Shown one piece after another: positions 1 through 64,000 of a DNA stretch of 64,000 nucleotides; within the stretch, counting starts at the first letter, position 1; every line of letters starts with the position of its first letter. Under the pieces are notes generated by a model. The model did not search any database, was not told the origin of the DNA, and was given only the letters and a program-made list of their open reading frames with translations. The position numbers and the translations under genes were made by a program. The stretch is taken from assembly GCA_902826615.1 (NCBI GenBank), contig CADEFN010000006.1:1-64000 (forward strand), in the 5' to 3' direction. Source of the DNA: an uncultured Gemmatimonadota bacterium (lineage in GTDB: Bacteria > Gemmatimonadota > Gemmatimonadetes > Gemmatimonadales > Gemmatimonadaceae).

Positions 1-77
1 GCGTGTGGTGCCAGGCCTGTGAGTCACGGCACGTCGCCCAGTGGCGATGGCGCCAAGCGAGCGACGCCGGCCACGCT

Positions 78-213
78 CGCTAACAAGCGGCTGCATGCTG
101 ACGGGCCGTCAGGGGCCGGCGGCCCCGCCCGGGCAGCGGTAGACTATGAAAGAGGCAGCCCGGGCGGGTCGGCTTGTATTCAGATAGCCCGCAAGTGAAC
201 GCGGGCGTTGAGG
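78..213 (+). other. Integron attC-like recombination site 1
   Basis: A 136-bp imperfect palindrome with the four-box layout of an integron attC site read on the + strand. The left arm is GCTAACAAGCGGCTGCA (79-95). The right arm is GCAAGTGAACG (191-201) followed by the core GTTGAGG (207-213), which matches GTTRRRY at six of seven bases. The GGCTGCA and TGAAC boxes pair apart from an unpaired G, the feature that sets attC strand choice. The centre is a perfect 11-bp GC stem (124-134 with 158-168) around a 23-nt loop. Loop (GCGGTAGACTA) and right arm nearly repeat in site 2 at 3340-3479, as expected for sites of one chromosomal integron. The R'' box (CGCTAAC) fits RYYYAAC only in part. No integrase gene is in the window. 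Confidence 0.6.
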
Positions 214-349
214 ATGTAGAAAAAGCCAGTTCGCGCGCGGGAGGACGCCGGGAACGGGCGGCGCGCGCGGAGGTGAAGGGAGTTGGCGCTCCAGTGGTGG
301 TCCAGGCGACCTCGGGGCGATGCCGCGACAGGCGACGGGCTCCCGATGC

Positions 350-832
350 TTAGGCCGCGTAGCCCGCGTTCGCCAGCTTTTCGATGTTGTGCACCAGTCA
401 GAAGAGCCGCCACTGCCCCTCGACCTTGGCGCGGCCCCGCAGGTTGAAGCGATCCAGCCCCTTGTCGTAGCGCAGCTACGCGAAGACCGGCTCCACCGTC
501 GCAAACCGCCGCCCATACCGCGCCCGCTCGTGGGGCTGATCAATCCGCCGCTTCATCCGGGCGGTGTGTGTCTGCGGCGCCGACGTGGCCCGCCCGCGAA
601 AGAACGCCACCTGCCGCGGGGTCGCTTGCATGGGATCCCGTAGACACCGTCCCGCAACCCACACGCCCCGCAGTCCCGCTTCGTTCCGCGGAATTGTTCC
701 GACACAAACCCGCGCGTGATATTGGCGGACCCCTTCCGAATTTAAGAACTTCCCCGCCGGACACACACACGTCCGCGCGACCGGATCATACTGGGGGCGG
801 CTCAACCACGGCATGTAGGTCGAAATGGACAT
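350..832 (-). pseudogene. Decayed IS1182-type transposase, C-terminal fragment
   Basis: The minus-strand reading matches the C-terminal third of IS1182-family DDE transposases: a YDPVARTCVCPAGK Cys-rich entry, then CLRDP, RQVAFFRGRA, MKRRID, RRFATVEPVFA, LDRFNLRGRAKV, GQWRLF and LVHNIEKLANAGY. Two in-frame stops break it: TAG at 476-478, where the family has Asn after VFA, and a TGA after QWRLF where Cys is expected. The frame ends at TAA 350-352. About 160 codons remain of a protein normally well over 400 residues, so the N-terminal part is missing beyond 832. Bases 214-349 look like the non-coding end of the same element. It lies in antisense orientation inside the proposed cassette, between attC-like site 1 and the ParB-like gene. 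Not functional. Confidence 0.82.
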
Positions 833-967
833 TCATCCGCGACGAGGAGCCATGGGAGCTGGGAAGCCCTTTCAGCGCCGGTGGCGCTAAACCGTCGCTC
901 AACGATGCACAACGGCTTGCGAGCAGCAGAGGCTCGCGGTCAATTACTGCGCTGAGACGCAGGAACG

Positions 968-2338
968 ATGGCGAACCCCTGCACCTGCCCCTTCTCCGTG
1001 CCCAAACTCAAATCGATCTCACTCGCGAACCTACGCGTGGATCAGCTGAATCCACGACTTGCAGATCCGCGGCCAACATCGCAAGCGGAAACACTGGAAG
1101 CGATCGCTCGTTGGGACGAAAGAAAGTTGCTTGCCATTGCGAAGCACATTCAAGCTAGCGGGCTCGACCCGTCCAGCTTGCCCATCGTCATGCAGGAAGG
1201 CGCGAGGAGCCAGTTCTACGTTGTTCTCGAAGGCAACCGCCGAATTACAGCGGCCAAGGCCTTGGGCAATCCTGACCTAGTTCGCAGTGGCATGAGTGAC
1301 GGCACCCATCGAGCACTTAGGGCGCTTCCATCGCGCACAATCGACGACGTAATGTGCGTCGTCGTTAAGACGCGCGAGGAGGCGCGCCCGTGGATCGAGC
1401 TAAGGCATCAGGGCGAACAGGGTGGCGCGGGACTCATTCCTTGGCTCAGCATGGAGGCCGCGCGATTCGCGGAGCAGTCCGGCGGGAGGCCCAGCTACGG
1501 TCTCAGAGCCATGCGCTTCCTGGCGGAGGCAGGAGCGCTCGACGAGGCGACAGAGGGGCTAATCAAGAAAGGGTTCCCGTTGACGACGCTTGAGCGATTG
1601 CTGAACAGCCCAGACATTCGACGAGTGATCGGACTTTCCAAGGACAAGGGCGACTGGGTGGCACACTTTCCCGACGCCGAAGTTGCCAAGCCGCTGCGGC
1701 GTATCGTGTCTGACCTCGCACACAAACACATCAAGGTCTCTCACGTTGACGACGTCGAGCTGATGAAGAAGTACATCGGCAAGTTCAAGACGTCAGACCT
1801 GCCCGATCCATCGACGCGAAAGACCGCTCCACACGCGCTCGGCACGGATCCAAAGGCTGGGCCGCGGAAGGCAAAGAGAGCGAAGAAGGCGCGCCGCTCA
1901 CATGAGCGAGTGGCGTGGGTGCCCGCAGGATTCAGCCTCAGTATTGCGGACAAGCGGTGTAGCAACATCTTCATCGAACTCCAAGAGCTTAGAATCGAGA
2001 AGTTTAGGAACTCCGGGGCCGTGCTGAGTCGTGTCTTCCTCGAACTCAGTCTCGATCACTACCTCGCCCGCGACGGCTTCTGGAATCAGCAGAAGATCGA
2101 CAATTCGAAACTGCGCGATAAGATGACAGCCACGGCGATTAAGCTGAACGGCCTGGGTATGCTGACCACCAACGAGCTCAAGGCCATTCAACGTGCGGCA
2201 AAGGATGATGCGCGCCTCGCTCCGATGATTACAACCTTCAATGGGTACATCCACAGCTCGAAGATGGTCCCGATCGTCGGCGACCTGAACAGCGAGTGGG
2301 AAGTGCTCGCTCCACTCTTTTCTGCGATCTGGCCTTAG
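968..2338 (+). CDS. ParB/sulfiredoxin-fold domain protein paired with Dam
   Basis: 456 residues. Residues 17-100 have ParB/Srx N-terminal domain features: an LRVDQLNPR entry strand, an IAKHIQASG helix, and YVVLEGNRRITAAKAL with the GNRR box at 89-92, which binds or hydrolyses nucleotide in this fold. No partition-type helix-turn-helix, partner ParA or parS site is visible. A basic linker (GPRKAKRAKKARR, about residues 297-309) separates an unrecognised C-terminal domain. The start ATG has AGGA five bases upstream. It ends two bases before the methyltransferase start, so the two are almost surely one transcript. ParB-fold proteins of this kind occur in phage and defence islands; the pairing with an adenine methyltransferase suggests DNA modification or defence, but that role is inferred. 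Confidence 0.72.
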   Translation: MANPCTCPFSVPKLKSISLANLRVDQLNPRLADPRPTSQAETLEAIARWDERKLLAIAKHIQASGLDPSSLPIVMQEGARSQFYVVLEGNRRITAAKALGNPDLVRSGMSDGTHRALRALPSRTIDDVMCVVVKTREEARPWIELRHQGEQGGAGLIPWLSMEAARFAEQSGGRPSYGLRAMRFLAEAGALDEATEGLIKKGFPLTTLERLLNSPDIRRVIGLSKDKGDWVAHFPDAEVAKPLRRIVSDLAHKHIKVSHVDDVELMKKYIGKFKTSDLPDPSTRKTAPHALGTDPKAGPRKAKRAKKARRSHERVAWVPAGFSLSIADKRCSNIFIELQELRIEKFRNSGAVLSRVFLELSLDHYLARDGFWNQQKIDNSKLRDKMTATAIKLNGLGMLTTNELKAIQRAAKDDARLAPMITTFNGYIHSSKMVPIVGDLNSEWEVLAPLFSAIWP

Positions 2339-2340
2339 CC

Positions 2341-3234
2341 GTGGCTCCCACCGACCCGCATGTCAGCCCGCTTCGGTATCCCGGCGGGAAGAGCAAGCTC
2401 GCGAAGTTCGTTCAGCTACTCTTCCGCACGAACGACTTGCTTGATGGTCAGTACGCTGAACCCTATGCGGGCGGGGCGAGTGTCGCGCTGACGCTTGCGC
2501 TTAGCGAATACGCGTCCGTCGTGCACATCAACGACCTCGATCGATCAATTTGGGCCTTCTGGCACGCTGTGCTTTGGGATACAGAAGCACTTTGCGCACG
2601 CATCAGCGCAAGGCGTGTGTCGATGGCAGAGTGGCGCCGACAACGAGCGGTGCAATCCGACTCAGCCGCAGCCGACCCGCTGGATCTTGCCTTCTCAACC
2701 TTCTTCCTCAACCGCACCAACCGATCGGGCATCATCGCCAGTGGCGGTGTGATCGGCGGCTTGGCGCAGGAGAGCGAGTGGGGGATTGATGCGCGCTACA
2801 ATAAGCGAGCACTGATCCAGCGCATCGAGCGGATTGCGCGCTATCGCGATCGAATTCGCATCACCAGGCTGGACGCGTCAACGTTCGTGGCGCGCATGAG
2901 AGAGAAGCTTCCCCTGCGATCGCTAACCTATCTTGATCCACCATATTTCGTGAAGGGACAGCGGCGGCTCTATGCCAACTACTATCGTCCGGAGGATCAC
3001 GCTGCGATCGCGGATCAACTGAAAACCTTTGACCGGCCGTGGATCGTGTCATATGACAGCGCGCCAGAGATTCTTGACCTCTACCGGCGATACCGAACGA
3101 CGAAGTACGCACTGCGCTACAGCGCTGCATCGCGCTACAGAGGGTCCGAAGTAATGGTGTTCGCACCCAAGCTCAAGGTGCCGAAGCTTCTGCCGCCTGA
3201 GGTCACCGACAGCGACATTGCAAGTGTCGCCTGA
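2341..3234 (+). CDS. Dam-type (D12 class) N6-adenine DNA methyltransferase
   Basis: 297 residues from a GTG start at 2341, just after the upstream TAG; no better ATG exists before the conserved N-terminus. Family motifs of the D12/MethyltransfD12 class are present: RYPGGKSKL (residues 12-20), AEPYAGGAS (about 39-47, AdoMet binding) and DPPY (199-202, catalytic). Length is normal for Dam homologues (about 270-300). It would transfer a methyl group from AdoMet to N6 of adenine; specificity (GATC or other) cannot be read here. No restriction endonuclease lies beside it. Its partner is the ParB-fold gene, and both lie in the direction expected for an integron cassette ending at site 2 (3340-3479). 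Could be an orphan methylase, the protective half of a defence pair, or a phage remnant. Confidence 0.88.
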   Translation: MAPTDPHVSPLRYPGGKSKLAKFVQLLFRTNDLLDGQYAEPYAGGASVALTLALSEYASVVHINDLDRSIWAFWHAVLWDTEALCARISARRVSMAEWRRQRAVQSDSAAADPLDLAFSTFFLNRTNRSGIIASGGVIGGLAQESEWGIDARYNKRALIQRIERIARYRDRIRITRLDASTFVARMREKLPLRSLTYLDPPYFVKGQRRLYANYYRPEDHAAIADQLKTFDRPWIVSYDSAPEILDLYRRYRTTKYALRYSAASRYRGSEVMVFAPKLKVPKLLPPEVTDSDIASVA

Positions 3235-3339
3235 AGCGAACTTGCGGCTCAGGCCTGACCGGGCCCGGCTCACGTGCCTCCGCCTGTGCGAGGAATGCCG
3301 CGTTCCCAAGTCAAGGTAGGCCTCCGCTCATGCTACGCG

Positions 3340-3479
3340 GCCTAACAACCCGTTGCGATTGGCGGACCTCTTCGAGGTCTGGCCGACCCGCCCGGTCCGC
3401 GGTAGACTACTCAGGAACGCGGCCCGGGCGGGTCGACCCCGTGTTTACCCGGTCCGCAAGTGAACGGAAAACGTTGACC
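3340..3479 (+). other. Integron attC-like recombination site 2
   Basis: A 140-bp site with the same architecture as site 1. R'' is GCCTAAC (3340-3346, full match to RYYYAAC). L'' GTTGCGATTGGCGGACC (3352-3368) pairs with L' GGTCCGCAAGTGAAC (3451-3465) except for two unpaired bases in the left arm, and R' is GTTGACC (3473-3479, six of seven bases of GTTRRRY). The centre is a 17-bp stem (3385-3401 with 3418-3434, one mismatch) around a loop starting GTAGACTA, shared with site 1. It sits 105 bp after the methyltransferase stop, the normal place for attC at the end of a cassette. Not a simple terminator: there is no T run and the outer boxes also pair. Confidence 0.68.
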
Positions 3480-4040
3480 AAGGGAGGTCGTTGGGTGGGA
3501 CGGAACCGGCGCAAGCGGTCGAAGCCAGCGACCCCTACGACACCTTGAGCAGTCCTGCCTCCAGTCGCGGATCCGGACGTACAGCCTTTTCATCGCAAGC
3601 ACTATGTGACCGCTTTCTGGGCGATCATGTCTGGGCTTGTGCTCTTTCCGCTTGGCGTCGCTTGGGAGCGTGTTCGAGGTCCGGAGGGCGTTGTAATCCT
3701 GAATCCGGATACGACGGCCCGCATTGTCGTGGTTGCCGACAGCGCGCAGCGAGAGCTGATCTCGGGCGTTCTCGAAGAGATGCGATCACTGCGGCTCCAG
3801 TCACGCCAAGAGCTTCGCTCCAACCGCTCGTCCGAGCCCACTCCGCAGTCGACTACGTCATCGCTGTCCGCGATGCCAGCGGTCGCGCCCGCATCCGTGT
3901 CTGCCTATCCGTTCCCAAGCGGCGTGAAGGGATACCTCATGCGCGACTTTGGATCCTTCGGGAATGTCCGCTGCGGACCCTCAGCCCACAGACCTGGGGC
4001 AGAAGCGTTCTTCGAGGTATCCCTTCGCACTGCTTCGGAT

Positions 4041-4045
4041 ACATC
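4041..4045. repeat. Target site duplication ACATC (second copy 6418-6422)
   Basis: ACATC lies directly before the left end of the IS21-family element and again directly after its right end (6418-6422). A short duplication of 4-8 bp is usual for IS21. An unmutated pair implies a fairly recent, simple insertion without later rearrangement. Confidence 0.85.
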
Positions 4046-4101
4046 TGTAGATGAACACCCAAATTCCCGCAGCGCTGAACAGGCAAATTCCCGCACCTGC
4101 C
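4046..4101 (+). repeat. IS21 left end; inverted partner at 6361-6417
   Basis: The left terminus holds ACACCCAAATTCCCGCAG (4056-4073) and AGGCAAATTCCCGCACCTGC (4081-4100). The right terminus carries the same two blocks inverted. The spacers between blocks differ in sequence and by one base. These are the expected transposase-binding repeats of an IS21 element. Confidence 0.85.
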
Positions 4102-4156
4102 ATTGACGGGAGCGCCCCTCGGCGGTCCCCCTTCGCACCTGGGCGAAACGCAGCCC

Positions 4157-5482
4157 ATGGCCCCCAGCGCGGAGGACTCGATGGCACGGCTGCGGAGAGA
4201 TCAGGTGATGATTGCGCAGGAGATGGTGGCCCGCGACGTCCCGGTGCGGCAGGTCGCCCGGCAGCTCGGGGTGGACGAATCGAGTCTGCGGTATCGGCTG
4301 GGGCGGACGCTGGATGCGCCGGACGGCCGGCAGGAGCGGCCCTCGGTCCTGGACGGCTGGGACGCGCGGGTGGACGCGGTCTTGGCGCGCTTCGATGATC
4401 CCCGGCTGCGGGGCGCGGGCGAGGCGGCGGTCGACACGACGGTGGTGCATGCGGTGCTGCAGCGCGACTTTGGCTTTCGGGGGAGCTACCAGTCGGTGCG
4501 GCGGTACTTGATGCGGCGCTTCCCAGCCCCGGTGCAGGCGATCCGCCGGGTGGAAACGCCCCCGGGCGTGCAGGCCCAGCATGACTGGTTTGAGTGGACC
4601 ACGCGCGTGGCGGGGGTGGTGCAGCCGGTCTTTGGCCTGATCGGGACACTGTCGCACTCGCGGGCGAGCTTTGTCTGGGTGAGCCCGCGGATGCACCAGC
4701 TGGCGTGGCAGACGGGGCACCTGGCCCTGTTTGCGCGGTATGGCGGGGTGCCGCTCTGGGTGCGGATCGATAACCTCAAGACGGGCGTCGCGTCGGGGGC
4801 CGGGCCGACGGCGGTGCTGGCGCCGGCGTTTGCGACCTTTGCCCGCACCTGCGGGTTTGGGGTGGACCCGTGCCGGGCCGCCCGTGGGAGTGACAAGGGG
4901 AAGACGGAGCGGAGCGTCCGCTCGGTCCGGAGCGTCTACGCCGATCTGTTCGTGACGCCGTGGGCGGATCTTGCCACGCTGCAGGCGGCGCTGGATGCCC
5001 GGAGTGCGGCGGTGCAGGCCGTGCGCCGGTGTCCGGTCACCGGCACCCCGATCGCGGAGGCCTTGGCGGCGGAGCGGGCGCTGCTGCAGCCCCTGCCGGC
5101 CCTGCAGGAGCTCTTTGATTGTGTCGTCGTCCGGCGGGTCAGTCGGGATGGCCTGGTGAGTTTTGAGGGGCGGCGCTACTCGGTCCCCTTCGCCTGGGTC
5201 ACGCGACAGGTCGAAGTGCGGGGCACGGCCCAGCATGTCGTGTGTTATGCAGAGGGCCAGGAAATCGCGCGGCATCTGCGCGGCACGCGGCACACCCTGG
5301 TGCTGGAGCCGACGCACTATGAGGGGGCGAGCACGGCGCATGTGTGGGCGCCGACCCCGCTCGGGCGGCGTGCCCGACTCCAGCTGGGGGCGGTGCCCCA
5401 CACGGCGGCGCTGCCGGCGCCGGAGGCCGTGGAGCGGCCCCTGGCGCACTACCTCACGCTCTTGGGGAGGGCCGGCACATGA
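4157..5482 (+). CDS. istA: IS21-family transposase IstA
   Basis: 441 residues from ATG 4157; the frame is open from 4103, but that start would sit at the edge of the terminal repeat. An N-terminal helix-turn-helix (VRQVARQLGVDESSLRYRL) is followed by a DDE integrase core: Asp143 in QHDWFEW, Asp205 in RIDNLK and Glu251 in SDKGKTER, giving D-62-D-46-E spacing. The C-terminal Mu-type beta domain contains FEGRRYSVP. It catalyses strand transfer of the element and needs the IstB ATPase. Its stop overlaps the istB start (ATGA). Translation reads without breaks, so it is probably functional. Confidence 0.92.
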   Translation: MAPSAEDSMARLRRDQVMIAQEMVARDVPVRQVARQLGVDESSLRYRLGRTLDAPDGRQERPSVLDGWDARVDAVLARFDDPRLRGAGEAAVDTTVVHAVLQRDFGFRGSYQSVRRYLMRRFPAPVQAIRRVETPPGVQAQHDWFEWTTRVAGVVQPVFGLIGTLSHSRASFVWVSPRMHQLAWQTGHLALFARYGGVPLWVRIDNLKTGVASGAGPTAVLAPAFATFARTCGFGVDPCRAARGSDKGKTERSVRSVRSVYADLFVTPWADLATLQAALDARSAAVQAVRRCPVTGTPIAEALAAERALLQPLPALQELFDCVVVRRVSRDGLVSFEGRRYSVPFAWVTRQVEVRGTAQHVVCYAEGQEIARHLRGTRHTLVLEPTHYEGASTAHVWAPTPLGRRARLQLGAVPHTAALPAPEAVERPLAHYLTLLGRAGT

Positions 5483-6357
5483 CCAAACCCCAACGCGCGG
5501 CAGCGGCGCCCGATGCGCCGCCCCGGGCGCTCCCCCTCGGGCGCGGCACGAGCACCCTCGATCCGGTGATCGAGAAGCTGCGCGCCCTCAACCTGGAGTA
5601 TCCCGCCACGGCGCTTCCCGAACTCGTGGAGCAGGCCGCCCGCGAGGAGCTGAGTCCGCTCGCATTTCTGGATCTGCTCCTCACCGGCCAGCTGGAGCGG
5701 AAGGATGAACGGCGCGTGAGCACCATGCTCAAGCTCTCGGGGCTCCCGCCGGGCAAGACCCTCGACGCCTTCGACTGGGGCTTCCAGCCCAAGGCCGACC
5801 GGCGGCAGATCGAGGCGCTCTCCACGTGCCAGTATCTGCGGGAGAAGACCAACGTCCTGTTTTTGGGTCCGCCGGGGGTGGGCAAGTCGCATCTGTCGAC
5901 CGCGTTAGGCGTGCAAGCCATCAAGAACGGCTTTAGTGTCGCCCATTTCGTGCTCGACGATCTGATGCATGTCCTCAAGGCCGATGCCGCCACGCCGCCC
6001 GCGCGGCTCCGGGCCCGCCGGTACTTCAACTGCGGGCTGCTGATCATCGACGAACTCGGCTTCCGGCCACTCGACCGGATGGAGGCGAACCTCTTCTTCC
6101 GGCTCGTCTCCGCGCGGTACGAACGGGGCTCGATGCTCCTCACCTCCAACAAACACGTCCGCGACTGGCCGGAGATCTTTGCCGGGGACGAGATCCTGAC
6201 CACGGCGATCCTGGACCGGCTGCTCCATCACGTCGCGGTCGTCCACATCGACGGGCAGAGCTACCGGCTCCGGCAACTCGGGGCGCTGCTCAGCACGCCG
6301 CCGCTGCGCTCGACCGACGGGCCCAGCAAAGGATCAACGGAAGGACCGACCAACTGA
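5479..6357 (+). CDS. istB: IS21-family helper ATPase IstB
   Basis: 292 residues, starting at the ATG that overlaps the istA stop, with GGAGGG upstream. It is a DnaC-like AAA+ ATPase: Walker A GPPGVGKSH (about residues 130-138), Walker B LLIIDELGF (about 187-195), and SARYERGSMLLTSNK as the sensor region. It assists IstA in target selection and strand transfer. Length is somewhat above the 250-265 residues common in the family because of a Pro/Ala-rich N-terminal extension; an internal start at about residue 40 would give the usual size. It contains one CGTTAGGC heptamer (5903-5910), so the motif also occurs in mobile DNA here. Confidence 0.92.
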   Translation: MTKPQRAAAAPDAPPRALPLGRGTSTLDPVIEKLRALNLEYPATALPELVEQAAREELSPLAFLDLLLTGQLERKDERRVSTMLKLSGLPPGKTLDAFDWGFQPKADRRQIEALSTCQYLREKTNVLFLGPPGVGKSHLSTALGVQAIKNGFSVAHFVLDDLMHVLKADAATPPARLRARRYFNCGLLIIDELGFRPLDRMEANLFFRLVSARYERGSMLLTSNKHVRDWPEIFAGDEILTTAILDRLLHHVAVVHIDGQSYRLRQLGALLSTPPLRSTDGPSKGSTEGPTN

Positions 6358-6658
6358 CCCGGCAGGTGCGGGAATTTGCCTGTCAATCCACTGCGGGAAT
6401 TTGGGTGTACTTGCACAACATCCCGGCTCTCGCCACTCTTTGTCAGAATTGCGCGTCGGCAGCCAGGACAGGGCGGAGTACAGCTGTTCGAGCAGAAGTA
6501 CCAGCTCTCTGCGGCATCCCTTCTCGCTTTACCGATGCCCGCGACTGCTGGCAGCTACGAAATCGATATTGGGGTCTACGTGACCTCCGAGCTCGAGACC
6601 ACGTACCCGCCATTCTACCATCGGACTTGCAGCGTGAGTGTCGTTGAGTAGCGCGGCA

Positions 6659-6727
6659 ACATAACGACAGTTGGTGCAGATGGCCGCCAACCCGCATCCA
6701 TTTGAACGGCCACAGCACAACTTGACG
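6659..6727 (+). other. Possible short attC-like site 3
   Basis: A 69-bp imperfect palindrome starting eight bases after the stop of the interrupted cassette gene. ACATAAC (6659-6665) fits RYYYAAC at six of seven bases. GTTGGTGCAGATGGCC (6670-6685) pairs with GGCCACAGCACAAC (6708-6721), leaving unpaired bases in the left arm, as in attC sites. The right core (CTTGACG) fits GTTRRRY poorly, and the site shares no loop sequence with sites 1 and 2. It may be a degenerate terminal attC or just a hairpin. The next 150 bp (6728-6878) show no convincing gene. Confidence 0.35.
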
Positions 6728-6878
6728 TCATGCAGCCTCGCTATGGAGGTGCCTGTGGACGAGAGGATCATAGAGACCATCCGAGCACGTGACCGGCTTG
6801 CCCGTGCTGGATTTGCCGCAACAGAAAGACGCCGGCGGCGCCCAAGCCTACAGAGGTGTAGCGATGCAGCGACCTGCG

Positions 6879-6906
6879 CCGAGCCCCCGAAGTCGCGGGG
6901 GCTCGG
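6879..6906 (-). terminator. Hairpin after moxR
   Basis: A perfect 11-bp stem (6879-6889 with 6896-6906, CCGAGCCCCCG) and a 6-nt loop, seven bases after the stop of the minus-strand MoxR gene. No long T run follows, so it may work as a weak intrinsic terminator or a 3'-end stabiliser. It marks the border between the accessory array and the backbone. Confidence 0.6.
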
Positions 6907-6913
6907 AATCCGC

Positions 6914-7936
6914 CTACGCCGACTTGTATTTCTCGAGCACTTCGGTGACGAGTTTGTCGGCACCAAAACCCTCGGCTTCAGCCTGGAAGTTCATGACCAG
7001 ACGGTGCCGGATGACCGACATCGCAATCGCGCGCACATCTTCGATGTCGGGAACCGAGCGGCCGTCCATGGCGGCGCGAGCCTTGGCACCCAGCACCAGA
7101 TACTGTGAGGCACGTGGGCCGGTGCCGTAGTTGATGTACTTGCGGATGTTCGGACCCGTCCCGGGTTCGCTGGGCCGAGTGGCGCGTGCCAGACCGACGC
7201 AGTACTTCACGATGGTCGGAGGCGCCGGCATGCGACGTACGAGCTGCTGCAGTTCCGAGACTTCATTGCCGCTCAGCACCGGTTCGATGCGGACATCCGC
7301 AGCGCCGGTGGTGGAGTTGACGATCTGTTCTTCCTCTTCAAACGACGGATAGCCTACCCGCAGCTCGAACATGAAGCGGTCGAGCTGGGCTTCCGGCAGC
7401 GGATATGTCGCTTCCTGTTCGATGGGGTTCTGCGTGGCGAGCACGAAGAACGGATTCGGGAGTCGATGGGTCTGCCCGGCCACGGTGACGGTTTTTTCCT
7501 GCATGGCCTGCAGCAGCGCCGACTGGGTTTTTGGCGGGGCGCGGTTGATTTCGTCGGCAAGGACGACGTTCGCGAACACGGGGCCCTTCACAAACTTGAA
7601 GACCCGTCGGCCGGTGGCGTGATCCTCTTCGAGGAGCTCGGTGCCGGTGATGTCACCAGGCATCAGGTCGGGCGTGAACTGCACACGCGAGAACTGGAGG
7701 TCGAGGGCTTCAGCCAGGGTCTGGATGAGCAGGGTCTTGGCGAGTCCTGGCACACCGACGATGACCACGTGGCCACCGGCGAGAATGGCGCAAACCAGGT
7801 TTTCGACGACATCGGTCTGGCCGATGATCTTTCGCCCGATTTGCTGCATGAGAGACTTGCGGGAGACCGCGAGCTTCTTGAGGAGCTCAAGATCTCGCGA
7901 ATCGGTAGTCGTGCGTGCGTTGGCGGAAGTCCCCAC
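6914..7936 (-). CDS. MoxR-family AAA+ ATPase
   Basis: 340 residues, the usual MoxR length. Walker A is GVPGLAKT (61-68), the family's variant with Ala-Lys-Thr. Walker B is VVLADEINRAPPK (124-136), followed by KTQSALLQAMQE and a polar loop with FFVLATQNPIEQEATYPLPEAQLDRF. The C-terminal lid domain ends at ADKLVTEVLEKY. MoxR proteins act as chaperone-like ATPases, often beside a DUF58 and a VWA-domain gene; neither is here. The next gene upstream is a BsuPI-like lipoprotein on the same strand. An internal ATG at residue 30 is a less likely start because the N-terminal helix is conserved in the family. Confidence 0.92.
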   Translation of the reverse strand: MGTSANARTTTDSRDLELLKKLAVSRKSLMQQIGRKIIGQTDVVENLVCAILAGGHVVIVGVPGLAKTLLIQTLAEALDLQFSRVQFTPDLMPGDITGTELLEEDHATGRRVFKFVKGPVFANVVLADEINRAPPKTQSALLQAMQEKTVTVAGQTHRLPNPFFVLATQNPIEQEATYPLPEAQLDRFMFELRVGYPSFEEEEQIVNSTTGAADVRIEPVLSGNEVSELQQLVRRMPAPPTIVKYCVGLARATRPSEPGTGPNIRKYINYGTGPRASQYLVLGAKARAAMDGRSVPDIEDVRAIAMSVIRHRLVMNFQAEAEGFGADKLVTEVLEKYKSA

Positions 7937-8018
7937 GAGTCGCTTTGGTTAAGGTCGGCGGAAGGTAGCCGCGTGCATGGGAGTCCATAAGGGCGCCCGC
8001 TGCAGGCGAAAACGCGAA

Positions 8019-8044
8019 GGGCGAGTCACTCGTTGGACTCGCCC
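8019..8044 (-). terminator. Hairpin after the BsuPI-like gene
   Basis: A perfect 9-bp stem (GGGCGAGTC 8019-8027 with GACTCGCCC 8036-8044) with an 8-nt loop. On the minus strand it is followed by a T-containing stretch (CTTCGCGTTTTCG). It lies 29 bases after the stop of the gene at 8073-8525 and fits an intrinsic terminator separating it from moxR. Confidence 0.55.
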
Positions 8045-8072
8045 GGTATTCCTGCGGGTTCCTCGTCAGCTG

Positions 8073-8525
8073 TCAGGGAAGGTCGAACCGCATCCGCTGC
8101 TCAACGGGGTGCGTGGCGCTGTTGAGCGAGACGACGGCTACATAGGTGCCGTGGCGGTCACCGGGGTCCCACGAGGCGCGATAGGTCAGGCTCTCGTTCT
8201 GCTCGAGGACCTGGTTCTGCATGGCCTGGGTGAAAATGCGGCCCGTACTCCAGCGCCAGACTTCACGGTCGAGGGTGTCGAGGACGACAAAATCGTGTGT
8301 TTGCCCCGACGGGAAGGACAATTCGACCTTTCTGGTCTCCCCGTTGGTGAGGAGGAAGTTGAGGTCGACCTCTTTCCCCACCGCGACGTTGAGCGAGGAG
8401 GCGAGGGCTCTGGCGCCTGCACCGGGCTTCCTGGCCTGCGCTTCACCGACCGGGGGACGAGGTCCACAGGCGTAGGTGAAGGCTGCCGAGATCAGGAGGA
8501 GCGGGACAATTCGGGCTGGGACCAC
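8073..8525 (-). CDS. BsuPI-type putative proteinase inhibitor, exported
   Basis: 150 residues. The N-terminus is hydrophobic and ends in TYACGP, a near-lipobox, so a lipoprotein is possible. The rest matches the BsuPI (intracellular proteinase inhibitor) Ig-like fold: a ...LTNGETRKVELSFPSGQTHDF strand pair, then LDREVWRWSTGRIFTQ and a late GDRHGTYVAVV strand. Bacillus BsuPI inhibits subtilisin-type proteases; many exported members are only structural homologues, so the inhibitor role is inferred. Divergent from the atp operon and separated from it by about 200 bp of promoter-bearing DNA. Confidence 0.8.
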   Translation of the reverse strand: MVPARIVPLLLISAAFTYACGPRPPVGEAQARKPGAGARALASSLNVAVGKEVDLNFLLTNGETRKVELSFPSGQTHDFVVLDTLDREVWRWSTGRIFTQAMQNQVLEQNESLTYRASWDPGDRHGTYVAVVSLNSATHPVEQRMRFDLP

Positions 8526-8684
8526 GACTTGGGGATCGGGGGGTCACTTTTCGTGCTTTGGCCAACTTATCAACAACCTAACGCGGAGTCAAGAGTTGGC
8601 GTCGGCGTAAGCTCAGCAATGGCATTGGGTTTCGTGGTGTCTGTTCACGTCGAATCTTGACGGGTTTTACGGCCTCAGGTTCGC

Positions 8685-8713
8685 TTGCGAAAAATTTCAC
8701 AAAGTCCTAGATT
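8685..8713 (+). promoter_or_regulatory. Sigma70-type promoter of the atp operon
   Basis: TTGCGA (8685-8690), a 17-nt spacer, then TAGATT (8708-8713). The first ATG of the operon is at 8725, about 12 bases after the -10 box, and has no clear Shine-Dalgarno, so the message may be nearly leaderless. The same pattern (TTGCGT-17-TAGAAT) precedes the DinB gene at 44919. Confidence 0.6.
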
Positions 8714-8724
8714 CCGCCCCGGAA

Positions 8725-9003
8725 ATGACCCCCGAGCCAGGCAGGTTTTCGGCTGGAAATCGAACGGAAACCGAGGATGCCAGGCAGGCTCGGTCGTTCG
8801 GTCGGTATGCGGGGGTGGGACTGCAGTTTGCGGTCTCGATGGTGGTCTTTCTGTATGCCGGTCAGTGGGTGGACCGGCGGCTCGGCTCGGCGCCGGTGGG
8901 CATGATCGTGGGGGTGTTTGTGGGCGCGGGGGCGGCGTTTTACAGCATGTATCGCCGGTTGATGGCGGACCTGCAGCGGGACGAGGCCGCGCGCCGCAAA
9001 TGA
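8725..9003 (+). CDS. atpZ: AtpZ/AtpI-like F0F1 ATP synthase gene 1 protein
   Basis: 92 residues: a charged N-terminus (about 35 residues), two membrane helices (GLQFAVSMVVFLYAGQWVD and GMIVGVFVGAGAAFYSMYRRL) and a short basic tail. It matches the ATPase_gene1 (AtpZ) family, which with AtpI helps assemble the c ring and may import Mg2+ or Ca2+. First gene of the ATP synthase run; its stop overlaps the next start (ATGA at 9000-9003). Translation probably begins at 8725 given the promoter just upstream. Confidence 0.85.
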   Translation: MTPEPGRFSAGNRTETEDARQARSFGRYAGVGLQFAVSMVVFLYAGQWVDRRLGSAPVGMIVGVFVGAGAAFYSMYRRLMADLQRDEAARRK

Positions 9004-9347
9004 AACAGACCGGGCTGTTTGCTGTTGTTAGCGTGTTGTTGGTCGGGCTGGCGGCGGCGCTCATGGTTCTGCTCTATGGAACCCCAGAAGCGCGGCGCGC
9101 GGTGATGATCAGTGCAGTGCTGGCGCTCCTGGTGCAGGCCGCGGCCTTTGCGATTGTGCGCGGGATGGCTCGCACCAATGTGATCGCCGGGTGGGGGTTG
9201 GGCGCGATGCTGCGTCTGGCCGTGCTGGTGGGATATGCGCTGGTGATCGTGCCGCGGTTCGGGCTGCCTTCGTCGCCGGCAACAATAAGTTTGGCTGTCT
9301 TCCTGTTCGTTACGACGCTGGTTGAACCACTCTTCCTGAAGTCATGA
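9000..9347 (+). CDS. AtpI-like four-helix membrane protein
   Basis: 115 residues, almost all hydrophobic, with four membrane segments. The ATG at 9000 overlaps the atpZ stop, and the stop at 9345-9347 overlaps the atpB start. Position and topology match the ATP-synt_I family that sits between AtpZ and subunit a and assists c-ring assembly. Sequence identity to that family is not obvious by eye, so the name rests mostly on context. Confidence 0.7.
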   Translation: MKQTGLFAVVSVLLVGLAAALMVLLYGTPEARRAVMISAVLALLVQAAAFAIVRGMARTNVIAGWGLGAMLRLAVLVGYALVIVPRFGLPSSPATISLAVFLFVTTLVEPLFLKS

Positions 9348-10306
9348 GAGCGATTCGCTCCCTGTTCCTTGCCGCGACCCTGCTCGCCCTTCCCGCTGCC
9401 GCGCAGGAGCATGCCGCGCCGGCTGAAGGCGCCGCGGCCGAAAATGTCGACATCATCACGCCGCACATCACGGACGGCTTCCACATGGAGCTGCCGTACT
9501 GGGCGCCGCCGTTCTACAAGGAGATCTGCCTCGGTCGCCACGTGGGCGAACATGGGTGCGAGGCCTTGTGGCCCGATGTGCATGTGGGGCCGCTGACCCT
9601 GAACTTCTCACCCACCAAACACGTCGTCTTCCTGTTCATCGGCGCCACGCTGCTGTCGCTCATCATGATCATGACGGCGCGGGCCCATGCGCGACATACC
9701 CATGCCATCGGGCGGCCAAAGGGATTTGCCGCTGGTATCGAGGCGATGGTCCTCTACATCCGGAATGAAGTCATCCTTCCCAATGTCGGGCATCACGGCA
9801 ACGGCTTTGTGCCGTATCTGCTCACCTGCTTCTTCTTCATTCTGACCGCCAACCTGCTCGGGCTCATCCCCTATGGGTCGACCACCACGGGCAACATTTC
9901 GGTGACGGCCACCCTGGCGATCATCACCTTCGTTGTGATCGAAGTCGCCGGCATGCGTGCGCTCGGGTCCGGATACCTGAGCACGATTTTCTACTGGAAC
10001 AAGGACCTCGCACTCCCGATCCGGATTCTCATGTTCATCGTCATGAGTCCGGTAGAGTTGGTCGGCAAGATTACCAAGCCCATCGCGCTGGCGATCCGTC
10101 TCTTCGCCAACATGACGGCCGGGCACATCGTGCTGCTCGCCTTCATCGGGCTGATCTTCACGTTCAAGTCCTTCGTTTCCGCCGCCCCGTTCTTCATGGC
10201 GGTGGCGATCTCCATGCTCGAACTGTTCGTCGCCTTCCTGCAGGCCTTCATCTTCACGCTGCTCTCGGCGGTGTTCATCGGGCAGATTCGGGAGTCACAC
10301 CATTAG
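9344..10306 (+). CDS. atpB: ATP synthase F0 subunit a
   Basis: 320 residues. An N-terminal signal-like stretch (FLAATLLALPAAAQ) precedes a periplasmic segment of about 80 residues. Then come the subunit-a helices, including ILTANLLGLIPYGST and IALAIRLFANMTAGHIVLL. The Arg in AIRLFANM is the essential stator arginine facing the c-ring carboxylate. The long N-terminus and apparent cleavable signal are seen in Bacteroidetes and related lineages. The start overlaps the stop of the preceding gene. A 9-bp tandem repeat lies just after its stop. Confidence 0.95.
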   Translation: MRAIRSLFLAATLLALPAAAQEHAAPAEGAAAENVDIITPHITDGFHMELPYWAPPFYKEICLGRHVGEHGCEALWPDVHVGPLTLNFSPTKHVVFLFIGATLLSLIMIMTARAHARHTHAIGRPKGFAAGIEAMVLYIRNEVILPNVGHHGNGFVPYLLTCFFFILTANLLGLIPYGSTTTGNISVTATLAIITFVVIEVAGMRALGSGYLSTIFYWNKDLALPIRILMFIVMSPVELVGKITKPIALAIRLFANMTAGHIVLLAFIGLIFTFKSFVSAAPFFMAVAISMLELFVAFLQAFIFTLLSAVFIGQIRESHH

Positions 10307-10308
10307 GG

Positions 10309-10353
10309 CGGAAGCACGGGAAGCATGGGAGGCACGAGAAGCACGAGAGGTAC
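10309..10353 (+). repeat. 9-bp tandem repeat array (GGGAAGCAC family), copy 1
   Basis: Five consecutive 9-bp units beginning three bases after the atpB stop: CGGAAGCAC, GGGAAGCAT, GGGAGGCAC, GAGAAGCAC, GAGAGGTAC. The same family, with five perfect GGGAAGCAC units then GAGAGGCAC, occurs at 33622-33675. The rest of the 193-bp atpB-atpE gap (10354-10499) shows no gene; ACGTGGAG near 10485-10492 may serve as the atpE ribosome site. Confidence 0.85.
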
Positions 10354-10499
10354 GCGGGGAGACGTTGGGCTCCATTCTCCTCGCTGGTAGCGGGTCGAAC
10401 GGCCCGTGAAGGTCCACTGAGGCTTTGCCTCGCTGGTGGACAAACGGCGAAAGCCGGGGAGCAGCACTGCAGGACCATTTCTCACGTGGAGTAAAGTGC

Positions 10500-10775
10500 A
10501 TGTCGATCTTTCCGTTGCTGCAGGCCGCCGCTGAAACGGCCGCCAACAACAACACGGGCCTCGCGCTGATCGGCGCTGGCCTCGGCGCTGGCCTTTCGGT
10601 CATCGGCGCCGGCATGGGCATCGGCCGCATTGGCGGTCAGGCGGTTGAAGGCATGGCGCGTCAGCCCGAAGCGGCTGGTCGTATCCAGACCGCGGCGCTG
10701 ATCCTTGCGGCGCTCATCGAAGGTGCGGCGCTCTTCGGCGTCGTGATCGCGTTCCAGATCCAGGGCAAGTTCTAA
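10500..10775 (+). CDS. atpE: ATP synthase F0 subunit c
   Basis: 91 residues forming the two-helix hairpin. Helix 1 is GLALIGAGLGAGLSVIGAGMGIG with the small-residue spacing of c rings; the polar loop is MARQPEAAGR; helix 2 is ILAALIEGAALFGVVIAF with the ion-binding Glu in LIEG. The extra residues of the Na+ coordination pattern (Gln in helix 1 and Ser/Thr after the Glu) are absent, so proton coupling is likely. The upstream frame is open to 10425, but ATG 10500 matches the family N-terminus. Separated from atpB by a repeat-bearing 193-bp gap. Confidence 0.95.
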   Translation: MSIFPLLQAAAETAANNNTGLALIGAGLGAGLSVIGAGMGIGRIGGQAVEGMARQPEAAGRIQTAALILAALIEGAALFGVVIAFQIQGKF

Positions 10776-10859
10776 ATCGCTCGACCGGGTGAGGGGGTCC
10801 GTCACGGGCCCCCGACCCCTTTCACGACTTACCGCGGCCCTGTGCCGCTTTCCGATATC

Positions 10860-11435
10860 ATGCGCACTGCGATCCTCGCGTCCCTTGGGCTGTCTGTGAT
10901 GCCCAGCCTCGCCCTGGCGGCCGAAGCGGGTGGCAAGCCCAACCTCCTCTCGCCTAACGGCGGGTTGATGTTCTGGACGCTGCTCATCTTCCTCGTCCTC
11001 ATGTTCGTGCTGTCCAAGTTCGCCTTCAAGCCGCTGGTGGCGGCTGTCGAGGCGCGTGAGGCAGCGCTCGAAGAGGCTATCCGAAAGGCACAGCAGGATC
11101 GCGATGCCGCCTCGGCGCTTCTCGCCGAGCAGCAGAAGCAGCTGGACGGCGCCCGAGCCGAAGCCCAGAAGTTCATCGCGGAAGGGCGGGCAACGTCCGA
11201 GAAGCTCAAGGCCAGCATGCTGGAAGAGACAAAGATCCAGCAGCAGGAGATGCTGGACCGGGCACGCCGCGAGCTCGAGAACGAGAAGGTGCGTGCGATC
11301 GACGAGTTGCGTCGTGAGGCGGTTGACCTGGCACTCGCGGGCGCCGGCAAGGTGATCGGCCGCAACCTCGACAGCGCCGCCGACCGCAAGCTCATCGACG
11401 ACTTCATCGCCTCGATCCCGAAGGCGGGCAAGTAA
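10860..11435 (+). CDS. atpF: ATP synthase F0 subunit b
   Basis: 191 residues from ATG 10860 (an in-frame GTG at 10842 is possible but adds only six residues before the signal sequence). A signal-like segment (AILASLGLSVMPSLALAAEA) is followed by the single membrane anchor (FWTLLIFLVLMFVLSKFAF) and a long charged coiled coil that forms the peripheral stalk. The processed signal ahead of the anchor parallels subunit a. The last base of its TAA overlaps the ATG of atpH. Confidence 0.93.
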   Translation: MRTAILASLGLSVMPSLALAAEAGGKPNLLSPNGGLMFWTLLIFLVLMFVLSKFAFKPLVAAVEAREAALEEAIRKAQQDRDAASALLAEQQKQLDGARAEAQKFIAEGRATSEKLKASMLEETKIQQQEMLDRARRELENEKVRAIDELRREAVDLALAGAGKVIGRNLDSAADRKLIDDFIASIPKAGK

Positions 11436-11977
11436 TGCGCGACTCAACCATCGCCCGGAACTACGCCGAGGCGCTGTTCGCGCTGGCCACCAAGGCCGGC
11501 AACCTGGATGGCTGGGGCGCTCTGTTCATGGGGCTCAGCGACGCCATTCAGGGCAACGTCAAGCTGCAGAACTTCATGGCGGCGCCGCAGGTGTCGTCGG
11601 TTCAGAAAAAGCAGGTGATCGAGAAGGCGTTCGGCGGAAAGCTGCCACAGCCGATGATGCGCTTTGTGCAGAAGCTCATCGATAACCGGCGCCAGACGCT
11701 GCTGCCGGAGATCAGCGTGGAATACGCCAATCTTGTGGACGAACGCGCCAACCGCGTCCATGCGCAGGTGACCGTGGCACGCGAGACTTCCGATGCCGAC
11801 CGTGCTGCCATCGCTGCACAGCTCACCGCGCGGCTTGGCAAGACCGTGGTGCCTCACATGGTGGTGAATCCGGCGATCCTGGGTGGTGTGGTGGTAAAGG
11901 TTGGAGACACCGTGATGGACGGGTCGTTGCGCAAGCGCCTGACGACGCTCCGCACGCGTCTCATGGCGGCTCGTTAG
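11435..11977 (+). CDS. atpH: ATP synthase F1 subunit delta
   Basis: 180 residues, normal for AtpH/OSCP. The N-terminal helical bundle begins IARNYAEALFALA; the C-terminal beta part contains ILGGVVVKVGDTVMDGSLRKRL, the family signature near the end. It joins the b stalk to F1. Its TAG stop lies inside a CGTTAGG heptamer. The usual next genes (atpA, atpG, atpD, atpC) do not follow; after nine bases a cupin gene starts in the same direction. Confidence 0.93.
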   Translation: MRDSTIARNYAEALFALATKAGNLDGWGALFMGLSDAIQGNVKLQNFMAAPQVSSVQKKQVIEKAFGGKLPQPMMRFVQKLIDNRRQTLLPEISVEYANLVDERANRVHAQVTVARETSDADRAAIAAQLTARLGKTVVPHMVVNPAILGGVVVKVGDTVMDGSLRKRLTTLRTRLMAAR

Positions 11978-11985
11978 GTGACCTC

Positions 11986-12363
11986 GTGAGCGGCCGATTT
12001 CCTCCGCGCCGGGTTGAGAAACCCTGGGGCCACGAACTCATCTGGGCCCACACCGACCGCTACGTCGGCAAGATCCTGCATGTGAAGGCGGGTCAGGCCC
12101 TTTCCGTACAGTACCACAACGTGAAGGACGAGACGGTGCATCTCCTCACCGGGGAGATGAAGTACTGGGTGCAGATGCCCGGGGACGCCGAGTTGCGCGA
12201 CCAGCTGCTGCGGGCCGGTGACTCGTTCCGCATCACGCCGCACACCGTGCACTACATGGAAGCCATCACCGACTGCGATGTGCTCGAAGCGAGCACACCG
12301 GAGCTGGACGACGTGGTACGGGTCAAGGACCGCTACGGACGCGAGGGAACCAGCGCACCATGA
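11986..12363 (+). CDS. Cupin, mannose-6-phosphate isomerase type II-like
   Basis: 125 residues from a GTG start. The sequence follows the small cupin domain found at the end of type II phosphomannose isomerase/GMP proteins: VEKPWGHELIWA, then LSVQYHNVKDETVHLLTGEM with a metal-binding His/Glu set, and FRITPHTVHYMEAITDCDVLEAST. It probably isomerises or binds a hexose phosphate. Its stop overlaps the start of the sugar nucleotidyltransferase (ATGA at 12360-12363), so the two should act in one nucleotide-sugar step, possibly mannose activation. The exact substrate is not readable. Confidence 0.82.
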   Translation: MSGRFPPRRVEKPWGHELIWAHTDRYVGKILHVKAGQALSVQYHNVKDETVHLLTGEMKYWVQMPGDAELRDQLLRAGDSFRITPHTVHYMEAITDCDVLEASTPELDDVVRVKDRYGREGTSAP

Positions 12364-13346
12364 AAGTCATCATCCCGTTGGCGGGAAAGGGGACGCGACT
12401 GCGTCCGCACACCCACATCACCCCCAAGCCGATGCTCAAGGTGGCCGGCAAGCCGGTGATGGACTACGTGATGGACGACGTGGCCAAACTGGGGAATGTC
12501 GATCAGGTGGTGTATATCACGGGGCATCTGAAGGATCGCGTCGAGGAGCACGCGCGCACGGCGTTCCCGTTCCCCGGGGTGTTCATCGAGCAGCAGGTGC
12601 AGGATGGGACGGCAGGGGCGGTGGCGCTGGCGCGCCCGTACGTGGACGCTCCCGTGCTCATCATCTTTGTCGATACGATCTTCGACGCCGATCTCTCGGT
12701 CATCAACCGCACAGACGCCGACGGGATCATCTGGACCAAGGAGGTCGAGGACTACCAGCGCTTTGGCGTGGTGGTGACCGACGCCGATGGCCACATGACG
12801 AAGATCATCGAGAAGCCGTCGGAGCCCATTTCGAAGCGCGCCAACATCGGGCTGTATTTCATCCGGAACTGGCAGCTGCTGTATGAAGGGATCGAGCATG
12901 TGCTCACCCGCCCCAAGAACAAGGGCGAGTACTACCTGACCGATGCCTTCCAGTACATGATCGACAAGGGCGCGAAGATCAAGGTGATCGACGTGGGCGG
13001 GTGGTACGACGCGGGGAAGCTGGACACCCTGCTCGAAACAAACCGTGTGATGCTGGAGCGGGGACGTGCCCGCAAGCCGGCCGGGCTCGCAGGGACGATC
13101 GTCGAACCCGTCTACATCGAGGATGGCGTGACGATTGCCGCCGACTCGGTGGTGGGCCCCAACGTGTCGATCGGTGCGGGGAGCATTATCGAGGGGAGCC
13201 GCATTCGCGATACGGTGATCGGATCGAAGTCACGGCTCGCGCGCTGCGAGATCAGCAACTCGCTCATCGGGGATGAGGTGGTGCTGGCCGGGATCCGCGG
13301 CGAAGTGACGATCGGCGATCACTCCGAGGTTCGCGCGGACGCCTGA
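12360..13346 (+). CDS. Sugar-1-phosphate nucleotidyltransferase with left-handed beta-helix
   Basis: 328 residues. The N-terminal Rossmann-like nucleotidyltransferase domain opens with IIPLAGKGTRLRPHT and TPKPMLKVAGKPV, the nucleotide and sugar-phosphate loops. Catalytic Asp and Lys contexts are FVDTIFDADLS and IIEKPSEPIS. From about residue 240 hexapeptide turns (VVGPNVSIGAGSIIEGS, IRDTVIGSKS) form a left-handed beta-helix. This architecture is shared by glucose-1-phosphate thymidylyl-, uridylyl- and mannose-1-phosphate guanylyltransferases; the cupin partner makes a mannose or hexose pathway plausible. Last gene of the co-directional run that began with atpZ. Confidence 0.88.
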   Translation: MKVIIPLAGKGTRLRPHTHITPKPMLKVAGKPVMDYVMDDVAKLGNVDQVVYITGHLKDRVEEHARTAFPFPGVFIEQQVQDGTAGAVALARPYVDAPVLIIFVDTIFDADLSVINRTDADGIIWTKEVEDYQRFGVVVTDADGHMTKIIEKPSEPISKRANIGLYFIRNWQLLYEGIEHVLTRPKNKGEYYLTDAFQYMIDKGAKIKVIDVGGWYDAGKLDTLLETNRVMLERGRARKPAGLAGTIVEPVYIEDGVTIAADSVVGPNVSIGAGSIIEGSRIRDTVIGSKSRLARCEISNSLIGDEVVLAGIRGEVTIGDHSEVRADA

Positions 13347-13612
13347 CGCGGCATTCCGGTCGCCGTGGGCGCTTTCCGGTGAACGGTCCCCCCTGAAATT
13401 GCTTTGGCGCCATTGACGCTTCCGGGTCGGCGACCGGCACAACATCTGTCGTAGTCTGCGGGCAGCTGAGAAGACGCGGCCTTCAGTCTCCGGGAAGGTC
13501 ACGCCATGCTTGCGCGCGGGTGTGCGTCAGCCGAACGTATCCTATAGAAATATCCATATCGGAACAGGTCGGCTTTTCTTCCCCCACGCAGGTGTTTCAG
13601 GAGGAGCGCGCC
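13347..13612 (+). promoter_or_regulatory. Leader region of the SusC-SusD locus
   Basis: 266 bp without a gene. AGGAGG at 13599-13604, eight bases before ATG 13613, is the strongest ribosome site in the window and decides the SusC start over the longer open frame from 13520. AT-rich sequence at 13540-13560 (CCTATAGAAATATCC) may hold the promoter, but no pair of boxes with proper spacing stands out. Confidence 0.5.
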
Positions 13613-16603
13613 ATGGTCGCACACATCGTCGGTTCAGGACGTCGAGCCAGATTGGCTGCAATTGTCGTTGCACTGGCGATCTCTCCCATCGCGCTCTTTG
13701 CGCAGACGACGGGTTCGATACGCGGCCGCGTCACGGTTGAGGGAGCCAATCGTGCGTTGCCCCAGGCCCAGGTGGGGGTGGTCGGCACCTCGATCGGCGC
13801 CAGCACCAATGACAATGGCGAGTATCGCCTCAACAACGTGCCGGCCGGGCCACGCACCATTCGCGTGATCCGGCTGGGCTTCAACCCGGCGACGGCGCAA
13901 GTCACGGTGGCGCCCGGCGAAACCGCCACGCTCGATTTTGTCATTCGCGAGGCGCCGGTGGCGCTGGAGCAGGTGGTGGTGACGGCGACGGGGGATGTGC
14001 GGCGAAAGGAGATCACCAATTCGATGGCCACGATCTCCGCCGAACAAATCCAGAACGCCCCCGTGGCCAACGCACAGCAGCTGCTGTCGGCGCAGACCCC
14101 GGGAGTGACGGTGCTGGCCAACTCCGGACAGCCGGGCGCGGGCGGCCAGATCCGACTGCGAGGCAACAACTCGATTTCGCAGAACAACAACCCCGTCATC
14201 TATGTCGACGGGGTGCGCATCTTCAGCGGGAACAGCCCGACGGTGCCCAATGCGCGGCAGACCATCAACCCGTTCAACGACATTCGGTCGGAAGACATCG
14301 AGCGGGTGGAAGTGGTGAAGGGCGCCGCTGCGACGACGTTGTATGGCACCGAAGCGTCGGGCGGGGTGATCCAGATCTTCACCAAACGCGGTCGGAGCGG
14401 GCGGCCCCAGTGGACGCTGGACGTCTCGGGTGGCACCAACGACTTGAACAGCATCAGCATCGACGGTGACCCGACCGCGGTGTACCTCAAGAAGTGCCAG
14501 GGCCCCGAACTCTTCGGCCTCGACATCGTGCCGACGAGCGCCACGTTCGGGCAGGATCAGCCCTTCCAGGACGCCACCTGCCCATCGAGCGGGAAGTGGG
14601 TCAGAACGGGCGCCGTGCAGAAGGCGTCGGCGTCAGTATCGGGTGGGGGCGAGACCGCCCAATACCTGCTATCCGGCAACCTCTCGGACGAACAGGGTGC
14701 CCTGGAATCGAATGAGTACACGACGGGTGGTTTCCGCGGGAATTTCTCATTCCGCCCCTTCCAGCAGCTGGAGTTGCAGCTCAACTCTTCCTATCAGCGC
14801 GGGGACCAGGACTGGATTGCCGACGGGAACCTGGCAAACGGCTTCCTGCTCAACGTGGCGCGCGGAACAGCGGGCAACTATCGCGGCTCGGGCTGTGCCG
14901 CGGGGACAGCCATCTGCATGAACAACGAGGCCGCACTCACCATCGGCACCAAGACCCGCACGGATCACTACATCTCCGGCTTCACGCTCAACTACGCTCC
15001 CGTAACGGCGTGGACCAATCGCCTGTCGGTCGGCTTCGACTACAACAACGTCGAGAACCGTTCGGTGATTCCCTTCGGGCATCTGCGCAACCCGGTCGGG
15101 CAGTTATCGCAGGCCAACTGGGTGCGGCAGTTCCTGTCGGTGGATTACGCCTCAACCTACAAGAAGGACTTCGGCAGCACCTTCACCACGTCGACGTCGC
15201 TTGGCGGGCAGTTGTTCCAGGACAACCTCAACAGCACATCGGTCACGGGCGACGAGTTCTCCGGCCCCGGTGAACCGGTGCTGACGAGTGCCGCGCGCCG
15301 CACCGTGGGCGCCGATACACGCCGCCGAGTGGTGAATGCGGGGCTCTTCTTCCAGGAGCAGATCGGATGGAAGGATCGCGCTTTTCTCACGCTCGGGATG
15401 CGGGTGGACGGCAACAGTGCCTTTGGCAAGGACTTCGGCCTGCAGTATTACCCCAAAATCGGGTTTGCCTACGCCTTGTCCGATCATGCCTGGTGGCCCA
15501 AGGGCCAGATCGAGACCTTCAAGCTGCGCACTGCGATCGGTGAGTCCGGGAAGGCGCCGGGCGCCTTTGACGCCGTGCGCACGTGGGACCCGATCGCGGG
15601 CGACGAGGCCAAACCCGGCTTCTCGCCAAACCAGCTGGGGAACCCCAACCTCGGCCCGGAGCGCACACGAGAAACGGAGGCAGGGATCGAGGCCAGCGCG
15701 TTTGCCGGCCGCATCTCCCTCGACATGACCTACTTCAGCACCGTCACGTCGGACGCGCTGATCCAGGTGCGCTATCCGCCAAGCCAGGGGTTCCTCAACC
15801 GGCAGCTGGAAAACATTGGCGAGGTGAACAACACCGGTCTCGAGGTCAAGTTTGACGCCGGGCTGTTGCGTCGCACGAATGTCGACTGGCGCGGCCGGCT
15901 CAACCTTACCAAACTCAAGAGTGAAGCCACCGACCTTGGTGATGAGCCACTGATTGCGGTCGGCGGGAGCTTTACCGAAGTGCGCAAGGGCTATCCGGTG
16001 ACCTCGCTTTTTGCGCGACGTGTGGTCAACGCTGGAGCGCTTCAGGCGCCGGTGCTGTCCGACACAAACGAGTTCGTTGGTCCGACGTGGCCCACCAACA
16101 TCGTGGGAGTCGGCACCAGCCTGACCCTCTTTGATCGCCTCACCGTGGACGGGCTCGGCGAGTTTCAGCGTGGCGGCTACAACATCAATTACATCGGATA
16201 CCAGAACGCAATCCGCGGCAACTGGCGGCCCTGTTACGCCGCACAACGCAAGATCATTGCGGTCGCACGCGGGCAGAGCGCTGCCGCTGCCGATGTCAGC
16301 GCGCTCGATCGGGTTCGGTGCGGCTACAACACCACGCAGAACCTGGCAGACGCCTGGATCGAGAAGATCGATTTCTTCCGGCTGCGGTACGTCACGCTGT
16401 CGTATCGCGTGCCCCAGCGATGGATCCCCGGATCACGGGGCGGCACACTTGCGTTTGCCGGCCGCAATCTCTTCCTGAGCACGGACTACACGGGGCTCGA
16501 TCCGGAGTCGGCCGACCAGGCGGATAGTCAGGTTGGCCGACGCGAGTACTACACGCTGCCGCAACTGCGCTCGTTCTCGCTGTCCTTCCGAACCAACTGG
16601 TAA
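13613..16603 (+). CDS. SusC/RagA-type TonB-dependent outer-membrane receptor
   Basis: 996 residues. A signal peptide ends at LFAQ, followed by a carboxypeptidase-regulatory-like domain (TTGSIRGRVTVEGANRALP through NVPAGPRTIRVIRLGF), then the plug domain: LEQVVVTATG, the SAEQIQNAPVANAQQLL segment, GQIRLRGNNS, NPVIYVDGVRI and IERVEVVKGAAATTLYG. The remaining 750 residues are a 22-strand barrel ending LPQLRSFSLSFRTNW with the terminal aromatic. It would import an oligomeric or bulky nutrient with TonB energy, using the SusD lipoprotein encoded 22 bp downstream as lid. Substrate unknown. No anti-sigma-factor signalling domain is present at the N-terminus. Confidence 0.93.
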   Translation: MVAHIVGSGRRARLAAIVVALAISPIALFAQTTGSIRGRVTVEGANRALPQAQVGVVGTSIGASTNDNGEYRLNNVPAGPRTIRVIRLGFNPATAQVTVAPGETATLDFVIREAPVALEQVVVTATGDVRRKEITNSMATISAEQIQNAPVANAQQLLSAQTPGVTVLANSGQPGAGGQIRLRGNNSISQNNNPVIYVDGVRIFSGNSPTVPNARQTINPFNDIRSEDIERVEVVKGAAATTLYGTEASGGVIQIFTKRGRSGRPQWTLDVSGGTNDLNSISIDGDPTAVYLKKCQGPELFGLDIVPTSATFGQDQPFQDATCPSSGKWVRTGAVQKASASVSGGGETAQYLLSGNLSDEQGALESNEYTTGGFRGNFSFRPFQQLELQLNSSYQRGDQDWIADGNLANGFLLNVARGTAGNYRGSGCAAGTAICMNNEAALTIGTKTRTDHYISGFTLNYAPVTAWTNRLSVGFDYNNVENRSVIPFGHLRNPVGQLSQANWVRQFLSVDYASTYKKDFGSTFTTSTSLGGQLFQDNLNSTSVTGDEFSGPGEPVLTSAARRTVGADTRRRVVNAGLFFQEQIGWKDRAFLTLGMRVDGNSAFGKDFGLQYYPKIGFAYALSDHAWWPKGQIETFKLRTAIGESGKAPGAFDAVRTWDPIAGDEAKPGFSPNQLGNPNLGPERTRETEAGIEASAFAGRISLDMTYFSTVTSDALIQVRYPPSQGFLNRQLENIGEVNNTGLEVKFDAGLLRRTNVDWRGRLNLTKLKSEATDLGDEPLIAVGGSFTEVRKGYPVTSLFARRVVNAGALQAPVLSDTNEFVGPTWPTNIVGVGTSLTLFDRLTVDGLGEFQRGGYNINYIGYQNAIRGNWRPCYAAQRKIIAVARGQSAAAADVSALDRVRCGYNTTQNLADAWIEKIDFFRLRYVTLSYRVPQRWIPGSRGGTLAFAGRNLFLSTDYTGLDPESADQADSQVGRREYYTLPQLRSFSLSFRTNW

Positions 16604-16625
16604 CCCGAACCGAGGATCACTCACG

Positions 16626-17879
16626 ATGCGATTGACACTGATCGTGCGACGCGCCTCGGCGACCGTCGCCTGCGCCCTGCTCGCCACCACGAGTGCATGC
16701 AACTTTTTCGATGTCTCCAACCCGGGACCGATCGACGACGCCAACCTCGACGCAGCGTCGGCGCTGCCCGGGCTGGTGACCGGCATGTCGTTTGACCTGT
16801 CCCGTGGGTACGACGCCGTCACACAGGGCGCGGCCATCATGGCCGACGATCTCTATCACTCGGGGAGTTATGGTCCCGGGGAGGGATTGTGGAACCGCGG
16901 GATCATCCGTCCCGAGGATGTGAACGGGAGCTGGGGCGCCATGCACCGATCGCGCTGGGTGGCGGAGCAGGGGATTGTCCGCATGAAGGCGGTGCTGGGC
17001 TCCACGTACGATACATCACCGTTAGGCGCACGGGCCAACATCTACGCCGGACTCTCCAATCGCCTGCTCGGTGAATTGACCTGCAATTCGGTCTTCGATG
17101 GCGGGCCGTCGGGCGATCACAAGATCCACTTTGCACGTGCCGAAGCGCAGTTCACCGAAGCTATCCGGATTGCGACCGGACTCACCGGTGCCATTCGGGA
17201 CTCGCTGCTTCGTGTCGCTTACGGTGGGCGTGCCGCGGTCCGCGCCTGGCAGAACAACTGGGCCACGGCGGTGGTCGACGCAGCGCTTGTGCCGACGAAC
17301 TATGTGTTTGTGGCGCCGTACTCCACCAATACCGCCCCCGAAAACAACGACCTGGTGTTTGAGACCACCACCCGGTCGGAATTCACGGTGTTCAATACGT
17401 TCTGGGCGACGGTACGTGATCCTCGCGTGCCGTGGGACACCGTGCGCACCACCAGCGGCGCGCTGGCCACGGGGCAGGATGGCCGGACGACCTTTTTCCG
17501 CCAGCGGAAGTACACGACACTCGCATCGGACATTCCGATGGTGAAGGGCACCGAGATGTTGCTGCTGCGTGCGGAGGCGGCACTGCGCAACAACGACGCC
17601 GCGGCGGCGATTGCACTGATCAACCAGGTGCGGGCATTTCACAACACCACCGCCACACCTCTTCCGCCGCTGACGGCAACGACGGTGGCGGCGGCATGGC
17701 CCGTCCTGCACCGTGAGCGTGCGGCCACCTTGTGGCTGGAAGCACGCCGGCTCTGGGACCTGCGTCGATGGAACGCCGAGCCGGCTCCGGCGAAGAACAC
17801 GTTCCTCGATTCGCGTGACAAGTGTATCCCCATCAGCCTCAACGAAATACAGTCCAACCCGAATCTGCGGGGTGGCTGA
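16626..17879 (+). CDS. SusD/RagB-like nutrient-binding lipoprotein
   Basis: 417 residues from ATG 16626. A lipoprotein signal ends at TTSACNFF. The N-terminal FDVSNPGPIDDANLD is the typical SusD opening after the lipid anchor; TPR-like helices follow, including MLLLRAEAALRNNDAAAAIALINQVR, and the C-terminal ERAATLWLEARRLWDLRRW signature of the family. It forms the lid of the SusC transporter. Slightly shorter than most SusD proteins (about 500), as is common in this phylum. Its substrate cannot be told from sequence. Confidence 0.92.
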   Translation: MRLTLIVRRASATVACALLATTSACNFFDVSNPGPIDDANLDAASALPGLVTGMSFDLSRGYDAVTQGAAIMADDLYHSGSYGPGEGLWNRGIIRPEDVNGSWGAMHRSRWVAEQGIVRMKAVLGSTYDTSPLGARANIYAGLSNRLLGELTCNSVFDGGPSGDHKIHFARAEAQFTEAIRIATGLTGAIRDSLLRVAYGGRAAVRAWQNNWATAVVDAALVPTNYVFVAPYSTNTAPENNDLVFETTTRSEFTVFNTFWATVRDPRVPWDTVRTTSGALATGQDGRTTFFRQRKYTTLASDIPMVKGTEMLLLRAEAALRNNDAAAAIALINQVRAFHNTTATPLPPLTATTVAAAWPVLHRERAATLWLEARRLWDLRRWNAEPAPAKNTFLDSRDKCIPISLNEIQSNPNLRGG

Positions 17880-17898
17880 GCCAGCACCGGAGCGGGTG

Positions 17899-18438
17899 AT
17901 GCAGGAGACGGTTTGTACTCCCAGTGGGGGTGAGGCTCGACGAGGGCGTCGCGCCCGCTGGCGTGCCACGGCGGGGTTGCTTGGTGTCGCGCAGTTGTGT
18001 ACGGCGTGTTTCACCTACGTGCCTCCACGCACGGCCCCGGTGGCCGGAGCACCCATACGTCTGGAGCTCACCGATGAGGGCCGAGTGGCGCACGCGGCGC
18101 GCATCGGTCCCGGCATTTTGCGCATGGCCGGGACCCTCAAGGGAATGGAAGGTGACCGTTATCTCATCGACGTGGCGAGTGTGACTCCCATTCGCGGCCA
18201 GGATCTGCCGGTGAGCGGAGTCAGTGTCTCACTGGGGCCGCGCGACGTGACCGATCTGCGGGTTCGCACGCTCTCACGCCGGCGCTCGGCGGTCGTCATC
18301 GGCAGCGCGCTCGCTGTCGTCGTGACGTTTGTCGTGACCAAAGGATTCAAAGCTGGACAGACTCCTCCCGAGGGCCCGCCATCACCGGGTGGACCTGACC
18401 AGTCGCGTGGAAGCGCGACCCGCACATGTTGCGACTGA
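17899..18438 (+). CDS. Lipoprotein of unknown function in the SusCD locus
   Basis: 179 residues from ATG 17899. An Arg-rich N-terminus leads to a hydrophobic segment ending LCTACFTYVPP, a probable lipobox at about residue 35. The middle reads as short beta strands (IRLELTDEGRV, GDRYLIDVASV), and a second hydrophobic segment (SAVVIGSALAVVVTFVVTK) near the C-terminus could be a membrane anchor. I recognise no family. It starts 19 bp after SusD and overlaps the next gene by 13 bp, so it is part of the locus. Confidence 0.65.
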   Translation: MQETVCTPSGGEARRGRRARWRATAGLLGVAQLCTACFTYVPPRTAPVAGAPIRLELTDEGRVAHAARIGPGILRMAGTLKGMEGDRYLIDVASVTPIRGQDLPVSGVSVSLGPRDVTDLRVRTLSRRRSAVVIGSALAVVVTFVVTKGFKAGQTPPEGPPSPGGPDQSRGSATRTCCD

Positions 18439-19424
18439 CACTCGTCGCGGCTCTTGCGTCGCTGCTGCTTGCGGCCTGCGGCGCGGGTGATGGTATGAGC
18501 GGCCCCGCCGGCGACGCGCTTCTTTCGGTCACTGGTCTCACTCCACTGGACCCGTTGACGCAGGGGCGCTACGAGGCGTGGTCCGTCGATGGGCAGGGTA
18601 CGCCCACCTCGCTCGGCACGATGGAACCGTCGAGCGCGGGGGTGGCGACGCTGCGAACCGCACTCGCGCATCGATCCGGCACAATCGTTGTAACCGTGCA
18701 GTTATCCGGCGACCCCGCCGGGCCATCCGCACGTCAGGTGCTGAGCGGAGTGTTGCGCGACGGACGGGCGACACTGAGCGTGGAGGGGGCGGTGACCCTT
18801 GGAGGGCAGCCGCTCAAGGTGACGCCGGGACAGTTCACGATGTTCAGCCCGAGTGACAACTACAAAAACGGCTATCCTTCGTTTGAAGAGTGTGGCGTGT
18901 GGTTGTTCAACATGGCCCCGCGACAGACACCGCAGAACGATCAGTGGGTGCGCCTTTCTCCGCTGACCTCGGGTTGGACATACGAGGGATGGATGGTGCG
19001 CGACCACGGTGCGGCCGGCGCGATCTGGTTGTCGTATGGCAAGTTCATCCCTGATGCGTCGGGGGCGGTGTCCGGGCGGGACGACACGGGCTGGGGACCA
19101 TATTCCGGCGTGCTCGACTTCCGGACCGCCGGGGAAGAGGAGTTTCCGGGTGACGACTGGTTCTCAAACCCGTTAGGCTTTCCGTGGCCCTCGATCCTGC
19201 CGCTCCCACTCGACCTGCGTGAGAAAAACGGCCAAGGCGTGGGGCGCTGGTCGCATGTCATCACCATCGAGCCGGCGTCGGACCGTGGCGAACGCATCGG
19301 GAGTGAGCGGCCCTTTGCCATTCGGCCGTATCGGGATGCGTTTGGTGAAGGTGCCCCCGGTATTCCACGCACCATCACCTTCCGTCCCGAGGGTGTGCCA
19401 AGGGGCGACGTACTCCGCCAATGA
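18426..19424 (+). CDS. Lipoprotein of unknown function in the SusCD locus
   Basis: 332 residues with a textbook lipobox (SLLLAACGAG). The first part (LDPLTQGRYEAWSVDGQG...SLGTM) resembles the beta-sandwich repeat of anti-sigma-K/fasciclin-like exported proteins. The second part is rich in Trp, Pro and Gly (GWTYEGWMV, DDWFSNPLGFPWPSILPLP) and matches nothing I know. No catalytic motif is evident. Overlaps its neighbours on both sides (13 bp before, ATGA after), indicating tight co-translation. A surface glycan- or ligand-binding accessory to the SusCD pair is a guess from context. Confidence 0.68.
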   Translation: MLRLTLVAALASLLLAACGAGDGMSGPAGDALLSVTGLTPLDPLTQGRYEAWSVDGQGTPTSLGTMEPSSAGVATLRTALAHRSGTIVVTVQLSGDPAGPSARQVLSGVLRDGRATLSVEGAVTLGGQPLKVTPGQFTMFSPSDNYKNGYPSFEECGVWLFNMAPRQTPQNDQWVRLSPLTSGWTYEGWMVRDHGAAGAIWLSYGKFIPDASGAVSGRDDTGWGPYSGVLDFRTAGEEEFPGDDWFSNPLGFPWPSILPLPLDLREKNGQGVGRWSHVITIEPASDRGERIGSERPFAIRPYRDAFGEGAPGIPRTITFRPEGVPRGDVLRQ

Positions 19425-20854
19425 CGAAGTGGCGGTGCGTGGACGCTGGTCGTCTGCTGGCGCCAATGGCCGCTGCGTTGTTGTCTTGCGCCGAACCGAG
19501 CACCGCGCCCTCTCCGCCTGCTGATGAGGTTGCGGCCACCTGGACCACGTGGCTCCTGGGGCGCACGGATGTGTTGCGGCCCGGAGCGCCCCCCGCGGAC
19601 GGATCGCCTCAGGCAACGCAGGAACTTGACGAGATCGTGACCCTGCAGCGGAACCGCACGGCGACGACCGACTCACTCGTCAGGCGACACAGCGGCGATC
19701 CCGTGGAGTTGTGGAGCCGAACCGCAGTGGATCTGCTCGGCTTCTACTGGACGCTGCTCCCCGATGTGCGGCTGGCAACACCGGCACGGTCGGCACGACT
19801 GATGGCCTTGCTGCATGTGGCGACACAGGACGCCGTGCTTGCGACCTGGGAGGCCAAGTACGCCTATAAACGGCGTGCGCCCTGGCAGGTGGACTCGCGG
19901 GTGAGAACGCTCATGACATCGGGCGATGTGCCGAGTTATCCCGACGAACATGCCGCGGTGGCGGCGGCGGCGCGTGAGGTGCTGGCGGCGCACTTCCTGC
20001 CCGGCGATACCACTCGTTTGCGGACGCTGATGCGGGAGACTGGCGACGCGCGTATCGTGGCCGGCGCGGCCCATCGCAGTGACATCGATGCCGGGTACAC
20101 GTTAGGTCTGGCCGTTGGGCGCCGGGTCTTGCAGCACGCGATGGCTGACGGGTCCGATCGTGTCTGGACCGGGAGCATTCCCGCGGCGTCGTGGGCATGG
20201 AAGCCCACACCCGTCCGGTTTGTGAGTGTCCCATTTGACGCCATGGCGGGGACGTGGAAGACATGGGTGATCCCGTCGGGTGATGCGTTCCGGCCGCCGC
20301 CGTTTCCTGTCGTCGGCAGCCCCCGGTTCGACGCGAGTCTTGATGAGCTGCGGCGTTTGTCGGCCGGCGGTCGCACGGTGACACAGATGGATCGTGCGCG
20401 GTACTGGGCGACTGAGGCTCCCACGGCGCGCTGGGAGTTGTTCATGGAGGAGGAGTTGACGCGCCGCCGCTGGAGTACGCCGCGTGCGGCCCGGGCGCGG
20501 GCCTGGCTGAGTGTGGCGATGTACGATGCCTTTGTGGCCTGCTGGGACGCCAAGTATCACTACTGGCTCGCGCGTCCCGTCACGATCAATCGCACCCTCA
20601 CGACGGTGTTCTCGACCCCCCCCTTTCCCTCGTATCCCTCCGGGCACTCCACCGTGTCCACGGCGGCGGCGCAGGTGCTGAGCGAGTTTTTTGCCGACCG
20701 TGCGCGCGAGTGGGAAGAGAAAGCAACCGAAGCATCCAACTCGCGCGTGTGGGGCGGGGTCCACTATCGCTTCGACATCGAAGCGGGAGACACACTCGGC
20801 CGGCGAGTGGGGGAGCGGGTGGTGACGAGGATGCGGGCCGAAGGCGTGCGGTAG
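19421..20854 (+). CDS. Duplicated vanadium-haloperoxidase/PAP2-like exported protein
   Basis: 477 residues; probable lipoprotein (ALLSCAEP). The C-terminal half has the three vanadate/phosphate-site motifs: KYHYWLARP (about 378-386), YPSGHS with PSGH at 406-409, and SRVWGGVHYRFD (about 440-451), so it should bind vanadate or phosphate. The N-terminal half repeats the same layout in decayed form: KYAYKRRAP (about 146), PSYPDEH (about 171) and ARIVAGAAHRSDID (about 210), including a matching helix after each. This looks like internal duplication with loss of the first active site. Activity could be halide oxidation or phosphatase. It is the last gene of the SusCD locus. Confidence 0.85.
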   Translation: MTKWRCVDAGRLLAPMAAALLSCAEPSTAPSPPADEVAATWTTWLLGRTDVLRPGAPPADGSPQATQELDEIVTLQRNRTATTDSLVRRHSGDPVELWSRTAVDLLGFYWTLLPDVRLATPARSARLMALLHVATQDAVLATWEAKYAYKRRAPWQVDSRVRTLMTSGDVPSYPDEHAAVAAAAREVLAAHFLPGDTTRLRTLMRETGDARIVAGAAHRSDIDAGYTLGLAVGRRVLQHAMADGSDRVWTGSIPAASWAWKPTPVRFVSVPFDAMAGTWKTWVIPSGDAFRPPPFPVVGSPRFDASLDELRRLSAGGRTVTQMDRARYWATEAPTARWELFMEEELTRRRWSTPRAARARAWLSVAMYDAFVACWDAKYHYWLARPVTINRTLTTVFSTPPFPSYPSGHSTVSTAAAQVLSEFFADRAREWEEKATEASNSRVWGGVHYRFDIEAGDTLGRRVGERVVTRMRAEGVR

Positions 20855-20863
20855 GGTGCGCGC

Positions 20864-21319
20864 CTAACGTGGCGGCTCCTGCCAGAGGATGTTGACGATC
20901 TTCCAGCCGTCCTCATACTTGCCCAGGGCGAGGTAGTCGATCCCCCACTCGGCGGTGACCCGCGTGACCGCGGTTCGATTCATGACCTCGAGCACCTTTA
21001 CCTCACGCGGACTTTTGGGACCCGCCTCCCTGCCCTCCTTGTTCCACCGGCCACTCAGCGACAGCAGCTGGGCGTACGTCATGGGTGCATCCTGCCAGTT
21101 ACCCTCACGGTTTTTGTAGTAGCCGCGTTTGGCCAGTGACGGATGCACATACTTCACCACCAGCGACGTGTCCACCTTGTAGAGTGCGTCGATGTAGGCA
21201 AACGACGCAGCCGTAACGGCGGCGACCTCGGCGGCGGGGGCCTTGTAGTTGTCGGCGTGTTGTGCGGAAGTAATGACCGGGCACAGCACGAAGGCGAGGG
21301 CGAGGAACGAACGGCGCAT
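20864..21319 (-). CDS. Exported lumazine-binding-like (NTF2-fold) protein
   Basis: 151 residues from ATG 21319, where a signal peptide begins (RRSFLALAFVLCPVITSAQ); the longer open frame adds a Pro/Ser-rich stretch unlikely to be translated. The mature part fits the putative lumazine-binding/NTF2-like family: AAVTAASFAYIDALYKVDTSLVVKYVHP, a RGYYKNR loop and the closing DYLALGKYEDGWKIVNILW. Members are small exported proteins of unclear role, often binding aromatic ligands. Its TAG stop lies in a CCTAACG heptamer, facing the haloperoxidase gene with 9 bp between stops. Confidence 0.78.
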   Translation of the reverse strand: MRRSFLALAFVLCPVITSAQHADNYKAPAAEVAAVTAASFAYIDALYKVDTSLVVKYVHPSLAKRGYYKNREGNWQDAPMTYAQLLSLSGRWNKEGREAGPKSPREVKVLEVMNRTAVTRVTAEWGIDYLALGKYEDGWKIVNILWQEPPR

Positions 21320-21442
21320 CGATGACTCCGTGGAAGACGCGGAAAGGTACCGGAAGCACCGTGGCGAGCCGTCCGGTCCGGGACAGGATGTGAGCAACCC
21401 GGGACGAAGCGTCGTGCCAGGGGAGTGGGCGGACCGCCGATG

Positions 21443-22276
21443 CTACAGAATGTGCGGGTCTCCCGCGACGACCACTTCTGGCGGTATGCCGCGTTCCCGG
21501 AGGGTCCTGAGTGACAGGGACTGATAACGCTTGGCGAGCCGCCGTCCGTCGGGATCGCGCACGAGTGGTTCGTGGCACCAGGCCGGGGGGGTGGCACCTA
21601 ACGCGCGATACACCAGGAGCTGTCGCGCGGTGCTTTTGAGGAGGTCTTCACCCCGCACGACTTCGGTGATGTGCATGGTAATGTCATCGGCGACCACGGC
21701 GAGTTCGTACGCGGGAACACCGTCCTTGCGCCAGATGACGAAGTCGCCGAAATCCGCACCCGCGGTGTAGGTGCGCTCGCCACAGCGCGCGTCCCTGAAC
21801 CGAATCACCTCACCATCGGGCACCCGGAAGCGCCACGCCACGCCCTCAGGAGAATCGTACTCGCGTTCGGCGCCGAGTGGTGGGCGCAGGTGTGGCGGGA
21901 AAAGAGGCTCGGCGTCCTCGTCTTCGTCGTGCGGGGCGTGGGCGGCATCCCGCACGTCCTTGCGGGTGACGTGGGACGGGTAGATAACGCCAGCGTCGCG
22001 GAGTTGGCGCCACGTATCTCGATACACATCACCACGCGTTGACTGCAAGACCGGTCCCTCGGTCCAGGTGATACCAAGCCACTGGAAGTCCTCGATCATG
22101 CGTGCGGTGTACTCAGCGCGGCAGCGGAGTGGGTCGAGGTCCTCGATACGCAGCACCAAGTCACCGCCGGCGTCGCCGGCGCGACGCCAGGCGGCGTGAA
22201 AGGTGCGGGCGTGGCCGACATGCATCTCACCGGTAGGGGTGGGGGCCAGTCGGCCGCGGTAACGCACGGCATGCAT
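21443..22276 (-). CDS. gluQ: Glutamyl-Q tRNA(Asp) synthetase
   Basis: 277 residues from ATG 22276; like all GluQ-RS it has the GluRS catalytic domain but no anticodon-binding domain. The class I HIGH-type motif is APTPTGEMHVGHA (about 10-22), the LRIEDLD and ITEVVRGEDLL motifs follow, and the KMSKS-like loop is RRLAKRYQSLSL. It attaches glutamate to queuosine at position 34 of tRNA(Asp). The zinc-binding Cys set of the Escherichia coli enzyme is missing (IYPSHVTRKDV in place of a Cys-x-Cys region), and an acidic insert (PHDEDEDAEPLFPPH) occupies that place. Starts 12 bp after the hydrolase stop and is probably co-transcribed. Confidence 0.9.
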   Translation of the reverse strand: MHAVRYRGRLAPTPTGEMHVGHARTFHAAWRRAGDAGGDLVLRIEDLDPLRCRAEYTARMIEDFQWLGITWTEGPVLQSTRGDVYRDTWRQLRDAGVIYPSHVTRKDVRDAAHAPHDEDEDAEPLFPPHLRPPLGAEREYDSPEGVAWRFRVPDGEVIRFRDARCGERTYTAGADFGDFVIWRKDGVPAYELAVVADDITMHITEVVRGEDLLKSTARQLLVYRALGATPPAWCHEPLVRDPDGRRLAKRYQSLSLRTLRERGIPPEVVVAGDPHIL

Positions 22277-22287
22277 GCGGGGACTCG

Positions 22288-23451
22288 TTACTCCGGCGGC
22301 ACCGGTCGGCCACGGGCGCAGTCCACCCTGGAGCAATCGGGCAGGGGCTTGGAACGGTCCTCGTACGGCCGCACCAGCCAGTCGAAGAAGGCCCACGTGC
22401 GATTCCACGAGTCGATCTGTGCCGGCGAGTCCACCCGCTCAAGCGTCACCGGGTCCACACGGCGGCTGAACGCGTGCCCTACACTCGATCCCCATGGGGC
22501 CGGGTCCACGTACACCTTCGTCTCTGCAAGATCGGGTTTGAGCGCGCGGAGCTTCCAGACGAACTGCTGATCTTCCACGTAGTTCACGTCTTCGTCATTC
22601 GTTGCCACATGCACCAGGATTGGCACCTTGAGTTTCTCCACCTGGTAGAGCGGGGAGCGCTTCTCGTACTCGGCCCGCTGCTCGTGTGGCATGCCGCGGA
22701 TCCCTGCCTGCGTCGAAAAGCTGCGCGTGTACTGTGGCCCCTTGAACGCGAGCCGGAAGAAGAGGTTTGTCACCGGCACAATGGCCGCACCACCCTTGAA
22801 GGGATGCTCGTCACGGAAGAGGTTGTGCGCCGTGATGAATCCGCCATGACTCCAGCCCATGATGCCAAGGCGGTCCTGATCCACGTGCGTCAGCGTCTTG
22901 AGGAAGTCCACGGCGCTCAGCACGTCGTCCACTTCTTTCCCGCCGTAGTCAATCGCGTTGTGGTGCGCCGCACCGTATCCGGTGCTCCCTCGGTAGTCCG
23001 GGGCGATCACCACGTATCCGCGCGCGATGGCCTCTTTGACAAAGGGGAACAGCGTCACCCCCCAGTTGCTGTGCACGCCGCCATGCACCCAGATCAGGGC
23101 CGCGTGCCCCCTGGCACCGCGTTTGACGAGGGGCTGGTACAGGTGTGCCGGGATATCCATCCCGTCTACCCGGCTCTTGTAGGTGATCTTCTTGTAGTCC
23201 AGGACCCCGGACGACCGGGCCACGTTAATACTGTCGGTGCGCTTGCGACTCGTGATGTCGCGCTCGTAGTCCGCGGCCGGATGATCCTCCGGACGGTCGC
23301 TGACGTAGAGTTCTCGCGCGCGCGTGGTGTCCATGGATCCTCGGTGGCCCGGGGGGCGGCCGGTCGCCTGAGCTCGAGGCGAGACCATCGGGAGCGCGAG
23401 GGCCCACAGTGCTGCCACTCGGGCAGCCAGCGTGAAGGTCGAAGTTTTCAT
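22288..23451 (-). CDS. Exported prolyl-oligopeptidase-type alpha/beta hydrolase
   Basis: 387 residues with a signal peptide (ALWALALPMVSPRAQA). The alpha/beta hydrolase core contains ALIWVHGGVHSNWG (oxyanion loop), VVIAPDYRGSTGYG, the nucleophile elbow GIMGWSHGGF with the catalytic Ser, and a C-terminal acid/His region (NDEDVNYVEDQ, SVGHAF). This is the S9/dienelactone-hydrolase group without a beta-propeller, acting in the periplasm on esters or peptides. The substrate is unknown. Probably in one transcript with gluQ downstream. Confidence 0.86.
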   Translation of the reverse strand: MKTSTFTLAARVAALWALALPMVSPRAQATGRPPGHRGSMDTTRARELYVSDRPEDHPAADYERDITSRKRTDSINVARSSGVLDYKKITYKSRVDGMDIPAHLYQPLVKRGARGHAALIWVHGGVHSNWGVTLFPFVKEAIARGYVVIAPDYRGSTGYGAAHHNAIDYGGKEVDDVLSAVDFLKTLTHVDQDRLGIMGWSHGGFITAHNLFRDEHPFKGGAAIVPVTNLFFRLAFKGPQYTRSFSTQAGIRGMPHEQRAEYEKRSPLYQVEKLKVPILVHVATNDEDVNYVEDQQFVWKLRALKPDLAETKVYVDPAPWGSSVGHAFSRRVDPVTLERVDSPAQIDSWNRTWAFFDWLVRPYEDRSKPLPDCSRVDCARGRPVPPE

Positions 23452-23624
23452 GGCGTTCGGGGTAGGGGGTCACCGTGACTTCAGGAAGCTGCGTGCCGGG
23501 ACCAACGGCGGCCAGTCCGACGCCTGCAGTTTCCTTGTCGGTGCCGCCCCCCTCCGTGGGGCTCGCCTTCCTGCGGCACACATGCGCATGCATTGTGAAA
23601 CCTTCGTGGACTGGTGCCGTCGTA

Positions 23625-23654
23625 TTGACATTCTATACGAGTGACTCGACACTC
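23625..23654 (+). promoter_or_regulatory. Promoter/operator ahead of the PadR gene
   Basis: TTGACA at 23625-23630 is followed by TCTATACGAGT and the short inverted repeat GAGTG (23639-23643)/CACTC (23650-23654). PadR genes next to ADOP permeases commonly repress their own operon through such dyads close to the start. No -10 box at the standard 17-nt spacing is clear, so the exact promoter is unsure. Confidence 0.45.
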
Positions 23655-23669
23655 ACTCATCCTCATGTC

Positions 23670-24014
23670 GTGGAGTCTGTCGTGGCCCGTCCGCCAGCCG
23701 CCTTGCTGCAAGGCACCCTCGATCTCCTCATCCTCAAAGCGCTCAACCTCGGCGCGTTGCACGGGCTGGGGGTGTCGCGCCGGATCGAGGCGATCACCCG
23801 TGGCACCTTCCTCGTCAAACCGGGGTCGCTCTTTCCGGCGTTGCATCGCATGGAGGAAGCGGGGTGGCTCGCCGCCAGCTGGGGCAATAGCGAGAACAAC
23901 AGGCGCGCCCGCTACTACAAACTCACCGCCGCTGGCCGTCGCCAGTTCGAGTCTGAAGTCTCGCAGTGGGAACGCATCGCAACCGCCATCGCATACGCCC
24001 TGCAGGCCACCTGA
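23670..24014 (+). CDS. PadR-family transcriptional regulator
   Basis: 114 residues from GTG 23670 (GTG 23682 is an alternative); no ATG exists in frame near the conserved N-terminus LLQGTLDLLILKALNLG. The winged-helix continues with HGLGVSRRIEAITRGTFLVKPGSLFPALHRMEEAGWL, the DNA-reading part, and RARYYKLTAAGRRQ, the wing. The C-terminal helix is short, as in the PadR type that precedes ADOP permeases. It ends two bases before the permease ATG and very likely controls it in response to an antibiotic or envelope signal, by family analogy. Confidence 0.9.
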   Translation: MESVVARPPAALLQGTLDLLILKALNLGALHGLGVSRRIEAITRGTFLVKPGSLFPALHRMEEAGWLAASWGNSENNRRARYYKLTAAGRRQFESEVSQWERIATAIAYALQAT

Positions 24015-24016
24015 TC

Positions 24017-26665
24017 ATGAGCCTCCTCCGAAACCTCTTTGCCCGCTCGTCCGTTGAGCGCGACCTCGACCAGGAATTGCGCGCCTTCATCGATCTCCTC
24101 GTGGAGGAGAAAGTGAAACAAGGTCTGAGTCCGGCGGAGGCGCGTCGGGCGGCACTGGTCGAAGCAGGGGCTGTGGAACACCTCAAGGATGAAGTACGTG
24201 ACGTGCGACGGGGTGCGGTACTGGAGTCCACCTGGCAGGATGTGCGTTACGGCCTGCGGTTGCTGGCACGCTCTCCGGGGTTTGCGACTCTCGCGGTGGT
24301 CACCATCGCGCTTGGCATTGGCGCCAACAGCGCGATCTTCAGTGTGATCAACGGTGTGGTGCGCAAGCCGCTCGCCTATCCCGCGCCCGAGAGGCTGATG
24401 TACATCACCAGCCAGTTTCCTACGCTCAACTTCAGCAAGTTCTGGGTGTCCCCACCGGAGTACTTCGAGTTCAAGGAGCGCACACGGACCTTCTCGTCCG
24501 TGGCGGCCTACAGCACGGGTGCCATGAACCTGAGCGAGGGAGAGCGACCCGAGCGAGTGAACGCCGCGCTGGTGACAGCAAGCATGTTTGACGTGCTTGG
24601 TGTGAAGCCGCTGCGTGGTCAGGTGATCTCGGCGCAGCAGGACCTGCCCAACGCCGATCCCGTGGTCGTGATCTCCAACGAACTGTGGCAGTCAAGCTTT
24701 GCAGGAGACCCCAACATCGTGGGCCGGCAGGTGCGCATCCAGGGGCGCCCCAACACCGTGATAGGGGTGATGCCGTCAGGGTTCGATCTGCACGACGCCA
24801 AGGTACAGGTCTGGATGCCGCTGGCGCTCGATCCCGCCCTTCGGACCAACCGCGGGTCACACTACCTGTATCTGGTGGGGCGCCTGGCTCCCGGGGCGTC
24901 GCAGGCTGGCGCGACGACGGAACTTGAAGGGATGTTGCGGCAGTGGCGTGAATGGGTCGGTACGGGCCATGTGCCGAATGACTCAACTCACCGCCTGCAG
25001 ATGGCTTCATTGCAGGACGAAGTGGTGGGTAATGTGAAAGGGGCGCTGTGGGTGCTGCAGGGGGCCGTATTGCTTGTGCTCCTGATTGCCTGCGCCAACG
25101 TCGCCAACCTCCTCCTGGCGCGCGCCGAGTCTCGGCATCGCGAGTTTGCGGTGCGTACGGCGCTGGGGGCGGGGCGTACACGCATCCTGCGGCAGTTCAT
25201 GGTAGAAGGCACGGTGTTGTCCGTGTTTGGGGCGGTACTCGGACTTGCCCTCGCGTGGTGGGGACTCAAGTACCTCCTGGCGATGAATCCGGACAGCATT
25301 CCCCGTGCTGCGGAGATTTCCCTCGACCCGGCCGTGCTGCTGTTCACGGTTGGGGTCGCGCTGACGACGGGGTTGGTCTTTGGACTCGCGCCCCTGCTGC
25401 ACATGGGTGATCAGGCCGTGAGTCAGGCGATCCGCGATGGAAGTGCACGTACCACAGCGACCATGGGGCGGAACCGCGTGCGGCGTGCGCTGGTAACCGG
25501 CGAGATCGCCCTGGCCGTGATGCTCGTGATCGGTGCGGGGCTTCTGATTCGCACCTTCAAGAACCTGACGACGGTCGATTCCGGGTTCGACAGCGAAGGT
25601 CGCCTCACCTTCGCGCTCGAGCTGCCCCGGGCCACGTATCAGGAGGGCGCACAGCGGGAACAGTTCGTCTCGGGGCTCGTCTCCCGACTTCGAGAGATCC
25701 CGGGTGTTGATCGCGCGGCCGGGATGTGGGGTCTCCCTCCCGCTCGGCCGGTGAGTGCCAACGACACGGAGTTTGAGGGCTACACCCCCAAGGAGGGTGA
25801 TCCGCCGGCCAACGTCGACTACTACCAGATTGCGACGGTCGACTACCTCAAGACCATGGGGATCGAGCTGCGCGACGGTCGTGGCTTTGAGCCGACCGAT
25901 GCGACGGGGGCGCTGTCGGTCGTGATCAACGAGGCGCTGGCCAAGCGATTCTACAAGGACCAGAACCCGATCGGGAGGCGTGTGCGTCCTGACGGAGGGC
26001 CGAACGATCCCTGGTTCACCATTGTTGGTGTCACACGAGATGTGAAACAGGGCGGACTCGAGAACCCCGCTGGTACCGAGCTGTATTTTGTGTTCGAACA
26101 AGGCGTGCGTGCCGGGTACGTGCCCGATCAGATGAACCTGGTGGTGCAGACATCGCGGCCCGCCGCGAGCATCATGCCGGCCATCAGGAGCACCGTAGCG
26201 GCGATGGATCCCACGCTCCCGATCATTCAGATGCGAACTATGGATGCGGTGGTGGGGGACTCACTCGTCAGGCAGCGATTCCTCATGCAGCTGCTGGGCA
26301 TCTTTGCCGCGGTGGCCCTGGCGCTGGCCGCCATCGGCACGTACGGCATCCTCGCCTACATGGTCAACGAGCGGCAGCGCGAGATCGGGATTCGCATGGC
26401 GCTGGGGGCAGGCACGGCGCAGGTTGTGCGGATGGTGTTGCGGCAAGGGGTGTTGATTGCCGCGGTGGGGATCGTGGCCGGGGTGGTGGGCGCGCTGGGG
26501 CTGGCGCGCTTCATCAGAAGCCTGCTGTATGGGGTGTCGCCCTCCGATCCGGTGACCTTTGCTGCCGTGTCGCTGGTGATCGCGGCCGTGGCGATATTCG
26601 CGTGCCTCGTGCCGATGCGGAGGGCGACGCGGGTCGACCCGCTGACTTCGATCCGAGGCGATTGA
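24017..26665 (+). CDS. ADOP-type MacB-like ABC permease
   Basis: 882 residues. The N-terminal cytoplasmic part (RSSVERDLDQELRAFIDLLVEEKVKQG) is the mark of the ADOP group common in Acidobacteria and Gemmatimonadota. Two FtsX-like halves follow: a first membrane helix (LAVVTIALGIGANSAIFSVI), a periplasmic MacB-type domain, three helices around residues 360-500, then a second copy with the last helices (FAAVALALAAIGTYGILAYM; AAVGIVAGVVGALGLARF). ADOP permeases lack an attached ATPase gene, as here; they may borrow a distant one. Presumed export or mechanotransmission of small lipophilic molecules. Coupled to the upstream PadR gene. Confidence 0.92.
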   Translation: MSLLRNLFARSSVERDLDQELRAFIDLLVEEKVKQGLSPAEARRAALVEAGAVEHLKDEVRDVRRGAVLESTWQDVRYGLRLLARSPGFATLAVVTIALGIGANSAIFSVINGVVRKPLAYPAPERLMYITSQFPTLNFSKFWVSPPEYFEFKERTRTFSSVAAYSTGAMNLSEGERPERVNAALVTASMFDVLGVKPLRGQVISAQQDLPNADPVVVISNELWQSSFAGDPNIVGRQVRIQGRPNTVIGVMPSGFDLHDAKVQVWMPLALDPALRTNRGSHYLYLVGRLAPGASQAGATTELEGMLRQWREWVGTGHVPNDSTHRLQMASLQDEVVGNVKGALWVLQGAVLLVLLIACANVANLLLARAESRHREFAVRTALGAGRTRILRQFMVEGTVLSVFGAVLGLALAWWGLKYLLAMNPDSIPRAAEISLDPAVLLFTVGVALTTGLVFGLAPLLHMGDQAVSQAIRDGSARTTATMGRNRVRRALVTGEIALAVMLVIGAGLLIRTFKNLTTVDSGFDSEGRLTFALELPRATYQEGAQREQFVSGLVSRLREIPGVDRAAGMWGLPPARPVSANDTEFEGYTPKEGDPPANVDYYQIATVDYLKTMGIELRDGRGFEPTDATGALSVVINEALAKRFYKDQNPIGRRVRPDGGPNDPWFTIVGVTRDVKQGGLENPAGTELYFVFEQGVRAGYVPDQMNLVVQTSRPAASIMPAIRSTVAAMDPTLPIIQMRTMDAVVGDSLVRQRFLMQLLGIFAAVALALAAIGTYGILAYMVNERQREIGIRMALGAGTAQVVRMVLRQGVLIAAVGIVAGVVGALGLARFIRSLLYGVSPSDPVTFAAVSLVIAAVAIFACLVPMRRATRVDPLTSIRGD

Positions 26666-26709
26666 CGTTATGCATACCGTGACTGGTCGAGCGGCGCGAC
26701 GGGGACGCG

Positions 26710-27039
26710 TCAGTCCACGATGAAGAGCCTGGCGCCCGTCCTGGTCGAGGATCGGTGCGGCTCGGCGTCGTCCGCGACCTGGTACGACACACCCGGTGTG
26801 AGCCGAAATGTTCGACCGTCCTGAAGCTCGGTGTCGAGCTCGCCATCAAGGCAAAGCAGGACATGTCCCTTCTGGCACCAGTGATCTGCGAGATAGCCCG
26901 GTGAGTACTCGACCATCCGGACGCGGATCTGTCCGAAGTGTTGGGTCCGCCAGTAGGCTACACCAGTCTCACCTGGATGCTCAGTTGGCCTGATGTCCGC
27001 CCAGTTGATGATCTGGAACGGCACGTCTGTGATCTGCAT
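26710..27039 (-). CDS. DHCW-motif cupin
   Basis: 109 residues from ATG 27039, chosen because the family starts with MQITDVPFQIINW-like sequence; the longer frame adds a Pro-rich tail without support. The signature DHWCQKGHVLLCLDGEL and the late GVSYQVADDAEPHRS place it in the small DHCW cupin family. His and Glu residues could hold a metal. Function is not established. It lies alone between the ADOP permease and the copC-like gene. Confidence 0.85.
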   Translation of the reverse strand: MQITDVPFQIINWADIRPTEHPGETGVAYWRTQHFGQIRVRMVEYSPGYLADHWCQKGHVLLCLDGELDTELQDGRTFRLTPGVSYQVADDAEPHRSSTRTGARLFIVD

Positions 27040-27261
27040 GGTGGGAGTGCCAGGCGGGTTTGAGGGTGCGCGGGCCTGTTTGGTAACTGGTGGAGTGTGA
27101 TGACATCGTGGGCCCCGCGCTAGCGCGAGGTGGCGACAGAAGTGCCGAAAGAGAGGACGCCATGAAAAACGCCACAAGCGGCTAGATTACGGCGCACGCG
27201 CGGAGTTCCATGGGGTAGCAGGGTCCTGAAGGCACCCCAGCACGGTCAAACCACTACGAGC

Positions 27262-27645
27262 ATGTCACGCATCTCGAGCATCATTCTGCTGACGACGCTG
27301 GCCTTGGGCGGCTCGCTTGGCATGCGCCGCGCCGAGCCAGTCGAGGCCTATCACCTCAAGCTGGTGAAGTCGGAACCGCTGAAGGGCGACACCGTGACGT
27401 CGCCCAAGGTTATCCGGCTCTATTTTTCGATGAAGCCCGCGCTTCCGGTTACTGCGATCAAGGTGTTCGACGCCGCGCAGAGGGAAGTCGTGCTGGGGCA
27501 GGCGGCCGTGGTGGCGGGCAGCAAGGATGCCGTGGAGGTGACAGTGGCGCAGCCCTTACGCCCAGGCGCCTATCGCGTTCGCTGGAAGACGGCGTCGACC
27601 GACATGCACCCGATCAAGGGAGAATACGGGTTCGTCGTGAGGTAG
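27262..27645 (+). CDS. CopC-domain periplasmic copper-binding protein
   Basis: 127 residues with a signal-like N-terminus (IILLTTLALGGSLGM). The mature part is a CopC beta-sandwich: HLKLVKSEPLKGDTV, then VIRLYFSMKP, and the end TDMHPIKGEYGFVVR. The His near the mature start and the His of DMHP are candidate copper ligands. No CopD follows, so it may act alone in copper handling. The family name is secure; a copper role is inferred. Confidence 0.85.
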   Translation: MSRISSIILLTTLALGGSLGMRRAEPVEAYHLKLVKSEPLKGDTVTSPKVIRLYFSMKPALPVTAIKVFDAAQREVVLGQAAVVAGSKDAVEVTVAQPLRPGAYRVRWKTASTDMHPIKGEYGFVVR

Positions 27646-27677
27646 GTGCGGTGTGACGACGCTGGGCCGCGAGTATC

Positions 27678-28877
27678 TCAGGACTGACGCGCCCAGCGCC
27701 ACACTTCGCTCAGCGTAGGCTCCTTGCCGTACATCAGGACGCCGGTCGCGAAGATCTTTCCTGCGGCGCGCCTGAAAAACCAGGCCGCAGCAGCGAGCAG
27801 GAGGATGCTGGCCACTGGCTCCCACCAGGGCACCGAGGTGGTCAGGAGCCGCACCGGCATCATCCCCATCGACGTCAGGGGGAAGAGAGCCATGACCTGT
27901 GCCATGGTACTATCCGCCTTGGCGAGCATGCTGAAGGCGAGGCCCATCGGTATCATGGGCACAAAGAGGAGGATGCTGCGTGTGGAGGTATTGGGGTCGT
28001 CGATGGTAGCCGCCACGGCCGCCATGAAGGAGAACCACATCAGCACGCCTAACGCGGCGATCACGGTCACGAGGAGCAGCAGCCCCAGGTCCGATGCAAC
28101 CGGGGGAATCGTGATGCCCGGTTTGCCCGTGAGAAGTGGGAGCAGCCTGATGACGACGAAGCCTCCGATCGCCAGCACGGCGGTTCCCGCCGTCGCCGCG
28201 CCGGAGAGGCCGAGGATCTTCCCGTCCATCCATGTCTGCGGCGACACCATGGAGATCATCTGCTCGGTGATGCGCTGCTGCTTTTCACCGGTAATGCCGG
28301 TGAACAGCGTGGCGAAGCCGGTGAAGAGAATCATCAGGGCCATGCCGAGAATGACACTGGCGAAGATCCGTGTGCCCCGGCTGACCGGCGCGCCTCCAGC
28401 ACTGACGGTCGCGATGGAGAGGGAGAATGGTGTTGCGAGGTTGTCGCGGTCGGTCGCACTGAGCGGGAGCCGCGCAAAGGTGGCGTTACGCTGCGCGGCG
28501 CCGATGGCGGCCTCGAGGCCATCCGTCCAGGCGGCGCGCTTTCGGATGGCCAACTCGGCGCTGGCTCGTGAACGCACGATGAGGGCGGCGCCGATCGAGT
28601 CATCCGCGACGGCCAGCCGGGCGCTCGACTCGGTGACATGGGTTGTGGTATCCCAGCGGACGCCCGGCACTGCGGGGAGGGGCGCGCCTAACGCGGCGGC
28701 ACCCACCGCCGCCACCGTGACCTCACGGGCCTTTGCCTTGTCGGAGAACGACCGGAACGCCCACACCGCCCCCGCGGTGGCGAGCATGATGCCCAGGCCC
28801 ACAAACTGCTGCTTCCACTTCACAAAGCGGCGGAACTCCCAGGACGCCACGGTGCGCACCTGCTGCCAGCGTGTCAT
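27678..28877 (-). CDS. ABC-2 type export permease (NatB-like)
   Basis: 399 residues: one N-terminal helix (GLGIMLATAGAVWAFRSF), a periplasmic domain of about 150 residues, and five or six helices in the C-terminal half (including ILGMALMILFTGFATLFTGITGEKQQRI and LLLLVTVIAALGVLMWFSFM). The motif GEKQQRITEQMISMVSP is typical of NatB/YhaP-like permeases. Overlaps the ATPase gene by ATGA at 28874-28877, so the two form one exporter, perhaps for Na+, a peptide or a drug. Confidence 0.87.
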   Translation of the reverse strand: MTRWQQVRTVASWEFRRFVKWKQQFVGLGIMLATAGAVWAFRSFSDKAKAREVTVAAVGAAALGAPLPAVPGVRWDTTTHVTESSARLAVADDSIGAALIVRSRASAELAIRKRAAWTDGLEAAIGAAQRNATFARLPLSATDRDNLATPFSLSIATVSAGGAPVSRGTRIFASVILGMALMILFTGFATLFTGITGEKQQRITEQMISMVSPQTWMDGKILGLSGAATAGTAVLAIGGFVVIRLLPLLTGKPGITIPPVASDLGLLLLVTVIAALGVLMWFSFMAAVAATIDDPNTSTRSILLFVPMIPMGLAFSMLAKADSTMAQVMALFPLTSMGMMPVRLLTTSVPWWEPVASILLLAAAAWFFRRAAGKIFATGVLMYGKEPTLSEVWRWARQS

Positions 28878-29809
28878 GCGGCCTCCTGTGGTGCCGGGGC
28901 ACCGACGGTCGCGATATACATGTCGTGCAGCGAGGGTTGTTCGGTGCGCACCGACTCGATGACAAACGTTCGGGCGCAGACACCTAACAAGTCGCCGACA
29001 TGGTGCCCGCGTCTGAGGGTGATGCGGACGGTTTCCGCGTTGACCTCGATGCGCGCGACGGCCGGATGCTGGTCGAGCGTCCCCGGGTTTGGGGTGCCGC
29101 TCACCTGCAGCACGAGGGTGTCGCCTGTGCCCCAGCGCTCGCGAATCTGCTCGATGGTGCCATACAGCACCTCGCGCCCTCCCTGCATCACGAAAATCCG
29201 GTCGGCCATACGTTCGACGAGTGCCATCTGGTGCGCGCTGAACAGCACAGTGGTGCCGTCGTCACGGAGACCACGAACCAGTCCCAGGAAAAGCTCCTGA
29301 TTCAGCGGATCGAGACCGCTGAAGGGTTCATCGAGGATGGCAAAAGCGGGTTTGTGCAGGACGGCGGCGGCGAACTGCACCTTCTGCTGGTTTCCCTTGG
29401 ACAGAGTGCCGAGCCGGTCCTTCGCCCGATCGGCGAGACTGAGCCGCTCGAGCCAGAGGCGGGAGGCGGCCATGGCATCCGCCCGTGTCATGCCCCGAAG
29501 AGTGCCGAAGTAGGCGAGCACCGACTCGAGGGTCACGTCCTGATAGAGCCCGCGGTCCTCGGGGAGATAACCCGCGAGTTCGGGGGAGAGTTGTCCCGTT
29601 GCCGTCGTACGCGCTGACCATGAAATCGACCCGCGGTCGGGGCGCGTGATTCCCACGAGCATGCGCAGGAGCGTCGACTTGCCGGCACCGTTTGGCCCAA
29701 GCAGAGCGAAGATCTCGCCTTGATCCACGTTGAGGGTGACGCCAGCAACGGCATGCACCCTGGCAAATTCCTTGTGGACGTCGCGAACCGAGAGAAACGA
29801 GTCGGACAT
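28874..29809 (-). CDS. ABC exporter ATPase (NatA-like)
   Basis: 311 residues from ATG 29809; the frame is open further upstream but that part is not conserved-looking. Walker A is LLGPNGAGKSTLL, the signature loop is reduced to LGTLSKGNQQKVQ, Walker B is FAILDEPFSGLDP, and the H-loop is LFSAHQM. The C-terminal 80 residues form the accessory domain found in NatA-like exporters. It powers the permease encoded by the overlapping downstream gene. The 177 bp between its start and the divergent reductase gene hold a small hairpin. Confidence 0.92.
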   Translation of the reverse strand: MSDSFLSVRDVHKEFARVHAVAGVTLNVDQGEIFALLGPNGAGKSTLLRMLVGITRPDRGSISWSARTTATGQLSPELAGYLPEDRGLYQDVTLESVLAYFGTLRGMTRADAMAASRLWLERLSLADRAKDRLGTLSKGNQQKVQFAAAVLHKPAFAILDEPFSGLDPLNQELFLGLVRGLRDDGTTVLFSAHQMALVERMADRIFVMQGGREVLYGTIEQIRERWGTGDTLVLQVSGTPNPGTLDQHPAVARIEVNAETVRITLRRGHHVGDLLGVCARTFVIESVRTEQPSLHDMYIATVGAPAPQEAA

Positions 29810-29911
29810 AATTGGCTCCCATTCCAACGCAGGCATATCTGGCGTGGTTTCAGCGCGCCCGGAACCGTGACACGACCCGGTGGATACCTGAACAATCAAG
29901 CGGGATGGGGG

Positions 29912-29930
29912 CGACGGCGCAGCGCCGTCG
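29912..29930. promoter_or_regulatory. Small hairpin in the divergent ABC/PanE-like intergenic region
   Basis: CGACGGCG and CGCCGTCG (29912-29919 and 29923-29930) form an 8-bp stem with a 3-nt loop. It lies between the divergent ATPase (start 29809) and reductase (start 29987) genes. It could be an operator or transcript hairpin; nothing else supports a function. Confidence 0.3.
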
Positions 29931-29986
29931 TCCAACCGTCGGGGGGCCGGCGCGCGTAGAGGGGTCACCGAAAAGGAGCAATGCTG

Positions 29987-30919
29987 ATGCGGATCGTGAT
30001 TGTTGGCGCTGGTGGGCTGGGTGGGTATTTCGGGGTGCGCCTGGCCCTCGGGGGGGCCGACGTGCACTTCATCGCCCGTGGGCGGCATCTGGAAGCCATG
30101 AAGCGCGACGGGCTCCGTGTTGAGGGGCCGGAGCCGATGCATCTGCCAAGGGTGTCAGCGAGCGAAGATGCGCTCAACCTCCCACCCGCCGACGTGGTGC
30201 TGTTGTGCGTGAAGCTGTGGGACACTGATGCCGCCCTCGCGCAGGTGCGTGGCGCCGTGGGCCACCAGACCGCCGTGATTTCCTTTCAGAACGGGGTGCT
30301 CAAGGATCAGGCGTTGCGCGATGCGTTTGGTGCCTCGCGCGTGATGGGAGGGGTGGGATACATCGCGGCCACCATCGAGCAACCCGGTGTCATTCGGCAG
30401 ACAGGTACGCTGCGGCGTTTGATCTTCGGGGAGTTTGACAGCTCGGAGTCATCGCGGGGCGTGGCGCTGCGCGAGGCATGCACACGCGCGGGTATCCAGG
30501 CCGAGCTGTCCCGCGACATCCAGCGCGAGACCTGGCAGAAGTTCGTCTTTCTGGCGGCGATTTCGGGCACCACGTCGACCATCCGAAAGTCGGTTGGCGT
30601 CATTCGCAGTGATGCGCAGACCCGCACCTTTCTGCGCGATGTGATGCGTGAAGTGGTGGCCGTCGGCCGAGCGCATGGGGCGGACCTGCCGCCCGACTAC
30701 GCCGACGTACAGCTCTCCTTCATTGACAAACTCGCGCCAGATGTGACCTCGTCGATGCACCGTGATCTCGAGAAAGGCAATCGTCTCGAAGTGCCCTGGC
30801 TGGCGGGCGCGGTGGTGGCGCTGGGCGCGGAGAAGGGTGTGCCCACGCCACTCAATCGCGCCATTGCTGACATCCTCGCCCTGCATGCCGGAGGTCGCTC
30901 GGCGACCTCCGCAGCCTAA
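29987..30919 (+). CDS. Ketopantoate reductase-like (PanE/ApbA family) dehydrogenase
   Basis: 310 residues from ATG 29987; AAGGAG (29973-29978) is eight bases ahead, whereas ATG 29981 would be only two bases from it. NADP-binding motif IVGAGGLGGYFGVRLA, then DVVLLCVKLWDTDAAL, ISFQNGV (family motif) and the C-terminal helical domain with SSMHRDLEKGNRLEVPWLAGAVV, which holds the substrate-binding Lys/Glu region of PanE. It may reduce 2-dehydropantoate for coenzyme A, but many paralogues act on other 2-keto acids and no pan genes are nearby. Its TAA stop overlaps the stop of the convergent amidohydrolase. Confidence 0.85.
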   Translation: MRIVIVGAGGLGGYFGVRLALGGADVHFIARGRHLEAMKRDGLRVEGPEPMHLPRVSASEDALNLPPADVVLLCVKLWDTDAALAQVRGAVGHQTAVISFQNGVLKDQALRDAFGASRVMGGVGYIAATIEQPGVIRQTGTLRRLIFGEFDSSESSRGVALREACTRAGIQAELSRDIQRETWQKFVFLAAISGTTSTIRKSVGVIRSDAQTRTFLRDVMREVVAVGRAHGADLPPDYADVQLSFIDKLAPDVTSSMHRDLEKGNRLEVPWLAGAVVALGAEKGVPTPLNRAIADILALHAGGRSATSAA

Positions 30920-32322
30920 CGCAGCACTTTCTGGTTGCTGATCACTGGGGCCACGGGGAGGGCGCCGAGGTCGACCGATTTGCCGTCCTTGATGACGGCG
31001 CTGATGCGGCGGTAGTTGCGGGCGCTTTCGAGTGGGTTGGCGTCGAGGATAACGAGGTCGGCACGTTTTCCCGCTTCGAGTGAGCCGATCTCGCGGTCGA
31101 GTTTGTAGGCGCGGGCGATGTTGAGGGTCGCGGTCTTGAGGACTTCGAGGGGCGCCATGCCGGCTTCTTCGAGGGCGACCAGGGCGTTGAAGTGGCCTTC
31201 GCCCAGCTTGACCCGCGCGTCAACGGTGTCGGCGCCGATGGTCGGTGACTCGGCCAGGAACACCGGGTGCTGCACGCCGGCGTCGGTGGAGAGCAGGAGG
31301 GTGACACCTCCCTTGATCATGTTCCGGATGTTGGTCGCGGCAATTTTCATGTAGGGTGTGAGCACACCGTTCGGTGCGCTGGCCGCCATGGCGCTGAGAT
31401 GCCGCTGCGTCACGGCCAGCACCGACACGGAGATCTTGCGGTCGGCGAGTTTCCGGATGGTCTCCTGGGGAATGGGATACACCGGTCCCGAGATGTCGCC
31501 GTGTGTGATGATGTCCACGCCGGCGTCGATCGCCATGTCGAGGCTTTCCACTGACGTGGTGTGTGTCTGCACCGTCTGGTTGGCGCGGTGTCCCTCCTCG
31601 ACGATCACCCGCTGCACGCGCGGGGAGAACGAGATGAAGTTCATGTCGACATGACCACTGGCGCCGTATTTCAGGAAGTCGACGCCAAGTCCCGTGTATT
31701 TTCTGATCGCGGCGCGCACCGAATCGGGGGGCATCCAGAGCAGTTCCCGACCCGTCCCCTGTTCCCAGGTGTCGTTGGTGCGTTTGGCGAACGCCTTGCT
31801 CACATGCGCGGCCGAGGCCCCGCGAAAGTCGGCACTGAGTGGTCCACTGAAGCCGATGATGTTGCCGGCGAGGTAGATGCGGCTTCCTGGTGCCTGGCCG
31901 CTGTTGATCATGTCGCGCGCCTTGATGAGCGCGGCCCGCGGGCCCCAGGTGTCGAACACCGTGGTCTGGCCGGAGCGGAGGGCAATCTGGGCGCCTTCGA
32001 GCACCACGTCGTGGTAGCGATCCTCGAACTTGATGAGTGACTCGAGATCGCCATTCAGGTAGAGGTGCAGGTTGGCATCCATCAACCCGGGAATCACAAA
32101 CTTCCCCCGCGCGTCCATGCGCGTGGCGCCGGCGGGAATAGTGACCTGAGCGGCCGGGCCTACGGCGGCGATGCGGCCGTCGCGAATCACGACCACCCCA
32201 TCCGTAATTGGCGCCCGTCCTGACCCATCGATGACGGTGGCGCCGGTGATGGCGACGACCTGCGATTGGAGGGCGCGTGTGCCCAGCGAAACGAGGCAGG
32301 TCAGAAAGAGAAGGGCCCGCAT
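30916..32322 (-). CDS. Exported amidohydrolase
   Basis: 468 residues from ATG 32322, where a signal peptide begins (RALLFLTCLVSLGTRALQSQ). Amidohydrolase/imidazolonepropionase-like features: the first beta-sandwich piece (VVAITGATVIDGSGRAPI), KFVIPGLMDANLHLYL, QTHTTSVESLDMAIDAGVDIITHGDI, LLLSTDAGVQHP and the closing EAGKRADLVILDANPL. The first metal motif HxH reads NLH, so one usual ligand is replaced by Asn, as in a known subgroup. Hydrolyses amide or ring bonds of an unknown periplasmic substrate. The stop codon is shared in antisense with the PanE-like gene inside one CCTAAC motif. Confidence 0.87.
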   Translation of the reverse strand: MRALLFLTCLVSLGTRALQSQVVAITGATVIDGSGRAPITDGVVVIRDGRIAAVGPAAQVTIPAGATRMDARGKFVIPGLMDANLHLYLNGDLESLIKFEDRYHDVVLEGAQIALRSGQTTVFDTWGPRAALIKARDMINSGQAPGSRIYLAGNIIGFSGPLSADFRGASAAHVSKAFAKRTNDTWEQGTGRELLWMPPDSVRAAIRKYTGLGVDFLKYGASGHVDMNFISFSPRVQRVIVEEGHRANQTVQTHTTSVESLDMAIDAGVDIITHGDISGPVYPIPQETIRKLADRKISVSVLAVTQRHLSAMAASAPNGVLTPYMKIAATNIRNMIKGGVTLLLSTDAGVQHPVFLAESPTIGADTVDARVKLGEGHFNALVALEEAGMAPLEVLKTATLNIARAYKLDREIGSLEAGKRADLVILDANPLESARNYRRISAVIKDGKSVDLGALPVAPVISNQKVLR

Positions 32323-32404
32323 GCAGTGACTCCCGGACAAGGGTACGGGAGCAAGACTACGGCGCGGGCACTGCGCCGTCAAACCAACCGGAGACGCCTA
32401 ACGA

Positions 32405-33043
32405 CTACCTGGTGCTGTCGGGTACGACGGTGGTGACGACAGACACGGCGCCGAGTGTTGCGTTGGCAGCCGTGATCGCGACAACACCTGGTCGGCGGGC
32501 CACACCAACGCCGATAGAGTCGATCTTCACGATGGTGCTGTCGGACGAGCTCCAGGTGATTGTTGTGTCTCCGTTGGCGCGGGCGGTACAAACCACCGCC
32601 TTCCAGTGTGCCGTCTCCCCAACGCGCATTGAGCCGGGGCCGCTGGCGAAGATCAGGGGACGGCAGAGGGGGAGCACTGTGACGCTGGCGGTGGCGGTGA
32701 GGGCGCCACTGCGCGCCGTTATCGTCGAGACGCCTGGCAGGCCCGGGCGGAAAGCTCCGGTGACCGAGTCGATCGGCGCGATCGTGGGAGCGGAAGTGCT
32801 CCATCGGACACCGGTCGCGGTGTAGCGCTCCCCGCTGCGTCCAATCGCGCTGAGCCGGAATGATGCTTGTGGCACATAAAACGGCTCGATCACCATGGAG
32901 CCAGGCGTGAGCTCGAGCGCCACGATCGGATCTGCCGCCGGAAGGGCGGGTTGGCCGGGGGCGGGGCGCAAAGGCTCGATGACGTCGGCGACAGCGGAGC
33001 AGGCCAACAGGAGCAGAAGTGACGGGGTCCAACGCGATCGCAT
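32405..33043 (-). CDS. Lipoprotein with two BIG2-like Ig domains
   Basis: 212 residues. A lipoprotein signal ([11 protein letters not shown]) precedes two bacterial Ig-like (BIG2-type) repeats: [20 protein letters not shown]...[10 protein letters not shown] and [19 protein letters not shown]...[11 protein letters not shown]. Such domains occur in adhesins and surface proteins. No catalytic part. Its stop is in a CCTAACGACTAC context, and it is divergent from the oxidoreductase pair. Confidence 0.82.
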
Positions 33044-33154
33044 ACCCTGAACACCCCTGTTGCTGCAAGAACGTCACGAGGCACTGCTTTACGGGCGCCG
33101 CACGCTGACGCATGCTTCTCTACGGGAACACTCGGCCCTTCGCCTCCGGACAAC

Positions 33155-33610
33155 ATGATTACCCTCACCGTGAACGGGACGCGCCGCAGTTTTGACGGCG
33201 ATCCCACCATGCCCCTGCTCTGGTATTTGCGCGACGAACTCGCGCTGACCGGCACCAAGTACGGCTGCGGTATTGCCCAGTGTGGCGCTTGTACGGTGCA
33301 TGTGGCCGGGCGCCCGGCGCGCGCCTGCCAGCTGAAGATGGAAACGCTGCAGGGAGCGGTGGTCACCACCATCGAGGGGCTGCACCCCACGGGGCAGCAT
33401 CCCCTGCAGGAGGCGTGGCGCGAGATTGATGTGCCGCAGTGCGGCTTCTGCCAGCCTGGACAGATCATGCAGGCGGCCGGGCTGCTCAAGAACAAGCCCA
33501 AGCCCACCGATCAGGACATCGACACGGCGATGAACGGGCATATCTGCCGCTGTGGCACCTACCCCAGAATCCGCGCCGCGATCAAGGCTGCGGCGGAGAA
33601 GCAGTCATGA
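33155..33610 (+). CDS. iorA: 2Fe-2S subunit of an isoquinoline 1-oxidoreductase-type enzyme
   Basis: 151 residues, with two [2Fe-2S] clusters. The plant-ferredoxin type site is [15 protein letters not shown] plus RACQ (Cys38, 43, 46, 58). The second, helical site is [11 protein letters not shown] and GHICRCGTY. It passes electrons from the molybdenum subunit encoded by the overlapping next gene. IorA-like subunits (about 150 residues) serve isoquinoline, aldehyde and nicotinate dehydrogenases, so the substrate is open; there is no separate FAD subunit, as expected for the two-subunit type that feeds a membrane carrier. Confidence 0.92.
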
Positions 33611-36006
33611 GCGCCCTCTTCGGGAAGCACGGGAAGCACGGGAAGCACGGGAAGCACGGGAAGCACGAGAGGCACGAGAGTCGGCTCCCTTGGGTCTCGT
33701 CGAACACTACACCTGAGTCTGACGAGTTGGTCGACAGCGGGAGGCGCAGTGCACTCAAGATCCTGGGGCTCGGCGGGCTGGTGCTGGCCGTTGGTCCTGG
33801 CGGTGTCCGCCGGCTCGACGCCGCCGCACTCACCGCGGCCGATCCCTGGAACCCGCATGTCTACGTAAAAATTGCCGACGACGGCATTGTTACCATCCTC
33901 TGCCATCGGTCGGAGATGGGGCAGGGCATTCGCACGACCATGCCGATGATCATCGCCGACGAGATGGAGGCCGACTGGTCTAACTGCCGAGTGGAGCAGG
34001 CCGATGGTGAGGAGAAATACGGGTCGCAGAACACCGACGGCTCGACCAGCATTCGCGCGTTTCTGCCGCAGTACCGCGAAGCCGGTGCGACGGTGCGTGC
34101 ACTCATGGAAGACGCCGCGGCGAAGGAGTGGGGTGTGGCGGCGACGGAGGTGAAGGCCGAACAGCACGAGGTGGTCCACACGGCTACCGGGCGCAGGAAA
34201 TCGTTTGGTTCGCTGGTGGCCAGCGCGCGGACCATGGCGATGCCGGCCAGGGAGCGGCTGCGCATCAAGTCGCCGGCGGAGCGGCGCTGGCAGGGGAAGG
34301 CGATGCGCTCGATCGACCTGGTGCCGGTGACCACGGGGAAGGCGGTGTACGGCGCCGACGTGATTCTGCCGGGCATGAAGGTGGCCATGGTCGTGCGTCC
34401 CCCGGTGTGGGGGAGCAAGGTGGTGAGTGTCGACGACAGCGCGGCACTCAAGGTGCCGGGGGTCGAGAAGGTGGTGAGAATCCCCGAGTCGCCGATTCCC
34501 GGGGCTTTTCTCCCGTTAGGCGGTGTCGCGGTGGTGGCCAAAAACACCTGGGCCGCCATTCGGGGTCGCGAGGCGCTCAAGGTCACGTGGGACGCCGGGC
34601 CACATGCCACTTACGAATCCAAGGCATACAAGGCCGAACTCGAGGCGAGCGTCGCAAAGCCTGGTGCACCCGGTTATCGCACGGGAGACGTGGCGGCCGC
34701 GCTGGCATCGGGGGCGCGGACGGTGAAGGCCAGTTACTACATGCCGCACCTCTCGCACGCGCAGATGGAGCCGGTGGCGGCCATCGCCAATGTCAGCAAC
34801 GGCAAGGTGGAGGCCTGGGCGCCGACCCAGTCGCCATTCGACGCGAGAAACACCCTGGCCCAGTACCTCAAGGTCGAACCGGCAAACGTCACCGTGCACG
34901 TGACCTTGCTGGGTGGGGCGTTCGGGCGGAAGTCGAAACCCGACTTTGTATGTGAGGCTGCCTTTCTCTCTCGCGAGGTGGGGGCGCCAGTGCGGGTCCA
35001 GTGGACACGCGAGGACGACGTGCGCAACTCGTACTACCATTCCGTTGCCGCGCATCGTCTGGAGGCCTCACTCGATGCCTCGGGGAAGGTCACCGGGTGG
35101 CTGCACCGTTCGGCCTATCCCACGATCAGCTCCGTCTTTGCGCCCAACCTTCCCGGTCCGACGCCCGATGAGCTGATCAATGGCGCGAGCGATGTGCCAT
35201 GGGACATCCCCAACATGAGTGTTGAGGTGTGCCCCGCCGTGGCGCATGTGCGCATCGGCTGGTTCCGCAGTGTGAACGCCATTCACCACGGATTCGCCAT
35301 CGGATCGTTTGTCGATGAGCTGGCACAGGCGGCGGGGAAGGATTCCGCCGAGTTCCTGCTGCAGCTGATTGGGCGCGATCGGGTGGTGGATCAGTCGAAG
35401 AACGGGATGGTGGAACCGCCCAAGGACTACTACGGCGCCGCCTGGACCGACTACCCGCTGGACACTGTCCGCGCCAAGAATGTGGTGCGGACGGTGATGG
35501 AAAAGAGTGGGTGGGGCACCAAACTCCCTCGCGGGCGTGGGCGGGGCATCGCCGTGCACCGCAGCTTCCTTTCGTATGTGGCGATGGTGGTGGAGGTGGA
35601 GGTCCTTCCGGATGGTACGGTGCTCGTTCCAAAGGCGACGGTTGCGGTGGACGCCGGCTTTGTCGCCAATCCCGATCGGGCGAAGTCGCAAATGGAGGGC
35701 GCGCTCATCATGGCCATGAGCAACACGCTGCACAGCGAGATTTCGTTTGCGCAGGGGCGTGTGGTGCAGAGCAACTATCGTGACTATCAGGTCGCGAGAA
35801 TGCGCGCGGCTCCCCGCACGGTGGACGTGCACATCCTGCAGAATGAGGGGATGCCCGGAGGGATCGGTGAGCCTGGTGTCCCGCCGGCCTGTGGCGCGAT
35901 TGCCAACGCGATCTTTGCCGCCACCGGTGTTCGGGTGCGGGAACTCCCGGTGGGGCGTCAGCTCGCCGGGTGGTCCACACGGGCGACGGAGGACGGGTCG
36001 AGCTGA
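33607..36006 (+). CDS. iorB: Molybdopterin subunit of an isoquinoline 1-oxidoreductase-type enzyme
   Basis: 799 residues, starting at the ATG that overlaps the iorA stop. Residues 6-20 are five GKH repeats from a 9-bp tandem array. A twin-arginine signal follows ([22 protein letters not shown] at 46-47), so the folded complex should be exported by Tat. The molybdenum-binding domains include [67 protein letters not shown] and the C-terminal [10 protein letters not shown] with the catalytic Glu. The N-terminal repeat is unusual and probably an insertion ahead of the signal. Confidence 0.9.
33622..33675 (+). repeat. 9-bp tandem repeat array (GGGAAGCAC family), copy 2, in-frame
   Basis: Five perfect GGGAAGCAC units (33622-33666) followed by GAGAGGCAC. 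It lies inside the iorB-like coding sequence, fifteen bases after the start codon, and encodes GKH repeats. Because the unit is nine bases, changes in copy number keep the reading frame. The related array at 10309-10353 is between genes. Confidence 0.92.
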
Positions 36007-36018
36007 CCCGTCCCACCG

Positions 36019-37371
36019 TTATCGCTTGAGGTACGGCATCAGTCGCGTGTTCAGCGGATGATCGCGAAAGGTGTCGAACTCCATGTAGTAGCCCTCAGGG
36101 TCATAGCCGACAAACGCCCGATAGCGCCCTGCGCTGTCGGCGGAGACGGCGGTATCACGCAGCGGGAAGAGGGTGTGGGTCTTGACGTGCTGGAACCATC
36201 CGTCGAGATCGTCGAGGATGTACGACACGTTCACGGCCTTCTTCTCGCTCCAGCGATGCATCCCGCGCCGCTCGTCCACCAGTCCAACGTATCCGGTATG
36301 TGACGCCTGGTAGACCTTGGCCCATCCCTGGTCCACCACCTGTTTGAGCCCCATCACTTCATCGTGAAAGCGCTCCATCGCGACGAGATCGCGGTAGTAG
36401 AGCCAGGTGACCGTTGCCTTGAAGCCGAGTCCGCTCGGCACAGGACTGTTAGGTGCTCGGACGACCTGGGCGTCGCGGAGCAGGGGCATGAGCTGCTCGT
36501 TTTCGGCGTGCTGATTGAAGCGCTCGAACTCGAGGAGATACCCTTCGGGGTCCTCGACGACAAAGCCGTCGTGGGCACTCCCTGCACGCGCCGCGTAGGG
36601 ACGCCGTGGGGCGACCCCCTTTGACCCCAGCCAGGCGTGCCACTCGTCGAGCTGGTCCGTGAGGAGCGCCACGGCCACGGTCTTGGGCTCGTCGGCGGTG
36701 TGCATCCCCTTGGCGGCATCCACGAGAATGAGGTAGGAGTCCGCGGTCATCCGGAAGATGCGCGCCATCTGATAGTCAGCCACCAGCTCCATGCCTAACG
36801 TCTCACGATAGAAGCGCGTGGCGCGGTCGAGGTCGCGATAGTAGAGAAAGACGTTGGTGGCGCGAATCCCGAAGTCGCGCATGGTACGAAACTGCGTCTG
36901 GGCGGCGAGCAGTTCATTGATGCGCCACGAGGGATAGCTGAGCATGCGCCCGAAGCGCCGTGCGATCTCCTCGCGCGCCTTTCCTGTGTAGCGTCCCTCG
37001 CTCTGCAGCTGCCGGGCGTCAGCCTTGAGCTTGAGGTACTCGTCCTTCGTGGACCCCTGATAGATCAGCAGGACGTCTTTGCCCTTCGCGACATCAGCAG
37101 GGAAGAGGTCGGTGACCAGCAGGTCGCTCTCACGAAAAAGCTGCACCTTGTTCCGCTCGGCCACACGCTGCGCCTGCGGGAGAAGGCGATCCATCTCTCC
37201 CGGTGAGAGCACTTCGCTCAGCGCGAGGCGCTTGACGCCGGAGTTCACCAGCTCTGAAAAACCTCCAATGGTGCCGAGTGCATAGCTCGCATCGGTCGTG
37301 GGGACCGAGGCGGGCGGACGGCAGCTGACAAGGGCGAGCAGGAGCAGGAGCGGGCGCAGACGAGACGTCAT
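36019..37371 (-). CDS. Lipoprotein with two VOC (glyoxalase-like) domains
   Basis: 450 residues from ATG 37371, where the lipoprotein signal starts (LLLLLALVSCRPP). An N-terminal helical part of about 150 residues (SELVNSGVKRLALSEVLSPGEMD...) is unrecognised. Two vicinal-oxygen-chelate domains follow: TNVFLYYRDLDRATRFYRETLGMEL...VVEDPEGYLLEFERF and WLYYRDLVAMERFHDEVMGLKQV...VGYDPEGYYMEFDTF. VOC proteins bind metals and act as glyoxalases, dioxygenases or resistance proteins; an outer-membrane lipoprotein form is uncommon. Divergent from the SBP56-like gene at 37493. Confidence 0.82.
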   Translation of the reverse strand: MTSRLRPLLLLLALVSCRPPASVPTTDASYALGTIGGFSELVNSGVKRLALSEVLSPGEMDRLLPQAQRVAERNKVQLFRESDLLVTDLFPADVAKGKDVLLIYQGSTKDEYLKLKADARQLQSEGRYTGKAREEIARRFGRMLSYPSWRINELLAAQTQFRTMRDFGIRATNVFLYYRDLDRATRFYRETLGMELVADYQMARIFRMTADSYLILVDAAKGMHTADEPKTVAVALLTDQLDEWHAWLGSKGVAPRRPYAARAGSAHDGFVVEDPEGYLLEFERFNQHAENEQLMPLLRDAQVVRAPNSPVPSGLGFKATVTWLYYRDLVAMERFHDEVMGLKQVVDQGWAKVYQASHTGYVGLVDERRGMHRWSEKKAVNVSYILDDLDGWFQHVKTHTLFPLRDTAVSADSAGRYRAFVGYDPEGYYMEFDTFRDHPLNTRLMPYLKR

Positions 37372-37492
37372 GAGACTCGGAGTGGAATCACCTCGACGAT
37401 ACATGCGGAATGAGCCGCCGCCAGTGCCGCGCTTTGGGGTGGCGCCATGCGAGAGTTGGCGGCATCATCCCCGCTCCTTTTCAGCGTCCGGA

Positions 37493-38722
37493 ATGCGACC
37501 TGCTTTGATTGCCGTGCTGGTCACCGTTATGGGGTGTGGTCAGGCTCAAGTCGCGGAGCGCGCGCCGCGCGACTACCTCTTTCTCTGGACGGCGTCGGCG
37601 GACTCCACGCAGCCGGACTTTCTCGCGGTGCTCGACGCGACCGAAGACAGCGCTGGTCGCGGGCGCCTGATCACGACGCTGCCGGTGCCGGGGCTCGCCA
37701 ATGTGCCGCATCACACCGAACATGCGCTGGCCAGCGACGGACAACTCTTCGCCAACGGCTTTGCCACCGGGCAGTCGTTTGTCTTCGATGTCACCGACCC
37801 CGTAAAGCCGCGCATCGTGAAACAGTTCGGGGATGTGGAGGGGTACTCACATCCGCACTCCTATCTGCGTCTGCCTAACGGTCATGTGCTCGCGACGTTC
37901 CAGATGCGCCATGAGAGTGGTGGCATGCGTCCCGGGGGACTGGTGGAGCTCACGACTGGCGGCGATGTCGTGCGGTCGTCGTCCGCCGAAGGGCCGGGGG
38001 TGGACTCTGCATTGCGTGTGTACAGCGCGGCGGTCGTCTCGTCGCTTGATCGTGTGGTCACCACCACGACGGACATGGACAAGGATGCCGAGGCGTCGCG
38101 CATGCTCCAGGTGTGGCGTCTGAGCGACCTCAAACTGCTCAAAACATTTGTCCTGCCCGACGGACCAGCCGGTGGCGAGGGACTGCTGACCGCCGAGCCT
38201 CGGCTGCTGGCCGATGGAAAGACGGTGCTGGTGTCGACCTTTTCCTGCGGGCTCTATCTGCTGCAGGGGCTCGAGACCGATGCGCCCTCAGGCTCACTGG
38301 TGGCGTCATTTCCTCGGAAGGCCGGAACCAACTGCGCCATTCCCGTCATTGCCGGTCACTACTACCTGGTGACGGTCCCGGCGTGGAGTGCGGTGGTGGT
38401 GCTCGACATTGCCGACCCGGCCCATCCGCGTGAAGTGAGCCGTGTATCGTTAGGTGCGGGCGACGTCCCGCACTGGATATCGTTGTCTCCCGACACCCGC
38501 CGTGTGGTGATCACCGGCTACGCCGAGCTGGAGCACCGGGTGCTGCTGGCGCGCTTTGACACGACCAGTGGCAAAATCGAGCTCGACGAAACGTTCCGGG
38601 ATGCTGGCGCAACGGAACCCGGCGTGCGGATGGACAACAAGCAATGGCCGCATGGTGGCACTGCTGCCGCCGTTCCGCATGGCGCAGTGTTCAGCCGCCG
38701 ACCTGCGCCTTCTGCGCAATAA
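37493..38722 (+). CDS. SBP56-like beta-propeller lipoprotein
   Basis: 409 residues from ATG 37493, where a lipoprotein signal starts (LIAVLVTVMGCGQ). Repeated strands (YLFLWTASADSTQPDFLAVLD, GQSFVFDVTDPVKPRIVKQF, YSHPHSYLRLPNGHVLATFQ) are those of the selenium-binding protein/methanethiol oxidase propeller. The HPHSY and NVPHHTEH clusters supply His residues for copper in that family. An enzymatic role in thiol oxidation is possible but not shown. It overlaps the convergent methyltransferase by 32 bp. Confidence 0.75.
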   Translation: MRPALIAVLVTVMGCGQAQVAERAPRDYLFLWTASADSTQPDFLAVLDATEDSAGRGRLITTLPVPGLANVPHHTEHALASDGQLFANGFATGQSFVFDVTDPVKPRIVKQFGDVEGYSHPHSYLRLPNGHVLATFQMRHESGGMRPGGLVELTTGGDVVRSSSAEGPGVDSALRVYSAAVVSSLDRVVTTTTDMDKDAEASRMLQVWRLSDLKLLKTFVLPDGPAGGEGLLTAEPRLLADGKTVLVSTFSCGLYLLQGLETDAPSGSLVASFPRKAGTNCAIPVIAGHYYLVTVPAWSAVVVLDIADPAHPREVSRVSLGAGDVPHWISLSPDTRRVVITGYAELEHRVLLARFDTTSGKIELDETFRDAGATEPGVRMDNKQWPHGGTAAAVPHGAVFSRRPAPSAQ

Positions 38723-39323
38723 AGCCGGAGTAGCGGTCGGGGCCTGCGGGCACCGAAAAGTCGATATCGAAGACATCGACCACGTTGAAGCCGGAACGGG
38801 TGATAAGGCTGCCGAGCATTGATTTGCCGAGGACCGAGTAGTGGTTCCCGTTGGTCTGATGCTGGCAGGCGGTGTCGGGCGCCGGCACTTCGATGTAGAG
38901 CCAGCCACCGGGGCGCAGGACCCGGGCAAACTGACTGAGCGTGAAGTAGGGGTAAATGCTGTGTTCGAGGCAGTGGCGGCACCACACGGCGTCGAATGAG
39001 GCATCATCGAAGTCGAGGAAGCTCTGATCCATGTGCCGCACGTCGTATCCCTGCGACTGGCACTCCGTCACATCGATCATGTTGAGCGTGATCCCGGTGG
39101 CGTTCATGGAGCGCGCCGCAAAGCGCTTGAGCGCCACGCCCTGACCGCACCCGACGTCGAGAACCCGCGAAGCGGCGGGGAGGCGACAGGTTTGCCAGAA
39201 TCGCTCCATGACCTGCTCGGTGATCTCGTCGTGCAGGCCCGAGGGGGTTTCCGGGTACGTGTCGTTTGCGATGCGCTCGAGAAAGGCTTCGAGCTGGGCG
39301 ACATGGCCGGGTGCGAGTTGCAT
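38691..39323 (-). CDS. Class I SAM-dependent methyltransferase
   Basis: 210 residues from ATG 39323; the reading frame stays open far upstream, but those codons lie antisense to the peptidase gene. Motif I is RVLDVGCGQGVALKRF (about 53-68), followed by FDAVWCRHCLEHSIYPY and FARVLRPGGWLYIEVP, the post-I and motif III regions of small-molecule methyltransferases. The Cys/His in WCRHCLEH is typical of the Methyltransf_11 group. The substrate is not predictable. A single transcription unit facing the SBP56-like gene. Confidence 0.88.
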   Translation of the reverse strand: MQLAPGHVAQLEAFLERIANDTYPETPSGLHDEITEQVMERFWQTCRLPAASRVLDVGCGQGVALKRFAARSMNATGITLNMIDVTECQSQGYDVRHMDQSFLDFDDASFDAVWCRHCLEHSIYPYFTLSQFARVLRPGGWLYIEVPAPDTACQHQTNGNHYSVLGKSMLGSLITRSGFNVVDVFDIDFSVPAGPDRYSGFIAQKAQVGG

Positions 39324-39494
39324 GGCGTGCTGGCGGCTGGGGAAAATGGACGGAACCTCACCAGAAGTTTCGGCAGCAGCCGGCAGTGGACGAGCGACCG
39401 GGCCGAACACCCTCCTGGAATGGCTCCCTCTCCCCCAAACGTTGCGCTCAGAGGTGCCCGGACTGCAGACTTGGCCCACCTCAGCCCATGAGCC

Positions 39495-41261
39495 ATGCGC
39501 CGTCTGCAGTTGCTCGCCTTCCTTGCCGTTATTCCTCACTCGCTTGCTGCTCAGGGACCGTTGAACAGCTACGGGAATCCGTCGCGCATGCGCGCGGCGC
39601 CCACACGTCCCGAGATCTCGGTGCGGGACCTGCAGATTCGGCTCTATCAGTTTGCCGACGACTCCATGCAGGGGCGTCAGGTGGGGCGCGCGGGGAACAT
39701 GAAAGGGACCGACTACATCGCCTCCGAACTCCGGAAACTCGGGGTGCGCCCGGCGGGTGACAACGGGAGCTACTTCCAGGTGCTCCCCTATCACCTGCGC
39801 TCGTATACCAACTCCTCTCGGCTCTCGGTCAACGGGAATCCACTGCAGTGGAATGCCGATTTTGTCGCGGTCCCGGGCACACGTGCCCCTCGGCCAATCA
39901 ATGGTGCCGAAGTCGTGTTTGGTGGTGTGGCGGGCGACACGACGCAGCAGATCACGGCGGCCCAGGCGGCAGGGAAGTTTGTCGTCCTGCGGAGTCGTGG
40001 CGCGTCGGTGACGCTGACGGTGAACCGTCCCCAGTTCGCACCACCCCCGACGCGATTCGCGTCCGCCGTGGCGGTGGCCACGGTTGATCTCGATGGGGTG
40101 TCGATGTCGCAACGGGTCGCGATCAACACCCCGGCCGTAGCAACGCAACTGGCGGCGGGACGAGGACGCGGGGCGCCATCTGCACCCGTGAGCGATTCCC
40201 TCGGGCTCCTGCGGCAACAGGTGGACCAGCTGGCACCGGCGGCGACGATACGCCTGACGAGTGATGCGGCCTCACGGCTCTTTGGCGGTCAACCGGTCGA
40301 TCGGCTTCCGCTCGGTACGGCAGGTGGTACGGTCAACGCCTCACTCGACTTCGTCAGTCTGCCGAGTTTGTACGCGCGAAACGTGATCGGGATTATTCCC
40401 GGATCCGATCCGCAGTTGCGCAACACGTATGTCGCCCTCGGCGCGCACAACGATCACGTGGGCTTCAACACCCCCGTCGACAAGGATTCGCTCAAGGCAT
40501 TCAATCTCGAGCGGAATCGCCGGCTGATGGCGAATGGCATGATCGCCCTGAGCGCGGACCAGCTCGCGGCGATTCGTGTGAACATGGACAGCATCCGCAA
40601 GCGGCACCCGGTGGCGCGGCTCGACTCCATCAACAACGGCGCCGACGACGATGGATCGGGGTCGATGGCGTTGCTCGAGATCGCCGAGTATGTGCAGGCC
40701 ATGCCGGTGAAACCCAAACGCAGCCTGCTGTTTGTCTGGCATACGGGCGAAGAGGCGGGGCTGATCGGATCGGCGTTTTTTACCCGCAACCCGACCGTCC
40801 CGATGGACTCGGTGGCGGCACAGCTCAACATCGACATGATCGGGCGTGGGCGTGGCGAGGACCTGCCCGGTGGCGGTGACGACTACCTGGGCGTCGTCGG
40901 CTCGTTCTTCGACTCGAAGGATCTGGGCGAAACGGTCGCGGGCGTCAACACAAAACAGTCGCGGCCTTTCGCGCTGGACTATAAGTACGACTCCACGCTC
41001 ACGTGGACCGGGTACAACAACATCTATGGTCGCTCCGACCACTTCAACTATGCACTGCAGGGTGTGCCGATTGCGTTCTTCTTCACCGGGTTGCACGGCG
41101 ACTACCATCAGCGCACGGACGAAGCCGAGTTCATCGACTACCCGCACTACGCTCGCATCACGAAGTACATCGGTGAGCTGGGGCTTACGGTGGCCAATGG
41201 TCCGCGGCCGCGCATGAACGGATCGCGCCCGGCCCGTCCGCCAAAGACGGTGGTCCCGTGA
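39495..41261 (+). CDS. Exported M28-family metallopeptidase
   Basis: 588 residues with a signal peptide (LQLLAFLAVIPHSLAAQG). The N-terminal part reads SMQGRQVGRAGNMKGTDYIA, a protease-associated insert occupies about residues 130-270, and the di-zinc core follows: LGAHNDHVGF (about 315-324), NNGADDDGSGSMALLEIAE (about 376), WHTGEEAGLIGS (catalytic Glu, about 417), NIDMIGRG and the late GLHGDYHQRTDE. It cleaves N-terminal residues of peptides in the periplasm. The ADDDGSG loop has three Asp where most members have two. Confidence 0.92.
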   Translation: MRRLQLLAFLAVIPHSLAAQGPLNSYGNPSRMRAAPTRPEISVRDLQIRLYQFADDSMQGRQVGRAGNMKGTDYIASELRKLGVRPAGDNGSYFQVLPYHLRSYTNSSRLSVNGNPLQWNADFVAVPGTRAPRPINGAEVVFGGVAGDTTQQITAAQAAGKFVVLRSRGASVTLTVNRPQFAPPPTRFASAVAVATVDLDGVSMSQRVAINTPAVATQLAAGRGRGAPSAPVSDSLGLLRQQVDQLAPAATIRLTSDAASRLFGGQPVDRLPLGTAGGTVNASLDFVSLPSLYARNVIGIIPGSDPQLRNTYVALGAHNDHVGFNTPVDKDSLKAFNLERNRRLMANGMIALSADQLAAIRVNMDSIRKRHPVARLDSINNGADDDGSGSMALLEIAEYVQAMPVKPKRSLLFVWHTGEEAGLIGSAFFTRNPTVPMDSVAAQLNIDMIGRGRGEDLPGGGDDYLGVVGSFFDSKDLGETVAGVNTKQSRPFALDYKYDSTLTWTGYNNIYGRSDHFNYALQGVPIAFFFTGLHGDYHQRTDEAEFIDYPHYARITKYIGELGLTVANGPRPRMNGSRPARPPKTVVP

Positions 41262-41301
41262 TCAACTCGGCAATCGGCGGGTTCCTGTTATTGGAGAGAC
41301 G

Positions 41302-42426
41302 TTGATCTCACGTGTCCTGGTGGTCGGCGCCGGTCCGGCGGGCCTCGCGACCGCGGCCGAACTCAAGCGGGTTGGCGTGCCGTATCGCCTGGTGGAGAAG
41401 GGAAAGGCCTCCGGGCATACGTGGGAGCATCTCTACGATTCTCTCACTCTGCACACGGGCAAACACATGTCGACGCTGCCGGGGATGAAGTACCCGGCGA
41501 CGACCGGACTCTTCCCGACGCGACTGGAGTTCCTGGAGTATCTGCACCGGTATGAACGGGCCAACGGACTGCAGGTGGAGACCGGGAAGACGCTGAACAC
41601 CCTGGCCCGGGTCCCTAACGGGTGGCGAGCGATCTTCGCCGATGGAGAATCGGCGGATTTCAGTGACGTGGTGATCACGTCGGGTATTGTGGCGAGTCCG
41701 CGTATGCCCAACCTGCCGGGGCGCGAGCAGTTCGGCGGTCGGGTGATGCATTCCAGTGAGTATCTCCGTCCGGCGCCGTTTGTGAACCAGCGTGTGCTGG
41801 TGGTGGGTGTGGGGAATTCCGGTGGCGAGATCGGCGCCGAACTCGCGCGCGCGGGGGCCCGGGTCACGGTGGCCGTGCGTTCGGGGGCCAACGTGGTGCC
41901 CAAGACCATCGGGCCCTTCCCGGCGCAATACGTCCGCTATCTCACAGGCAAACTGCCGAGAGCAGTTCAGGAGCTCATCTTCGCCCGGGTACAGCAGCGG
42001 ATCGAACGACAATACGGTCCCCCAGTGTTGCCGCGACCCGCACACTCCGCGCTCGATGCCATTCCCCTCATCGGCTTCTCCCTGGTGGAGGCCATTCGTG
42101 ATGGGCTCATCGAGGTGAAGGTGGCTGGCCTGGAGCGGTATACATCCACTGGTGTGCGGTTTACCGATGGCACCGAAGGAGAGTTCGACGTGGTGCTGCT
42201 GGCCACCGGGTTCCAGCCGGCACTCGAGCCGTTAGGCGCGCTGGTGCGGCGTGACGCCAAGGGGTTTGCCCTGCGCACCGATCGTGTGACGAGTGCCGAC
42301 CAGCCCGGGCTCTATTTCGTGGGGCACAACTACGATCACACGGGCGGTCTCACCAACATCAGGCAGGACGCCCCGCTGGTGGCATCACACCTGAAAGCGG
42401 CGCGGGTCAAGGCAACCCCGCGGTAA
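41302..42426 (+). CDS. Flavin-containing monooxygenase (YUCCA-like)
   Basis: 374 residues from a TTG start with GGAGA a few bases upstream; no ATG lies before the conserved FAD loop. FAD-binding motif VLVVGAGPAGLATAAELKR, NADPH-binding motif VLVVGVGNSGGEIGAELAR and the late VLLATGFQPAL match class B flavoprotein monooxygenases. The HLYDSLTLHTGKHMSTLPGM stretch is close to the YUCCA/thione-type members that act on small organic acids or amines. It converges with the M20 peptidase, overlapping by 20 bp. No indole-pyruvate partner gene is close, so the substrate is unknown. Confidence 0.87.
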   Translation: MISRVLVVGAGPAGLATAAELKRVGVPYRLVEKGKASGHTWEHLYDSLTLHTGKHMSTLPGMKYPATTGLFPTRLEFLEYLHRYERANGLQVETGKTLNTLARVPNGWRAIFADGESADFSDVVITSGIVASPRMPNLPGREQFGGRVMHSSEYLRPAPFVNQRVLVVGVGNSGGEIGAELARAGARVTVAVRSGANVVPKTIGPFPAQYVRYLTGKLPRAVQELIFARVQQRIERQYGPPVLPRPAHSALDAIPLIGFSLVEAIRDGLIEVKVAGLERYTSTGVRFTDGTEGEFDVVLLATGFQPALEPLGALVRRDAKGFALRTDRVTSADQPGLYFVGHNYDHTGGLTNIRQDAPLVASHLKAARVKATPR

Positions 42427-43588
42427 GCAGGATGGTGGCGAGGGCGCGCGCGAGCCCGAGGGAGCCATCGCGATTCTCGAACCACTCGTGGGTGGTGTGT
42501 GTGTCGCCACCGCATCCGCCGGCGCCGAGTGTGACGGCCGGAATCCCGAGGCTGAGCGGGATGTTGGCGTCGGTCGATGCCATGGCAAACTCCGGCGTGC
42601 GCCCGATGGCAGCGGTCGCGCCGAGTGCGGAGCGGACGAGGAGGGAGTCGGGGTCGGCAACGCCGGCTGGCCGGTCACTGGTCAGCTCGATCCCCACGGC
42701 GAGAGGCGGGTATTGCGGGCCGCGACGCTCGTTTTCCTCGCGGGTGCAGTGGTGGGCGAGTGTTTCGAGCTCGCGTCGAATGCTGAGAAGCGCGTCGGCG
42801 GAGAGTGAGCGGGCATCCACCTCGACGACGGCGTCACCCGGAATCGCATTCACGGCCGTACCGCCATGCATGGTGGTCACGGCCAGCGTTGTACGGGCGC
42901 CCTGCGGCAAGCGGAGTCGTGAGATGCCCGAAGCAAAGTGCGAGGCCGCGTGCAGTGGGTTTGGCGCGTCGCTCGCTGCCCAGCTATGGCCGCCCGGCCC
43001 GCGATAGGTCACCCGAAAGCGCTGGACGCCGACGGCATGGGTCACGATGCGCTCGTCGCCCGCACCGTCGAGTGCAATCGCGGCCGCCGCGTCTGCGGCG
43101 CTGGTGGCAAAGAGATGGCGCGCGCCGGCAAGATTGCCCTGACCTTCCTCGCCGACCGTGGCCGCAAAGAGGATCGGGCGCCGAGTGGGTAAACGATGGG
43201 AGACGAGGAAACGAGCCATGGCCAGCATCCCCGCCAGGCCGCGGGCGTTGTCGCCAATGCCGGGACCTGTGTAACGGCCACGCTCAGAAGTGACCTGGTG
43301 GCATACCGTGTCGGCGAAGACCGTGTCGAGGTGTGCACACACGACTACCGGCGGTCCTGCTTTCTCGTCAGGCAGTGAGGCGAGCACGTTGCCGACGGCA
43401 TCGCGACGACTCTGGCAACCTGCGCGTGCAAAGGCGTCGGCCACCCAGTCGCCCCGCCGGCCCTCGGCGCCCGTTGGGGCCGGGATCTGCGCGAGCTGCA
43501 GCTGCAGACCGATCGTCTCGTCGTCGGCAGCAGCAAACGACTCGGCCAGGGTCGCCGTGAGCGAGGCGGCAGGGGAGGTCATACGCAT
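42407..43588 (-). CDS. M20-family peptidase
   Basis: 393 residues from ATG 43588 (42407 is the stop). Zinc ligands are in VVCAHLDTVF, GDNARGLAGM, TVGEEGQGNL (catalytic Glu-Glu) and GGDTHTTHEWF. The dimerisation domain contains YRGPGGHSW. M20 members are aminoacylases, di- or tripeptidases, or carboxypeptidases; the GGHSW motif and length favour a tripeptidase/aminoacylase-like enzyme. No signal peptide, so cytoplasmic. Two Met codons two residues apart leave the exact start open. Confidence 0.88.
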   Translation of the reverse strand: MRMTSPAASLTATLAESFAAADDETIGLQLQLAQIPAPTGAEGRRGDWVADAFARAGCQSRRDAVGNVLASLPDEKAGPPVVVCAHLDTVFADTVCHQVTSERGRYTGPGIGDNARGLAGMLAMARFLVSHRLPTRRPILFAATVGEEGQGNLAGARHLFATSAADAAAAIALDGAGDERIVTHAVGVQRFRVTYRGPGGHSWAASDAPNPLHAASHFASGISRLRLPQGARTTLAVTTMHGGTAVNAIPGDAVVEVDARSLSADALLSIRRELETLAHHCTREENERRGPQYPPLAVGIELTSDRPAGVADPDSLLVRSALGATAAIGRTPEFAMASTDANIPLSLGIPAVTLGAGGCGGDTHTTHEWFENRDGSLGLARALATILLTAGLP

Positions 43589-43663
43589 AGATGTGGCTCC
43601 CCCGGGAGGCGATGGCAAGAGTCTGGTGAGGACGATGCCCGTCGAGTCGCGTTAGGTTTGAGC

Positions 43664-44818
43664 ATGTCGCGCCCCTGGCTGAGCCGCAATCTCGTCGCAC
43701 TGTCAGTGGTGTCACTGCTGACCGATGCCTCGAGCGAGATGATCTACCCGCTCGTGCCGGTGTTTCTCTCGACGGTGCTGGGGGCCAGCGCGATGAGTGT
43801 GGGACTCATCGAGGGGAGTGCTCAGGCCCTGACCGCCGTGGTGGCGGCGCTGAGTGGTGGGTGGTCCGACCGGCTCGGCAAACGAAAGGCGCTGGTGGTG
43901 AGTGGCTACATGTTGGCTTCGGTGCTGCGGCCCCTGATTGGTCTGGCGACGAGTGTAGCGCAGGTGCTCGCCATTCGGCTCGGCGATCGGGTTGGCAAGG
44001 GAATTCGTGGCGCGCCGCGCGACGCCCTCATCGCCGATTCGGTCCCTCCCGAGGTTCGTGGCAAGGCTTTCGGCTTACATCGGGCCGCGGACCACGCCGG
44101 CGCGGTGGTTGGCCCGCTGCTGGCCTTTGGATTCCTGCAGTACGCCGGCCTCTCGTTGCGCACCGTGTTTTTGCTGGCGGCAGTGCCGGCCGCGCTGGCG
44201 ATGGTCGTGCTTGTTGTGGGTGTTCGCGAGCCCGTTGCCGTGGTTCCGCAGAAGGGCGAGGCAATACCCGGACCTCTCGGAGCGCGGTTCGCCGCCTACC
44301 TGGCGGTGCTGGCCTGCTTCACGTTAGGCAACTCCACCGATGCGTTTCTGCTGCTGCGCGCCCAGCAGGCCGGGGTGCCAACGGCCCACCTGCCATTGTT
44401 GTGGGCCTTTCTGCATGTCGCCAAGACGCTGATCTCGACGCCCGGTGGCAGCCTCTCCGACCGGGTCGGGCGACGGCCGCTGATCGTTGTGGGGTGGCTG
44501 GTCCACGCCGCCGTCTATTTCGGGTTCGGCCGAGCCACGAGCGCGTGGCAGATCTGGGCGCTCATGGCCTGCTACGGGGCCTATTTCGGCCTCACCGAGG
44601 GGGTCGAGAAGGCCTTTGTAGCCGATCTGGTGCCTGCGCCCCTTCGCGGGCGCGCCTTTGGGCTCTACAACCTCGTGCTTGGTCTGGCGGCTCTCCCTGC
44701 ATCGCTGGTATTCGGGGCGATCTGGGACGTTTGGGGCAGTGGCGTGGCCTTTTCCTTTGGCACCGGCATGGCGCTCTTCGCGTCCCTGCTGATGACCCTG
44801 CTCACCCCGACTGAGTAA
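43664..44818 (+). CDS. MFS transporter
   Basis: 384 residues, eleven or twelve membrane helices. The loop 2-3 motif is GGWSDRLGKRKALVVSGY and the matching loop 8-9 motif is GSLSDRVGRRPLIVVGW, both of the major facilitator family. The start LVALSVVSLLTDASSEMIYPLVPVFL is typical of drug-efflux-like members (DHA group). A TTG two codons upstream is less likely than ATG 43664. The CGTTAGGT motif lies seven bases before the start. Substrate unknown. Confidence 0.92.
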   Translation: MSRPWLSRNLVALSVVSLLTDASSEMIYPLVPVFLSTVLGASAMSVGLIEGSAQALTAVVAALSGGWSDRLGKRKALVVSGYMLASVLRPLIGLATSVAQVLAIRLGDRVGKGIRGAPRDALIADSVPPEVRGKAFGLHRAADHAGAVVGPLLAFGFLQYAGLSLRTVFLLAAVPAALAMVVLVVGVREPVAVVPQKGEAIPGPLGARFAAYLAVLACFTLGNSTDAFLLLRAQQAGVPTAHLPLLWAFLHVAKTLISTPGGSLSDRVGRRPLIVVGWLVHAAVYFGFGRATSAWQIWALMACYGAYFGLTEGVEKAFVADLVPAPLRGRAFGLYNLVLGLAALPASLVFGAIWDVWGSGVAFSFGTGMALFASLLMTLLTPTE

Positions 44819-44841
44819 GGAAATCGTGGCAGATTTGAGGC

Positions 44842-44870
44842 TTGCGTCTTTCGGACTCCGCACCTAGAAT
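44842..44870 (+). promoter_or_regulatory. Sigma70-type promoter of the DinB gene
   Basis: TTGCGT (44842-44847), 17-nt spacer, TAGAAT (44865-44870). The DinB start ATG is at 44919. Together with the atp promoter (TTGCGA-17-TAGATT) it suggests a TTGCGW/TAGAWT form of the housekeeping promoter in this organism. Confidence 0.55.
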
Positions 44871-44918
44871 CTTCGGTCCTTGTTCGGGTTTGTACTCTAT
44901 TCTTGCGAGGTCTTGGTC

Positions 44919-45416
44919 ATGAGTATCGCACAGTCGTTTCTGGGGGAGTGGGACCACGAAGTCGAAAGCACCAAGAAAATGCTCGCCGCGGTGCCTGACG
45001 GTCATGCCGAGTTCAAGCCGGCCGAGAAGTCGATGACGATGGGGCGACTGGCGGTGCATGTGTGCGAACTGCCCGACTGGGCTGCGGTGACGCTGCTCCA
45101 GCCGGAACTCGACTTTGCGAAGTTCGAGTACAAGCCACCTGCCTACACGACCGCGGCCGACAACGTGGCGCAGTTCGAGAAAAAGGCGGCAGCAGCGCGT
45201 GCGATTATCGCGGCGGCGAGCGATGCCACGTACATGGAGAATTGGACCATGCGCCAGGGCGACCAGGTGTTCATGACGATGCCGAAGGTGGCGGTGCTTC
45301 GGTCGTTTGTCTTCAATCACATGATCCACCATCGCGCACAGCTCGGCGTCTATCTCCGCATGAAGGGCGTGAAAGTGCCAGGCATGTACGGTCCGTCGGC
45401 AGACGAGTCGATGTAG
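44919..45416 (+). CDS. DinB-family metal-binding four-helix protein
   Basis: 165 residues from ATG 44919. The four-helix bundle shows the three usual His ligands in LAVHVCELP (helix 2) and NHMIHHRAQLGVYLRM (helix 4), the signature of DinB/YfiT. These proteins are metal-dependent transferases or hydrolases, some using bacillithiol or mycothiol; the reaction here is unknown. The end MYGPSADESM is close to many Gemmatimonadota and Acidobacteria homologues. A clear promoter precedes it. Confidence 0.88.
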   Translation: MSIAQSFLGEWDHEVESTKKMLAAVPDGHAEFKPAEKSMTMGRLAVHVCELPDWAAVTLLQPELDFAKFEYKPPAYTTAADNVAQFEKKAAAARAIIAAASDATYMENWTMRQGDQVFMTMPKVAVLRSFVFNHMIHHRAQLGVYLRMKGVKVPGMYGPSADESM

Positions 45417-45472
45417 TGTCAGCCGCCGGGGCGGGCGTGAAGTGGTACTTGCCCCGGCGGCGCGCTCTCCAA

Positions 45473-46336
45473 TCAGGGCGTCGGAACTGTGGCGCCCGGC
45501 TGGGGGAGGCCCCGGATCAGGTCGCGGATGGCGCCGAAGTAGGTGGCGCCGTCCTCGCGAAAGGCGAGCATGTGCCCACCCTTGACCGGCACAAGTCGTT
45601 TGGGCTCCGCAGCCGCTGCCACCACCTTCTCCGCGTGGCTGAAGGGGATGATGTCGTCGCTCGGTGAGTGCAGGTAGAGTTTCGGCATGGTGATGGCGGG
45701 CACCTTGGCGATCGACTCGAAGCGTTGCGTCGCGATGAGTTTCACCGGGACCCAGGGATAGATCTCCTGTCCGCGATCCGGCACTGAGGTGTATCCCCCC
45801 TCAATCACGAGCGCAGCCGCCTTCACTCGCGTGGCGAGCTCCGTCGCCACACCCGACCCTAACGAGTGCCCGAAGAGGATGATCCGGTCCGGCGACACAC
45901 CGAGTGAATCGGTGAGGTAGCGGTAGGAGGCTTCGGCGTCGTTGTACAGCCCGAGTTCGCTTGGCGCTCCTTCACTCGCTCCGAAACCACGGTAGTCGTA
46001 GGCCAGGAGATTCAGGCCCAGATCGCGCATGGCGGCATAGAACTCGGGACGTTCGGCGTATCCGATGTTGCCCAGGTTGCCGTGCGAGATGAGCATCCAG
46101 TAGCCCGTGCTGTCCGGGCCACGTCCGGGGACGATCCAGGCGGTGAGTCCGGTGCCGTCGCCGGATGCGTAGCGAACGCTCCGATGTTGCAGTGCCCACG
46201 ATGCGGCAGGCTCCCCCACGGCGCGCTCGGCGGGGTGGAAGACGAGGTTGGTCTCGTTGAGCCTCAGGTAGGCAAGGGCACCGCCATATCCAAGACTGAC
46301 GAACCCCGCCAATGTGTAGATGACACGCTTGATCAC
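45473..46336 (-). CDS. Membrane-anchored alpha/beta hydrolase (BEM46/ABHD13-like)
   Basis: 287 residues from GTG 46336, just before a membrane helix (VIYTLAGFVSLGYGGALAYL); the frame runs on to 46474 but that region is not convincing. Core motifs: MLISHGNLGNIGYAERPEF, LLAYDYRGFGASEG, nucleophile elbow ILFGHSLGSGVATELA, then the Asp loop LYLHSPSDDIIPFSHAE and catalytic His in VKGGHMLAFRE. Members hydrolyse esters or thioesters at the membrane. Convergent with the DinB gene. Substrate unknown. Confidence 0.86.
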   Translation of the reverse strand: MIKRVIYTLAGFVSLGYGGALAYLRLNETNLVFHPAERAVGEPAASWALQHRSVRYASGDGTGLTAWIVPGRGPDSTGYWMLISHGNLGNIGYAERPEFYAAMRDLGLNLLAYDYRGFGASEGAPSELGLYNDAEASYRYLTDSLGVSPDRIILFGHSLGSGVATELATRVKAAALVIEGGYTSVPDRGQEIYPWVPVKLIATQRFESIAKVPAITMPKLYLHSPSDDIIPFSHAEKVVAAAAEPKRLVPVKGGHMLAFREDGATYFGAIRDLIRGLPQPGATVPTP

Positions 46337-46511
46337 GGGCGATCGGGATGGTGGGAAACATGAAAATACGCCGCGAGTGGGACGAACGGATTGGCTGAGC
46401 CGGATATGGGCGGGAGTGACGGGCCGAAGGCGCACGCTCCCGGGTTGGGAGTGACTTGTCGCGCCGGATCGCACCTCATACCATGCAAGGGTCGCGTTTC
46501 AGGAGTGCCGC

Positions 46512-46916
46512 ATGTGCCTGTTCCGTCGGTTGATGCCGTTTTTCGTTAGTGCCTTTGTGGTGGGATGCCGCTCGGAGCCATTCGTTCCGGACGGCGCCGT
46601 GGTCGGAACCTGGGCTGGTGGGCCGCTCCGCCTGGTTGCCTCGGCGAATTCCGTGCGGCTCTTCACCGGTTGTGGTTTCTTCGTGGGCTCTGGCGCGATG
46701 GTGGCGGATCCACTGGGCGGCTTTGTGTACGGTATGCGGAGCGAGGCGAACATCCGTGGTCCGGTCGTCATCACCCTCAGGGGTGCGGTGACCGCAGAAC
46801 GCATGAGCGGCGAGCTCATCGCGGTCAACCCGTACTCCACCAGTACCAGCCGATTCACGCTCACAAAAGGGGCGGAGCCGGACGCTGGCGTGATCTGCGC
46901 GGCTGGAGCGAGCTGA
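46512..46916 (+). CDS. Small lipoprotein of unknown function
   Basis: 134 residues from ATG 46512, with a lipoprotein signal (LMPFFVSAFVVGCRS). The rest is short beta strands with Gly (VVGTWAGGPLRLVAS, GPVVITLRGAVTAERMSGEL), likely a single beta-sandwich or barrel. It contains two mature Cys residues (SVRLFTGCGFF, VICAAG) that could pair. It ends where the MutS-like frame begins (TGA within CTGA), so the two may be co-translated. No family recognised. Confidence 0.7.
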   Translation: MCLFRRLMPFFVSAFVVGCRSEPFVPDGAVVGTWAGGPLRLVASANSVRLFTGCGFFVGSGAMVADPLGGFVYGMRSEANIRGPVVITLRGAVTAERMSGELIAVNPYSTSTSRFTLTKGAEPDAGVICAAGAS

Positions 46917-48583
46917 ACTCCTACTGGACGCTCCTGATCCTCGCCCTGCCACTGCTCGTTGTTGGGGCAGGGGTAGCAGGGAGGTTCCGAGCTCACCGGG
47001 CCCGGCGAGAGCTCGCACGCACGTTCGGTCGCGCAGTAGAGCGCGAACGGGACATGGATCGCGCCTCCATGTTACGCCGGATGCGCGCAGAGCTGTCGCC
47101 GGCTTCGTATCACGACGAGCAGGTGTGGCGCGACCTGGATATGGACGACGTCTTCGCGCGGCTTGACCATACGCTGAGCTGGCCCGGAATGCAGGTCCTA
47201 TGCGACCGGCTGGGGCGACACGACCACAGCGACGCAGACCTGGCTCGTCTCCACGCCGAATCGGAAGTCTTCCGTGAGAATGCGGAGACGCGAGAGTGGT
47301 ATGCGGATCGGCTCCTCGCCTTGGGCGACTGGAGCGCCAGCGCGCTCCCCTTGTTGCTGTGGGGTGCGCCACCACCGGTTCCGCGATATGTGGCGGGGCT
47401 CAAAGCGCTGACCATGACCTCCATTCTCTCGTTGGTCGCCACGGTCGTCTGGCCGCCCGCGTTTGTGGTGTGTATCGCGGTCGCCCTCGTCAACGTGTTC
47501 GTCATCAGTCTGTTGCGCACGCGCACCCAACCGTGGTTGCCGTCGCTGCGGGCGCTACCCGTGTTTCTGCGCACGGTCGCTGTTTTCGCAAAGGGCTCCG
47601 GTGTCGGACTCGATTCTACGACGGCTCGGCTCGCGGAAACATGGCGCGCCCTGCTGCCGCTGCAGCGTTTCACACGCTTCGTGAAGTTTGACGACGGCTC
47701 GGTCATGGGAGGGCTCGGGGCCGAGCTGGCGGGTGCGGCACGGGAGCTTCTCAATCTTCTCTTCTTGCTGGACCTGCATGCGTTTTATGGAGTTGCCGGC
47801 GCACTCGCCAACAATCGGCATGCAGCTCAGGAGGCCTTCCTCGCCCTTGGTGAAATCGATGTGGCACGGGCCCTGGCGTCTCTGCGGAGTGCCACGCCGG
47901 TCTGGACGCGACCCGTTCCGGGCGAAGTCCGGCAACTGCGAGTCACCGGCCTGGTGCATCCGCTCATTAGTTCTCCGGTCCCGGTCGACCTGACGGGTGA
48001 TGGACGCAGCTGGATCGTGACGGGGTCGAACATGTCGGGAAAGTCGACATTCCTGCGGAGTCTTGGGGTCGGGACGCTCATGGCCAGATCGTTAGGCACG
48101 GTGTTCGCTTCGCGCTGGGAGTGTCCAGCGTTTCGGGTCAGCACCTGTATTGGCCGCAGCGATGCGATTACCGAGGGCAAGAGTTACTACATGGCCGAAG
48201 TGCAGCGCGTGCGCGACCTCATCACCCTTGCGCATGCCGACGAGCCTTGCCTCTTCCTGGTCGACGAGCTTTTTCGGGGGACGAATACGACGGAGCGCGT
48301 CGCGGCCGGGCTGGCAGTCCTCGAGGCTCTCGACCGATCTCCGCATCTCGTGATGGTGGCCACGCACGATGTGGAGTTGCTCGCGTGGCTGAGAGACCGA
48401 TACGACGCCTGGCACTTCCGTGAAGATGTCGCGGCCGACGGGCTGAGTTTTGACTACATCCTGCGCCCCGGCCCGGGCTCAACACGCAACGCGATCGCCC
48501 TGCTTGGAGTGATGGGATATCCCGCCGAGGTGGTGGCGCGTGCGCGCGAGGTCGCTGGTCAGGGGGCACCCACTGAAACCTGA
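46913..48583 (+). CDS. Membrane-anchored MutS-domain V ATPase
   Basis: About 556 residues if translation begins at CTG 46913, which overlaps the previous stop like an ATGA pair; the first ATG (47054) would drop the hydrophobic segment YWTLLILALPLLVVGAGVAG. A second membrane hairpin lies near residues 160-210 (LTMTSILSLVATVVWPPAF, VVCIAVALVNVFVISLL). The C-terminal MutS ATPase has Walker A VTGSNMSGKSTFLRSL (about 370) and Walker B LFLVDELFRGTNTTER (about 449). The mismatch-recognition and connector domains of MutS are absent. Such proteins exist in Bacteroidetes and relatives without known function; mismatch repair is unlikely. Confidence 0.82.
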   Translation: MNSYWTLLILALPLLVVGAGVAGRFRAHRARRELARTFGRAVERERDMDRASMLRRMRAELSPASYHDEQVWRDLDMDDVFARLDHTLSWPGMQVLCDRLGRHDHSDADLARLHAESEVFRENAETREWYADRLLALGDWSASALPLLLWGAPPPVPRYVAGLKALTMTSILSLVATVVWPPAFVVCIAVALVNVFVISLLRTRTQPWLPSLRALPVFLRTVAVFAKGSGVGLDSTTARLAETWRALLPLQRFTRFVKFDDGSVMGGLGAELAGAARELLNLLFLLDLHAFYGVAGALANNRHAAQEAFLALGEIDVARALASLRSATPVWTRPVPGEVRQLRVTGLVHPLISSPVPVDLTGDGRSWIVTGSNMSGKSTFLRSLGVGTLMARSLGTVFASRWECPAFRVSTCIGRSDAITEGKSYYMAEVQRVRDLITLAHADEPCLFLVDELFRGTNTTERVAAGLAVLEALDRSPHLVMVATHDVELLAWLRDRYDAWHFREDVAADGLSFDYILRPGPGSTRNAIALLGVMGYPAEVVARAREVAGQGAPTET

Positions 48584-48617
48584 GCGGCGCGCGTGCGGCA
48601 AAGCGGCTACCAAACCG

Positions 48618-48821
48618 CTAACAGCAGCGGTTGCCGGCCTGTGTGTATTTCCGCTCCTGGTACTCTTTCGCAAACTCCTCGTACGACATCACCCGGCACC
48701 CCGGTTGCGCCTCACGCATATGCGTGAGGTACCCCTGGTAGTCCGGTGCACCAATGATCCGGTGCACCGTATGAATCACGCGCGAGAGGCGCTGCGCGAG
48801 CGACGGCGAGGGTTTCACCAC
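48618..48821 (-). CDS. YbdD/YjiX-family protein
   Basis: 67 residues from GTG 48821 with TGAGG just upstream; it starts four bases after the cstA stop. The pattern RVIHTVHRIIGAPDYQGYL, then MREAQPG, MSYEEFAKEYQERKYT and the C-terminal RCC is that of YbdD/YjiX, the small partner always found beside CstA/BtsT-type pyruvate carriers. Probably needed for transporter activity. Too short and GTG-started, so easy to miss. Confidence 0.85.
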   Translation of the reverse strand: MVKPSPSLAQRLSRVIHTVHRIIGAPDYQGYLTHMREAQPGCRVMSYEEFAKEYQERKYTQAGNRCC

Positions 48822-48825
48822 GACC

Positions 48826-50889
48826 TCAATCCCGCGCCATCGCGACGCGCGGCTCGAAGGGCACTTCCGACGACACCGCGGCTTTGCGCCCGCTGAGCAC
48901 GGCAATCCATTCGCGCGCCGAGGCGGCGAGGATCACGATTACCGAGCAGAGGAAGAAGGTGGTTACGCCCGCATCGAGCCGGTCGTTGAAGATCAGCTTC
49001 CCGGCGTCCGCAGCACTCTTGATGTTGGCCGGAAGGTTGCCACTTGCGATGCCGTCCTGGAGAAAGCGCGCATGCGAGAGGAAGCCGAGCTTCGGATCGG
49101 AGGAGAAGATCTTCGTGAGGCCGGCGGTCATCGTCACGATCGTGAGCCACGTCATGGGCAGCATGGTGAGGAAGGCATACTTCGCTTTCCCCATCTTGAT
49201 GATGACCGTGGTGCCCACACAGAGTGCGACGGTGGCGAGGAGCTGGTTGGCAATACCGAACAGCGGCCAGAGGGAATTGATCCCGCCTAACGGGTCGACC
49301 ACCCCCTGATACAGGAAGTACCCCCACATCGACACGAAGAGCGCACTCGAAAGCACCACCGCGGGATACCACGACGTACGGCCCATCGGCGCCCACACAT
49401 GTTTCAGCAGATCCTGCAGCATGAAGCGCCCAACCCGCGTACCGGCATCGAGGGTGGTGAGAATGAAGAGCGCCTCGAACATGATGGCGAAGTGGTACCA
49501 GAGTGCCAGCGTGCCACCACCAAAACCGTGGAAGAGCTGCGCCATGCCGACCGCGAGACTTGGTGCGCCACCGGTGCGTGACAGAAGTCGTGTCTCACCG
49601 ATCTGCCGCGTGAGTTCATTAAAGGCGGCCACGTCCAGAGTGAATCCCCAGTTGCGGATGGCCTCGGCGGCACTTTCCACGGTTGTCCCGATGGCGGCCG
49701 GCGGTGCGTTGATGGCGAAGTAGGTGCCCGGTGTCAGCACACAGGCCGCAATGAGCGCCAGCGTGGCAACGAGCGACTCGGTGAGCATGGCACCGTAGCC
49801 GATGAAGCGCGCATCGGGCTCACGCTCGAGAATCTTGGGTGTGGTGCCTGACGAGATGAGGGAGTGGAAACCCGAGATCGCGCCGCAGGCAATCGTGATG
49901 AAGCAGAAGGGGAAGAGCTTGCCCGCGAAGACCGGTCCGCTGCCATCGACAAACTGCGTCACCGCAGGCATCTGCAGATCGGGGACGACAATCAGCACGG
50001 CAATGGCAAGCGCCGCGACCACCCCGATCTTCACAAACGCCGAGAGGTAGTCGCGGGGGGCAAGAAGGAGCCACACGGGGAGCACGCTGGCGGCGAAGCC
50101 GTAGATCATGATCGAGATGGCCAGCGCCGATCGGCTCAGCGTGAAGGTCGGCGCCAGGGCCGGGTTCTCGGCCACCCAGCGCCCCACGTAGAGCGCCACC
50201 ACCAGCAGCACCAGCCCGATGGCAGTCGCCTCGAGCACACGATGCGGGCGCAGCCAGCGCATGTACGCACCCATCAGCAGGGCGATCGGAATCGTGAGAC
50301 CGACCGTCACCACGCCCCACGGGCTTTCGCCTAACGCGTTGACGACGATGAGGGCCAGCACTGCGATCAGCACGACCATGATCCCCAGCACGGCCACCAG
50401 CGCCGTCATGCCTGCGAGGGTCCCGATCTCCTCCTTGGCCATCTGCCCCAGCGACTTGCCGTTCCGCCGCACCGAGGCGCAGAGGATCACACAATCCTGG
50501 ACCGCGCCGCCTAACGCCACACCGATCACGATCCAGAGCGCGCCGGGAAGAAAGCCGAACTGGGCGGCGAGGGTGGGGCCCACCAGGGGTCCGGGACCAG
50601 CAATGGCCGCGAAATGATGCCCGAAGACCACCCATCGGTTGGTGGGCACATAGTCGCGCCCGTCATTGAGCCGCTCGGAAGGCGTGCGGCGTGTGGCGTC
50701 GAGGGCAAAGACGTTGGAGGCGATGAGCCGGCTGTAGAACCGGTACGCCACGAGGTAGAAACAGACCGCCGCCGTGACGAGCCAGGCAGCGCTGACGGTT
50801 TCTCCACGAGACAGGGCGAGGTACGCAAACGACGCCGTACCTAGGGCGACGATTGCCAGCCAGCCGAGCGATTTGACCAGTCGGGGCAT
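48826..50889 (-). CDS. cstA: CstA-family carbon starvation/pyruvate transporter
   Basis: 687 residues from ATG 50889; the frame is open to 51243 but that part is not conserved and overlaps the divergent gene. About 16 membrane helices. Family features: NRWVVFGHHFAAIAGPGPLVGP near residues 85-105, the QFGFLPGALWIVIGVALGGAV segment, SGFHSLISSGTTPK and the LYQGVVDPLGGINSLWPLFGIANQ region. CstA proteins import pyruvate or peptides under carbon starvation. Followed at once by ybdD. GCCTAACG motifs occur three times within it (49285, 50329, 50509). Confidence 0.93.
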   Translation of the reverse strand: MPRLVKSLGWLAIVALGTASFAYLALSRGETVSAAWLVTAAVCFYLVAYRFYSRLIASNVFALDATRRTPSERLNDGRDYVPTNRWVVFGHHFAAIAGPGPLVGPTLAAQFGFLPGALWIVIGVALGGAVQDCVILCASVRRNGKSLGQMAKEEIGTLAGMTALVAVLGIMVVLIAVLALIVVNALGESPWGVVTVGLTIPIALLMGAYMRWLRPHRVLEATAIGLVLLVVALYVGRWVAENPALAPTFTLSRSALAISIMIYGFAASVLPVWLLLAPRDYLSAFVKIGVVAALAIAVLIVVPDLQMPAVTQFVDGSGPVFAGKLFPFCFITIACGAISGFHSLISSGTTPKILEREPDARFIGYGAMLTESLVATLALIAACVLTPGTYFAINAPPAAIGTTVESAAEAIRNWGFTLDVAAFNELTRQIGETRLLSRTGGAPSLAVGMAQLFHGFGGGTLALWYHFAIMFEALFILTTLDAGTRVGRFMLQDLLKHVWAPMGRTSWYPAVVLSSALFVSMWGYFLYQGVVDPLGGINSLWPLFGIANQLLATVALCVGTTVIIKMGKAKYAFLTMLPMTWLTIVTMTAGLTKIFSSDPKLGFLSHARFLQDGIASGNLPANIKSAADAGKLIFNDRLDAGVTTFFLCSVIVILAASAREWIAVLSGRKAAVSSEVPFEPRVAMARD

Positions 50890-51038
50890 CGAGGGGAGGG
50901 GACGAGTACGGTTGGGGGACCGGCGAGGGGCAGGGGCGACCCGGTCCCTCGGAACGCGGCAGAAGTTGGGCGCGGGGGCGAAGGCGGTCAACCAGACGAG
51001 TGTATTCGATGGTCGAGCACCGTTAGCTTTCCGGCTCC

Positions 51039-51707
51039 ATGCGACTCGGACTTTTCGCCAATTGCTTGTTCCTGGCGGCGTGCGCCGGTAAGGCGGCCAC
51101 GCCTGCGGGCAGTGCGCCAGCACCGCAGAGCGCCGTCGCCGCAGTTGCGCCCCCTGGCGCGCTGGCCCGCTTTGCCGGAGACGCCGCGCTCTTGTTGCCG
51201 CTGCAAGGCGTCGCCCCCTCCGATCCACTCGGATGGCGCGCAAAGGCAGGTCCGGACGCGGCCCTCAAGGTCCGGGTCGACTCATTGGTCGAGACCGCAT
51301 TCAGGGATCGCGGCCTCCTGCAGTGGAGTTATCCATCGGCCCTGGTGCGTGCGGTACGTCGCAACCCGACATATCTCGCCGATCCTACCGCTCTGCGCGC
51401 GTCCATCGCGTTGCGGGCTGCGGCGCGCAACCAGGACAAAACAGTGGGTGAGCCGCTGGCCTCTCAGCTCCGCGCACTCGCGGCGATAAGTGGCGCTCGT
51501 TATGCGCTCGTCCCGATGGACGTGCGTTTTGATTCCGACTCGGCGGGGGCTCGGGGGGCGGTGCGCCTGGCCCTGTCGATGGTGGATGTCCGTACCGCTC
51601 GCCTGGTGTGGATGGGTGAGGTGGCGTCGGGCATGCAGTCCGATTTTTCGTTCACGCTGGTTGACGATGTCATTCAACGCGCCGCGGACCTCGTGGTCCC
51701 GCGCTGA
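51039..51707 (+). CDS. Lipoprotein of unknown function
   Basis: 222 residues from ATG 51039 with lipobox FLAACAGK. An Ala/Pro-rich linker (residues 18-40) leads to a compact alpha/beta domain: AALLLPLQGVAPSD, a VRVDSLVETAFRDRG helix, RYALVPMDVRFDSD and VRLALSMVDVRTARLVWMGEV, ending DFSFTLVDDVIQRAADLVVP. The WMGEV...D pattern resembles CsgG/GNA1162-like lipoproteins that read out periplasmic state, but the match is weak. Divergent from cstA, 10 bp upstream of the dehydrogenase. Confidence 0.7.
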   Translation: MRLGLFANCLFLAACAGKAATPAGSAPAPQSAVAAVAPPGALARFAGDAALLLPLQGVAPSDPLGWRAKAGPDAALKVRVDSLVETAFRDRGLLQWSYPSALVRAVRRNPTYLADPTALRASIALRAAARNQDKTVGEPLASQLRALAAISGARYALVPMDVRFDSDSAGARGAVRLALSMVDVRTARLVWMGEVASGMQSDFSFTLVDDVIQRAADLVVPR

Positions 51708-51717
51708 GGTTTCACAC

Positions 51718-52737
51718 ATGGGAATTCCCTGCACACTGATCCCGGGCGATGGTATCGGGCCCGACATCACCGACGCGACGCTTCGCATTCTCGACGCCGC
51801 TGGGGCACAATTCGACTGGGACCGGCAGCTCGCTGGCATGGCCGCGGTGAATGCGGTCAAGGACCCGATGCCCGACGCCACACTCGATTCCATCCGCAGA
51901 ACCCGCCTGGCCCTCAAGGGGCCCCTGGAGACACCGGTCGGCGACGGATACCGGTCGGTGAACGTGGCACTGCGGAAGACCTTTGACCTCTACGCCAATG
52001 TGCGGCCGGCGCGCGACATCATTCCCGGCGGGCGTTTTGACAACGTCGACATCGTCCTGATCCGCGAGAACACCGAGGGGTTGTATGCGGGGCTCGAGCA
52101 CTATGTGAAGGTTGGTGAAGACGACAAGGCGGCGGCGCAGTCAATTGCGCTCATTACGCGCATCGGGTCGGAGCGCGTGATTCGTTACGCGTTCGAGTAC
52201 GCGCTGGCGCATGGTCGCAAGAAGATCACGCTGGTCCACAAGGCGAACATCCTGAAGTACTCGCAGGGTCTTTTCCGGCAGGTCGGGCAGCAGATCGCCA
52301 AGGAGTACGACGGCCGCGTGGCGTACGACGAGCGGATTGTGGATGCCTGCGCCATGCAGCTGGTCATCAAGCCCGAGTCGTTCGACATGATCGTGACGAC
52401 CAATCTCTTTGGCGACATCCTCTCCGATCTCGTCTCAGGGCTGGTGGGCGGACTCGGGCTGGCGCCGGGGGCAAACATCGGGCAGCATGCGGCCATCTTC
52501 GAAGCGGTGCATGGGACCGCTCCGGACATCGCCGGGCAGGGTGTCGCCAATCCCTCAGCACTGCTGTTTGCCGCTTGTCTCATGCTCGAACATGTCGGCG
52601 ATGCCGGGCGGGCGGCCCGGATCCGCACGGCGGCGGAATCGGTGATCCGCGAAGGGAAAACCGTCACACGCGACCTCGGCGGCACGGCAAACACTCGGCA
52701 GTTTGCTGACGCCGTGATCGCTCGCATTGGCGCCTGA
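51718..52737 (+). CDS. NAD-type isocitrate dehydrogenase (isocitrate/isopropylmalate family)
   Basis: 339 residues from ATG 51718. The family motifs are LIPGDGIGPDITDATLRIL, LKGPLETPVG, YRSVNVALRKTFDLYANVRP (substrate loop), IVLIRENTEGLYAG, KITLVHKANILK and TTNLFGDILSDLVSGLVGGLGLAPGANIG. The Ser before N-x-x-LRK is the isocitrate-specific position; isopropylmalate dehydrogenases differ there. The absence of NADP-type Lys/Tyr features and the small size favour NAD+. It would act in the TCA cycle. Homoisocitrate or tartrate specificity cannot be excluded without structure-based comparison. Confidence 0.85.
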   Translation: MGIPCTLIPGDGIGPDITDATLRILDAAGAQFDWDRQLAGMAAVNAVKDPMPDATLDSIRRTRLALKGPLETPVGDGYRSVNVALRKTFDLYANVRPARDIIPGGRFDNVDIVLIRENTEGLYAGLEHYVKVGEDDKAAAQSIALITRIGSERVIRYAFEYALAHGRKKITLVHKANILKYSQGLFRQVGQQIAKEYDGRVAYDERIVDACAMQLVIKPESFDMIVTTNLFGDILSDLVSGLVGGLGLAPGANIGQHAAIFEAVHGTAPDIAGQGVANPSALLFAACLMLEHVGDAGRAARIRTAAESVIREGKTVTRDLGGTANTRQFADAVIARIGA

Positions 52738-52823
52738 AGTGCCACCGTGCCTGACGAGTCGCGCGTGGTCGTCAGGCCGCGCTGGACCGTCCAGGCACAG
52801 GCTGATGTCGTACTGAGCGCGCC

Positions 52824-53510
52824 ATGTTCCGCACCCTTCTCGCGCGCCTGACGTCATCCCCCGACCCGGGGCAGCTGGAGCTTGGCTTTGATCGCGGGAC
52901 GCACGTGATGAGCCGGCTGCAGCGCCTGGGACTGCGCGGGTTCGAGCAGCTCTCGCTCACCCGAAACCGCTCCGTGTACGTGAGCTTTCGCGGTCGCGAG
53001 CTGCGTGTGCATGAGGCCTTTGCCGATGCGCCCGACGAGACACTGCGCGCGATTGTCGTGTTTGCCTGCGGGCGTGGCGTCGAACGCCGGGTCGCGAAGA
53101 AGCACATTCTCGAGTACCCGATTCCGCGCGGGGAGCGACGCCTGCGGGCTCCCGAACGTGTGCATCCCGACGACCGTCCGATGGCCGAGCGACTCGTGCG
53201 CGAACATGCACGGCTCAACGACGAACGCTTTGGCGGGGCCCTCAACAAGGTGCACATCACCGTGTCACGCCGCATGCGTTCGCGACTGGGGCACTACGCA
53301 CCCGCTGCATCACACGGCACCGCGAGTATTGCCATCAGCCGGCGGCACATTCGCCGGCATGGATGGGACGAAACCCTCGATACCCTGCTGCACGAGATGG
53401 TCCATCAATGGCAGGAGGAGAGTGGTCTCCCGGTGGATCATGGCACCAGCTTTCGCCGCAAGGCTCGCGAAGTGGGCGCCGTGGCCCGCGCCAAAAAGCC
53501 GCTGCGCTGA
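52824..53510 (+). CDS. SprT-like zinc metalloprotease-fold protein
   Basis: 228 residues. The C-terminal half has the SprT signature: AERLVREHARLNDERFGG, then HYAPAASHGTASIAIS and the zinc site HEMVHQWQ (about residue 190) with a third His in DHGTSFRRKA. The N-terminal 110 residues are Arg-rich and unrecognised (FDRGTHVMSRLQRLGL...). Eukaryotic SPRTN cleaves DNA-protein crosslinks; bacterial SprT relatives are of unknown role. No signal peptide. A single gene between the dehydrogenase and penicillin acylase. Confidence 0.78.
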   Translation: MFRTLLARLTSSPDPGQLELGFDRGTHVMSRLQRLGLRGFEQLSLTRNRSVYVSFRGRELRVHEAFADAPDETLRAIVVFACGRGVERRVAKKHILEYPIPRGERRLRAPERVHPDDRPMAERLVREHARLNDERFGGALNKVHITVSRRMRSRLGHYAPAASHGTASIAISRRHIRRHGWDETLDTLLHEMVHQWQEESGLPVDHGTSFRRKAREVGAVARAKKPLR

Positions 53511-53558
53511 TCTGTCGCACCCCTAGACCATTCGCGCAGACTTCTTCACCTTCCCGGC

Positions 53559-56045
53559 ATGCGTCCACTTGGAATACTTGGTGCCCTCGCACTGCTGGGT
53601 GCCACTCTCTTCGCGGGGTTCCGCGGAGCCGGTCCCCTGCCTCCACTTGGCGGACTCCTCGACCCCGCGCGGGGCGCCTGGAGTGCCGCCACAACGGGCG
53701 AACATCCGCGTGAGGCAACGGCTACCATCGCCGGTCTGCGGGGCCCTGTCGAAATCCGCTACGATCTGCGCGGTGTGCCGCACATCTTCGCGCAGTCCGA
53801 AGACGATCTCTTTCGTGGTCTTGGGTATGCCGTCGCACGTGACCGCCTCTTTCAGCTCGAGATCCAGGCGCGGGCCGGCGCCGGCACGCTGACCGAACTC
53901 GTCGGCGCGATCGCGGCGCCGGCCGACAGCGAGCCGCGGCACCTCGGGCTGCCGCGCGCAGCCGAGCGAATCTGGGCCAGCTGGCCCGATACCGGGGTGT
54001 CGCGCCGGTTTGCGGTGGCGTACGCCGACGGCGTGAATGCGTGGATCACCGGTCTGCGCGATGAAGACCTCCCGGTCGAGTACAAGTTGTTAGGCAAGCG
54101 CCCGGCCCGCTGGGAACCCATCAACGCGCTCCATCTTGCCGGGCGCATGTCTTGGACCCTGAGTTACTTCCACGACGAGCAGCAGCGTCTGGCGGCGGAG
54201 GGGTTGGTGGGGCGTGTGGCAGCGCATGCACTCTTTCCCACGGCCTCGCCGCTGCAGGAGCCAATCCAGCCTAACGGTCAGCTGGCGGCGCGGATCGACA
54301 CCTCGGCGCTCCCGGCGCCAGGCACTCCCGACAGCGCGATTCTCGCGCTGCTCCCCTGGCTTCCCCGGGATACCGCTCCCGACGCCGACGCGGCCATGGC
54401 TCGGATCTTTGCGTCGAACAACTGGGCCGTCGCGCCGGCTCGCGCTGCCAAGGGCAAGGCGCTCCTGGCGGGAGATCCGCACCTCGAGCTCACACTCCCG
54501 AGTGTCTGGTTCGAAGTGCATCTGGTGATTCCGGGGAAGACAGACATCTACGGGGTGACCATTGTGGGCACACCAGGCGTGCAAATCGGCTTTAGCCGCA
54601 ATGTGGCCTGGTCCATGACCAATACGGGCGCCGATGTGGTCGACTTCTACCGGGAGACGGTGGACGACCACCAGCGCCCGACACGGTATCTCCTCGACGA
54701 GGTCTGGAAGGACATCGAGATGCGCGAAGAGGTCTACCGAGACAAGGCAGGGCGGACGATTCGCACCGATACCGTGCGCTACACCCATCGCGGCCCCATG
54801 CGCCGCATGGGGTCTGACTGGATGTCGATGCGGTGGACGGCGCTCGAGCCCAGCAATCTCGTCGAAGCCATCTGGTCCGCCGAACACCAGACCACGGCCC
54901 CGGCCTTTCTTGACGCGCTGGCCACCGGGTTCTTCGTTCCCGCGCAGAACGCCATCGTCGCCGATCGGTCGGGCAACATCGGCATCCGATCGACCGGTCA
55001 CTATCCCATCCGGCCGGACAATGGTGATGGTCAGGTGATCCGTGACGGATCGGTCTCTTCCAATGATTGGCAGGGCTTCTGGCCGGTGAGTGACTATCCG
55101 CAAGCGATGAACCCGGCACAGGGGTATGTGGCGTCGGCCAATCAGCAGCCCATCGACCCGGCCGTACAGCCTCGCTACCTCGGCTACGACCGCGCCTACG
55201 ATCCCTGGCGTGCGGCGCAGATCAACCGATTGTTGCGCGCCGATTCATCGGTCACGGCCGATGAGATGCGCGCATTCCAGACTGACCCGGGTAGTGTGCG
55301 GGCAGATCTCTTTGCCGGTGCGTTCCAGCGGGCGTCGCGGCACGTCCTGGCGTCGGGCCAGGCCCCAAAATCATTGCGGGCCGCCGACTCGGTCCTGGCG
55401 GGGTGGGACCGGCGATACACCCGCGACAATACCGGAAGTGCGCTGTTTGAGCGTGCGATGCGCGAGCTTGTGCGGCGCACCTGGGACGAGTTTGTCCCTG
55501 CCAAGGAGAAAGATCGTGTGGCGACGCCGAGCAGTGCCGTGCTGCTGCGGCTGCTTGGGGATTCGGCGAGCGCCTGGTGGGATGACCGTGGCACCAGGGA
55601 CCGGGTGGAGCAGCGCGACGATATTCTCGCGGCGTCGCTGGCCGCCGGATTTGACAGTCTCGTGGCCCGCGCGGGCCCGCCCAGCGCCACGACGTGGGCC
55701 TGGAGCAGCCAGGGGGCAGCGGCGGCCGCCCACCTGCTGCGGATGGGTGGGTTCTCCCGGCGCGGTATCGCGATACAAGGTGGTCCCGGGACGCTCAATC
55801 CCTCGTCAGGCGGGCAGTTCGGCTCCAGCTGGCGAATGGTCGTGGAACTCGGGGACGAGGTCAGCGCTTCAGGTACCTATCCTGGTGGCCAGAGCGGGAA
55901 TCCGGCCAGCAAGCGGTATGACGACCGGCTGAAGTACTGGCAGAGCGGAGAACTCGAAACACTCTACGCCCCACCGTCACTGGAGTCGGTGGCGCCTTCG
56001 CAGGTGCGTGCCGCGGTGACCCTGCGACCGGGAGGTGCCCAATGA
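53559..56045 (+). CDS. Penicillin acylase-family N-terminal nucleophile hydrolase
   Basis: 828 residues with a hydrophobic N-terminus (GILGALALLGATLFAGF). The alpha part begins EIRYDLRGVPHIFAQSEDDLFRGLGYAVARDRLFQLE. The self-processing site is FASNNWAV, with Ser286 becoming the N-terminal nucleophile of the beta chain; LLAGDPHLEL, VTIVGTPGVQIGFSRNVAWSMTN and ADRSGNIG complete the family pattern. Such enzymes hydrolyse beta-lactam side chains or acyl-homoserine lactones. Its stop overlaps the start of a small membrane protein gene (ATGA). Substrate, including quorum-quenching activity, is not predictable. Confidence 0.9.
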   Translation: MRPLGILGALALLGATLFAGFRGAGPLPPLGGLLDPARGAWSAATTGEHPREATATIAGLRGPVEIRYDLRGVPHIFAQSEDDLFRGLGYAVARDRLFQLEIQARAGAGTLTELVGAIAAPADSEPRHLGLPRAAERIWASWPDTGVSRRFAVAYADGVNAWITGLRDEDLPVEYKLLGKRPARWEPINALHLAGRMSWTLSYFHDEQQRLAAEGLVGRVAAHALFPTASPLQEPIQPNGQLAARIDTSALPAPGTPDSAILALLPWLPRDTAPDADAAMARIFASNNWAVAPARAAKGKALLAGDPHLELTLPSVWFEVHLVIPGKTDIYGVTIVGTPGVQIGFSRNVAWSMTNTGADVVDFYRETVDDHQRPTRYLLDEVWKDIEMREEVYRDKAGRTIRTDTVRYTHRGPMRRMGSDWMSMRWTALEPSNLVEAIWSAEHQTTAPAFLDALATGFFVPAQNAIVADRSGNIGIRSTGHYPIRPDNGDGQVIRDGSVSSNDWQGFWPVSDYPQAMNPAQGYVASANQQPIDPAVQPRYLGYDRAYDPWRAAQINRLLRADSSVTADEMRAFQTDPGSVRADLFAGAFQRASRHVLASGQAPKSLRAADSVLAGWDRRYTRDNTGSALFERAMRELVRRTWDEFVPAKEKDRVATPSSAVLLRLLGDSASAWWDDRGTRDRVEQRDDILAASLAAGFDSLVARAGPPSATTWAWSSQGAAAAAHLLRMGGFSRRGIAIQGGPGTLNPSSGGQFGSSWRMVVELGDEVSASGTYPGGQSGNPASKRYDDRLKYWQSGELETLYAPPSLESVAPSQVRAAVTLRPGGAQ

Positions 56046-56392
56046 CCATCCTTCGCCTCGTGATCCTCGCCGTCGCCGTCGCGTTAGGCACGGTCCTCGT
56101 GGCCTGGTGGGTTGTGCCCATCCTCGGCGCGGTCTACGGACTGCTGTCGCGAAAGAGCGCGAGTCCCGGGTTGGTGGCTGCCCTGGGGGGTGCACTCGGG
56201 TGGGGCGGGTACCTTGCCATCGTCTCATTTGGCGCGCCCGTTGGGGAGTTCGGTCGGCAGCTGGGCGAGGCGATGCAGCTCCCGTCATGGGCTCCGATGG
56301 CCGCCACGCTCCTCTTTCCTGCACTTCTGGCCGGTCCGGCGGCCTGGTTGACCGCTCGGGTGGGCTCGAAAACGGATACGAAACGGCGCTGA
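56042..56392 (+). CDS. Small membrane protein of unknown function
   Basis: 116 residues with three or four membrane helices (ILAVAVALGTVLVAWWVVPILGAVYGLL, ALGGALGWGGYLAIVSF, MAATLLFPALLAGPAAWLTA). The start overlaps the penicillin acylase stop. No family recognised. Co-translation with the acylase suggests they act together or share regulation. Confidence 0.75.
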   Translation: MTILRLVILAVAVALGTVLVAWWVVPILGAVYGLLSRKSASPGLVAALGGALGWGGYLAIVSFGAPVGEFGRQLGEAMQLPSWAPMAATLLFPALLAGPAAWLTARVGSKTDTKRR

Positions 56393-56412
56393 GCCGGGCT
56401 AGATTTGGCCGC

Positions 56413-57588
56413 ATGACCAACGACTTCTTCAATATCGATGGCTCCCTCTCCGAGGAGGAGCGCGCGATTCGTGATTCCGTACGCGCGTGGGTGAACGATC
56501 GCGTGCTCCCGATCATTGGCCAGGCCTATGTCGACGGCCGCTTTCCCAAGGAGCTGATTCCCGAAATGGGAGCTCAGGGCTTCCTGGGGGCCAACCTCCC
56601 CGAGGAGTATGGTTGCGCCGGACTGAACAACGTGTCGTACGGCCTCATCATGCAGGAACTCGAGCGCGGCGACAGCGGGATTCGCTCGTTCGCGTCGGTG
56701 CAGGGGGCGCTGGTCATGTACCCCATTTATGCCTTCGGCAGCGAGGAACAGAAGCGTCGTCTCCTCCCGTCGATGGCCAAGGGGGAAACCATCGGCTGCT
56801 TCGGGCTGACCGAGCCTGACTTCGGTTCGAATCCGTCCGGGATGATCACCATGGCGCGTGAGCAGGCCGACGGTTCGTGGATCCTGAACGGCGGGAAGAT
56901 GTGGATTACCAATGGGTCACAGGCGCACGTGAGTGTGGTGTGGGCCAAGACCAATGGTGATCCCGATGCCAGCTCCATTCGCGGGTTTGTCGTGCCCACG
57001 AACAGCAAGGGGTTCTCGGCACGCGACCAGAAGGGGAAGTTGTCGCTGCGTGCTTCGGACACCAGCGAGCTCGTGTTCCAGGATATCCACCTTCCGGCCG
57101 ACGCCATTCTGCCAAAGTCCGGCGGGCTCAAGTCGCCGCTCATGTGCCTGACGCAGGCGCGGTACGGGATTTCGTGGGGTGCGATGGGGGCGGCGATGGC
57201 CTGTTATGAAGAGTGTCTCGCGTATGCCAAGAACCGCGTGATGTTCGACAAGCCAATCGCGGGGTTCCAGATTCAGCAGGAGCGGCTGGCCGACATGCTG
57301 ACGGAGATTGTGAAGGCGCAGCTGGTGTCGCTGCATCTGGGCCGTTTGAAAGACGCGGGGACGTTTACACCGCAGCAGGTGTCGCTGGCCAAGCGCAACA
57401 ATGTGAGCATGGCGACGGACGTGGCGCGCGAGGCGCGGCGACTGCTGGGTGCGGTGGGGATTCTCGCCGAGTACGGGGCGATGCGGCACATGGCGAACCT
57501 GGAGAGTGTGTACACGTACGAGGGAACCCACGACGTGCATTCGCTGATTCTGGGCCAGGCGGTGACCGGGCTGAACGCATTCAACTGA
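56413..57588 (+). CDS. Glutaryl-CoA dehydrogenase-like acyl-CoA dehydrogenase
   Basis: 391 residues from ATG 56413; TAGATT lies seven bases upstream (56400-56405), so the transcript may be leaderless. The acyl-CoA dehydrogenase motifs are FASVQGALVMYPIYAFGSEEQK, CFGLTEPDFGSNP, KMWITNGSQAHV, TQARYGISWGAMGAA and MATDVAREARRLLGAVGIL; the catalytic base is Glu370 in YTYEGTHD. The Arg in TQARYG and YEECLAYAKNR-type sequence point to glutaryl-CoA dehydrogenase, which oxidises and decarboxylates glutaryl-CoA in lysine and tryptophan breakdown. Some members are simple short-chain dehydrogenases. Confidence 0.88.
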   Translation: MTNDFFNIDGSLSEEERAIRDSVRAWVNDRVLPIIGQAYVDGRFPKELIPEMGAQGFLGANLPEEYGCAGLNNVSYGLIMQELERGDSGIRSFASVQGALVMYPIYAFGSEEQKRRLLPSMAKGETIGCFGLTEPDFGSNPSGMITMAREQADGSWILNGGKMWITNGSQAHVSVVWAKTNGDPDASSIRGFVVPTNSKGFSARDQKGKLSLRASDTSELVFQDIHLPADAILPKSGGLKSPLMCLTQARYGISWGAMGAAMACYEECLAYAKNRVMFDKPIAGFQIQQERLADMLTEIVKAQLVSLHLGRLKDAGTFTPQQVSLAKRNNVSMATDVAREARRLLGAVGILAEYGAMRHMANLESVYTYEGTHDVHSLILGQAVTGLNAFN

Positions 57589-57603
57589 TGCGGGTGACGG
57601 CCC

Positions 57604-57618
57604 GGGGGGCCCCCCCCC
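57604..57618 (+). repeat. Intergenic G6C9 homopolymer tract
   Basis: Six G followed by nine C, between the acyl-CoA dehydrogenase stop and the lpxR-like start (72 bp before it). Followed by GCTTTCAAAAT, it could form a short stem with the G run. Long C runs are prone to slippage, so it may vary or be a sequencing artefact. Confidence 0.6.
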
Positions 57619-57689
57619 GCTTTCAAAATACGCCTCATTCCCCGGATCGCCCTCATCATTCCATTCCCGGTCCGAACGCTTTCACCGCA

Positions 57690-58766
57690 ATGACCCAAGT
57701 CCGGCGCCTCCTCCTCGGCGCCGGTCTTCTTGCTGGCGCCATCCGTGCGCCTGCCGAAGCCCAGCCCCCGCCGGAACTCTCCCCCGACTCCACCCCGACC
57801 TTCCCGGCTCCCTGGGCAGGACAGCGCCCGCTCGGGACGGCATGGCTCCCACGGCTCCGGCTCGACAACGACGCCTACAACTTCTGGATCTTTCCGGGAC
57901 GTCGTTCCGACGAGCAGTACACCAACGGCGTATTCGCCTCACTCGAGACGTGGCGCGCCGTCGGGTGGCGTCGCCTCGCACCCAATACGCCGGACTGTGC
58001 CACGGCGCGTAGTGGTTCAGGACGATGCCGGTTGACCGTCGTCGGCATCGGTCAGGACATGTATACGCCCAACCTCAAGCGCCCACCCTTTCGCTTTCCC
58101 GACTGGAGGGATGAGCGTCCATACGCCGGATGGCTCTACCTCGCCGGAACAGGGCGCTCGGTGTCGTCGCGCTCCGCTCGCACCGTCGATGTGGCACTCG
58201 GCGTCACGGGGCCACCCGCGTTAGGTCAGGTCTCGCAGAAGGTGGCGCACTGGATCAATAGTGCCTATACCACCCGGGCGACCGGCTGGGAAACACAGGT
58301 GGCCTTCCAGCCGGGACTTCAGCTCGGTTATCGCCATTCGCTGCTGGCGTGGCGTGGCATGGTGGGCAACAAGGCCATCATCGACCTCGCCCCAACCGCG
58401 GCCATGACCCTGGGCACCGTGCGCACGACTGCCGAAGGGGGAGGGCGCCTCCGCCTTGGGTACAACCTCTCGCACCCCTGGGATCCGCGGGTGCTACGAG
58501 GACGGAGTCAGCTCGAGTACTACGTCAGCGCAGCAGCTCGCGCCGAGTACGTGGCTCGAGACTTTTCACTCGATGGAAGTCTGATCGACAACAATCGGTC
58601 GGTGACACGGGTACCGGAGCAGCGCGAGTACAGCTTTGGCGCCGGACTGCGGCTGCACATGATCTCCCTGCAATGGGAGGCGTTCACCCGCAGCCGGCAG
58701 TACACTACCGGACCCAATCGCCACACCTGGTCGATGATGTCCGCGAGCTGGGACTTCTACCGGTAG
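57690..58766 (+). CDS. LpxR-family lipid A deacylase (DUF2219)
   Basis: 358 residues from ATG 57690, with a signal peptide (LLLGAGLLAGAIRAPAEAQ). The outer-membrane barrel opens with RLRLDNDAYNFWIFPGRRSDEQYTNG, the family signature (Asn/Asp, DxxYTNG), then VVGIGQDMYTPN and RPYAGWLYLAG. The end HTWSMMSASWDFYR has the terminal aromatic for barrel insertion. LpxR removes the 3'-acyl chain from lipid A in a Ca2+-dependent way and alters immune recognition. It is a single unit after the dehydrogenase. Confidence 0.85.
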   Translation: MTQVRRLLLGAGLLAGAIRAPAEAQPPPELSPDSTPTFPAPWAGQRPLGTAWLPRLRLDNDAYNFWIFPGRRSDEQYTNGVFASLETWRAVGWRRLAPNTPDCATARSGSGRCRLTVVGIGQDMYTPNLKRPPFRFPDWRDERPYAGWLYLAGTGRSVSSRSARTVDVALGVTGPPALGQVSQKVAHWINSAYTTRATGWETQVAFQPGLQLGYRHSLLAWRGMVGNKAIIDLAPTAAMTLGTVRTTAEGGGRLRLGYNLSHPWDPRVLRGRSQLEYYVSAAARAEYVARDFSLDGSLIDNNRSVTRVPEQREYSFGAGLRLHMISLQWEAFTRSRQYTTGPNRHTWSMMSASWDFYR

Positions 58767-58778
58767 CGGTCGCCGTGT

Positions 58779-59243
58779 TCAGCTCCCGACCTTGTCACGG
58801 CGCGGCTTGTCACGCAGCCCTGACCAGTTGGCTTCGCTCTTCGACAGGTAGCCGGGCATGTCCTTCAACCAGCGTTCCTGTACGCGCTTGTCGTAGTTGA
58901 GGTACAGCTTGCCGTCTCGCACGGTAAAGGCCTCAGGATCGACCTTCACCTTGTAGCCGCCGGCAACCCCAAACGCGCAATAGCCGCCGTACTGCGGTGC
59001 ATACTTCGCGGCCTCTTTCATGAAGGTCTCGCGATTGGCTGCGGACGAAAAGCGATACGTGGCTCCTTCGTGCGTCGCGGTGTATCTGGCATCACCAGGC
59101 GTCGGCTGCTGGACGGTGAAGAACGCCACCGGGTCGTAGCCCTTGAGCGCGAGGCCGGCACTGTCGGTGTTGACGCCCTGGGCAGGGAGCAGCGTGGAGA
59201 CGAAAAGCAGGAGGGCCGCGACGGCAACGCTACGGAGGCGCAT
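58779..59243 (-). CDS. Exported YHS-domain protein
   Basis: 154 residues with a signal peptide (VAVAALLLFVSTLLPAQG). The YHS domain reads GLALKGYDPVAFF, ARYTATHEGATYRFSSAANRETFMKEAAKYAPQYGGYCAFGVAGG; the Cys of YCAFG and nearby His can bind metal. YHS domains occur with copper/heavy-metal transporters and oxygenases. No partner gene here; a stand-alone periplasmic metal-binding role is inferred. Confidence 0.85.
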   Translation of the reverse strand: MRLRSVAVAALLLFVSTLLPAQGVNTDSAGLALKGYDPVAFFTVQQPTPGDARYTATHEGATYRFSSAANRETFMKEAAKYAPQYGGYCAFGVAGGYKVKVDPEAFTVRDGKLYLNYDKRVQERWLKDMPGYLSKSEANWSGLRDKPRRDKVGS

Positions 59244-59477
59244 GGAAGGCTGGTGGGAGTTGCCCGATGTAGACCTGAGGCACGCGTTCCGTTCCCGGAG
59301 CTGTTCTCCCTGGCCTGGCGGTCAGAGGGGTAGCGGAAGGTGTGCGTTTCGGCACATTCCCGGTCGCCCTCCCTTAACGTCTGTGCATAGGGTGCCGTCT
59401 GATCGGCGTGTAGTACAGGCACATCCCCCCGCCCACACGCCAGCTCACACTGGCCTACCCCACCGGGAGATATCCCA

Positions 59478-60476
59478 ATGAGAAAGGCTCCACCCCTTAT
59501 CGCCTGCGCCATCGCGGCGCTCGCAGCCTGCAGCGATCCCTTCACCTCAGATCGTGCGCAGTTCCTCTCCAACGCGGCAGTCAGCGAGGCATTCAACACC
59601 GTTCCGCTCGGCTTCTCCGATGTCACCAGCTCCTACGCGGGCGACAGCGAGGCGACGGGCTTCATGTTCCTCCCGGGGGGCAAGATGCCCGGTTTCCGCG
59701 AGGGTGGACTGATGGGCGGTGGCCTGGGTGATGCCTTTGCTGGCGCCATGGCACCAGGGCGCGGCTTCGGTCATGGTGGCCCCTTTGGTGGCCGCTTTGG
59801 CGGTGGCCGATTTACCTGCGAGGGCGCGTTCAATGCGGCGACGGGGCGTTTTGTCTGCACCCCGGTCACGAAAAACGGCGTCACGGTCACTCAGTCGATG
59901 GCCTACAGTAACACAGCAGGTGCCGTCCAGCAGGCATTTGACACGGTGACCACCAACACGGTCAATGTGCAGACGGCGGTGACAGGCACCGTGACGTTCG
60001 AGCGCGGCAGCAACAACGGACGGGGCAACGGTCCGCGACACGGCGGGCGATTTGCCGGGGACACCACCACGATCCTCACGGCGACCACACAAGTGAACAA
60101 CAGCAGCAACCGGACTGTGGCCGGGCTCGCGGCAGGATCCACGCAGCGCACCGTCAACGGCACCTCGGCGGGCACCGAATCGGTGACGGGAACCTCCAGC
60201 CGCGGGACCTTCACCGCCACACGTGCTGCCGGTGACACCACACGCGCCCTGGTTGTGCCGGTCGAAAACGGCAAGCCGACCTATCCGAGGTCCGGTACGG
60301 TCATCCGTGAGATGAAAGCGACCGTGACCTTTGCCGGCTCCGCCGCCGTCTCGTCGACGCGCCGCGAAGTGATCACCTACGACGGCAGCACCACGGCCAA
60401 GGTTGTGATCACCAAGGACGGTGTCACAAAGAACTGCACGATGGCGCTGCCTCGCGGCCGCCCCGAGTGCCCGTAA
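59478..60476 (+). CDS. Gly-rich lipoprotein of unknown function
   Basis: 332 residues with a lipobox (AIAALAACSDP). A Gly/Phe/Arg-rich stretch (about residues 70-112, with PGRGFGHGGPFGGRFGGGRF) is followed by Thr/Asn-rich beta-type sequence (TVTQSMAYSNT, TTTILTATTQVNNSSNRTV) and a final YDGSTTAKVVITKDGVTKNC. No known family. A strong GGGAGA site lies about ten bases before ATG, and a clear terminator follows at 60503-60540. Probably surface-exposed. Confidence 0.7.
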   Translation: MRKAPPLIACAIAALAACSDPFTSDRAQFLSNAAVSEAFNTVPLGFSDVTSSYAGDSEATGFMFLPGGKMPGFREGGLMGGGLGDAFAGAMAPGRGFGHGGPFGGRFGGGRFTCEGAFNAATGRFVCTPVTKNGVTVTQSMAYSNTAGAVQQAFDTVTTNTVNVQTAVTGTVTFERGSNNGRGNGPRHGGRFAGDTTTILTATTQVNNSSNRTVAGLAAGSTQRTVNGTSAGTESVTGTSSRGTFTATRAAGDTTRALVVPVENGKPTYPRSGTVIREMKATVTFAGSAAVSSTRREVITYDGSTTAKVVITKDGVTKNCTMALPRGRPECP

Positions 60477-60502
60477 GCCCAGCGGTTCCCAGCGGGCACG
60501 TG

Positions 60503-60540
60503 CCGCCGGTGGTCCTCACGGACTGCCGGCGGTTTTCTTT
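60503..60540 (+). terminator. Intrinsic terminator after the Gly-rich lipoprotein
   Basis: Stem CCGCCGG (60503-60509) with CCGGCGG (60526-60532), a loop of 16 nt, then TTTTCTTT. It lies 26 bases after the stop and is the clearest intrinsic terminator in the window. Confidence 0.75.
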
Positions 60541-60542
60541 GA

Positions 60543-61532
60543 TCAGGGTTGCGTCGGGCGAGGGAGTTTTCCGTCGAGTTCTTCGTACACTTTACGAACC
60601 GCAATCGGCGCCTGCTGCTCGGCCAGGAACCAGCCCGCGTACTGACCCCAGTTCACCTGCTTGATGGCGTCCTCCACCCCGACCCCAGCGCGATGCAGCC
60701 GTGTGACCTCGGCGATCACCGCCTCGAGTGCGCGCTGAAAGTTGACCAGCTCTTCGCGCGACACCGGACCACGTTCGATAAAACCGTGGCCGGGCACATA
60801 ACGAGTCACGTCCATGGACAGCGCGCGAGCGACCGTGCGCACCCACTCCGTGGGATACGCCGAACGCATGGCAGGGAAGACCCGGTTGAGATAGGCCTCA
60901 CTCATGAAGAGGATCTTCTCACGCGGGAGGTGCACCATGAGGTCACCACCCGTGTGCGCGCGACCGAGAAACAGAATGTCGACTCGCGTAGTGCCGAGGT
61001 CGACCGATTCTCCATCGGATGTCATGGCCTGGGGCGGAACAACCACCACACGTGGTGCCGGGACCGGCTGCCCCTTGGCTTGCGCCTCGCTTGCGGCACG
61101 CGCGTTGGCCGCGGCAGCGGCCGTCGAATCGCGCACCAGCTGATCTCTTGAGTTGCGATGGACGATGTAGCGAATGCCGGACGGAAGCACACTGTTGCCG
61201 GCGGTGTGATCGCCATGATCGGACCCGACCACGTACCACTTCACCGGCAGAGGGGTCACGCGGCGAATTTCATCGAGCATCCGCTGGGTCGCGGCCGGGC
61301 TCCCCTGTCCGTCGGCAATCAGCACGCCGTCCCGCCCTACCACAAAGAGGCTCACCGTCGTGAAGCCGGGCTGGCGGATTTCCTCGTAGCCATACACATG
61401 GTCAGCGAGTTTGACCACACGCGGAAACTCCGAGAGCTGCAGTCCACGCTTGATCGGGTCGGCCGTGCGCTCCTGCGCATGGAGCGGGACTGTCACCGCA
61501 AGTGCGGCGACGAGGAGGAGTCTGGTTGTCAT
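60543..61532 (-). CDS. Exported MBL-fold metallohydrolase
   Basis: 329 residues with a signal peptide (LLVAALAVTVPLHAQ). Metallo-beta-lactamase fold: VSLFVVGRDGVLIADGQG, VVGSDHGDHTAGNSVLP, FLGRAHTGGDLMVHLP, RYVPGHGF. The usual HxHxDH loop reads SDHGDH, so the first His is missing and metal binding may be changed or mononuclear. The PVPAPRVVVVPPQ insert and the C-terminal helices are like those of the quinoprotein-relay/cyclase-type MBL proteins. Substrate unknown; the terminator of the opposite gene lies at its end. Confidence 0.85.
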   Translation of the reverse strand: MTTRLLLVAALAVTVPLHAQERTADPIKRGLQLSEFPRVVKLADHVYGYEEIRQPGFTTVSLFVVGRDGVLIADGQGSPAATQRMLDEIRRVTPLPVKWYVVGSDHGDHTAGNSVLPSGIRYIVHRNSRDQLVRDSTAAAAANARAASEAQAKGQPVPAPRVVVVPPQAMTSDGESVDLGTTRVDILFLGRAHTGGDLMVHLPREKILFMSEAYLNRVFPAMRSAYPTEWVRTVARALSMDVTRYVPGHGFIERGPVSREELVNFQRALEAVIAEVTRLHRAGVGVEDAIKQVNWGQYAGWFLAEQQAPIAVRKVYEELDGKLPRPTQP

Positions 61533-61630
61533 GGCACGACGTTACCTCCGGAATCCCGGGGGAGCCAGCATGAGGGCTGGTGTCACGTCCCGGACACCAC
61601 TACCCTGTCCGGTATGAGAGACTGGCGCAC

Positions 61631-62152
61631 ATGAGGATTGTTGGAGGCAAGCTGGCGGGACGCGACCTCACCTCACCCAACGATTTCAGGGTGCGGCCCA
61701 CGGCAGAGCTGGTGCGCGACACCTGGCTGACGATGCTCAGGGCCGACCTGCCCGACGCGCGCGTCCTCGACCTCTTTGCCGGCACGGGCGCCCTGGGTCT
61801 CGAGGCGCTGTCACGTGGGGCCAAAAGCGCCGACTTCGTGGAGACGCGGCCCTCGTCCCTGCACGCCCTGCGTGCCAACGTCGCCGCCCTGCGCGTGCGC
61901 GAGAAAACACGGATCTTCAAGCGGGACGCACTCCCGTTTGCTGCCGCGTTAGGCGCTGATGCCTACGACCTCGTGTTTGCTGATCCGCCGTACGAGTCGC
62001 GCATGCTCGACCGGCTCATTGAAGGATGGCTGCTCAAGCCCTTCTCGAAGGTGCTCACCGTGGAGCATGCATTTCACCATCCGATTCCTCCGGGGGGCAC
62101 CATGCGCCGCTTCGAGGATACCGCCGTGACCGTGTATCGCGCGGGTCCCTGA
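61631..62152 (+). CDS. rsmD: 16S rRNA m2G966 methyltransferase RsmD
   Basis: 173 residues from ATG 61631. N-terminal MRIVGGKLAGRDL and RVRPTAELVRDTWLTML are the RsmD signature; motif I is VLDLFAGTGALGLEALSRGA, and the catalytic motif is VFADPPYESRML. It methylates N2 of G966 in 16S rRNA using AdoMet. No coaD follows, although that pair is common; the next gene is antisense. One CGTTAGGC occurs at 61947-61954. Confidence 0.93.
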   Translation: MRIVGGKLAGRDLTSPNDFRVRPTAELVRDTWLTMLRADLPDARVLDLFAGTGALGLEALSRGAKSADFVETRPSSLHALRANVAALRVREKTRIFKRDALPFAAALGADAYDLVFADPPYESRMLDRLIEGWLLKPFSKVLTVEHAFHHPIPPGGTMRRFEDTAVTVYRAGP

Positions 62153-62164
62153 GGCGGGCCCCTC

Positions 62165-62884
62165 TCAGCGAACCGACAGCGCGGGAATGCCGCGCACAAT
62201 GATGGTCTTTCGCGCGGCAATCAGGCCGTCGGCGGTTGAGCGGCGCGTGCGCGTCCGGTACGAATGCCACTCGCCAAGCGAGCGAATGCCAAAGACGCGA
62301 AGATAGTCCCACCCGTCGCTCACCAGCATGCGGCCGGTTTCACTCCACAGGTAGGGCCGGTTTGCGCGCTCCCCATCCCGCAGCGCCGACAGCTGCAGCT
62401 CGAAGCGCTGGTGCATCCCCGGAGTCACGCGGTAGTACTCGAACACGGTCAGTTGCGCCGTGTCTCCAGCTACCGAATCACTCAGCGATGCAATCATCTC
62501 CACGAACTGGTCATGATGGGACTGCGTCATGGCGGAGAGTGTGCCGTACAACTGGAACGCCGACGGCCCCGACGCCGGGGCGGTGCGCAGTGCTTCATTG
62601 CCGGCATCCATCCCGGCCATGCCATCGTAGCTGCTGACGATCACCAGATCGAGTGGCTCAGGACTTTCGGCTTCGCGGTAGGCCCGAAAGCGCTTGAGGG
62701 GAGCGTTCCCGATGTAGATCGGCTTGAGCTGCTCCTCGTAGATGCGCAGGGCATCGCCGCCGCGTCCGGGCTGGAAGAGGAAGGTGACGATCTGCCGCAC
62801 CTGCTGCGCCCCAGCGGCGCAGGGACTCAGGACCAGGGAGGTGAGGAGCGGTACCACGGCAAGGCGAGACGGCAGCATGGTCAT
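62165..62884 (-). CDS. Exported protein with two NIPSNAP-like halves
   Basis: 239 residues with a signal peptide (LAVVPLLTSLVLSPCAAGAQ). Two similar halves of about 95 residues can be aligned: QVRQIVTFLFQPGRGGDALR...LDLVIVSSYDG and LTVFEYYRVTPGMHQRFE...YLRVFGIRSLGEW, each an alpha/beta ferredoxin-like (dimeric barrel) pattern, as in NIPSNAP and related proteins. Function unknown. Twelve bases separate it from the rsmD stop (convergent). Confidence 0.62.
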   Translation of the reverse strand: MTMLPSRLAVVPLLTSLVLSPCAAGAQQVRQIVTFLFQPGRGGDALRIYEEQLKPIYIGNAPLKRFRAYREAESPEPLDLVIVSSYDGMAGMDAGNEALRTAPASGPSAFQLYGTLSAMTQSHHDQFVEMIASLSDSVAGDTAQLTVFEYYRVTPGMHQRFELQLSALRDGERANRPYLWSETGRMLVSDGWDYLRVFGIRSLGEWHSYRTRTRRSTADGLIAARKTIIVRGIPALSVR

Positions 62885-62914
62885 TCATCGCCGGTTGAGA
62901 GGTGTCCGGCAGGC

Positions 62915-63760
62915 CTAACGACGGACGGCAAACGCCTCCGACACCTCGGACACTGAAAAGTAGCCCAACGCCGGTTGTTGCGGGTTGGTCAGGTTCCCGA
63001 TGTTGCCACGAAGGCTGGCCGGCGGCACCGAGAAGATGGATCCGTCGCCGGAGACCTGGTCGGTCAGCGCGAAGTAGTAGCGATAGAGCGCTTCGGAAAT
63101 GCCGGTCTGCCTGACGAGCACCCGCGACCCCACCTTGATGTCCACACCCTCGAAGGGCTGGTAGCCCAGCACCGGCTTGCCGTCCACGGCGTCATCGGGT
63201 GCGATGATGCGAGCCTTGAAGACCGAGTCCGGACCCAGCAGACGCACACCATCCACAAACTGATCCCAGAGGTAGAAGTTCTTCTCGCCAGCAGGATCCC
63301 GCGTGTCAATCGTCGCGCGCACGCCGCCCTCACCGGAGAATCGCCCGGGCTTGGGTTTGTCGAAGTAGAGTGAGTCGATGGCGGTGACCGTCACCGTGGA
63401 CTCGCGACCCTCGAAACGCTGACCTTCCCAGTCGATGCGCAGCGTGTAGGTGCGACCACGCTCCACGGCAAGCGACGACGTCACGTACACACCGGCGGTC
63501 GCCGACTCGGTGAAGGGATAACTCCGGCCGGTGTTGTCGGTGACCAGCACCGTGGCCCCGCGTGCCGCAGGCGGCAACACGTTGCTGAAATACGAACCCG
63601 TCGTACTCAGCTTGATGGATTGTGTCCCGCCAGTGCTGCCGTGTATGCGCTCCAGTTTCGCTTCCACCACAAGGCGACGCGGCCCCTCGGTGATATCCAC
63701 GTCCACCACACGCTCGCAGGCCGCAAGCGGCATCAGCACGGCAAAAAACCATCGTCGCAT
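62915..63760 (-). CDS. DUF4249-type lipoprotein
   Basis: 281 residues with lipobox LMPLAACERV and the family opening VVDVDITEGPRRLVVEAKLE. Beta-rich middle with TYTLRIDWEGQRFEGRESTVTV, then YFDKPKPG, the NFYLWDQFVDGVR region and the final LGYFSVSEVSEAFAVRR. DUF4249 lipoproteins sit beside TonB-dependent receptors, and here the receptor is the next gene upstream, eight bases away. Its TAG stop lies inside a GCCTAAC heptamer (62913-62919). Possibly a surface substrate-binding partner. Confidence 0.85.
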   Translation of the reverse strand: MRRWFFAVLMPLAACERVVDVDITEGPRRLVVEAKLERIHGSTGGTQSIKLSTTGSYFSNVLPPAARGATVLVTDNTGRSYPFTESATAGVYVTSSLAVERGRTYTLRIDWEGQRFEGRESTVTVTAIDSLYFDKPKPGRFSGEGGVRATIDTRDPAGEKNFYLWDQFVDGVRLLGPDSVFKARIIAPDDAVDGKPVLGYQPFEGVDIKVGSRVLVRQTGISEALYRYYFALTDQVSGDGSIFSVPPASLRGNIGNLTNPQQPALGYFSVSEVSEAFAVRR

Positions 63761-63768
63761 TGCGCGGC

Positions 63769-64000
63769 TCAGAACTTGAAGGTGTACGAGATACTCGGCA
63801 CGATGCCAAACACGGAAAGCTGCACGGCTTCGGTACGGAGGGGCTGACCCTCCGCCTGACGGAAACTCATGCTCTGGGCGTTGAACCGGTTGTAGGCGTT
63901 GAACACCCCGAACTGCAGCTCGTTGCGACGCCCGCTGCGTGTGAGGCTCAGGTCGAGCCGGTGGTACATGGGGAGTCGCTGACTGTTACGTGGCCCGTAC
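63769..64000 (-). CDS. TonB-dependent receptor, C-terminal end (partial)
   Basis: The last 76 codons are within the window; the reading continues past its right edge. The end PMYHRLDLSLTRSGRRNELQFGVFNAYNRFN...FGIVPSISYTFKF is the C-terminal part of a TonB-dependent barrel with the terminal Phe. Upstream codons (YGPRNSQRLP) stay in frame to base 64000. It should pair with the DUF4249 lipoprotein downstream, as in Bacteroidetes-type loci. Ligand unknown. Confidence 0.85.
   Translation of the reverse strand, partial: YGPRNSQRLPMYHRLDLSLTRSGRRNELQFGVFNAYNRFNAQSMSFRQAEGQPLRTEAVQLSVFGIVPSISYTFKF

Follow-up and report, generated by a model that had tools for sequence, protein, structure and literature searches.

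A probable distal end of a sedentary chromosomal integron cassette array in Gemmatimonadota, with an integrase gene facing the cassettes and a predicted PD-Lambda-5 cassette

Integron biology is based largely on Vibrio and on clinical integrons, in which the integrase gene is divergent from the cassettes. Integrons with the reversed layout are documented in Treponema, with related integrases reported in Blastopirellula, Chlorobium and others (PMC3607928), and a reverse orientation has been noted for Spirochaetota in general (PMC9668308). PD-Lambda-5 was discovered by functional selection in E. coli, where it protected against most of the phages tested, and was characterised as an RM plus Abi system in a compact prophage form (PMC9519451); it is known mainly from prophages (PMC9519451, PMC12824646).

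The window analysed here is a stretch of 64,000 nucleotides (C6:1-64000), the first base of which is the end of contig C6, from a genome of 98 contigs, 5.92 Mb and 99.1% completeness. Named Gemmatimonadota among the relatives of its integrase point to this phylum, and the family is probably Gemmatimonadaceae. We read window positions 1 to about 6.7 kb as the distal end of an array of cassettes that belongs to a sedentary chromosomal integron in Gemmatimonadota, with a probability of about 0.93. The attC family, the IntI, the attI boundary, the orientation and the membership of gene families on which this reading is based are directly observed. Arrays of this kind are already known and are poorly described in Gemmatimonadota; the parts that deserve the notice of specialists are the lineage-wide reversed layout, the presence of several arrays in one genome, and the PD-Lambda-5 cassette.

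With the sedentary chromosomal integrons of Vibrio and Xanthomonas this integron has in common a TIGR02249 IntI, an attI, an attC family typical of the lineage (~134 bp) with many sites, and mostly one-directional cassettes of ~0.6-1.5 kb. Unlike those integrons, the integrase faces the array, and several arrays, an extra truncated platform and a many-copy 564-bp cassette are found in one genome. It resembles the reverse-oriented integrons of Treponema in that intI is transcribed toward the array, and differs from them in phylum and in its GC-rich attC family (main class 134-142 bp). As in the integron-borne anti-phage cassettes of Vibrio and Xanthomonas (PMC12409362, PMC12444791), defence genes lie inside an attC-bounded unit; here the system is PD-Lambda-5 and the host belongs to Gemmatimonadota. 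The features of the array end are collected in Table 1.

Table 1. Features at the array end, in window positions.
Feature	Position	Strand	Basis and details
attC site 1	78..213	+	R'' at 78; R' core GTTGAGG at 207-213; the bottom strand is the folded and scored strand
Cassette between sites 1 and 2, ~3.27 kb	208..3473	+	Bounds are the two R' cores; IS1182 remnant, PD-Lambda-5 pair and attC site 2
IS1182-family remnant adjoining the site 1 R' core	214..793	-	Transposase fragment 476-832 on the minus strand
PD-Lambda-5 subunit A homologue, 456 aa	968..2338	+	PADLOC PDLC04008
PD-Lambda-5 subunit B homologue, D12-class adenine methyltransferase, 297 aa	2341..3234	+	PADLOC PDLC04018, PF02086
attC site 2	3340..3479	+	Own-genome attC model, bottom strand
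ORF of the last cassette, first part, interrupted by the IS21 element	3606..4045	+	ORF list
IS21-family insertion sequence	4046..6417	+	Transposase 4103-5482; IstB helper in 5344-6357
attC candidate site 3, weak, degenerate, terminal	6659..6733	+	Own-genome attC model with filters off
First gene past the array, presumably a MoxR-like AAA ATPase (by inspection)	6914..7936	-	ORF list

The attC family and the end of the array

The sequence-only reading had proposed attC sites at 78-213 and 3340-3479 with a common loop and a common right arm, and the coordinates, the loop and the arm were all confirmed. A home-made covariance model was built from nine attC sites on five contigs of the same genome. 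It matched site 1 with 103.7 bits (E 5e-27) and site 2 with 117.8 bits (E 7e-31), both within 9 kb and on the bottom strand, scores that are partly by construction because both sites are among the nine model-building sequences. Roughly 50 further sites were detected outside the training set, and their scores are free of this circularity. After de-duplication the model yielded 62 sites in the array regions of the genome, with the weak window site counted, which is far above chance; the genome thus proposed for a search does contain a large family with the same loop. The best matches reach E 1e-37, and lengths vary from 72 to 198 bp; the main length class is 132-142 bp. Matches are found on C1, C2, C3, C4, C6, C8, C10, C14 and C16 and on the small contigs C29, C34-36, C40 and C43, many of them on small contigs and contig ends. 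An Rfam search of the window returned no match, with no curated attC model firing.

Mean column identity in the nine-site alignment is 78%, and 95.2% of the cells are paired when the R stem is included. Twelve stem pairs are changed on both sides (shuffle mean 6.2; 0 of 500 shuffles that high), and pairing falls to 47% or less when the partner is shifted by one base. Bottom-strand folding, proposed beforehand as a check on the sites, gave folds of sites 1 and 2 that are more stable than those of shuffled sequences (z -3.2 and -4.0). Asymmetric extra-helical bases determine strand choice in attC sites. Here the bulged bases lie on the bottom-strand 3' arm, in alignment columns 121 and 129 and in some sites also 125, and top-strand scores are below those of the bottom strand by tens of bits. 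The sites stand in tandem as imperfect palindromes with RYYYAAC/GTTRRRY cores and extra-helical bases in one arm. The motif GTAGACTA..CCGCAAGTGAACG occurs four times in the 5.9 Mb genome, and the reversed-pattern control gave no occurrence. Cassette direction coincides with the direction of the longest ORF in 32 of 45 inter-site units; several of the units in the wrong direction are IS-bearing or long intervals.

A match was also obtained for the third proposed site, with filters off and at a low score (21.7 bits, E 2.6e-4 in 9 kb); at default settings the own-genome model gave no match at 6659-6733, and this candidate is at best a degenerate terminal attC site. We placed the end of the array before the gene at 6914-7936 because that gene lies on the opposite strand. 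The unit between sites 2 and 3 contains an IS21 element with NF033546 and NF038214 matches above cut-off and inverted ends identical at 24/30 positions, bracketed by the 5-bp direct repeat ACATC (4041-4045 and 6418-6422). Without the element the unit measures ~0.88 kb, in agreement with the ~0.87 kb estimated earlier. The ORF that the element interrupts had no Pfam, PADLOC or PHROG match over its first part, and the rest of the coding sequence probably runs in 6418-6651. The array end in the window consists of two well-formed attC sites and one degenerate terminal site, with a 3.3-kb cassette carrying the PD-Lambda-5 pair followed by a last cassette broken by the IS21 element.

Integrase, attI and the reversed layout

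The integrase had been expected to the left of the window. A full-length intI is indeed present in the same genome, but it is located on a separate contig, C2, and the window itself begins at a contig end. The gene (C2:944353-945327, near the contig end) encodes an IntI of 324 aa that scores 402 bits against TIGR02249, for which the cut-off is 265. The catalytic positions R140, H271, R274, H297 and Y306 are present, with roles assigned as in IntI1. On the 3' side of intI follow ~340 bp of noncoding DNA, the core AATAGTTAGGC, an ORF of 172 aa, an attC site that the model scores best of all, after which the contig stops. A second integron platform, with an attI and cassettes of its own, is found on contig C16 (L013:10600-11753); its intI copy has lost the first ~85 codons, and the remaining 239 aa are 99% identical to the C2 copy. 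Over 1041 bp the two platforms share 97.2% identity, and they split precisely at the end of AATAGTTA; this places the attI crossover to within a few bases and is as expected of two attI sites that are each followed by a different first cassette. The attI (L012:17562-17680) adjoins intI, and the first cassette comes next on C2. We infer an active IntI for which the window sites are substrates. It would cleave attC at the GTT core of the folded bottom strand and join cassettes to the attI downstream of the 3' end of intI, an arrangement that would give integrase and cassettes a common direction of transcription. Upstream of the truncated C16 intI lies a gene resembling the MazF family.

The C2 intI is transcribed toward attI and the cassettes, which is the reversed layout. 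In relatives we examined 20 intI loci with ~9.5 kb of flanking sequence at either side, or as much as the contig offered. All 48 attC matches, from 13 of the 20 loci, lie 3' of intI and point in the same direction as intI, as detected by an attC model that was trained on a reversed integron and may favour related sites, and that is blind to the position of intI. The 5' side of the 20 loci, over the same distance where the contig allowed, gave no attC matches. In a quick tree of 101 integrases, in which 72 rows are unlabelled and the deeper forks are open, one branch separates 20 reversed loci from 9 canonical ones (SH-aLRT 97), and the orientation label changes once, versus a shuffled mean of 7.9. 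The reversed side includes bins of Acidobacteriota, Rokubacteria, Krumholzibacteriota, Actinomycetota and Myxococcota; the orientation labels outside Gemmatimonadota rest on few loci because the home-made palindrome scan applied to the named genomes to find attC is specific and insensitive. The integrase of a Gemmatimonas phototrophica bin (CAMAVQ010000061.1) was found among the canonical-side integrases, possibly through transfer or a binning error.

Of 60 close relatives, 35 have an IntI above the curated cut-off; across the phylum the count is 101 of the 298 genomes sampled (34%), and the same threshold gave none in 14 control genomes. Gemmatimonadota are named as integron hosts in a review that puts the figures for Gamma- and Betaproteobacteria at 20% and 10% (PMC8618304); ours are only roughly comparable with these because the methods differ. 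An open-access literature search found no paper naming Gemmatimonas aurantiaca and integron together; with the phylum listed in the review, the earlier remark on the scarcity of descriptions of integrons from this lineage was a fair one. On a wider reading, Gemmatimonadota may be a major overlooked host phylum of reversed-integrase integrons, with a deep IntI branch, cassettes behind intI, several arrays per genome, and anti-phage storage of which PD-Lambda-5 is an example; we would give this wider reading even odds. About one third of the sampled genomes of this abundant soil phylum have an integrase, and wherever cassettes could be placed it faces them. If the wider reading is true, the first cassettes would need a promoter arrangement unlike the textbook one. 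The frequency of array-facing integrases makes the question of cassette expression testable, the candidates being read-through from intI, a promoter in intI or attI, and promoters of the cassettes.

PD-Lambda-5 and other cassette contents

The next-to-last cassette of the array is, as predicted from its two genes, a two-gene anti-phage system. Subunit A matches PDLC04008 with 367 bits (E 2.6e-110), with residues 13-456 of 456 aligned to profile positions 3-449 of 449, and subunit B matches PDLC04018 with 381 bits (E 1.2e-114) and PF02086 with E 1.7e-14. The two are neighbours, both are matched over their full length, and the pair is complete by PADLOC. By homology, it presumably defends against phage. 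Relatives of PD-Lambda-5 in other Gemmatimonadaceae are 34-37% identical, and the own-genome model found no attC in their short flanks. PD-Lambda-5 would extend the list of anti-phage systems known from integron cassettes, and the phylum concerned is distant from Vibrio. Cassettes elsewhere in the genome match models of AriAB, PtuA, DrmC, AbiU2 and BrnT, so that defence-like genes and toxin-antitoxin genes are a recurrent cassette content. Other cassette ORFs match methyltransferases, VIT1 and a beta-lactamase-fold family.

IS1182 elements, several arrays and alternative readings

The IS1182-family remnant beside site 1 is, over 350-793, 79% identical to an intact copy on C4 (C4:238265-240049; L014:13266-15050) and has a weak NF033551 match. 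Remnant and intact copy share the same left end, position and orientation at the R' cores of two different attC sites, and the C4 copy is flanked by CGTT on both sides. IS elements that target attC are known from the IS1111-attC group of the IS110 family. The IS1182-family elements possibly target attC as well, outside that group, to which they are alike in their fixed-orientation insertion at the attC core; they differ from it in family and number two cases only. The sequence-only reading had all plus-strand genes between the sites running toward the following site, which holds for the cassette genes; the minus-strand transposase remnant at 214-793, which it did not name, runs the other way. 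The reversed integrase and the defence content of the cassette were likewise absent from it.

An IS1182-family end thus adjoins site 1 and one other attC, and the sites are numerous and palindromic, as they would be if the repeats were IS ends or a REP/BIME palindrome family and not attC. However, the IS1182 element stands at the core of only 2 of 62 sites, 55 or so sites separate unrelated ORFs at intervals typical of cassettes, RYYYAAC/GTTRRRY cores, one-arm bulges, intI and attI are all present, and tandem arrays follow intI in relatives. We consider such an origin of the repeats extremely improbable; both variants, IS ends and a REP family spread over the genome, were rejected on the cassette-sized, ORF-bearing spacing and on the divergence of the two platforms at the attI core. 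The genes at 968-3234 could be an orphan methyltransferase with an unrelated partner and no working defence, as subunit B scores nearly as well on a type II methyltransferase model (347 bits) and Pfam gave no match for subunit A. The full-length PD-Lambda-5 matches of both proteins, adjacent and in the published two-gene order, make this unlikely and argue for a PD-Lambda-5 pair.

The number of arrays bears on the integrase to which the window array belongs. Cassettes run off the contig end, as array heads, on C2 (with intI), C16 (with the truncated intI), C4 (right end) and C14, and they enter from a contig start or end, as array tails, on C1, C6 (the window), C8 and C10. Array ends therefore outnumber intI genes, and two attC clusters without intI are fully assembled (C4:234538-244301 and C2:353579-358087). 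Both observations would suit a window array that is a CALIN, an attC cluster without integrase that has the same sites and cassettes and lies apart from both intI copies, having arisen by off-target insertion or rearrangement. Against this, the contig breaks fall in repeats, and C6 may directly follow the array of C2. The assembly appears to be broken in a repeat, because the 564-bp cassette with its 197-bp attC is found, whole or partial, at 17 places, most of them contig ends, and exact 55-bp overlaps are common to the termini of several array contigs. Ordering the contigs by exact end overlaps gave branch points in the repeated cassette only and no unique path. There is no intI on C6 near the window array, C6 itself being cut at the array, and since the window begins at a contig end the C2 intI cannot be demonstrated to be its left neighbour. 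As several arrays exist, the window array may belong to the intI of C2 or have no intI of its own. We hold the CALIN origin to be slightly less probable than its opposite, and direct attachment of the window array to the intact intI to be about even. The copies of the 564-bp cassette (for example C16:12668-13231) are 73-95% identical and contain a short ORF at most, and the attC of this cassette is unusually long.
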